Positions 1 through 64,000 of a stretch of 64,000 bases of DNA are shown here, in pieces; position 1 is the stretch's first letter; each line of letters begins with the position of its first letter. The stretch comes from Apostichopus japonicus (lineage: Eukaryota; Echinodermata; Holothuroidea; Aspidochirotida; Stichopodidae). The notes beneath the pieces are model-generated. The model was not told where the DNA came from, searched no databases, and saw only the letters and a program-made list of their open reading frames with translations. Made by a program: the position numbers and the translations under genes. Where the stretch lies: positions 13,381,513 through 13,445,512 of the forward strand of contig NC_092577.1 in the NCBI RefSeq assembly GCF_037975245.1, in the 5' to 3' direction.

Positions 1-885
1 GACCAGGAAAAAATCTTATCCAAATCCGCTTGAAATTTCTCAGAATCGCTTTTGGAAGATACCTCAGAATACAATTTGGTGTCATCAGCAAACTTCTTAG
101 CTGTACACAAAATATCTCCGTCGATGTCATTTATATAGGCAACAAACAACAAGGGACCTAATACAGACCCTTGTGGAACCCCACTAGTAACGTTCTGCCA
201 AGAAGAAGCACAGCCTTTAATTACCACCTTCTGTTCCCTATTACCAAGCCAATTCCCGATCCAAGACAGTAAATTCCCTATGACACCCATGCTCTTCAGC
301 CTAAGTAACAGACGAAATCCATGCACAACATCTACAGACCTCTGCCTATTTAGTGAGCTTGTTACATCTTCCATAAACTCAAGGATATTAGTGAGACAAG
401 ACATTTTTGACAAAAGCCATGTTGAGACTCTCTGATCAAAGACTGACTGCTGAAGTGACAGACCATAGACTTTTTAACAATAGACTCCATGACCTTACAA
501 ACTACACTAGTGAGACTAACGGGCCTATAATTACAGGGCTTAGACTTATCACCCTTCTTGAAAATTGGGGTAATATTAGCACATCTCCAGTCCCTAGGAA
601 CATAACCTTCATCCATAAATTTACTAAAAACCAACCAGAGTGGAACGCAGAAATGGTGTGCAAAAGTCTTCAACAAATACGGATGGATTGCATCCGGCCC
701 AGAAGCTTTAGAAACATTTAGACGAAGCAGCTCCTTTAAGACAACCTCATCCGAAAATAAGACCGTATCCAGTTTAGGCCTATCACTGCCCCCCTGAAAA
801 TCTGGAATACTACTCGTATCTTCCCTTGTGAAAACCGACACAAAATAGTTGTTCAAAAGATCTGCAAGATCCTGACTATCAGTAA
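1..885 (-). pseudogene. LINE reverse transcriptase remnant lacking the motif A block
   Basis: The minus strand shows the RT fingers (SGPDAIHPYLLK, ANITPIFKKGD, NYRPVSLTSV), then SQHGF, then the palm with GVPQGSVLGPLL and the catalytic FADDT (about 75-95). Reading passes between frames near 870-880 and near 405-410, each by one base. Between DVV and HGFRLLLRLK (about 318-326) the usual segment with the first catalytic aspartate is absent, which looks like a deletion of roughly 10-15 codons. The enzyme cannot be active. The reading is open from 1 to about 400 otherwise. Confidence 0.88.
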
Positions 886-1866
886 CTATATTATCAGCCT
901 GTGGTGCCCTAAGAAAACAATTGCATCTTTAACTTTCTGCTTTGACCTGACATAAGAAAAGAAGGCCTTTGGGTTATCCTTAATTTTTAGGGCAATGCTT
1001 TTTTCGAAATTCAATTTTGCATCAGAGACTAAGCATTCTACCTTCAGCTGATGGATTTTAAACTTGGCCAAAAGAGATTCAGACTTAGTCCTCCTAAACA
1101 ACTTCCACATTCTACGTTTTAGCCTAATTGCACATCTAACTTTCTTATTCATCCAGTGAGGCATACTGCTTTTACGGCGACGATTCTTCCACGGAACATG
1201 ATTTTCCATAATGACCTTTAATTTATCAGCAAAACAAATCCAAGACTGAGAAGCACTCATATCTCTAAACAAATTAATCCAATCTGTACCCTTTAGTAAA
1301 GTTTCAATTGCCTCTGTATCTGATCTCGAAAAATCAGGGACTTTTTCATTGCTAACAGAATTTACGACTTTGCAAACAACATCAAAAGCTAGTATATAAT
1401 GATCACTAGTTCCTAGTTTTCCTAGACCCGTCAAATCAACCACATTGCTTGGATTAGAACTCAAAACAAGATCCAGGATGTTATTCCCCCCCCCCCCCCT
1501 AGTAGGGAAAGTAACATGTTGATGTAAAAAGCAATCTTGCACAACATCTAGAAAATTACTACCCTTCCTACTACTAGAACCATCTATCCAATTAATGTCA
1601 GGAAAATTAAAGTCGCCCATTATAACAACATCACCTTTAGCAGCCTTTCTAATTGAATCAAACAGCACGGCATCATTATCATCGCTGCTGTTAGGAGAAC
1701 GGTAAACAACACCCACAGTGATAACGTCCCTGGACCTCTTGGAGTTGTTTGTGGACAACTCGCACCAGACAGAATTAACAAAAGCCCCTTGCAACTGAGA
1801 TTTCTCAACACTTACAATGTCATCCCTGTTTTGCTTAACTGTTACCAAGTATAAATTTAAACAAAC
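886..1866 (-). pseudogene. LINE endonuclease C-terminal half plus linker
   Basis: The frame shows VGVVYRSPNSS, GDVVIMGDFNFPDINW (the conserved GDFN catalytic motif), NILDLVLSS and the TSDHY active-site segment, all typical of exonuclease-endonuclease-phosphatase domains in LINEs. A basic linker then leads to the RT. A run of C bases at 1492-1499 encodes a glycine stretch. The frame is open back into the NXPE-like exon, so a naive gene finder would call one 517-residue chimera. The first 190 or so codons of that call are host sequence; the rest is LINE. Confidence 0.88.
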
Positions 1867-2400
1867 CTTTGGAGGTCTTTCAGAGCAATCGACATTTTCT
1901 GCCCGCTTCACCCCAGCATCATCTATCATCTCAAACTCTCCCACGTAATTATGGGCGTAAGATCGTTGACCGTCTAAAGAAGGGCTGAACAATGGGATCG
2001 CCTCCGCTGGGTGAACCAGTAATACCTCGATGTTCATCAAACCTTCCCATAGCAAAGGGAATGACGCCAGATAGGTACCGTTGCGGTAATCGACGAATTT
2101 ATCGGCGATTACCGCCGCATAAGGAACTCTAGAGAACAGCTTTATCCTAAAGAAGTCTTCACCGTATAGCTTTGGTCGGTTAAGATTATCCATGGCTTCA
2201 ATTCGGATGATTATTCTATCACATAAACCATATCGCAGTTTGGGATTTATAAGAGTTACTTTGGTAAAGTTAGGACTGGTAACATTGTCGAAGGGAAGCG
2301 TTTTCATCGGCACTCGGTTTGTAGATCTGATTGGCTGAAAGTTAAACCGGTCGGGGACGTCAGGGGAACATGCAACAGGATGATGGGCCTTGGGTTCAAA
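1867..2400 (-). CDS. NXPE/neurexophilin-like gene, exon 2 (178 codons, phase 0-0)
   Basis: The exon starts after a pyrimidine-rich acceptor ending in CTACAAG and begins TTT GAA CCC. It encodes the N-terminal part of a neurexophilin/NXPE domain: NFTKVTLINPKL, CDRIIIRIEAMD, YAAVIADKFVDYRNGTY and the SFPLLWEG...IEVLLVHPAEAI core. In this family the domain lies in secreted or Golgi-luminal proteins; the biochemical role is unclear here. The likely donor is CCAAAG|GTTTGT at 1867/1866, giving exactly 178 codons and phase 0. Exon 1 (9265-9456) also ends in phase 0. Later exons would lie left of the window. The reading frame stays open past the donor into a LINE, so the end is inferred. The alternative is that the LINE sits inside the exon and has broken the gene. 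Confidence 0.8.
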
Positions 2401-3289
2401 CTTGTAGAGAGAAAGAGAAATAGTTGTAAATAAAGACAAAACAAAGATAAGAAATAGTAATAAGTAACTGAAATGTTATAAGCGCAAAGAATTATGACAT
2501 ATTGTAGAACAAACAATTTTGACTAATTTTAATAAATAAAATGATATGAAATGTCAGTCATCAGCTTCATTATTACGTCATCACGACAATTTGAGGCAAA
2601 TTTGACATGATAATGGGAGATATCAAGAACGGACTACAACGTGTAATTTGTCAAACTTGGAAATCTGATATTAGCAACTTGAAATAAATAATCCTAGAAC
2701 CAAGGTGATTACTTTGACTTAAGAGGTGGGAACCAGTGGGCCATTCGCCCACTCCGCCTCCCAACACCTCACCTCCCATCGTCAGTGGAAAAGTTCCGTC
2801 GAGGGATTTTTACATTCACCCGAGGAAGAATTAGATAATTGCTATACGGATGTACCTCCCCCCTCCTCCTCTACTATTCAACATTCACCCCTACAACTCG
2901 CCAGGGTATTTATAACCACAGTCATTCGTTTAGAGCCAATTAAAACCCTGATCCATGTAAAAGATGACTCAGAATGCAAAATTTGACGTGTAAACTTTCA
3001 TTCTGTGAATATAGACACACCTACACTGGAGTCGGCCATGCATCTCCTTCATAAATCCTTGCTTCGCCTCTGGCCCTTCAGAGGAAATTTATAACTCCTA
3101 GAATAGTGATAAAACTTCTATCTGCCACCACCGAGATTAGAACCAAGGCCAAGGACCTCGAAAACGACTTTAAAACTTAGCCCGTGGTCATTGGTAACTT
3201 GTCACACCCACACACCAAAGTGTGGACAATTCCAACCATCCCAAAATGGGGCACTTCAATGCAACACGTCTACATGTTCACTTGGGGGG
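2401..3289. other. Intron of the NXPE-like gene, no gene seen
   Basis: No exon-like frame with splice sites was found. A stretch near 2735-2880 shares short blocks with 13640-13790 (for example around GAAGAATTAGA followed by a TGTAC-containing segment), which suggests an old dispersed repeat. Confidence 0.4.
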
Positions 3290-3498
3290 TGGCTTCCCCT
3301 ATAGGTTGCAGCCACAAACCGGCGCACGCAACCATATTTACAAGTAACTTGCAAGTCCCCAGTATACACTTGGATCAAGAGAGGCAATGGAGATAAAGTG
3401 CCTTGCCCAAGGACACAACGTAATGATCTGGCCAAGACTTGAACCTGCAAACCTTTGATCACAGGTCCACTGCCTTAACCACTTGACTGCAACGCTCT
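3290..3498 (-). repeat. tRNA-derived SINE
   Basis: On the minus strand the copy starts with a tRNA-like head: A box AGTGGTTAAGGC (3472-3483) and B box AGGTTCAAGTC (3436-3446). A conserved body follows, TCCTTGGGCAAGGCACTTTA and TTGCCTCTCTTGATCCA. This layout is typical of animal SINEs transcribed by RNA polymerase III. The same body occurs at 7712-7916. I do not assign a named SINE family. Confidence 0.8.
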
Positions 3499-3766
3499 CA
3501 CTACAGTGTGATAAAAAACAAGTGCAGCAACGCTGCAGAAGCCCAGCTAAGCTTCTGTTTAAGAAATTTGTTTTGATTGGCATTATTTCTGAGCAGCTTA
3601 TCCGTTCGCTTGTGGTAAATATAACACATTAAGCGGGAAAACGGTGGCATTGCCTTTGTCTCCTTCTTAGCAGAGCAACCTACTTTGTTACAATGTTTGA
3701 AAGTTCTAAACAGGGCGGGATTTGAGTTGTGAAAGTGGGGGGGGGGGGGCAAACCTGCCAGCAAGA

Positions 3767-4330
3767 CTATCTAAGCGAAGCGCCACCATCGGTTGGCTTG
3801 GAGCGTACATGAAATTTTTGGCTTTACAAACCCTCCAGATGGCCGGAAACGGCACTTCCGGAGTGCTCTAAGCTGCATGTACCCATCCTTGAAATATGGA
3901 TCTCATGTCTGCAATTTGTATCTAGATAGTTAATTATCGTTTAAAATTTTGAAGAGGACTGATAGTAGAACATATGGTCAGATGGTCATGTACAACTTTT
4001 GTTATACGTCACTATCTAAGCGGAGCGCCATCATCGGTTGGCAAGGAGCGTCGAAATTTTCGATGAAAGGTACCCTTAGATCGGTAAAATTAACACCCAT
4101 ATAGGCTTTAAATTGCATCTAAACAATTAATGAACGTGTTTAAATTTAGGGAGGACGGATAGAAGAACTTATATGGTGATGTACAACTGAAGCTTATACG
4201 TCACTATTTAGGCGGTGCACCACCATCAGTTGGCGCGGCGCGTCGAAATTTAAGCAAAAAGGAAATCCTAGATCAGCAAAAATGACACCTCTGGTAACAA
4301 TAAATCGCATCTAGACAGTTTTTTCCCCCT
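3767..4330. repeat. Diverged tandem repeat, three units
   Basis: The landmark CTATCTAAGCG.AGCGCCA, followed by a CATCGGTTGGC..GGAGCGT segment, starts at 3767, 4012 and (as CTATTTAGGCGGTGCACCA) 4203. Each unit also carries TTGCATCTAnACAgTTAAT-like and TTATACGTCACTAT-like blocks. Unit lengths differ (about 245 and 191 bp), so this is an old, eroded array. Confidence 0.65.
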
Positions 4331-6146
4331 AAAATTATTAGTATATTGTGCATTTGGACCGATCAAGAATATGTTCAGCACCCACTTCGAAATTCTCCCA
4401 GCGGTCCCCACTTCTTGGAGCACTTGGCAAATATTGGGGCTGAACATACCTTTACCCCCCCCCCCATGGGGGATAAGCCCCTCAAGTCCACTGGTTCCGT
4501 CGCCACTGAAGTCGAGGAGGGGTGATTTCGAGCAGTAAAGAAATTACATCGGCATTGCCATTGCATATTGTTGAATGACACGGGGGGGGGGTGTCATGTG
4601 TCAGTTTATGAATTTAATTATTGATATACCCAATGTGCAAATCTGGCTTTCGTAAATCGTTTCTCTGGATTTAGTTATTCAACGCATTCAGTAGAGCAGC
4701 AACGTTGAAAATCAATTCCTGAAGCTAGCACTGTAGCACATGCCGCGGATTCATCCCATGCAGAATTGAATCGCTAGTGTGTTAGCTCCAGGATTCGTAA
4801 CCTGTGCTGCGAACCATGTGCTAGCTCCAGCTCCAGTTATTCTGCATGCTACATGTTGCGATCTTAAACACATATTCGACTTAGATTCGAAACAAATAGG
4901 CCTATTTGATAGAGCTGTTGTGGGGGAATAATTTCGATTAGGGTTGTGCACATTTGTCTGCAAAAGCGACAAAAAAGTGAACTAAGATTTGGGAAAAAGT
5001 GGGGGGGCAAATGCCCCCTCTTGCCCCCCCCCCCCCGTAATCCCGCCCATGGTTCTAAACATTTATTGTGGAAAACATATACATAAAGATAAATGTATTT
5101 CTTTTTATTGAAATAAACAATGTTAAAAGTTGAAATAACTTTGAAATTCAAAAGACATAAGATGTGTTCTTGAATACTAAAAAGTACGGAGCTGCCTTTG
5201 TAATATCTTTAAACTTGAATACAAAACTGTACTGAGCGTTGGGGGATGACGTCATCGTAACAGGGTATGAGCCAATGATATCCTTTGAAATATCATGAAA
5301 ACGTTTTGTAACATTTGCCGAAATGGACTAATTTCAACGGTACTCTTTGAGAAAGGTCACCCCCATGAAAGAACCTGGGCACGAAAACCAAACTACCGAA
5401 CGACTGGTCCGCTCTCAACCCCAGTCCCCTTGCATCGGGACTCTGACTGTGTGATCATCGTCGGATGTGTTTCACCATTCCACTCAAAAGGATACTGCAC
5501 ATGATCTTAGCCAAAATGCTGAGAAGGTTGTTAGCTCATTGTTATTCCCCGAAAAATTTCCTGATATTGTCGTATTCCGTGAAATTTCCTTCAAAGTGGA
5601 AATACACACACGAACATATTTAAGCAATAGATCGTTGTACTTATTACTAGGGATAAAATATATGCCCCATTGCAAAAACAAAGCACCGACAGTATATGCA
5701 CTTCGTAGTTTTCATTCATGGAATAATAGAACGAAAACGTAAAAACGTATTCCTCTGCTAAGCTGATAAAATGTTGTGGATACCACGTTTCACTTGTGCT
5801 GACCCAAAATTGCTCACGAAAATTGCACCCATACAAGAATAGAACGACTTGCAACTTGTTGACAATTGACGTACCACAGAGAAACGTTAAAGAACGAAAA
5901 TCTGAATCGGCTCCAAAATACTATAGGTCATTCTCACATGTCATATCCCACACACAAACTGTCGAAAAGTTCAAATTGCAAATCTGACATCGGACTAGAT
6001 AGCATGCCTGAATAACAAGTAAATATTTCAATGACGTGCACAAATGGGGAGAGGGCGGGTGGGGATCTTGGCCCCCACTTTCGTGGCTAGTCGGGGGAAA
6101 TCACTCAGTCGGGATATGGCTCACTTAGTGGATAACCATTTATCTA
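4331..6146. other. Intron of the NXPE-like gene, no gene seen
   Basis: No supported exon. Several poly-G/C runs occur (4449-4465, 4580-4590, 5000-5036). A segment near 4890-5050 holds two inverted C-rich and G-rich runs. Open frames here are short and lack protein-like signal. Confidence 0.4.
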
Positions 6147-7430
6147 AACTGTAAGAAACGACCGTAAATTTGACGGTATTTTACCGTGCTTTTCTACAGC
6201 AGCGTACTGTAAGTTGAGTTTACAGTAATTTACTGTCGTTTCTTGCCAATTATGAAATGTCAGGAATAGATTCAGAAACCTACAGTGGGCCTACATCATT
6301 ACTGTATTTTGGTCTCGACTTGACTCCCACAATGCATTGCATAATACGTGGCAACTGGTACGGTGCTGGTGCACTGATCTCTACACTAACAGTGTGCTGG
6401 TGGTCATGCAGTTAGGGGAGAAGTTCAACTGAATAATTTGCTTGTTGCCGTTTGTTAACGCGCCTCAGACCTACCTACGTACATTGTTGGTAGTCATTGA
6501 ATGTTAACAGTTGTCAGGATCGTTAATATGTAAAATAAATTGACTGGCATTATCTGTAATTCTAAAAAATATATGGTTCATAACGGCGGTTGCTCGGTAG
6601 GCCTACATGACAACGGAACTAACGTAACGTAGGCTAGGCCTAATACAGACAACGCTAGGCTTACGGGTACACTGTGGTAGAACTTGGAAGTTAGTCACAA
6701 GTAGGCCTACGCGCTGGCCCTATGCCTATGTTATGGTACTCGGATTGATTCTATGATAGGCTACTAGCTTTTTTGATAAGTTATTAGCCCTGTAGCCCAG
6801 TTTGTATAAATACCATTCTTTATTTCAATACCTTAATTAGAAGCTGTTTTGCGTGAAGACAAACATTACAATAAAGGTAGTATGTGAAATCAACTTTTAG
6901 AAGTTTTTGTCTCTTTTTTTCTTATCTTTTTTTGAGTCAGTTTTTGTTTTCTTAATAAACCACATGTTGTTAGCAACCTTGTTTGAAAGGCAAGAAATTG
7001 CGTATTAATAGCTCTCAGCTGCAGATGGGAATTTTTCCTGTTAGGGTTTGATTGGATTGGTACTTTCTTCATGGAAAACTCGTATCGGTTATAAAGTGAT
7101 AGTAATAATAGCAGAGAACTACTGTTTTCCCCATATAGTTTACAGTAGCAAACAATTTTATATTAATCATATACAGTAAAATACTGTTTCCTACAATAAT
7201 CGATTTACAGTAATTGATTTTATTACTGCATCATTTTACAGTAATGTACTGTTTTCTACAATTATAATTATTCTACAGTAATTGATTTTTTTTACTCTAA
7301 CATTTTACAGTATAGTACTGTATATATATTTTACAGCAAGAGGTTTTTTACCGTAAAATTTACAGTAAATTACTGGCAACTCTGCTGCCAGTAATTTACT
7401 GTAAAATTTACAGGTAATTGTTTACAGTGT
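6147..7430. mobile_element. Non-autonomous TIR element (MITE-like, CTGTAA ends)
   Basis: The left end reads AACTGTAAGAAACGACCGTA and the right end, reverse-complemented, reads ACACTGTAAACAATTACC; both continue into matching CGTAAATTT/ACGGTA-type subterminal sequence. The right half (7140-7400) is full of TTTACAGTAA-type motifs in both orientations. No transposase frame is visible in the 1.28 kb. The superfamily is not assigned because the target-site duplication is unclear. Confidence 0.7.
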
Positions 7431-7711
7431 ACGTAGTCTGTCTCCCTGGCCAATTTTACATAGTAATTGATAGCACCAGTTTGCATCTAGCTAGTTTTTC
7501 CCTGTGTAAAATATTACCAAGGGGACACCCCCTCCCATTAGACCGTCCCCCATATTAGACAGGGGAAACCCAAGTCTGCCCCTTCCCTACATACACACAC
7601 CAAGAAATCCTACGCACGCCACTCCAATATTTGACTTAATCAAGTCTCACACGCGGTGGAATTATTTCCCAAAATGACGGGAAAATTGAGATGAAAGATA
7701 TTTTGCTAATA

Positions 7712-7916
7712 ATAATATACTAAAAATATTTGATTTTTATAAAGCGCTTTAGCGATAGGTTTCAAAGCGCTTTACATACGTCATATTACCCCTAATCAAT
7801 CATAACCTGTCCCAAAAACAATCCCTTTAGTCGGTTGAAGTTATATACTGCGCCCAATGACAAGTTACCTCACAGGCAGTATCCATTTAACCCCTGGGTG
7901 AAGAGAGGCAAGTGAG
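7712..7916 (-). repeat. SINE body and 3' tail, head missing
   Basis: On the minus strand it reads CACTTGCCTCTCTTCACCCA, then the AAAGCGCTTTACA/CGCTAAAGCGCTTTATA motif and an AT-rich (TATTATTA) tail. The body matches the SINE at 3290-3498. The tRNA-like head is replaced by the TA microsatellite that starts at 7917. Confidence 0.75.
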
Positions 7917-8004
<88 letters not shown>

Positions 8005-8042
8005 TATATATATATATATATATAAATATATATTTATATGTA
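7917..8042. repeat. TA microsatellite
   Basis: Nearly uninterrupted (TA)n with a few G and T interruptions. Its frames give only Tyr/Ile repeats and are not genes. Confidence 0.97.
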
Positions 8043-8325
8043 TAGTTGAAAACGTAATGAGTTGGAAAATTAAGAACAGTGCGGACACCCTAACCAGCTA
8101 GGCTATGGACGCTGATTGTATATCCAGAGGTTTGAAACCGCGGTAAGAAGGTCGTAATTCCACTATATGCCTATGTCACCTGTATTGAGCAATACAAGTT
8201 CTGTTTTTGGTGACATATTTGCCTTTCTCTACAGATCAAACATGATTCTAACCAACTCGAAGTCATTTGTGATTCCTACTTTAAACAGACTATTGTTAAT
8301 GAAATGGAGGTAAACGACACTGGCA

Positions 8326-8497
<172 letters not shown>

Positions 8498-8524
8498 AAT
8501 AAATAAAGATCAACACACCAGAAA

Positions 8525-8584
8525 AATTCCACTTCACGACCGGTTTCGTCATTTTTTGGGACTCATCAGGCGAAGGTAGGAATC
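8525..8584 (-). ncRNA. Hammerhead ribozyme, type I, copy 1
   Basis: Minus-strand core: CUGAUGA at about 8572-8566, stem II GUC...GAC with a mismatch, GAAA, then CCGGUC with the predicted cut between 8538 and 8537. Stem I pairs the CCUUCGC side with GUGAAG(U)GG. Stem II is weaker than in the other copies, so activity is less certain. Stem III is only the self-complementary ACCGGU. Confidence 0.8.
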
Positions 8585-8835
8585 GAACCACTCGACCTAC
8601 AGTGATTTTACTGGTATGTGAATGCGTATAAACTGGCTATGTATATATAACTGTCAATGAGGGCGCATTACCCAAGTGTTATGATTGTACAGAGTGCACC
8701 CCTGGTGCTTTTAATCTGACAATTTACCCAGAATTACCCCTTATTATAGGCATGCCAAGCCGTAAACAAGAAATGAAAGTGTAGCAATGGTATCACAGAT
8801 ATATAGTAAATAAATAAAGATCATCACACCAGAAA

Positions 8836-8895
8836 AATTCCACTTCACGACCAGTTTCGTCCCTTTAAAGGACTCATCAGGCGAAGGTAGAAATC
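8836..8895 (-). ncRNA. Hammerhead ribozyme, type I, copy 2
   Basis: Minus-strand core: CUGAUGA, stem II GUCC/GGAC closed by an AU-rich loop, GAAA, then CUGGUC with the predicted cut between 8849 and 8848. Stem I pairs ACCUUCGC with GUGAAGUGG. Stem III is ACUGGU, the ACCGGU palindrome with one change that leaves a G-U pair in a dimer. All invariant core bases are present. Confidence 0.85.
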
Positions 8896-9264
8896 TAACC
8901 CCGTATCTTGTGTCACAGACCGAAGGCCGCACCACTCGACCTACAGTGATTTTACTGGTATGTGAATGCGTATAAACTGGCTATGTATATATAACTGTCA
9001 ATGAGGGCGCATTACCCAAGTGTTATGATTGTACAGAGTGCACCCCTGGTGCTTTTAATCTGACAATTTACACAGAATTACCACTTATTATAGGCATGCC
9101 AAGCCAAGCCGTAAATTAGAAATGAAAGTGTAGCTATATATCTCTGTCATACCACTTGCTACCCATTTATTTCTTATAAATATATATATGTATATAAAAA
9201 ATATATTTATTCTTCTCATATATTTTATTAGTTTTGTTGAAGCGATTTTGTAAAAGCAACTTAC

Positions 9265-9456
9265 CGTATATGCGGATGCGATTTTAGGTGGTTGGAGCAC
9301 AGTGGCTGCTGTGCTGTTAGTGTCAAAAAGAGCAATTCCATCGGAAAGTTCATTGTAAACAATTTTCAGCAAGAAAACGCAGACTACAATCAACCCAAAA
9401 ACTGTTGAATGCGTCTTACGAATGTTCATATTGGCAATCCAAAGGTTGGTGTTCAC
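9265..9456 (-). CDS. NXPE/neurexophilin-like gene, exon 1 (signal anchor)
   Basis: An ATG at 9456 opens 64 codons that end at a strong donor, TATACG|GTAAGT. Residues about 19-35 (TVFGLIVVCVFLLKIVY) form a hydrophobic signal-anchor after a short basic segment, as expected for the type II or secreted proteins of the NXPE family. A second ATG at residue 10 (MNIRK) is an equally good start and leaves a shorter cytosolic tail. The exon ends in phase 0, matching exon 2 at 2400. The joined product would run from a membrane anchor through a short stalk with one N-glycosylation site (NST) into the neurexophilin domain. The join is inferred from phase, strand and family layout. Confidence 0.72.
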
Positions 9457-10744
9457 AGTTAATTGTATATAACGACCTGGCTTGACGTATCACACCAAGT
9501 GTACAATTAATCATACATAACACGATCGAGCTATACACAAATAACATGGCGTTGACATGTTTCGTGCTAAAATAGATATTTGACAAGAAAACCAGTCCGA
9601 ATTAGAGTCTAATGCACAATGGGGCGTAATTTCCGTCTATTCAGCTCCGAGTCGTTTAGGACCTTGACAGTGTCATACATAGACCATGGAGCAGGAAATA
9701 AGAACCCTATATGGTGTAGACAAAGTTTGACCAAGTGACGCACAGGCGCTATGTTGTTACCTTATACAAATCGCTTGCTCTAAACATAGCATCCCACGTG
9801 TCTCTCGCGCTGCACTTATGGTAAGAGTGAACCTTGCACGGAAAGGATCGGTTGTCTATAAGTACAACCTCGAATAGTCTGTTGAGGATGTGATAATGGA
9901 ATCTATGAGCAAAATCATAAGAATAGTTTGGACTTGCGACAAGTCTGTATACACCATTGGCATCATTTTTGTAACTAAGCTCACACCCTCTGTATTTTAT
10001 GTTTTTAACAAGAGGTTTTCCTTCCTTATTATCGCTGGCGGTGCAGAGATGCTTCAGTTCAGGAGGGGGAAGTGTGTGTGTGTGGGGGGGGGGGGAGGTG
10101 GAGATAAGGGGAGTTGGAGGAAAGGGGAAGGGTAATGTTTATGAAACCTGTCATGATAATCTAGTTTTAGCATTAGCGCCGATTATGTCTTAAAAGACTG
10201 ATGGAAAGGCTACAGCTCAAGTAACTGTGTCAAATTTAGACCTACTGTAGTGTGAGGTTGGCAATATGGATTTTTCTGTTACTGCATGTGTGGGGAATCA
10301 CTGTTCGTCATTCATCCAAAAAGAATTTACTTCTCTTAGTAGGCCATCTCTGAGCTGGATAGAGAATGGGAAGATAAAATCCATGCCTTAAATCATGATA
10401 GATGGGGGAAAATATTTATCCAGGAGTTTTCTTGGCGCGGAGGAAGGGAGTGATGGTGTCCATTAGTAGGAACCTACGTGCCACTCTTCACCCTATAGGA
10501 GACGTACATTACCCCTTTTTTGTACCTGATTGGAATATTACATGTATACAGTTATTGTAAAACAGCAATCTTGTTTACAACCGCATTGGCCGAACTCTCT
10601 ATAAATATTGGTATGTACATATTTCTGTGAGGTAGCGTTGATTTTCAAGGGCGACCGGCGGAGTTGATTGGTGCTAATTAGTACACCTTCATTGTTAAGT
10701 TTATGATAAATGTGCCGCATCATAATTGAAGGAAATCCCTGCCG
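9457..10744. other. 5' flank of the NXPE-like gene, no gene seen
   Basis: This would hold the promoter and any 5' UTR, but no clear core promoter motif was recognised. GT and G runs occur at 10071-10103. Open frames across them are low-complexity. Confidence 0.35.
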
Positions 10745-11045
10745 CATATGACTTAATATATTAATAATCATAATAATAATAATAATCAGTTATTTTTACG
10801 ACGCTTAAGCGACCGCAAGGGCTTATGGATTACAACTTATACGTCGGGTGGCTTCCAATTCAATATTTTTTAAACTCAAATTTGGAATCTTTTCAATTCA
10901 GAAAGTCATTTCAGATGGGAAAACCGTAGATTGCTCTTGGGTGAAAAACCCACCTAACTATATGACCCGGCAGGGTATCGAGCCCGTAACCTCCCGATTG
11001 CTTCAAATGCCACCGCCTTTACCCACTCGGACACTCGGAAGTATT
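10745..11045 (-). repeat. tRNA-derived SINE with ATT-rich tail
   Basis: On the minus strand a tRNA-like head (A box GAGTGGGTAAAGGCGG, B box GGCTCGATACC) lies near 10970-11035. A body follows, and then a tail of ATT repeats at 10760-10785. The head resembles tRNA-Leu/Ser type tRNAs. It differs from the SINE at 3290. Confidence 0.72.
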
Positions 11046-11846
11046 CCAAAGATGTATACGTGAGAGCTATACGTTTAATTTTAAAACCCTGGCTAATTGT
11101 TTAGTATAGTGCAAGAACCTTAACATTATAACCACAACGAGTATGTTGCTATTACTCCAAATCGGATATGGGAACCAGCTAACCGTAAATGCCAAGTACA
11201 TATAACAGGCGTATATCCTTCCCGTATTAGTTCTCCTAATTGGTATTTATGGTTAAAACTGTAAGACAATATAAATGACACATTATAATACTAAGAACTC
11301 ACAAAACTAATCACTAAATTAAGTACAATTGTACCCAGAGCTGAGACTACATGTTATATACTGTAACAATGCACCCTGTTATGATGCATAAAGAATAGCT
11401 ATGACTATAAGTTTAAGTATATGATATAGAATAAATGCGGTTAAATCCTACTAACCCGACAATAGAAGAATGTAAATAGTGAGGATTACTCCATGTTTCT
11501 TTGTTTCAAATAACCATTATAACAAAAGATCACTAATTATATAACAACATTTGACGTCAACACATTTTGGTGAAAATTTGTGAACTTGAAACAAACAATT
11601 AGTATGAAGTCATACAAATACACTAATAAATATTGTTTGATGTTTTTGTTTCATATTATAATTACATGTTGACATTTTTTTCTACTTTCCAAACATCGGA
11701 TGTATCTCATTAGGAATATAGGACACAATCTTTTAGTGTATAAACAAATTCATACACGCGAGTTCCACTACAAGGACATCAGGCTCCACTTTCTCTGAGA
11801 ACAACGGTATACGAGTCCCGATTATCGGATAACAGTGTACGGACTT
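11046..11846. other. AT-rich intergenic sequence, nothing recognised
   Basis: No exon, RNA gene or transposon end was seen. Confidence 0.35.
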
Positions 11847-12066
11847 AACATTGAATACCGACATTGAATTCCGACATTGAATACCGACATTAAATACCGA
11901 CATTGAATACCGACATTGAATACCGACATTGAATACCGGCATTGAATACCGACATTGAATACCGACATTGAATACCGACATTGAATACCGACATTGAATA
12001 CCGACATTGAATACCGACATTGAATATCGACATTGAATACCAACATTTAATATCGATATTGAATAC
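11847..12066. repeat. Minisatellite, 13-bp unit
   Basis: About 16-17 head-to-tail copies of GACATTGAATACC with scattered single-base changes. Since 13 is not a multiple of three, each frame reads the same rolling peptide (MSVFNVGIQCRYS-like), which explains the long overlapping frames. No gene is implied. Confidence 0.95.
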
Positions 12067-14673
12067 CGGTTGAGTACAGACTAGTGTACAGTACTACACA
12101 TTTATAATACACTACCGGTATACCGTGAGACCGTCATTGGTATAATAATAACCTTATCACTTCCCTTAAGGTAGAGATTCCCTAACTGGGTGCATGAACC
12201 CCCTGGGGGTGCGTGAGTCTATCCCAGAGGTTTCATGAGACGTTTCTGCATGAAAGTCAAAACTACAGTACTTTTTGTTCAACTAAAATCTGATATATCA
12301 TATAATTTAGTAATGTACAAAAGTCGCACCTATCGACAATCTCTTTTCGCGTTCCATACGCATATGTACCGTGCATGTGATAAATAACTGAATTATGAAA
12401 CAGACACAGGCCGCATGACTATGAAGAAGTTGTTATACGCATGACAGTACGTCGTGAAGATAAAGAGCTGAGAAAGCAACTGAAATGTTGGCCAATGTAG
12501 TAATTATTATTTTGGAAATTCCATATGACCTCCATTTTGCCCTACACGAAGCAAAGTTAGCATAAATTCATGCTTGAAAATTGTTGTTGAGCGACAATAA
12601 TGACTCAGATCGTGTCTCGAAAAGTTGGGGGTTCGTGGACAACTCTGACATCTACACTTTGAATGATCCAACAATAGTGGCGTGACTATAGGCTGGTGCG
12701 GCCGGGGAGTCCTCCTGGGCCCCTGGGCCCAGGGGGACCGGTCACAAACTGTCTAGAAATAACTACCCATCTGCATGATGGAGCTGGTCACCGGCCGTAG
12801 TAGGACAAAATAGGGATTCAAGCGGAATCCTGTCCACAAACAGAGAAAGTCCGAGAGCGCCACATCCGGGCGTCTAGACGTGTCAAATATTAATTGGGTC
12901 TTATCATTCCAACACTGCACTGGGCCCTGCTGCTCCTCGCTAGCCCACTGTCCAACAGGATATAAGAATCCTATAATGACGTCATACATTGAAGCGATCA
13001 ACTCTGCACTCTCGTGGAAGCCCAATGTGTGAAGCGTGATGGTACGGTAGACTTAATGGTCCATCAGGATATGAAAGATTGAACTAAAAGGAAAGATAAC
13101 ATCTTCTTTTTTTTTCATTTCTTACTTCCACTCATAAACTGGCACTTCCAAAGCTATACAATTATATCGTCGGTTACACAAACAGGATGGTCCAAACATA
13201 AGGAAAAAATAAAGAAAAAATATGTAGTCAATGCAGTAATGTAATAATATGGTAGCTATATCATTACGATAGAAGGCGTACAACGAACCTAAATTAAGGC
13301 CAATTCACGAGTCTGCAGGCTCCATGCCGTAGGCAAAGGACTCCTACAACGTCGTAGGTCTATTCTGACTGGGGATGATGGCCCAGCTCATTATGTGGCT
13401 CCTTAGTAAAACAAACAAAAAACGATTTAGTTATTGTGTTATAGTTTGACAGAAAAAAACATACTAAAAAAAATTATAAGTAGCGAGACAAGTTTAACAT
13501 TCCTCATTATATTTTATTTTCCCGATTTCAATCAATGTCACCAGAATTGAAAATGTTAATATAATGAAAATGGGCTAAAATTATAATTTTACAATCGCCC
13601 TCATATGCCCTATTTCAAAGGCGTGAACAAACTTAGTAGAAGAGGAGAACCCCCCCCCCCCTCCTCCCTTCATCCACCTATCGTCAGCAAGGGAAATGGT
13701 TTAGTCGGGCCCATTTAACAATCAGTGGGGGAAGAATTAGAAATCTGCTACGGGGGTGTACATCTCCTCTTTCCAACATCACACACAAAAAAACACGAGT
13801 ATTTATTAGAGCAAACTTCCGTTTCAAGCAAATTCCAGATTAATTATAGTCCAAGAAAGAACCCCTATGACATTTACTTTTTCGTTAAGTCTTTTTTCTT
13901 TTGGGGGAGGACCCAGCTCAGATATATGAGTCGTCTTCAGTGAGCTGTAGAGCCGCACAGCCGCCTTTATATGAAATCCATTCGTCACCTCGTGGCTCTT
14001 CTATGTCAACCCCCCCCCCCCTCCCCCCCCTAACAAGTTTCGATTTCGTGTCTTACAGTGGCATGTAAGGGGAAGCAGAAATTTTGGTAAAATGGAGGGT
14101 AGTTCGATGCAAAATAGTGCTTTTTATGGTCCAGAACGTGTATCTGCACCATAGAAATTGAACTTGGAAGAATGCTGACACAGGGTATCACCGTGTGCTT
14201 AAGCAGTGAAGCCTTGAAAAGTGAGGGCGCTTTGCGTTGTACGGCAAAAAGCCGGATCATTTGTACTTTTTTATACATACATTGTGCATTCGACTTTGAA
14301 ACTGAGTTTGATTTTACCCGCTTATTTGAAACACTATGTGTAATTTGCACAACTGAGACATACATGGCGATCAGAGTGGTAAGTACTATACTCCTGACTA
14401 AAGAACCAACTTTGAAAACTTTTTTTTTCGCCTTCAATGACTCGAGTAAGTGGGGTGTTTTGTGCAACTTTTAATATCAGGAAATAGTCATTTCCGGTAT
14501 CTGAGAGGCACATGGCAAACATTTTTCTTGAATGTATTTTGTTAGTGCTCCACTCAAATAGTGTCATAGTTGTCCCTGAAAAATGCCGTGAAATAGCAAC
14601 CCTCCCTCTTTCCCACCCCCTTCCCACACACACCTACTTTTGTGCAATACTTCCACATTAGTCTGTGAATGTT
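12067..14673. other. Intergenic sequence, no gene supported
   Basis: Contains poly-C runs (13651-13662, 14011-14029) and the dispersed block at 13640-13790 shared with 2735-2880. A 90-codon minus frame at 12753-13025 shows no recognisable domain or splice context. Nothing else was recognised. Confidence 0.4.
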
Positions 14674-15203
14674 TGGACGCTAGGGTTATTATGCGGTAAA
14701 TTATATAATGAAATATAAAAGTACGTCACTCACCTCAAACACTATAGTCCTTTTTGCGCTAGGTCGCCGTCTCGTACGAACCCTACAGACAGGCTCCAAT
14801 GAAAAATCCAAACACAAATCCAAATATCGAAATCCTAATCCATAAAAACAATGTTATTCGCCCGGAAGTGGGGGCAACACATATCCGATTTGATATGGAA
14901 TAAAAATAGGGAAAAACAATAAAGGTTTTTCGTTCAAGCGTAAATTCGTCGTAAAATATGTAATCGTTGTCGAGTCGTTGAATATCGTAATCCAAGTCGT
15001 AGTCGTAAGTAGCTATATCTTCTTTCACTGTGTGAAAGATTTCGCTTATCGTTCGTCAGAAATAAAACTATCCATTGTTTTATCGAAACCAATGTCTCTT
15101 GACCCAGTATGAGTCATGACATTGATGAAGTTATTATTGAGCGTAATTAATCTTCTGAAAATGAGGGCGCACTTCCGATTTAGTAAAAGTGAAGTCCTCT
15201 ACA
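14674..15203 (-). repeat. 3' LTR of the Ty3/gypsy element (full length, about 530 bp)
   Basis: The plus-strand left end TGGACGCTAGGGTTATTATG and the following 172 bp repeat at 19003-19174. The right border is ...CTCTACA, directly before the polypurine tract, so in element sense the LTR starts TGTAGAGG and ends near CCA. Confidence 0.85.
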
Positions 15204-15216
15204 TAGCCCCCTTCCA
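15204..15216 (-). other. Polypurine tract of the gypsy element
   Basis: On the minus strand GGAAGGGGGCTA lies directly before the 3' LTR, the usual place for second-strand priming. Confidence 0.75.
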
Positions 15217-15286
15217 GATCACTCGCGAAAAAGAGTGATCGATAAGAAAACATAACGTAAAATATAATACATGTATACACAGTTCT

Positions 15287-18111
15287 TCACCTATATCGCA
15301 CTGGCCAATGAACCCGCCCACCTGATCGCGTAACGGTCTTTGGCTTGGGGTCAGGCTGTATGTGTCCGGTGGGCGTATCGTCCGAGTGGCGTGTCTTGGT
15401 TGAAAGTTCGTCGTTCTCGAAAGAGGACGTGGGCAAAGTATTCGGTTCGGTCGGTTCCACAAGTTCATCTTCTTCAGCATACGCGACCTTTAACCTGCCA
15501 ATCGACACTGCGTCATGTTTGCAATTGATGTCCAATACAAATGTTTTGTCCCCCCTGGAAATGACACGGAAAGGCCCTCAGTACGGAGGTTGCAGTGGAC
15601 GTTTCACTGAATCAACTCTGACCCAAACGTGTGTGCAGTGCTGAAGATCGTCGGACTGCTGCGCACGCCGTTGATTTGGCCTGGTATCGGTCCGTTTTAA
15701 ATCGGCCATCTGTCGTTTCAGGCGGTCGACGAAAATTGTAGGATCCAGCTCATTCACGTCAGGAACAGGAGATACCAGCTGACATGGCACGCGAAGAGTA
15801 GTACCGAAAACTAATTCCGCTGCACTGCACCCGAGGTCGGCTTTCAGCGTTGTACGTATGCCTAACAAAACAAGTGGCAAAACCTCGGCCCACTTGGAAG
15901 GATCTCGTTGAGCTTTGATGGATGATTTGAGATGCCTATGGAAGCGTTCCACAAGCCCGTTGGATATCAGGTGATACGCAGTCGTACGTATTCGTTTGCT
16001 GCCGAGAAGAGCGGTCAGCTGTTTGAACAGAGCAGATTCGAATTGAGCGCCTCTATCCGTCGTTATAGTCGATGGTACACCGAAAGTGGAAATCCATCTG
16101 GTGACAAATGCTTCAGCTACGGTCTGGGCAGTGATATCTGGAATACAGATTGCTTCCGGCCAACGAGTGAAGCGGTCGATAACGGTGAGGAGGTATTTGT
16201 ATCCTCTTGACGGTGGGAGTGGGCCCACAATGTCCAAATGAATGTGTTCCGTGTTGCTCTGATTCCAGGATGCGACATGGAGTGAAGTGAATTAAAAATG
16301 TCTTTCCGAAACACCTTCGGTATAAACGGTCGAGGTAAACCGGTTAACATATCACACCATATCGTGCCAGGTGATGATGGGAGCGAAATCTCCTGAAATT
16401 TCATGACAGGGGAGTCCTTCAATTCCTGAAGCTGAATGTCATGCTGTTGTTTTGCAGCGATTTGAGCAAAGTCAATCAGGGTAGATGAGGGCAAACCTTG
16501 ACGGAATGCGTTAACGCCTAAACGAGACAGTGCGTCTGCGACGACATTGTCCTTTCCACTGACGTGGCGAATATCCGCCGTGAACTGGGAAACGAAATCC
16601 AGATGCCGTATCTCTCTCGGTGAGTAGCGGTCGGTACTAGTTTTTAACGCATATGTTATTGGTTTGTGGTCGGTGAGAATGAAGAATTGTCGTCCCTCTA
16701 GTATATGGCGGAAATGTTGTATTGCCGAGTATATTGCTAGTAGCTCACGACCAAACGCACTGTATCGCGATTCTGTCTCGCTTAGTTTTCGGGAGAAAAA
16801 CGAGATTGGATGCCAAACTCCTTCAATATTTTGCTGTAACACGCCTCCTAAGGCTTTGTCCGAGGCGTCCACTATTAATGAAAGGGGTTTGGATGAGTCG
16901 GAATGCGTAAGGACAGTTGCGTTGGCGAGCGCTCGTTTGTTCTCCTCGAATGAGTCGGATGCCTCGTACTGACACTTAGTTGGATTGATCACAACTCCGT
17001 AATCTGCGAGTCTGGCAAACAGCTGTTTAAGGTGACGGGTATGTTCCTCTGGAGATTTGCTGGACACGAGTACGTCATCAATGTAAGTGTAGCAAAATGG
17101 CAAACCGCGCGTTACCTCGTCTATGAAGCGTTGGAACGTCTGGGCGGCATTACGGAGTCCAAACGGCATTCGTTTAAATTCGAAGAGGCCGAATGGGGTT
17201 GTGATGGCCGTTTTTCAAATATCGGAGTCTTCCACCGGGATTTGATGGTAGGCTCGCACTAGATCAATTTTGGAATAAATTGATGTTCCCGAGAGTGAAG
17301 TTGAAAAGTCGTGAATTTGTGGAATAGGGTAGCGGTCTGGAATGGTAACGTTGTTTAGGGCTCGATAATCGCCACATGGCCTCCAATCACCGTTCTTTTT
17401 GGCCACCATGTGTAGAGGGGATGACCAATTACTGTTAGATTGTCGGACGATCCCAAGTTGCAGCATGTGGTCGAATTCTTGTCGAGCGATAGTTAGCTTG
17501 TTGGGCGGTAGACGACGTGTGCGAGAAAAAACGGGTGCTCCGATCGTGTTAATATAGTGCGTTACCGAATGTTTCACCTGGGTTTCTTCAAAAGTTACCC
17601 GCAATATCTCTGGGAATTCCTTTAATAGAGCATGATAAGGTGAATTGTTAGGTGTTGTGGCAATCATCGGACAAAGGGACGTTTCTTCGGTTGAGATGCC
17701 TTCAATAGTGAGATTGGTTAACCTGTCGATAAGTGTATTATTTCGAATATCGACAAGTAATCCAAAATATCGTAAGAAATCACAACCGAGAACAGCAGTT
17801 TCCACGTCGGCGATCACAAAGACCCACGGAAAGTTCCTACGCAAACCAATATCGAGTGTTAGTGACTTGTGCCCGAAAGTGTCTATTTTGGTCCGATTTG
17901 CCGCTTGAAGATATGGCCCCTTTCCACGATTATATAAGTCACAACGTACGGGGGGTACCACACTGACCGCTGCCCCTGTATCAATGAGAAAACGTTTCGT
18001 GGTGGTTCTGTCACGAATGTAAAACAGGCGGCTTCGATTTTGGCCAACGCTCGCCACCGTTACACGCTGGCCTGTTCGTTTTCCGACTTTAAATTGCTTG
18101 GATACTTGCAT
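15287..18111 (-). pseudogene. Ty3/gypsy pol: protease, RT, RNase H, integrase (degraded)
   Basis: Domains in order: protease ([12 protein letters not shown], about 17975), RT (YIDDVLV, about 17070), RNase H (LTDHKPITYAL, about 16660), integrase zinc-binding start (HPGIRAT, about 16265), integrase core with DIVGP, TTDRG and VERFHR, and a basic tail ending RWPVRYR-like (HWPVRYR). One frame runs through, with in-frame TGA stops at 17215-17217 and 15578-15580. Sequence is missing after KCQY (RT thumb/connection) and after HPGIRAT (rest of the zinc-binding domain). Pol overlaps gag by about 52 nt in the -1 frame. Confidence 0.9.
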
Positions 18112-18887
18112 GGCGCTCTACATTTCCTGGCCTTATCACCAAATGATTGATGATGCCAACAAATATCACTGTCGATGTTGCTGGTATTATTTGACTGGGA
18201 ACTGAATCTTTGTCGGCTTCGAGATCGGCTTCGACTGCGTTCCCTGACCTCTGACTTTGGTGAAGCAATTTGGGCAGTGAGTTCACGGACTTGTTCACTT
18301 AGTTGTTGCACTTCTGATTGTTGTGCCTGGGCTTGGGGTGTTTGTATGGCAGCGATGGGAGGATATGCAGGAGTTACTTCCATGATTTTATCCGCTAACT
18401 CGGCTACGGTTTCGATAGGTGTGGTGTCGCTCATTGACGCCAGAATTAGTTGGGCGCTCGATGGAAGTCGCCGAACAAAAAGTTATTTCAAAATGTTCGC
18501 ATCAAGGGTGTTTGTACCTAGCAGCTGACGAATTTTGCGCAACAGTTGCGTGGGTTTTCGATCCCCCAATTCTTCCGAAATTAACATCTGGTGGAGCCGT
18601 TTTTGCTCCAAAGCCGTTGTTCGCTTAATCAACTCCTCCTTCAGTTTTTGATAGGGTCGGTCGCTTGGCTTACTTATGAGCAAGTCGCGTACTTCCTGAG
18701 CTATTTCCGGTTGTAGGGACGATATCACGTAGGAATATTTTGTATCCTCGTTAGTAACTCTCCTTGTTACGAATTGCGCCTCGACCTGGGCAAACCAGAT
18801 AATTGGGTCATTGGGCCAGTACGGAGTTAATTTAATACTAACTGTGGATAGCGATTGTTGTGTTTCGTGTGAATTTTCTGGATCCAT
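18060..18887 (-). pseudogene. Ty3/gypsy gag with zinc knuckle
   Basis: The likely start is ATG at 18887 (MDPENS). A matrix/capsid-like part contains PYWPNDPIIWFAQVEAQF, then a QA-rich linker, an RS-rich basic segment (RSRSRSRSRQR) and a Cys/His knuckle [18 protein letters not shown]. An in-frame TAA at 18483-18485 interrupts the frame. The frame ends at 18060 inside the start of pol. Confidence 0.85.
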
Positions 18888-18980
18888 GATGTACAGTATA
18901 ATATTATTCCAATGCGAAAAACAGTAGTAAAAAGTTATGCGATTTTTAGTACATTGGAAGTATTCAAGGCAACCTAGCTG

Positions 18981-18999
18981 AATCACGTCGGGGTCACCA
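18981..18999 (-). other. Primer binding site of the gypsy element
   Basis: The minus-strand TGGTGACCCCGACGTGATT starts three bases after the 5' LTR remnant. The TGG start complements a tRNA CCA end. The tRNA was not identified. Confidence 0.75.
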
Positions 19000-19002
19000 C
19001 TT

Positions 19003-19174
19003 TAGACGCTAGGGTTATTAGGCGGTAAATTGTATAATGAAATATAAAAGTACGTCACTCACCTCAAACACTATAGTCCTTTTTGCGCTAGGTCGCCGTC
19101 TCGTACGAACCCTACAGACAGGCTCCAATGAAAAATCCAAACACAAATCCAAATATCGAAATCCTAATCCATAA
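19003..19174 (-). repeat. Truncated 5' LTR of the gypsy element
   Basis: 172 bp aligned without gaps to 14674-14845. Similarity stops after AATCCATAA, where unrelated sequence begins, so about 360 bp of the LTR is missing. Confidence 0.88.
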
Positions 19175-19239
19175 CAAGAGCCTAAGGGCACTGCGGTTCC
19201 TTGCATAGGGGTATATGACAATACACATAATATTATCAA

Positions 19240-20560
19240 GCAAGATTGGGCTCAAATAGTCCAAGTAATTGTGGTCCTACATGTACCCATAAAGTAACCA
19301 ACACTATAGCCAACACTTTTATGATCACAAATTGTGATTGGATTTTTGATCGGAAGGCACTTTTGAGATCTGAATATGGCGTCGAAAATGTAAGAAATAT
19401 ATGGTCACCTACAAGCGGGTCAACAGATATGATAACATTAGTGACCTCAAATCACATCACCGTTAAGTTTGAAAATGTTCCACCACCCCATTCACAACTT
19501 GTCCCAAAATATCAACTATGTCACACCTTGGCATTGGGAGTTAATTGCATTATATGTCTAAAAATTAACTTTGAACTTGTATACATACATAACTTCACAC
19601 ACAAAGGTCACCCGGGGGTCAACCCATTTGACATTTTTGATCGGTGAGACCTAACTAGAGCATCAAAACTATAAAAATTAAAACATATTTTATTTGCCCA
19701 TTTTCTCCCCCCCCCCCAAAAAAAAACTATTTTTTAACGTTAATTGACTTTTGGTGACCTCGGATCACATGACCATTAAGTTTGAAAATATTCCCCTTTA
19801 CCATTTGCAACTTGGCCCAAAATATCAACCGCGTCACACCTTGGAACTGGGAGTTATTGTACTAAATGTCTGAAAATTAATTTTGACCTTGTATAACTTC
19901 ACACACAAAGCTCACCTGGGTGTCAACCCATTGACATTTTTGATCGGAAGGTACCTTTGATATCCAAATCTAGCATCAAAACCAAACATTTTCTTTTTCG
20001 CCCGTTTCCTTCCAAAATAAGCACATTTTTTCTAATGTGACCTTTGACCTTTTGACCTTGGTTTCAGATGTAGTTTGATCTCCTGATTCAAAAAAACATC
20101 ACGACAAGTCTGTACAGCCATCCTAACTCCGACAGAAAAACTTTGACCCCATATAACTTCGCACATGAAGGTCACACGGGGTCAACCTATTGACATTTAT
20201 GATCAGAAGGTACCTTTGACATCTGAAAATGGCATCGAAACTGTAAAAATCCCCAAAACACTTATAGGGCACCAGAGGTCAAATTGAGGTCAAGGGTCAC
20301 CCAGATGCGGATCGACAATTGGATTACATTGAAGCAACTCCCAACCCTAACAGACAATTCGTTCTCAAGTTATCGCAAAAATACTAGTTTTTTAACATTA
20401 ATTGACCTTTGGTGACCTCGGATCACATGCATGTTAAATTTCAAAATGTTCCCCTAACCAGTTCACAACTTGTCCCAAAATATCAACCTTGTCACACATT
20501 GGCACTGGGAGTTATTGCAGTTTTAATATTTTCGTTTTTTGGACCATAACTGACCTTTGG
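19240..20560. repeat. Diverged tandem repeat family
   Basis: The block GTGACCTC..ATCACAT, then TTAAGTTTGAAAATgTTCC, CAACTTGTCCCAAAATATCA and GTCACACcTTGGCACTGGGA, recurs near 19440, 19755 and 20414. A second block, GATCGGAAGGTACCTTTGA followed by ATGGCATCGAAAC, recurs near 19350, 19944 and 20203. Spacing of about 315 bp and its rough multiples suggests an eroded array. No protein is evident. Confidence 0.7.
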
Positions 20561-21690
20561 TGACCTTTGTGGGCACCAAAAACAATAGGGCACACCTTCT
20601 CCATATGGCGGATCTGTAGTCCAAGTTTGGCCTCAATCCAACTTTCCCTTATTGAGATAGAGCGTACCCAGCAAGTGTCACAGATGCACACACACACGCA
20701 CACCCACACACACTCTCCGCCTGCATGAATGCATAGGTTACGATTATCATCGAAACCAAAAACGAAACTTGATAAAGAAACATCACGTGGTAGGTAAATA
20801 ACCCATAGTAAGTACATTATCCCTATTGTTTGCGGTTGAGGTCAAAGTTCATCTGAGGTCAACAGATGTCAAAATTGAAAACACTTTACATTGGTAAGGC
20901 AAACTTCAGTTGAGCTAATACTTGGTGTGTGTGTGCAGTGTGTGTTCACAATAGTTAATCGATATGCTCACTTCAAGGTCATCTGAGGCGGAGAGAGATC
21001 AAACTATGAAAACTTCGTCATTTCAATAGCCTGATAAGGGAAACTTCCATTGAGCTCATACTTGGTACGTGTGTGTTCACCATGGTTAGTACAAGATCCA
21101 CCTTGTTAAGGTCCAAGCTCAAGCCAGGGCAACAGAGGTCGAAGGTCGTGTCATATCAACAGAGGTCTTAAAAAGAAGAAGTCGAATTAGGCTCATGTGT
21201 TTTCTGCTAAAGGCAAGGAATCACAAAGCCCTTGGCTTTCTTCTTTAAATATATGACATCATCGTGTATCAGTAGATACCCAAAATGACCACCCTTTAAC
21301 CGAGTAAAGATTCAATGTAACATTCTGCTACAGTCGAACTGGATTTCAGTCACGGTGATCTGGATAACCTATTCTGATTAAACAGTGGGGTTGAGATTGT
21401 GTTCATAGGCAGATCCATCGGGGATGAGGGGAAGGAGGGGGGGGGGGAAGGCTGTCACCCATGTTTCTCCTAATTATATTTATGGGTCCCAATTTGCGTT
21501 GCAATTTCATTGTGTCCCGTTAATTGTTGAGGTACCAACGAGATTTATTTATTGATAACAGGAAACACGTTGAAGAAACACTTTAGGCCAATCCGAGACC
21601 GCCGTTTCTCCTGATCTTGAACAGGTGTAACAATTTTTTTGTGATAAATTGCTCGAAATCTAAATTCGTCATTATGCGGTTATACATCTA

Positions 21691-21844
21691 ATGGCTTTCC
21701 ACTATCGTCAGGAACTCAGATGGAAGGCGGTTTGGTTAGTGGTGAAAGCAAGAAAGCAAGCTATAAGGCAATACAAGAGAGGTATAGATCTCTACACTGG
21801 CAATTACCGACTATATCATGGAAACTTCTGCAAAATAAAAGATG
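21691..21844 (+). other. Possible first exon of unknown function (51 codons, donor GTAAGT)
   Basis: ATG at 21691 opens MAFHYRQELRWKAVWLVV and runs to AAAGATG|GTAAGT. The start resembles the helix-turn-helix head (xxxELRWKxVxL) of some transposase-like proteins. The second half does not match that pattern and no second exon was found. The copy in unit B (48391-48544) is unchanged. It may be a transposase remnant. Confidence 0.3.
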
Positions 21845-22495
21845 GTAAGTCCTTCATTTGATAAACATCGAGATGAAGTGCGTTGAGTACGATTACACAG
21901 TAATTACACTACGATGGTAAATACGAGTACCAAATATTGTACTCGAATACGACTATGAATCCATCATGATGTCTGATACGATTACATTGCAATGTTGGAA
22001 GTTTACGGGGTACGAGTATGAACTCACTATAAATGTTACAGAGTAAGCGAAATGCATTTTGGTAATATCTGGTTTATCACTCGCTTTAGGAGACAAAGGT
22101 GAAAGTTGATTGTAACAATAGACAAGAACATCTCCTTTTCCAATAAAAGAAATTTTGTAAAAGAGGAGATAAATGGGCTCGGAACAAATCCAAGTATGAC
22201 ACCAAACAATGCTTTACTTTAAATGTAATTCATTTAGCACATGAAAGGAAGAAGAACTTTCTTTTCCTCACAAATAAGATAAACATTGAGAAGGAATTGC
22301 ACTGAGTGTTATGACGTATCAATCTATATTTGTATCATATTATGGCCTTTAACCAGTTCCAGTTGGAATATGACATAAACAAGAGAATGAAGTTACACAA
22401 ATGACTTGCCATCAGCAAAGAACTTAAATGATTATTTATTTACATAAAATGATGAAAGTACTTTGTATCAAAATTTGAGAGATGACCCTTGAAAA

Positions 22496-22819
22496 ATGTG
22501 CTCATCAACTAAAGGTTCTTACGTCACACAGAAGACCACCAGTTGCGTTTGTCAGCTGCAGAAACATATTCAACTGGTAAACAGTCAGACTTTTATCACC
22601 AGCAGCAAGATGTGTACAAGTCATTACAAAATCGTCAGGAACGATCCGGTGTTGAATGTCATCCAAAAGTGGTCAGATTTTGTTTATATGAAGTTGAAAG
22701 AACATTTTTCGTTGGCGTTATTAGAATTGATAAATCTCTGGATTCAATTTAACACTCAGGCAAACACCGATGAGCCTTCTGGTTCTAAAAAAGCTTACCG
22801 GACATGCTGCATAAGTTAA
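22496..22819 (+). other. Duplicated open frame, not recognised
   Basis: A 107-codon frame (MCSSTKGSYVTQKTTSC...) overlaps a second frame in another phase. Its copy in unit B (53316-53696) has a different C-terminus after indels. No domain, splice site or codon signal supports it as a gene. Confidence 0.15.
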
Positions 22820-23000
22820 TGCTGCAGATTTTGAAACCCGCAATATTAATATAAAAACAGAATTAAATCTCTCAAATGTTTGGTGTTTTTTTTTCTGTGA
22901 GTATACATGACAAAGCAGGACTAAAGGTTTGCCTATTGTCAACCTTTTAAAAAATAATCATTGGGTATGCTAGAAAGGACCATGCATGCCTACGTTTAGC

Positions 23001-23005
<5 letters not shown>

Positions 23006-23054
<49 letters not shown>
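23006..23054. repeat. TA microsatellite
   Basis: In unit A this repeat takes the place of the segment that carries the hAT-like insertion in unit B (53800-55960). Confidence 0.95.
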
Positions 23055-23056
<2 letters not shown>

Positions 23057-23418
23057 AATTATATATAATCTAAAAGAGGCTACTATCCTTCAGTTACAAA
23101 AAAATATTATTGGAATAAACTTAAGGGAAGACAGTTTCGTTTCCTAATCCCGATGACCAAATGAGACAATAACACCATTATTTACAGCTCAAGAAGTTAA
23201 AAGGGATTAGAAAACTCCTGTGTGTAGGCCTAATTACAGACATAATTTATAACCTAAATATGCCTACGAATGCACCATTTCGCGTCTAAAAATGTAATTT
23301 GTTTATCTTGGTGGGGGGCAATCTCGATCCCCTTCTTGGATGTTGCCTTCAACAACCTCACGACCATACTCCCTCCTATTTATTAATTTTATTAATAATG
23401 TACAGAATAATTTACAGG

Positions 23419-23503
<85 letters not shown>

Positions 23504-23739
23504 GTGGAATTTTTCTGGTGTGTAATTCTTTATTGATTTACTATATATCTGTCATACCACTTGCTACACATTCAATTCTTATTTACGGCTTGGCTTGCCT
23601 ATAAAGAGTGGTTATTCTGTGTAAAATTGTCAGATTCAAAGCGCCAGGGGTGCACTCTGTACAATCATAACACTTGGGTAATACGCCCTTAATGACAGTT
23701 ATTCAAAAGCCAATTTATACGCTTTAACACACCAGTAGA

Positions 23740-23802
23740 ATCATTGTGGTCGAGTGGTACAGACTTCGATTCGTGACACAAAGATCTGGGGTTCGATTCC
23801 CA
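23740..23802 (+). other. tRNA-like segment with pol III A and B boxes
   Basis: A box TGGTCGAGTGGT at 23747-23758 and a perfect B box GGTTCGATTCC at 23790-23800. The B box runs straight into stem I of the ribozyme. The first TTTTT downstream (23851-23855) lies 12 nt past the cut site and could terminate pol III. The arms do not form a complete tRNA, so this is not a functional tRNA gene. Confidence 0.75.
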
Positions 23803-23856
23803 CCTTCGTCTGATGAGTCCCAAAAGGACGAAACCGGTCGTGAAGTGGAATTTTTC
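23794..23856 (+). ncRNA. Hammerhead ribozyme, type I, copy 3 (best preserved)
   Basis: CUGAUGA at 23810-23816, stem II GUCC-CAAAA-GGAC, GAAA at 23830-23833, CCGGUC ending at 23839 with the predicted cut at 23839/23840. Stem I pairs UUCCCACCUUCGU with GUGAAGUGGAA (about 11 pairs, two bulged C). Every invariant base of the hammerhead core is present. Stem III is ACCGGU with no loop, so it can pair only between two molecules or two tandem units. Confidence 0.9.
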
Positions 23857-24074
23857 TGGTGTGCTATTCTTTATTGATATATATTGATATATATATATAT
23901 ATATATATTGATATATATATATATATATATATATACAAATATATACATGTATAACATACATACACACACACAGATACATAAATTCATTAACTTCTTCTAT
24001 ACTCTTACAAATGTGTGTAATTACCACCACCTGCCTCTGAAGGTCGGAAAAAGAATTTAAAAACTTAAACAATT

Positions 24075-44738
<20,664 letters not shown>

Positions 44739-47599
44739 ATTTCCTTATATCGGTACTTCTTCAGCTATTTTACACGGAGAGAAATGTGCATACTGGGAAC
44801 GACTATAAACGAGATCTCTGCTCTACCTATTTGAACAAAGTATATGGGAGCTTCAACGGGCCTCCTTCTCCGCTCACAATTTCTTTCAAAGTCTACAATC
44901 GAGAACTACCGGAACTATTTCACTCTTTTTAAAACTTATGATTGAGTAATACTAGCTATGCTTTGGCAGATTTGACGATCAAACTCAAAAGCTGATTTTA
45001 CTTGAATAAAGCATCGCATACTTCTGCCATCTTCCTCTGTATGAATTGTATTGAATGTTTTTTTTTTGCTTTTTATAATTTCATTTAGCATCCAATGTCC
45101 GATGTAAATGTTTTAAAGTTAAATGGGTCTAATCGGAAATAATTTACCCAGTGTGTTGTGCTATGATAACCCGTGGGGCTTGGAGTTCAAATTTCGACGT
45201 AATACCAGTCATACAACTAATAGTTTAATGGCCAGCATAGAGCATGTATAATATTTGTTACTGACGTTCAGTTGATAAGCCATAACCACATCTTCTTTCG
45301 AATTATCTAATTGTGTAAATTCTTGGCATCCGTACAAAGAAAAAAACTTAACCACATTTGATTACAGGCTTTATTTGTCTCTCCAATTACTGTTAAAACC
45401 AGAACAAGGAAGTTTACACAGGTCAACCACAAGTTAAGTATTTTGTTCACTAACTTCAGAATGAATGCATAGCAATGATGTATTATTCATCATAATCACC
45501 TTCGTGGAGCTTATTGTCTGAGTAGAGAGCGGTTGAAAGAGTGGGCGGAGGGGGGGGGGGGGCTGGGGATAATGATGGGACATGGCATCAGGTACAGATG
45601 TGTCCACCCAGTTTGATAATAATTATTGTGTGTTGTATTTGTACATGGTGATGTGACAAAAAGCAAAATATGTGAAAATGGAGGATGCAAAATGGAACAA
45701 ATTAAAGTTGAAGAATTTAAAACAGTTGTAGATGTTGTACCGCTTTTACCTTTTATAGGTCAATGTAGTCCTACTTTACTTTTTGTAGCTATTGTAATAT
45801 TCTGTCTATACCAGTGGGGAAGGTGTGGGGGACTTACGTACCCGTTATTTTCCCTCAGAGAAATTGTTGTTTCTGCATGGAGGGTTAAATGCAAAATAGT
45901 GTTATCATTCCCATCATTTTAATACATTTTTGTAGTACAACTTTCATATAGAATGAGATTTTTCTCAACTGTTTGGGATTTTTCATTAAACACAAGCTTA
46001 ACATATATCATAATAATGGCAAATGGGTTTGCTCCTTTTTAATTTGTGTAGTGTAACTTACCATTATTGAACCACAAAGTGAAATGCACTTAATAAGGAA
46101 GTAAGCAATTTCAACATCGCAAGAGGTCATTGAACAAAAAAAATTATAATTTCAGGATGGAGTAGAAAGTTTTAAATATATTATTCTATATGGAAATTCC
46201 TTTTGACGTTCATTAATGATACCCGCATTTTAAATCTAAATGGAATCCGTTACACGTTAAAGCTACGTGTTGCTACAATATGTCCAAAGCATGTATAACA
46301 TAAAACGTAATTGGTTATCATCAGTCCAGCGATTTGGGCTTCCAAGAGAGTTATCAACAGTTGAGTTCAGAACAAAAGATTTTGTGTCGCCCTACATTTT
46401 AATGTAACATATATATATTTTTATATATTTCATTTTTAATTTGCAAATATAACCTAATTATCTCTTTCTGTGATGTGATTTCGGTGGACTGTCCATAACT
46501 ACATGTATTTTCCAGATGGTAGGCTATCTTCTGTTAGTTAACGGTAGATTTTAGTACCGCTTAGTTTTGTGAAGGATTCATTGCAGGCAATACCTTTAAC
46601 ATCTCCCTTCCAACTTTCCAAGACATTATCATCAGGCTTCAGCAATGAAATTTATGAGAGTATCATTTATCCTAAGACTTCTGCAATTGGAGATACATAA
46701 CACATTTATGCTGGTATCCAACGTAGCCTGATGTTGAAGATATTGCGGTTTCGAAATCTACTCCAAAGTTTAATTGCTAAGTAAGATATCACGGGATGAC
46801 TTAACGCAGTATTTTCTAGTGCAAACATGCTATAACTCCCTATTGCGGAGATGACATTTTCACCCCCCCCCCCTGTAAGAATATTCCCCTCTCTCCGGCG
46901 TCCACTGCTTACCTCAGCCGTGTGAGCATCAACAGAATGGCTTGGCTTAATGGTATTGTCAGTTCTAGTGTCCCAGCTAAAAGAAAAGAAATTAAAAAAT
47001 TATCTAGGTGAATGGAAATACCCAGCATCAACATAGATGTTCACTGTTTTACAGCTATTGTGGCATCGCCATGTAGTTTTCGAGAAAAAAAAATTGTATT
47101 TGAATTACACTAAACACCCTTCCAAGCTAGGTATGTTTATGTCTGTCACCTCTGACCTCTTCTTAATTAGCCCATTTTGCTTAGTGGAATATGTCAGTAT
47201 AAAGTGCTGTATATTAGTGTCTAAGTATTGCCAAGTAATAAATCAGCTTTTTCATTATCAAACCTAAGTCATTTTATCAATGGACTTGTGTGAGGCTAAG
47301 TTTATCATTACCATTTATCTTTCGACTTTTTCCAATCTAGCCAAATAACCTTGGCATTTAGTGCGACTAAGACCAACACCAGTGGATGTGGGACATTGCA
47401 GCCATCGTCGGGTAGAAACTGAGTCGCGGACAATAACACAATTGGTTACCATTTTTGTCCAATTTTCGCCCACTTTTGTCACAAACCGTGGGGTTTGATA
47501 AGCTTTTCGGGTAACCTATTATCTTCCACCACTCTCCCATTTCACATGTTTGATTGTGTGTGTGTATGTGTGTGAACGGGTGTACGTGACTCCGCTTGT
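44739..47599. other. 5' flank of RTK-A up to the duplication junction
   Basis: Should contain the RTK-A promoter; no clear core element was recognised. Includes poly-G at 45550-45562, poly-C at 46863-46874 and a TG repeat near 47555-47575 next to the junction. The open frames are not supported as genes. Confidence 0.45.
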
Positions 47600-48390
47600 A
47601 AAAACGAAACTTGATAAAGAAACATCACGTGGTAGGTAAATAACCCATAGTAAGTACATTATCCCTATTGTTTACGGTTGAGGTCAAAGTTAATCTTAGG
47701 TCAACAGAGGTCAAAATTGAAACACTATACATTGGTAAGGCAAACTTCAATTGAGCTAGTACTTGGTGTGTGTTTGCAGTGTGTGTTCACAATAGTTAAT
47801 CGATATGCTCACTTCAAGGTCATCTGGGGCGGAGAGAGATCAAACTATGAAAACTTCGTCATTTCAATAGCTTGATAAGGGAAACTTCCATTGAGCTCAT
47901 ACTTGGTACGTGCGTGTTCACCATGGTTAGTACAAGATCCACATTGTTAAGGTCCAAGGTCATGCCAGGGCAACAGAGGTCGAATGTCGTGTCATATCAA
48001 CAGAGGTCTTAAAAAGAAGAAGTCGAATTATGCTCATGTTTTCCTGCTATTTGAGTCACGGTGATCTGGATAACCTATTCTGATTAAACAGTGAGGTTGA
48101 GATTGTGTTCATAGGCAGATCCATCAGGGATGGGGGAAGGGGGCAGGAAGGCTGTCACCCACGTTTTTCCTAATTATATTTATGGGTCCCAATTTGCGTT
48201 GCAATTTCATTGTGTCCCGTTAATTGTTGAGGTACCAACGAGATTTATTTATTGATAACAGGAAACACGTTGAAGAAACACTTTAGGCCAATCCGATACC
48301 GCCGTTTCTCCTGATCTTGAACAGGTGTAACAATTTTTTTGTGATAAATTGCTCGAAATCTAAATTCGTCATTATGCGGTTATACATCTA

Positions 48391-48544
48391 ATGGCTTTCC
48401 ACTATCGTCAGGAACTCAGATGGAAGGCGGTTTGGTTAGTGGTGAAAGCAAGAAAGCAAGCTATAAGGCAATACAAGAGAGGTATAGATCTCTACACTGG
48501 CAATTACCGACTATATCATGGAAACTTCTGCAAAATAAAAGATG
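48391..48544 (+). other. Unit B copy of the 51-codon possible exon
   Basis: Same frame and donor as 21691-21844 with no visible difference, although nearby sequence has changed. Confidence 0.3.
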
Positions 48545-49981
48545 GTAAGTCCTTCATTTGATAAACATCGAGATGAAGTGCGTTGAGTACGATTACACAG
48601 TAATTACACTACGATGGTAAATACGAGTACCAAATATTGTACTCGAATACGACTATGAATCCATCATGATGTCTGATACGATTACATTGCAACGTTGGAA
48701 GTTTACGGGGTACGAGTATGGACTCACTATAAATGTTACAGACTAAGCGAAATGCATGTTGGTAATATCTGGTTTATCACTCGCTTTAGGAGACAAAGGT
48801 GAAAGTTGATTGTAACAATAGACAAGAACATCTCCTTTTCCAATGAAAGAAATTTCGCAAAAGAGGAGATAAATGGGCTCGGAACAAATCGAAGTATGAC
48901 ACCAAACAATGCTTTACTTTAAAGGTAATTCATTTAGCACATCGGGCAGAAAAGAAAGAAGAACTTTCTTTTCGTCACAAATGAGATAAACATTGAGAAG
49001 GAATTGCACTGAGTGTTATGACGTATAAATCTATATCTTTATCATATTATGGCCCTTTTGTTTTAAATTGAAATTGATTTTAATATTGAAAAATATTTAT
49101 TTCCACTTCAACATAACATACACAAAGTGAACATATAACATTTGAATATACAATACAAATACATTCCATAGGAATTAAACAATTGATATATACAAATGAT
49201 GTGAAGTGGGGGAGACCTGGCAGAAGCAGAGCTTATAAAGGCCAGGCCACCAAAAAAAAAAACACCTCTCCACCAAAATGCACCTAAACATAGGAAAAGA
49301 AACTAGAAACTTTACACGTGCTTATTTAATAAAGACCGTTTTTAGTTGTTTTTTAAAATGTAAAAGTGATTTTGAACTATTGACCTGGGTATCTAGGGTG
49401 TTTTAAAACCTAGGACCAGTATATCTAACAGTTAGTTTTGAAGTTGCAGAAAAGGTAGGTTCACGAAATAAATTTGACTGTTGTCTGGTAGTATGGTCAT
49501 GAATTGTATTAGTAGGAGTGTAAAAAGATGAAAACTTTGTTGGAAGCAAGCATTCCCACCACTTGAACATAAAAATACCCAACTGATAATGATAAATGTC
49601 AAAATTTGTCAGTAACTTAAGCTCACTAAATAAATGGGAGGTACACGCAAAAAAAATGGAGTGTTGAATTTTAACACTTTCCAGGTGTAACCGTTCACCC
49701 TACACCTGAAGGGTTACTCTGACCCTGAGTAGGGTTACATAATTTATGTAGCGTGGATTTTTTAACACCTGCAGAAGTGTACTTTCAGTTCGAGCATTCT
49801 GATTGGTCAAACCTCCCGTCAGCTGGATTCTTAGTGTAAGTTAAGTGTTTAAACGATACCACCGTACCGTGAACACCCATTTACCGTACCTAGCAATACT
49901 TGTACCAGTTTGTCGACATTTATCGTTACTAAATGTACTATAGTAACCACAGCCATATATACGTTCAAGCCACAAAACGTT

Positions 49982-50072
49982 ACGTACTCAGTGTGCGATA
50001 ACGAGCTACAATGGCATGAAAATGACGTTATAGGAGACTGGGGCCTGGAAGAATTGATTGAAAAATTCGAAG
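49982..50072 (+). pseudogene. SAM-like exon inside the TIR element
   Basis: The frame NELQWHENDVIGDWGLEELI continues to EKFE and a donor GAAG|GTATGT. The WGLEELIEKF pattern resembles the start of SAM-like domains in some uncharacterised animal proteins. No start codon was found. Confidence 0.45.
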
Positions 50073-51013
50073 GTATGTTTTGATATTATGTAAGTGTACA
50101 TGACAAGAACGAGATATGCTTAAAGACCCACGACTAAGCTGGGTAGACGAATGCATTTGAATCGCTTGCGTTACGTAGACCTAACGTTAAAGTCATACTA
50201 TAAGTTAATATAATAGGCTAGCTGCTGTTTGTCATAGTCAACTCATAATTGTCAACGAATCAGTGTAGCCTACATACAAGTAAACATTAAACGGAATTGC
50301 CTTCGGACGGACGGAGGACTTTGGTCTAGGCCTTTATTGTAATCTAGTGCATTCTATTCCTTTTTGTGCGTTAACCGTAACTTCGTATACCCTGCGAGTC
50401 ACTTTTTTAAGTCAGTGTACTAGGCCTACTACTAGGCTTAGTACTAGTAGGGTATACTTAGGCTATTTCAAGACAATGCATTTTAAAGAGCATCGGGCAT
50501 GGGCCTATAGTTACGCTGGTACTATGTTCAATAAGGGATAAACATATATTCATGTAATGCAATATATAATTACCACTAATTGCCATTTTAGCTTGTAAGT
50601 TGTAGCAAGTAGGCCGAAGCTGATGTGGATTGGTGATACTTTTAGACCTAGGCCCAACTATAATTTAGCTATATTATGGAAGTGATCCAGCTGTTATAAT
50701 TCATAGCAATCTACACAATTGCATACAGTGGGAGTGAGCATTATTTTAAGCATTGTTAACATGATGCATTGGTTATAAAAGTTGCCTACCTTGTCTGATG
50801 AAAGTTTAATGCAAGTTCCTGTTTTGACAAGTAATCACTATAGGCCATCTGGCTTTCTAGATTCAAACGTACTTGAAGAAGTTAGAATCACAACTGATTA
50901 AATTGTGGGCATTTTCTTTAGGAATGTTCATGTTTTGTGAGGGGTACATGTAAAAAACTGCTTATGCTCCAAGAAGGTTTTAACACAACTTCATTATGAT
51001 GGGAATTTTCTTT

Positions 51014-51358
51014 TCTTTGTTGTTACTTAGGAAGCATCAACTTGGAATTCTATTTGCAAAAGATTTCAGAAAGACCTCAGCAATATGTGTTACTTCTTGG
51101 AGGAAGCAAAATATACCCCAAGCAGTCATTTGTGATCATCCAGAGACATGCCCTACCCCAGAGGACATTTATGAAGCCATTGATGTTTGCTTCAAGTTAT
51201 TCTACGTGTTAAATCTGAATTATACCAAATTGCAAGTCTCGGTGCCTGGGAATTTTTCCAAAAAGTTGTCTACAAGTTGCCTGGTGGTGTGAAACGCAAC
51301 CAGATTCGAGATTTTTATGCTCACCGTGCCGACAAAAAAGACAAAGTTACTGCAGTTT
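51014..51358 (+). pseudogene. Degraded C-terminal exon of an uncharacterised protein family
   Basis: Across three frames it reads QQYVLLLGGSKIYPKQSF, then FKLFYVLNLNY, then WEFFQKVVYKLPGGVKRN. The pattern of an aliphatic strand, a (V/A)LNLxY motif and FFQK..Y resembles C-termini of abundant uncharacterised proteins in fish and invertebrates, sometimes paired with SAM-like heads. Two frame changes make it a pseudogene. The family assignment is from memory of the pattern. Confidence 0.5.
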
Positions 51359-51860
51359 AGCAGTTGTCATAGACAGAACTCCATGTTTCCTCATCTCACG
51401 GATCAGAATGTATGTAAAGTTGTTGCTTATTTGGAATTGTCTTTGGGAAGAGTTTTTTCTTTGTGTTTAATTTGGAATACCAAAGGCACGAGCCAACAAC
51501 AAAGACAAAGTAACTGCAGTGTAGCAGTCATCATAGACAGTACTCCACGTTTTCTCATCCCACGGATCAGCATATATCTAAAGTTGTTGCTTATTTGAAA
51601 TTGACTTTGGGAAGAGTTGTTTCTTGCGTTTAATCTGGAATACCAAAAGGCATTTGACAACAACAAAGACATAGTCACTGTAGTGTAGCAGTCATCATAC
51701 ACAGCACTCCATGTTTTCTCATCCCATGGATCAGAATTTTTCTAAAGTTGTTGCTTATTTGAAATTGACTTTGGGAAGAGTTGTTTCTTTGTCTTTAATC
51801 TAGAAACCAAAAGGCATGTGCAAAAAAAATAAAGACCAAGTAACTGCACTGTAGCATTTG
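51341..51860. repeat. Minisatellite, about 164-bp unit, four copies
   Basis: The landmark ACAAAGTTACTGCAG starts at 51341, 51504, 51668 and 51835 (spacing 163, 164, 167). Each unit also holds CCATGTTTTCTCATCCCA-like and TTGGGAAGAGTTGTTTCTT-like blocks. The first copy overlaps the end of the pseudogene frame. Confidence 0.9.
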
Positions 51861-53315
51861 AAAATGTTGGCACTTTTAAGTTGACTTAATTCCACAAGAC
51901 AATACTTTTATAGCCTAAATTGTTCGTTTTACATTTAATAGGATATAATAAATGGACCTCTGGAATAGGAAGGTCGTAGGGTGTTTAATTGCTGAAAATC
52001 CCACATTCTGAATTGTTTGTGTTGTCATTGCTTTTTGCTCTCTCTTAAATGTAACTTTCTGCTGCGAGCGATTCAAACATGCATCCATATTGTTTACCTA
52101 ATTACTAAGTAATAATTAACCTAAAACCTGTATAAAATATTTACTAAACGGATGCGATGTAAACTTTTCTGGCAAAATTTTACATAACAGTATTGTATTT
52201 GCGTTACATAATAAACATGTAAAACTTTACAAACCAGCAGTTAAATATACATCCAGAAGTATAAACGAGAGAGCACTATTGTGTGTTGAGAGTCCATTAA
52301 GTATCATCTTGACACAGATGACAAATGAACACTATATGGTGGTAATTCTACTCACTGAAGCAGAACTTTGACACCCAGAAGGCCAAAAAATGTGCACTAG
52401 AGTGTTAATTATACTCCCTGAAGTGCAATTTTGACACCCAGAAGTGCTAACAAATGAACACTTTATGGTGTTAATTTTACTTCCTGAAGTGTCATGTTGA
52501 CACCCAGAAGTTTTAACAAATGAACACTTTATTGTGTTAATTTTACTCCCTGTAGTGTACCTTCAACACCAGGAAGTGTTATTTTGACACTTGTATGGGT
52601 GTTGTTAAGGTAACACTCGCAAAGTGTTATATTATGTTACACTTCTGAAGTGTTAATTTAACCCGGTGGGTGTTGTCCCTAATCCAAACAGGGTGGGGTG
52701 TTAAATTCAACACTTTACGATTCAAATTTAACACTTCATTTTTTTGAGTGTATGATCACGAAAAGATGCATTACAGACTATTCTTACAGCTCCTTTTTGT
52801 AGGAGAAAGAGGGAGTTTACTTTATTGGGAGAAGAGTTTGCCCAGGATATAGCACAATAATGAAGATGAGGAATTATTAAATTTTATAAATAGAGAGTAG
52901 AATATTATTTGGAATAAATGATTTAATTTTATACATGACACCTACAATTCTAGCAACATAAGTTTGTACTTTATGAATATGTGGCTTCCAATTCATATGA
53001 TTATCAATTAACACACCAAGGAATTTAGTAGTGCTAACATTACAAATCAGCTGATTATCAATCTTTATATTTATATCACAGACCGCTTTTTGGTAAGGAC
53101 GAAAAATCATAAAGTTTGTTTTATCAATGTTTAAAGATAATTTATTAGCCCGAAACCAAACAGATACTTTAACCAGTTCCAGTCGGAATATGACATTAAC
53201 AAGAGAATTAAGTTACACAGATGAATTGCCATCAGCAAAGAACTTAAATAATAATTTATTTACATAAAATGATGAAAGTACTTTGTATCAAAATTTGAGA
53301 GATGACCCTTGAAAA

Positions 53316-53696
53316 ATGTGCTCATCAACTAAAGGTTCTTACGTCACACAGAAGACCACCAGTTGCGTTTGTCAGCTGCAGAAACATATTCAACTGGTAA
53401 ACAGTCATACTTTTATCACCAGCAGCAAGATGTGTACAAGTCATTACAAAATCTTCAAGGACGATCCGGTGTTGAATGTCTTCCAAAAGTGCTCAGATTT
53501 TGTTTATATGAAGTTGAAAGAACATCTTCCTGTGGCGTTATTAAAATTGATAAAACTCTGGATTCAATTTAACACTCAGATAATACCGGCGAACCTTCTG
53601 GTTCGAAAAGAGCTTAATGCTGCAGATTTTGAAGCCTGCAATATTAATATAAAAACAGAATTAAATCTCTCAAATGTTTTTTTCTTTCTTCTGTGA
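53316..53696 (+). other. Unit B copy of the unrecognised frame at 22496
   Basis: Same start, but the C-terminal part differs through indels, which argues against selection on this frame. Confidence 0.15.
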
Positions 53697-53838
53697 GTAT
53701 TCATGACAAAGCAGGACTAAAGGTTTGCCAATTGTCAACCTTTTAAAAATAATCCTTTGGTATGCTAGAAAGGACCATGCATGCCTACGTTTAGCACAGC
53801 TTTCGAGGAAAGTTGGATGTTTCCAACATGGATACAAA

Positions 53839-55706
53839 TAGTGTTGCTACGATAATCGTTTTCAATATCGGTATCGGCCGATATTTGCAATATCGGCAGC
53901 ATATCGGTATCGGTAAAATTTTGCCTCATTGCCGATAACAGCAAACCGATATTGAACTTTTCTTTTTAACAGCAGAGCTACTTCTTTATACTTGCAATGA
54001 TTTGTTAATCTGCCCAAGACGATCCATTTCTTTAGCGTCAGTTAAACTCAGATTCATTTTCGATTAATATCCATGTAGACCTGACCCTCCGTAACCTCTA
54101 AAAGCACGTCTACGGCGCGCGAATATAACCAATGACCTTCGTTCGTGAACCTTGGCCTACACACAGCATTAGTGCAGCATATATACACTGTACTAACCAT
54201 TCATTTTCTCAAAGGCCTCCGTGAAAACCTTGAACATGATGTTTAAACTGCACAGTTCAGCAGTGTTGGAAAACCTTGTTCAATTTCCCGCGAACACACT
54301 GCCGATTTCCCGCCGGTGTTCGCCCAGCGAACACGCCGAGCACGCGTAGCGTGCGAGCATAAAGGCGTGGTGCACAGGGGCCCGCCTTAGGGCCTTGGTG
54401 GGGTCATGGGGTAGAACCCCTCGTGGGTATCCTGGGGGCGAAAGCCCCGAAAAAAATTGGCATTTTTTGCGTGTCTGGCGATGAAAAAATTCGCAGTTGA
54501 GGATGCAAAATACTGACAACTTTTTTTATTTAAATTGTCACGAAATAGATGAAAATTTTAAAATGACAAGTTAGAGTAGCTATATTATGTTATAAAATGA
54601 AAAGAGATTTAATCTGTCTTTCAATCTTTAAAAAGTGCAACTTACAAAACTTCCGATATTATGAAACAAACAACGTTCAGCAAAGCCCTGTTTCTAGACT
54701 GCCTAACAATGAATAGCGTGCACTATGCGTACATTTTTACAACTGCAGTGTTTAACCCTATACCCAACTACCACGGTACATATGTGCTGCGAATTTTCCC
54801 AGGTACCTTCCCAAACAACTGTGAGCTCATCCCCTGTGTAACACCTGTTTGTTAACATTTTTTGGCACGTTGCCAGGGAACTTTTTAGTTACGTGAGATC
54901 CGTAACCGCCGAGGTGGTTAGGCTATTTGCTATACACTTAACTATGGTAGGATATTATTTTTTTCCGTATTTTTGGAAATTCTAGAAAATACTTTCTTTT
55001 CCCCCCGCTTAACAACAGATGTGGTCTTACGGTTTATTCATAAATGGATGCACTAGAGCCTTGTTTACATGACATTAGTTGCATTTAGTACGATATGCCA
55101 GTTTTGCGTGAATTTTTCGAAAGTGTTTTGCTCGATCTTTCGTAATATTTGAAACTTTTTTTTTTTGTACCACCTTACTATCCGTACACAATTGGTCATT
55201 TCTCTACTGATTTTCAGTTTTTTTTTCCCTCTATACGGTCAAGTGAATAAGTTGTACATTGAGTATAAACTCAATAAATTGTAACTTTTACATTGTGATC
55301 GACAGTTCGTAACCTAATTAAGATGCAATTTTGCAAGCATACGTTAACACTGTAGCTACTTGTAAGTCTTTACGATGTTAAGGCTCACATTTACTGCGTC
55401 CATTTTATTATCGTGTGCAGCGCTGCAGTGAAAAAGATTCCGCCTGGATTTCAATTACCATTCTCTTTTTCAAAATCAGGAAAAAAGTCATTCTTTTCAA
55501 CTTAGGACAAAAGGAAAACAAACCACCATATTTTGTTGTTGTTTAGTTGAAGATATATTTGTGAATGTATGCATGACTAAAAGTACGATTTTGCCTATAT
55601 TTTGTCTGTTAAAAAATATCGGTATCGTATCGGTATCGGACCGATATTGGGATGATAATATCGGATATCGGCCAAAACTGATATTGATGATATCGGCGCA
55701 ACACTA
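53839..55706. mobile_element. Non-autonomous hAT-like element with 8-bp duplication GATACAAA
   Basis: Ends TAGTGTTGCTACGATAATC and, inverted, TAGTGTTGCGCCGATATC. Perfect 8-bp direct repeats GATACAAA flank it (53831-53838, 55707-55714), which fits hAT. Subterminal TATCGGTATCGG repeats are dense at both ends. No transposase was seen in 1868 bp. Confidence 0.92.
54290..54450. other. GC-rich, CpG-dense island inside the hAT-like element
   Basis: Unlike the AT-rich surroundings. Contains a perfect hairpin GCACGCGTAGCGTGC and GGGGGCGAAAGCCCC. Looks like an element-internal structured block. Confidence 0.6.
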
Positions 55707-55874
55707 GATACAAATAAGACTTCACCATTATTAAAAGTGGAGTTAAATATTTATCGGAATTTGTTGGAGAAATTTGTTGGATTAAATGACGATCTTTTGG
55801 AATAGGTTGATTTATTGGGGAAGAAAAAGTTTGCAATTGTCTACCAGGTTTTCAAAAATAGATACTTCAAAAAT

Positions 55875-55876
<2 letters not shown>

Positions 55877-55957
<81 letters not shown>
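55877..55957. repeat. TA microsatellite
   Basis: Counterpart of 23006-23054 in unit A. Confidence 0.95.
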
Positions 55958-55958
<1 letters not shown>

Positions 55959-56329
55959 AATACATGTTTGAATAAAATTAAGAGGCTACTATCCTTCAGT
56001 GACAAAAAACATTATTGGAATAAAATTGAGGGACGACAGTTTCGTTACCTAATCCCGATGACCAAATGAGACAATAACACCATTATTTACAGCTCAAAAA
56101 GTTAAAAGGGATGAGAAACTCCTGTGTGTAGGCTTAATTACAGACATAATTTATAACCTAAATATGCCTACGAATGCACCATTTCGCGTCTAAAAATGTA
56201 ATTTGTTTATCTTGGTGGGAGGCAGTCTCGATCCCCTTCTTGGATGTTGCCTCCAACAACCTCACGACCATACTCCCTCCTATTTATTAATTTTATTAAT
56301 AATGTACAGGATATTTTACAGGATACACG

Positions 56330-56360
<31 letters not shown>
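56330..56360. repeat. TA repeat at the empty site of the hammerhead element
   Basis: Flanked by the same unique sequence as 23425-23945 in unit A (GTACAGGATA.TTTACAGG on the left, ATAACATACATACA on the right) but without the 382-bp element. Confidence 0.9.
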
Positions 56361-56361
<1 letters not shown>

Positions 56362-56488
56362 ACATACATACATACACACACACATCTACATACATAAATT
56401 CATAACACCTTCTATACTCTTAAAAATGTGTATAATTACCATCACCTGCCTCTGAAGGTCGGAAAAGTATTTAAAAACTTAAACATGT

Positions 56489-56701
56489 TCAAATCTGTCC
56501 CATACTCTCATCTGTTTTGTCTTCTCTGGATTGAAGATAACGTCCCTCTTCGTCTTCTTGAAGAACAGCCAGCAGTTCAGTTACATCCACCTCTCCTCCA
56601 TCCTCATCGATGGGATGTAGCTCCCGAGGCTGTCTTAGCTGAGGATTGGTACTTCCGGAGGAAGTTAACATCCGTCCTTGTAAGTTTTCTCCATCAGGTT
56701 C
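56489..56701 (-). CDS. RTK-B exon 13: C-terminal tail
   Basis: Same borders and length as RTK-A exon 13. Differences include GENLQGRM for GENSHGRM and GRYLQ for GRSLQ; the latter gives the tail its only tyrosine. Confidence 0.88.
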   Translation of the reverse strand, partial: EPDGENLQGRMLTSSGSTNPQLRQPRELHPIDEDGGEVDVTELLAVLQEDEEGRYLQSREDKTDESMGQI

Positions 56702-56917
56702 CTTTGCAACAAAATTATTAAACGTACATTGTAATAGTATAGTATCCAATGGAGACTTGACAAGGGATGGTAAGTTCAGTAAAGTCTCAGTGAGATTCCG
56801 GAAAAGCATACAATTTTGTAACAAATAAATCAATCAATTAAAAAGAATCAAGGAATGTCCCCTTTCGTGAAACTATAGTGATGCACAAATGTTGCAACAA
56901 GACTTAAGAAAACTTAC

Positions 56918-57053
56918 AGCCATCTCGTCATCCACTGAAAACTGAATGTAATCACATCTTTTGGCCAACAATTCCCCAAGTTCTTCAGAAAGGTCCACGA
57001 ATTTTGGTCTGTCCGCTGGGTCCTCTTGCCAACATTTGAGCATCAACTGATAG
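56918..57053 (-). CDS. RTK-B exon 12
   Basis: YQLMLKCWQEDPADRPKF; one conservative change (R to K) against RTK-A. Same splice sites. Confidence 0.92.
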
Positions 57054-57210
57054 CTAAAAACAGTAAGAAAATCAACAAACAGGTCGATATCACCCACCAA
57101 ATATGTTGTTTATTGTAAATTTTGTATTAAGTAGTTTCTTTTCATAATACAAGTACAAGTAATTAATAAAATTAGTAAATAATAATACAAGTACACACAC
57201 ATATACACAC

Positions 57211-57212
<2 letters not shown>

Positions 57213-57275
<63 letters not shown>
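57213..57275. repeat. TA microsatellite in RTK-B intron 11
   Basis: Lacks the GATA stretch found in unit A. Confidence 0.95.
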
Positions 57276-57279
<4 letters not shown>

Positions 57280-57388
57280 CAGACTGACAATGACTCTGAA
57301 CATTGAAGGAAACTACTGTTTGGAAGTTTCGAATGTCTGCACTTGTGTTGATTGAAAACTTCTTCAGATCACACAGAACTATACTCAC

Positions 57389-57526
57389 ATGTCATCTGGA
57401 CAATGCTCCGCTTTCTCCATACGATAGCCTTCTCGTAACTTATTCACCAGAAATCGCAGTGCCATGCCAGGATATGGCGATCCACCCAATGTAAATATTT
57501 CATGTAATACAACGCCGAATGACCAC
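57389..57526 (-). CDS. RTK-B exon 11
   Basis: WSFGVVLHEIFTLGGSPYPG; peptide unchanged from RTK-A. Confidence 0.93.
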
Positions 57527-58672
57527 CTAAGAAGTAAAATGAGACAGAATATTAGCACGTCGTTCTTATATTTCTTTCGCCAGATTGAACGTCAAGTTAC
57601 CTTTATGAAACAGTACCTTATTGACCACATCTATACGCAAATTTTCCCAAAAATTTCTTTTTATTCAAGAATATCTATATTTTTGCACCCTATGGTACAT
57701 TTTTTATCGAAAATAATAATGTCACTCCCTGTGTTGTATGTTAAGCACAAGACCCAATATTTTCCCTTGATCGAAATTTACAGAAAAGACGTAGAAAATA
57801 ACTCAAGCAATACATGTTGTAAAGATTAAAGCTGCCATTCAAATCGACATATTGAATGACATGATTACTGTAAAATACATATACAATTCAAAGAGTAAAG
57901 AAAATTAATTTCAAATCAATTTCTCATATTATTGTACAGAAGAAAAAATAACACACAGTACAGTATGAAATAGCATAATATGACGTACACTTAAAACAGA
58001 AGTATTGCCAACTGGTTAGTGTCCATAAAAAACTTCAATTCAACAAAGGTATTGATAGATTATAGACGAGAAAGATATAGGGGAGAAATAAACTGAAAGG
58101 GTGGGAGAGAAATGGGAAAGAGAAATAAGAGGAGATAGATATAGAGATGATCGACCAACCCATTAAACAAGAAAGATCAGATTAACAGATGATGGCAGGG
58201 GTTTAAGTGTCAATTCTGTTCAGATTTAGCTTGAAAAAAAAAAACATGAAAAGAAACATATAGAGAAAGAAAAAGGTTTTAGTTTCTAGTGGTACTATGA
58301 CGTCATCTCAAGTTTACCAAATTACAACTCCTCTGTGATATCTCCCTAACGAAACAAGATTTCTGTCAGCTGTTTGGGGAAAGATGTTTTTCACAAAGAT
58401 CTCTCTCACATAAGCAAAACAATGACGGTTGTTGTGTTTGTGTCTTTTATTAATTTTACCAAAATACCAAATGTTCAGATTATCGTGTACACTAGCGGCA
58501 AAGAAATTGCTGTCTGAAATTAATTTTGCGTCACGATTTATTGTAAATTTTCCTGGATCTTTAATATATAAACCACCAATATACGTATATACTACCCAAA
58601 CAATTTCTTAGACCGGAGCAATAAACTAAACTGTGAAGTAATCAAGCGAAAGGTATACATTGCGATACTTAC

Positions 58673-58890
58673 ACATCGCTTTTCGAAGAACATATCCCAC
58701 TGAAAATAGTTTCTAGGCTACACCATTTAACAGGTATTTTCTTGTCTGCAGTTTCCTGCCTCCTATATCCTCTCGTGTAGATGTCATCGGACATGCCAAA
58801 GTCAGATATTTTAACTTTTAAACCATCACCGACTAGCACATTTCGAGCTGCAAGGTCTCCATGATAACGTTTTGCATTTTCCATGTAGGC
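58673..58890 (-). CDS. RTK-B exon 10: catalytic loop and activation segment
   Basis: AKRYHGDLAARN (RTK-A: AKCCHGD), and DIYTRGYRRQE (RTK-A: DIYKRGYKRQE). Keeps HGD, DFG and SLE. Changes cluster around the catalytic and activation loops while neighbouring exons are nearly identical. Confidence 0.92.
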
Positions 58891-59349
58891 CTTTCGATAA
58901 AAAATAAAGTATTTTTTAATATATATGTTGTGTTTGATTTATGGACCTTACAAAGTCAGCCTATACAGTTCTTGGAACGTTCACGGTTTCAGATCTCGGC
59001 ACTCTCTCGAACAGGGACACTGAAACAATAGCTACGCCACTGATAAAGTAAATATTTGCAAAGTTGAAGACTTTTGAAGTCTAACCAATTTGTAGACGAC
59101 ATATGTAGTCAACGGGATTAAAAGACCGAAGTGTGTATCTGGCTGGGGCTGAATATATTAACTTTAACCCTTGAAATGATTATATTGGACCATTTATACA
59201 CTTACGAACTCACAGGCTCATTTCTAGCTGTGGCGAGAATCACCAATTTATATAATAACCAATGCTGATTGTGATGCAGACATCGCATCCTAACATTCAA
59301 TGTTATATGGTTAGGCCTACTATAACATCAAGGGTGTTTGAAAGCTCAC

Positions 59350-59433
59350 CATTCCATTTGTGATATCGCGAGCCACACTGATCTGTTTTTCTTCCCCTAA
59401 AGAGTATATCGGATCGATGGCTGAACTGCCTTC
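59350..59433 (-). CDS. RTK-B exon 9
   Basis: 28 codons in phase 0-0; QISVARD replaces QIIVARD. Confidence 0.9.
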
Positions 59434-60085
59434 CTGGTGAAAGAATAAGGTGAGGTGAAGATAGTAGTGAGATGAAGTCCAATATGTTTATTGATCAAAC
59501 AACGTAACATTCGTACCTTTATAAACACAGCGTATTTCTAGCAATGCATATCTGAAGCTTGTATTCAGGGGACGGATCCAGGATTTAAAAAAAGAGGGTG
59601 TGTGGCCGTGTGGTCGTTGATGCCGATTCCCACGTGACCCACGAGCGTGAAGGATTCCTTTAAGGCTAAATTAAATCTTTAATTAGATCGACACGCACGA
59701 TTGTGCTTATAACTACCTTTAATATTATGTTTGGGTCGAACGGGGGGGGGGGGGGGGTTGGAACGGTTGGGTTTGGTAAACCTCCGCACCTGGTAACCGC
59801 AACATTTAAAAAGGGAATATATACCGTCAACGGTACACAAAGTATAAATTAAATAAACTCAAATATATCTTTCACGTAATCAATGGTTTACTTTTAGCCA
59901 ATTAAGATTGGTTCTATAAATTATCAGATAAAATCGCATACATATACGTTACAGAGTAGTTCCATATTATCGCATACAGCTTACAGCTCTAGATGCGTAA
60001 TTCATTACTGCCATATCATTGCATTCCCATAAAACGTTGCTTTTGTGTGGTAGGAAGAGTAACAAGTGGCATATATAGTCTTTAC

Positions 60086-60267
60086 CTCTCGGCACTTCCT
60101 CAAGAAGTTGAGTAAATCTCCAAATTGCATATATTCAGTGATCAGGTAAAAAGGTTCTCTCCTTGAACAGCAGGCAACAAGGGACATGATATTTCTGTGT
60201 TCTCCAAGTGAGGAGAGTAACTTCATTTCATCTAAGAGGTCTTCATTAGCCTCGGCGAAAGCGCCGA
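60086..60267 (-). CDS. RTK-B exon 8
   Basis: Helix C and hinge, same peptide as RTK-A. Confidence 0.93.
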
Positions 60268-61270
60268 CTGTGAAGAAGTGTAAAATAAAAACGTACTATA
60301 AACGAATGCAATTACAACATCTTTGGACATGAAATGCAAAATACAGGGAATATTCTTTCCATTCTTTCAAACATAGTTCGACATGGTTCTAAATCGAATT
60401 GTATCCCAAAGGGATACATTGTGACGGAAGCAAAGTAAAGAGCTATTTATATGATCAGCAATCCCATATGAATAAAGCCTGTGAATTTCCAGGATATCAA
60501 TTGGAGAATAATTTCCTCCGAGAAATAATGTAATGTTAATTCATAAATAGAAAACTAATTTGGTCAAATTATCAACACATTTGTCAGAGCAGAGAATGTT
60601 TGAGACGAACAGCACGATCTGACAGTGGCCTAGCAGGAAACAACAGGGCAATTATAGCAGTTATAGAAATTCGTCCTCAAAGGAGATTCAACATTCACAC
60701 GATCCCAACCATGGTTTGGGCTTTAAGTGAGAGATTACGAATACCAGGTACTTCTATACTCCTGAATATGGCATGCACTCTCAGGCCCTACAGACAACAC
60801 AGGGTCCCGACGGGCGTCTCCAGCGAGATGGGTGGTTACTTTTTCAGTCATTGTCACCGTGCACCCCCCCCCCCTCCCCCCGCATTGGTGACGCCGTGGC
60901 CACTGATTTCTTGGCTACCTCAAAACTCTCATAAGAGCTGTAGTACGGCATCGAACACGAGGAGTCGAACTCTTGTCTTTGATATGTCTCGCACTGGAGA
61001 CTGAATCCACACAATTCCGCAAGTATTTATTTCTTTTCTTTGAAAATGCTAGCTATTTATTTGCTTACGTCTGTTAAGACATCCTTTTCTTGGGCGGAAA
61101 ATCAAATGACTGAATGATTATGAAGCCTCTGTAGATTTGTAATAATGTGTGAAACTAACATAACATATTAATATGGAAAAAAAAACATAACAAGCTGCTT
61201 GAAATCTCTGTTCTAATCTTTCTCTGTTTCAGAACTACTAAATATACGTTATACGGGAAATGCAAAATAC

Positions 61271-61501
61271 CTTTTGTGGTTTTAACAGCGACAGCCATAT
61301 TGTCAGGATAACCAATGAGTCCAGTGATAACTCCCTTATACACAACACCGAATTCACCTTTTCCGAGTTCTTCTTTTAGGGTGACTTGACAGAGGTTTAT
61401 CTCCTTGGATTTTAGTAGAGGTTCCACATCTCTGGTGTTCTCTGTAAATATTATAGTCTTCCTAACATAATTGTTACGGAACAAACGATACACATGGCAT
61501 A
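61271..61501 (-). CDS. RTK-B exon 7
   Basis: Juxtamembrane and glycine loop, same peptide as RTK-A. Confidence 0.93.
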
Positions 61502-61893
61502 CTGTTGAAAAAGGAGTGATTATTCAAGCGGCTCTATCGTTCTTATCCATAGTTATTCACGGAAGTCATTCAAAATGGATGCAACAACACGTTTTTTGAC
61601 GGGCACGCAAAATTACTAATAGATGGGAAATGGCTTCCACGAATTTACAAATATATGTTTTTGTTTTACAGGTCATAGAACGAATTCTTCTACAAGGGCA
61701 CGGAAAGGTGTCTTCTGCAAGAACACGGAACACCAGTGGCACGGGAATAAGTCTTCTAAAAGGCAAGGAGCAAAATGAACTAAATTTGACTTCATGATTA
61801 CGGAAGAACAATTTATCTGTCCACCTATATATGAAGAATTTTGCAACTTAATGATGACTAAGAATGAAAAAGACAGAAGTGAAAAGAGCATAC

Positions 61894-62028
61894 CCAACTG
61901 GATACGAACAGTCTGGTAAAGTCTCCTTCTTTTAACGAGAAAAAAGAGTATCAGACTCAACAGTAAGACCAGAATGACTGTAAGACAGACAACCAGTAGG
62001 AGACTGTTTGGTGCAACTGCAACTGAAG
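61894..62028 (-). CDS. RTK-B exon 6: transmembrane segment
   Basis: Same peptide and splice sites as RTK-A. The ectodomain exons of RTK-B would lie past 64000; the next acceptor is expected within about 500 bp of the edge. Confidence 0.92.
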
Positions 62029-62106
62029 CTATGAATAATATATAATGGTACTCAGTAAACCGGAAATTGTTAGCATGTGTTGAAAGAGATTATAAACATA
62101 ACCTGT

Positions 62107-63082
62107 GAGTAGTATATATAGTGCTACTTCACTTCCCCCCAGGGAGCCGCAGGCACCCGTTTTTGGGGGGCCGTTTCCCGTTTCTCGGGAGCCGTTTCAG
62201 GAGCCTTCGTTTTCTGAGATCGTCATCGATGTTGTCATCGTTTATTTAAGTTATGCGTAAAACAAGTCGTAACATGTTCATCATTTAATTTAAGAAACGG
62301 ACAAGACGCGTTGTAACGCGAATAGATAATATGATGTCAACGTTTTCTTGTGAATGCGCCAATAATGAAGATTAAATGTTTCAGGACGGTATTCATTTGA
62401 TTTCGCATCAATATGAAGGAGGAGCGAGTTGTTTCAAATCAAGCACACTACTAGCTGGTTACCATGGACGACAAAGAAACATTTCCAGAAATCTCAGACG
62501 AATTGAACAACGCCGGCTGGCGTACGTACGTGGCAGAAAGATAAACCCTAGTTTGTGAACCAAGAAACGAATCAGCGCATGGACGAATTCCCGAAGCTTT
62601 CGAAAGACATTTCAGGTTCATCACCAAACTTGACGCTTTTTGAGAATTGTATCGTAGATTACTTCATTGATTTGGAATTGCTCATGAATACCGTTCTGTA
62701 GCAAATCCCAACATAACGATGACATCATATCATGTCATAATATAGTCGCGTTACAACTCGTTTTATGCGTTTCTTAAATTAGATGATGAACATGTTAATT
62801 ACGACTTGTTTACGCATTACTTAAAATAAACGATCACAACATCGTTGACTTCCTCGGAAAACAAAGGCTCCCGAAAACGGCTCCCGAAAAACAGGAGACA
62901 GCCTCGGAAAAACGGGTGCTTCCGGCCTTTAGAGGGGGTCTCTCGAAACGGCTTCCGAAAAACATTTCAAAAAACGAAGGCTCCCGAGACGGCTCCTGAA
63001 AAACATGAGACGGCCCCGAAAACGGGTGCCTGTGGCTCCATGGGGCGGGGGGGGGTGGTGAATAAGTAGCACGATACTACTC
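62107..63082. mobile_element. Foldback TIR element, unit B copy
   Basis: Same place and ends as 32017-33006, with small indels in the arms. Confidence 0.78.
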
Positions 63083-64000
63083 CTGTGATAGTTAATATGG
63101 TAATCTTAAACATATGACATTTTTAGGATGACTTTCAATGGGATGCGCAAGAATTTAGGCCAACGTGGCTCACCAATCACGCTTAAGAATGAGCAGAGGG
63201 TGCTGCGATATCTGTCCTATCTTGCTACGTGAAACTCGACAAGTTGCAATCTATGAGTAAAGATGATAACGAACGGTACCGTGAGTTGATCACCTGTATC
63301 TACAATGTTCTTTCGAAACCAAGTGGGTGAGGGAACAGTAGTCTATGTCGAAATCTGCTTTCCTTAACGTGTTGATCTATGCAGATAACATTGTGAATAT
63401 TCATCCAGTTCTATATAGTATGGATATAGAGGGGATAGAAAGGGGCAAAAAATACTACGGCACCTGTCAGCGTCACTCTTACCTCAAACTTTTCCAGCTA
63501 GGCCACTTCTGGTCCATTATGTAGTTATTGCATAGTGTGTGTGTTGTACCCCTATAACATTATACTGCTTACGGTTCCAGTTTCTACATATCTACGTTGA
63601 CAGTTGCACATTATCATTTGTTTATGTGATTTAAATACCGGAATTAATTATATTTCTTTTACATGTGTTCAAGTTGCTAAGTTGTGTATTATGGATGTAT
63701 GTATTCAACCTTTCAGTTCACGTGATTTCTCGTAATGTGCCATGACATGGACTTAGTGCACACACGCACACACAATATAGCCGCTCATTACCAAGCCCAC
63801 CGTCTTTAGTGTCATTTTTCTAAATACAAAAATTTCGCTACTGCTAGGGTTTTTTCCCTGTTTTTACCAACAAAAAAACCCTTTGTGGTTGGTGTTTCAT
63901 TATTTCTCTATTTCTTTATTCGAGTTTACTACCCATTCACAGCATCAGAAAATATACATAGAAATGTGAGAGGGCGTTATAAAAATGGTACAAGTACACC
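63083..64000. other. RTK-B intron 5, cut by the window edge
   Basis: Almost identical to 33007-33930. No gene. Confidence 0.6.

What the first reader, a model, noticed from the sequence alone, without database searches (positions are those of the whole stretch)
23504..23885. tRNA-like head fused to a hammerhead ribozyme in a small repeated element
Seen: A box (23747-23758) and B box (23790-23800) run directly into a type I hammerhead with every invariant core base, a 4-bp stem II and a stem I of about 11 pairs. The same fusion occurs, inverted, in the array at 8496-9170. Known: metazoan retrozymes and Penelope-like elements carry minimal type I hammerheads. Inference: this is a small non-coding retroelement that can be transcribed by pol III and self-cleaved.
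Basis: partly seen in the sequence, partly recalled or inferred. Interest (0 to 1): 0.92.

Follow-up and report, generated by a model that had tools for sequence, protein, structure and literature searches.

The report
Ribozyme SINE moved by Penelope elements
A short non-coding jumping element in this animal genome joins a promoter-like tRNA head to a self-cutting hammerhead RNA, and its copies carry the insertion marks of Penelope retrotransposons, which points to the enzyme that probably copies such ribozyme elements.

Summary
A type I hammerhead at 23804-23845 passes Rfam's threshold, and pol III-type A and B boxes lie just upstream; the B-box arm runs into hammerhead stem I. The genome holds 638 sites of this junction, the control pattern none.

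It is a ~340-bp non-coding repeat of the metazoan retrozyme kind. A tRNA-derived element with a hammerhead is not new: schistosome Sm-alpha is one.

New is footprint evidence for what moves it. In 100 loci, 98 of 134 3' ends lie about 50 or 72-87 nt past the cleavage site. Copies sit at (TA)n tracts. In head-to-head loci one end is usually short and the other extended: 15 of the 17 classifiable, of 31. These are Penelope-like element (PLE) hallmarks, and a PLE in the same genome shows the same two ends, targets and spacing.

The ribozyme's stem III is a bare ACCGGU palindrome; the consensus is predicted to work as a dimer, the window copy is not. Circular RNA and pol III transcription are not shown. 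A conserved T5 run argues against full-length pol III transcripts.

The parts
23503..23881 (+). Retrozyme-SINE copy A: 1.11 units, unit positions u5 to u42 of the next unit (u1 = first nt after the cleavage site); short (S-type) 3' end
23747..23757 (+). pol III-type A box (TGGTCGAGTGG)
   Evidence: 2.2% divergence in 41 unselected loci against 4.7% in the body
23790..23800 (+). pol III-type B box (GGTTCGATTCC)
   Evidence: not better conserved than the body
23796..23809 (+). B-box/T-arm 3' strand that doubles as the 5' strand of hammerhead stem I
   Evidence: read; HH9 alignment
23804..23845 (+). type I hammerhead, cleavage predicted between 23839 and 23840; stem III only ACCGGU
23851..23855 (+). 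T5 run, the only T4+ run of the consensus unit, pol III terminator-like
23725..23735 (+). TAACACACCAG, arm of an inverted repeat that closes the predicted rod fold of the unit (partner u17-27)
   Evidence: whole consensus unit z -3.29
23425..23502 (.). (TA)n tract on the left of copy A
23882..23935 (.). (TA)n-rich tract on the right of copy A
8488..9134 (-). Copy B: array of about 1.9 units, u65 round to u50; short (S) 3' end at 8488
8517..8586 (-). hammerhead of copy B, first (HH9 model, below gathering)
8843..8886 (-). hammerhead of copy B, second (RF00163, below gathering)
9137..9177 (+). head-to-head inverted stub of copy B, u44-u84: extended (X) 3' end

Best explanation
A non-autonomous, non-coding retroelement: a metazoan retrozyme with a SINE-like pol III promoter head, copied in trans by Penelope-like elements (PLEs). 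Proposed cycle: (1) a multi-unit locus is transcribed from the A/B boxes or by read-through (inferred). (2) The multimeric RNA is cut at its hammerheads; stem III is the palindrome ACCGGU without a proper loop, so cutting probably happens between two hammerheads as a dimer (predicted). (3) Unit RNA may be re-ligated to a circle, spared from further cutting because a lone unit has no partner (inferred; an uncut multimer would serve equally). (4) PLE protein cuts both strands at a (TA)n tract and starts reverse transcription at one of two internal RNA positions, about 50 or about 72-87 nt past the cleavage site (start positions shown by the ends of copies; the enzyme inferred). (5) The cDNA runs through the hammerhead site, in half of the sampled loci for one unit or more, and stops anywhere (shown). 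(6) When both strands are extended the two cDNAs meet head-to-head, usually one short and one extended end (structure shown, order of events inferred).
For: 3' ends: of 134, 58 at u45-54 (48 exactly u50) and 40 at u72-87; of 66 5' ends, scattered, only 2 lie near the cleavage site. (TA)n on at least one side in 86 and on both in 38 of 100 loci, against 10 and 0 of 200 control pairs. 31 contiguous head-to-head loci; both ends classifiable in 17, of which 15 have one S and one X end, p 0.0012. PLE in the same genome: L107, 910-aa frame with RVT_1 and GIY-YIG, head-to-head copies identical over 2196 bp, both 3' ends in (TA)n; its 3' end searched genome-wide gives 24 short, 16 long and 2 other ends among 42 listed matches, with five neighbouring - / + pairs of one long and one short end (my count). 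Spacing from the hammerhead cut to the short / long end: retrozyme about 50 / 72-87, L107 52 / 81, second PLE family 46 (L116) / 124 (L108, L109). A purified anole PLE cuts and extends both strands at AT-rich DNA and starts at two internal sites that delimit the 30-40-bp tail (PMC11167929); the tail is optional at one of the inverted pLTRs and head-to-head is the most frequent arrangement in rotifer Penelope (PMC3846280 passages). Units within a locus are more alike than between loci (median 94.8% of 64 pairs against 90.9% of 1562; in L014 all six overlaps of 95 nt or more are identical, the inverted part included). Dimer hammerhead: consensus and the 8522-8586 copy co-fold into the double hammerhead.
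Against: No significant sequence similarity between the retrozyme 3' end and any of the PLE 3' regions seen, so no specific partner family is shown. 36 of 134 3' ends lie elsewhere and 14 of 31 head-to-head loci were unclassifiable; the S and X ranges were set after seeing the histogram, and a few loci are near-duplicates (e.g. L021/L023). u46-50 is itself TATAT, so the short end is ambiguous by some nucleotides. In the anole PLE the ribozyme was dispensable for insertion in vitro and uncut RNA was the main substrate, so a circle is not required. Dimer folding is not predicted for the window copies 23793-23856 and 8830-8897. T5 run and no tRNA hit speak against simple pol III transcription of whole units. 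No RNA data.
Confidence: 0.8

Rival explanations
1. An ordinary tRNA-promoter SINE moved by a LINE that happens to carry a hammerhead; the (TA)n is its tail or a slippage product and head-to-head loci are twin priming.
For: A and B boxes; LINE pieces occur in the window; inverted 5' ends also arise by LINE twin priming (recalled, not from a call).
Against: Twin priming puts one end, not both, at the element's 3' end (recalled); here both outer ends are 3' ends with one short and one extended in 15 of 17 classifiable loci, as in the PLE. TA lies on both sides in 38 of 100 loci. No poly-A (only AAAA runs inside the unit).
Confidence: 0.1
2. PLE-moved retrozyme as in the best explanation, but the A/B boxes are a relic and RNA comes from pol II or read-through.
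For: T5 run in 80 of 84 matched instances right after the hammerhead; B box no better conserved than the body; no tRNA hit; the 2020 review assumes read-through for retrozymes (PMC7761336 passage).
Against: A box divergence 16 of 713 against 383 of 8213 in the body, p 0.0017, while the stretch between the boxes diverges faster, 180 of 2192 (copies are not independent and the body range includes 3 A-box positions). A few copies end within or next to the T5 run (u15-18: L036, L087, L096; L112), as a terminated pol III RNA would.
Confidence: 0.45
3. A satellite DNA spread by unequal crossing-over or DNA circles, not a retroelement.
For: Units are in tandem.
Against: Dispersed over the genome, no array over about 2.6 units on one strand in 100 loci, fixed 3' and variable 5' ends.
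Confidence: 0.02
4. The hammerhead is a chance or dead motif without activity.
For: Stem III is minimal; isolated hammerhead segment folds no better than shuffles (z -0.11); window copy not predicted to form the active dimer.
Against: Core divergence 32 of 1099 against 383 of 8213 in the body, p 0.008; core intact in 37 of 41 unselected loci; 50 genome hits over the Rfam cut-off among 74 scored candidates.
Confidence: 0.08

Closest known systems
Metazoan non-LTR retrozymes (PMC7229834, parts 1-4 of 6 read; PMC7761336, passages)
   Same: Type I hammerhead in non-coding tandem units of 150-450 bp, low GC, PLEs in the same genome, highly self-paired unit.
   Different: Internal A/B boxes (the review says retrozymes seem to lack promoters) and PLE-type insertion ends (the review says no motif points to the partner). 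Circular RNA not tested here.
Schistosome Sm-alpha / Sj-alpha SINE-like elements (PMC2770079, PMC4918200, PMC8490949, passages; the original 1998 paper is not held)
   Same: tRNA-derived head and a hammerhead in a repeat of about 335 bp.
   Different: Sm-alpha carries a recognisable tRNA-Gln (one legend says tRNA-Glu); here no tRNA model matches. Whether Sm-alpha overlaps T-arm and stem I, or has PLE-type ends, I could not check.
Penelope-like elements with pLTR, tail and minimal hammerhead (PMC11167929, parts 1-2 of 4 read; PMC3846280, passages)
   Same: Tandem and head-to-head copies, one-sided extension, AT-rich targets, two internal RT start sites, hammerhead about 50 nt upstream of the short end.
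   Different: No ORF, 340 bp; no shared 3' sequence with the PLEs looked at.
Newt/axolotl hammerhead repeats and PLE mini-hammerheads that act as dimers (PMC7229834 part 3; PMC7761336 passages)
   Same: Very short stem III, dimer predicted.
   Different: Long bulged stem I supplied by the B-box arm.

Membership tests
Metazoan non-LTR retrozyme | Type I hammerhead | tested here: met
Metazoan non-LTR retrozyme | Short tandem non-coding units, GC below 50% | tested here: met
   340 bp, GC 42%, longest open stretch 62 codons in three units; one unit or more on one strand in 50 of 100 loci, two or more in 2
Metazoan non-LTR retrozyme | Linear and circular unit-length RNA | not testable with these tools
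   no RNA data
Metazoan non-LTR retrozyme | PLEs present in the same genome | tested here: met
Penelope-like element (autonomous) | ORF with RT and GIY-YIG | tested here: not met
   non-coding; so it is not a PLE but may use one
PLE-type insertion footprint | Both outer ends are 3' ends, one with a 30-40-nt extension | tested here: met
   15 of 17 classifiable head-to-head loci, 31 in all
PLE-type insertion footprint | AT-rich target | tested here: met
   86 of 100 loci against 10 of 200 controls
PLE-type insertion footprint | Sequence shared with the partner's 3' end | tested here: not met
   only some PLE families of this genome were seen
tRNA-derived SINE | A and B boxes at pol III spacing | tested here: met
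tRNA-derived SINE | Recognisable tRNA similarity | tested here: not met
tRNA-derived SINE | Pol III transcription | not testable with these tools
   T5 run after the hammerhead is a caution
Sm-alpha / Sj-alpha | tRNA-Gln-derived head and Sm-alpha body sequence | not tested
   no schistosome sequence was fetched

The most novel reading that the evidence does not exclude
A Penelope-dependent SINE in which one RNA segment plays several parts: the A/B-box head recruits pol III; the 3' strand of its T-arm is also stem I of the hammerhead, so the tRNA-like arm and the ribozyme exclude each other; and the hammerhead stands about 50 nt upstream of a PLE-type internal start site. The ribozyme works only as a dimer, so multimers are cut while monomer circles are spared and serve PLE as a stable, endless template.
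Probability: 0.35. Interest if true: 0.85.

Novelty: new variant of a known kind. Interest (0 to 1): 0.65.

Why it matters
Two questions about animal retrozymes were left open in 2020: what transcribes them and which autonomous element copies them. The review of that year says they seem to have no promoters and no motif that points to the partner (passage), while PLEs were named as likely candidates. Here the ends of about 100 sampled loci record PLE-type starts at two internal RNA positions, and a PLE of the same genome shows the same ends. That makes trans-mobilisation by PLEs directly testable with a defined RNA and defined start sites. If right, PLEs have SINE-like parasites as LINEs do.

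Tried and rejected
tRNA parent: ARAGORN and Rfam found no tRNA. I compared the head by eye with tRNA sequences recalled from memory and could not decide, so none is claimed. The own-genome tRNA search listed mostly one cluster and did not help.

Shared 3' sequence with PLEs: local alignment (169 of 1000 shuffles as good), global alignment (64 of 1000), same-register words (P 0.12 for the hexamer TGCTAC at offset 1; P 0.09 for TTTACTAT within 10) and blastn against twelve PLE 3' regions (one 13-nt match, E 0.24) gave nothing significant. A pattern joining a PLE-type hammerhead end to the retrozyme tail gave 23 places, all at 3 mismatches, with no sign of a PLE.

Hammerhead in L107: no Rfam hit at E<=1; only the GAAACGUC half is recognisable, so no activity is claimed. 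Circle from the window copy 23503-23881: rejected, one hammerhead only. Satellite origin: rejected. Separate folds of the hammerhead, head and tail segments were no better than shuffles. B-box conservation: no signal.

Papers looked up and not held: PMC108972, PMC5785218, PMC4209133.

Full report
WHAT IS THERE. At 23503-23881 (+) lie 1.11 copies of a repeat of about 340 bp. An A box starts at 23747 and a B box occupies 23790-23800. A type I hammerhead at 23804-23845 passes Rfam's gathering score. With threshold E<=1 the HH9 model also matches 23793-23860 and 8517-8586 (-), and RF00163 matches 8843-8886 (-); these are below gathering. The second copy is a minus-strand array of about 1.9 units at 8488-9134 with a 41-bp plus-strand stub at 9137-9177. 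One of its units lacks the interval between the boxes, the other has a mutated B box.

ABUNDANCE. A similarity search gave 95 matches with 40 of 1189 candidates scored, a lower bound. At up to 3 mismatches the B-box/hammerhead junction occurs 638 times, the hammerhead core 576 times and the A-box head 570 times, reversed controls 0 each. RF00163 gives 59 hits from 74 scored candidates, 50 over the cut-off, best 46.7 bits; I did not check each for the fusion. In 10 further loci chosen for closeness to the consensus, all 10 have a hammerhead hit, E 3e-9 to 1.5e-6 for the best in each.

SAMPLE. I fetched 98 loci: 39 from the similarity search (L009-L047) and 59 of the first 100 listed junction places (L048-L106), leaving out places near earlier ones. 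The latter are exact matches to a B-box/hammerhead pattern, so conservation was measured on the 39 plus the two window copies only ('unselected', 41 loci). Some loci are near-duplicates (L021/L023, L097-L099, several on C1, L046 and the window copy).

ENDS. Unit position u1 is the first nucleotide after the cleavage site. Of 134 3' ends 58 are at u45-54 (48 exactly u50), 40 at u72-87 and 36 elsewhere; 66 5' ends are scattered and 2 lie near the cleavage site. In 31 contiguous loci both outer ends are 3' ends. Both can be classed as short (u42-58) or extended (u68-97) in 17; 15 have one of each, one is short/short, one extended/extended; p 0.0012 against 50%. The ranges were chosen after seeing the histogram. 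The remaining 14 have at least one end outside the ranges. (TA)n runs flank at least one side in 86 of 100 loci and both sides in 38, against 10 and 0 of 200 control pairs. As u46-50 is TATAT, the short end is ambiguous by a few nucleotides, and the tracts might in part be made by slippage after insertion.

PENELOPE-LIKE ELEMENTS IN THE SAME GENOME. GIY-YIG gives 37 matches from 150 scored candidates. L107 has a 910-aa frame with RVT_1 and GIY-YIG; its copies lie head-to-head, identical over 2196 bp, one ending 29 nt later than the other, both in (TA)n. A genome search with its last 322 bp lists 42 matches from 40 scored candidates of 79: by my count 24 end at query 281-284, 16 at 322 (the query's own end) and 2 at 276-278; five neighbouring minus/plus pairs have one long and one short end. 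Its short and long ends lie 52 and 81 nt past GAAACGUC. In a second family the motif CUGAAGA...CGAAAGCUC is intact in 5 of the 12 PLE 3' regions fetched (L108, L109, L116, L117, L118) and altered in L114 and L119; the short end lies 46 nt past it in L116, the long end 124 nt past it in L108 and L109. At L112 a retrozyme copy (87% identical to the consensus over 187 columns) and a PLE piece that is 100% identical to L107 over 339 bp stand on the two sides of one TA-rich tract. So the architecture 'hammerhead, about 50 nt, short end, extension, long end, (TA)n target' is common to the retrozyme and the PLEs, though the letters are not.

LITERATURE ON MECHANISM. PMC11167929 (parts 1 and 2 of 4 read): a purified anole PLE cuts and extends both strands, prefers AT-rich DNA and starts at two adjacent internal RNA sites that delimit the optional 30-40-bp tail; hammerhead cut 26 bp past the start codon, most common start 111-118 bp into the ORF, so 85-92 nt apart (my subtraction; retrozyme long end 72-87). 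Against a need for the ribozyme: hammerhead mutants did not affect insertion there and unprocessed RNA was the main substrate. PMC3846280 (passages): a 31-bp tail optionally at one of the inverted pLTRs; head-to-head the most frequent arrangement.

RIBOZYME. The core is intact in 37 of 41 unselected loci and in 83 of 100; 18 of 100 have two or more. Core divergence is 32 of 1099 positions against 383 of 8213 in the body, p 0.008, with related copies not independent. Between GAAAC and GUC stands CG in 94 of 104 cores, which makes ACCGGU. Two consensus copies co-fold into a double hammerhead, as does the copy at 8522-8586; the copies at 23793-23856 and 8830-8897 do not. The whole consensus unit folds better than 100 of 100 shuffles (z -3.29); isolated hammerhead, head and tail segments do not.

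PROMOTER. Divergence is 16 of 713 in the A box (p 0.0017 against the body), 35 of 783 in the B box (no difference) and 180 of 2192 between the boxes (faster than the body) (the body range u88-250 includes 3 A-box positions). No tRNA is found. The unit's only run of four or more T is T5 at u12-16, kept in 80 of 84 matched instances. A pol III transcript would most simply run from the head through the hammerhead to that T run, some 120 nt (my estimate), too short for a unit; whole units need read-through or another polymerase. Four copies that end at u15-18 (L036, L087, L096; L112) might stem from such RNA.

TEMPLATE. Units of one locus are more alike than units of different loci (median 94.8% of 64 pairs against 90.9% of 1562 pairs; some within-locus pairs are as low as 57% where a unit has indels). 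In L014 the six overlaps of 95 nt or more are identical, the inverted segment included, and two of 87 nt are 98.9%. One RNA, or identical ones, fed each insertion. The copies read through the cleavage site, so the template was a circle or an uncut multimer; the data do not separate these.

NOVELTY. Retrozymes, PLE hammerheads and a tRNA-derived hammerhead SINE (Sm-alpha; passages) are known. In the open-licence library I found no paper that ties a retrozyme to PLE-type ends or describes this element (searches; listings, with the papers named above opened). Most subscription papers are not in it, and I could not search named animal genomes, so the species and the spread of the element are unknown.

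Noticed in passing
window 29969-32000 and 60005-62090 (-): Two nearly identical sets of exon-like frames of a tyrosine-kinase gene about 30 kb apart, suggesting a recent duplication.
   Followed up: partly
window 886-2475 (-): One open frame holds a neurexophilin-like domain (E 7.5e-7) followed by a LINE endonuclease domain (E 1.6e-15), as if a LINE piece lies in frame with a neurexophilin-like exon.
   Followed up: partly
window 15199-19001 (-): Pieces of an LTR retrotransposon: integrase core, RNase H and reverse transcriptase.
   Followed up: partly
L109 635-930, L110 660-730: Other repeats with antisense B-box-like sequences (GGGATTCGAACC, GGGAATCGAACC) stand next to (TA)n tracts beside PLE 3' ends; they may be further SINEs at the same kind of site.
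   Followed up: no
G000 C3:17760905-17776764: 57 of the 61 listed tRNA matches lie in one cluster of about 16 kb.
   Followed up: no
L112 457-730: A retrozyme copy and a PLE piece identical to L107 share the two sides of one TA-rich tract.
   Followed up: yes
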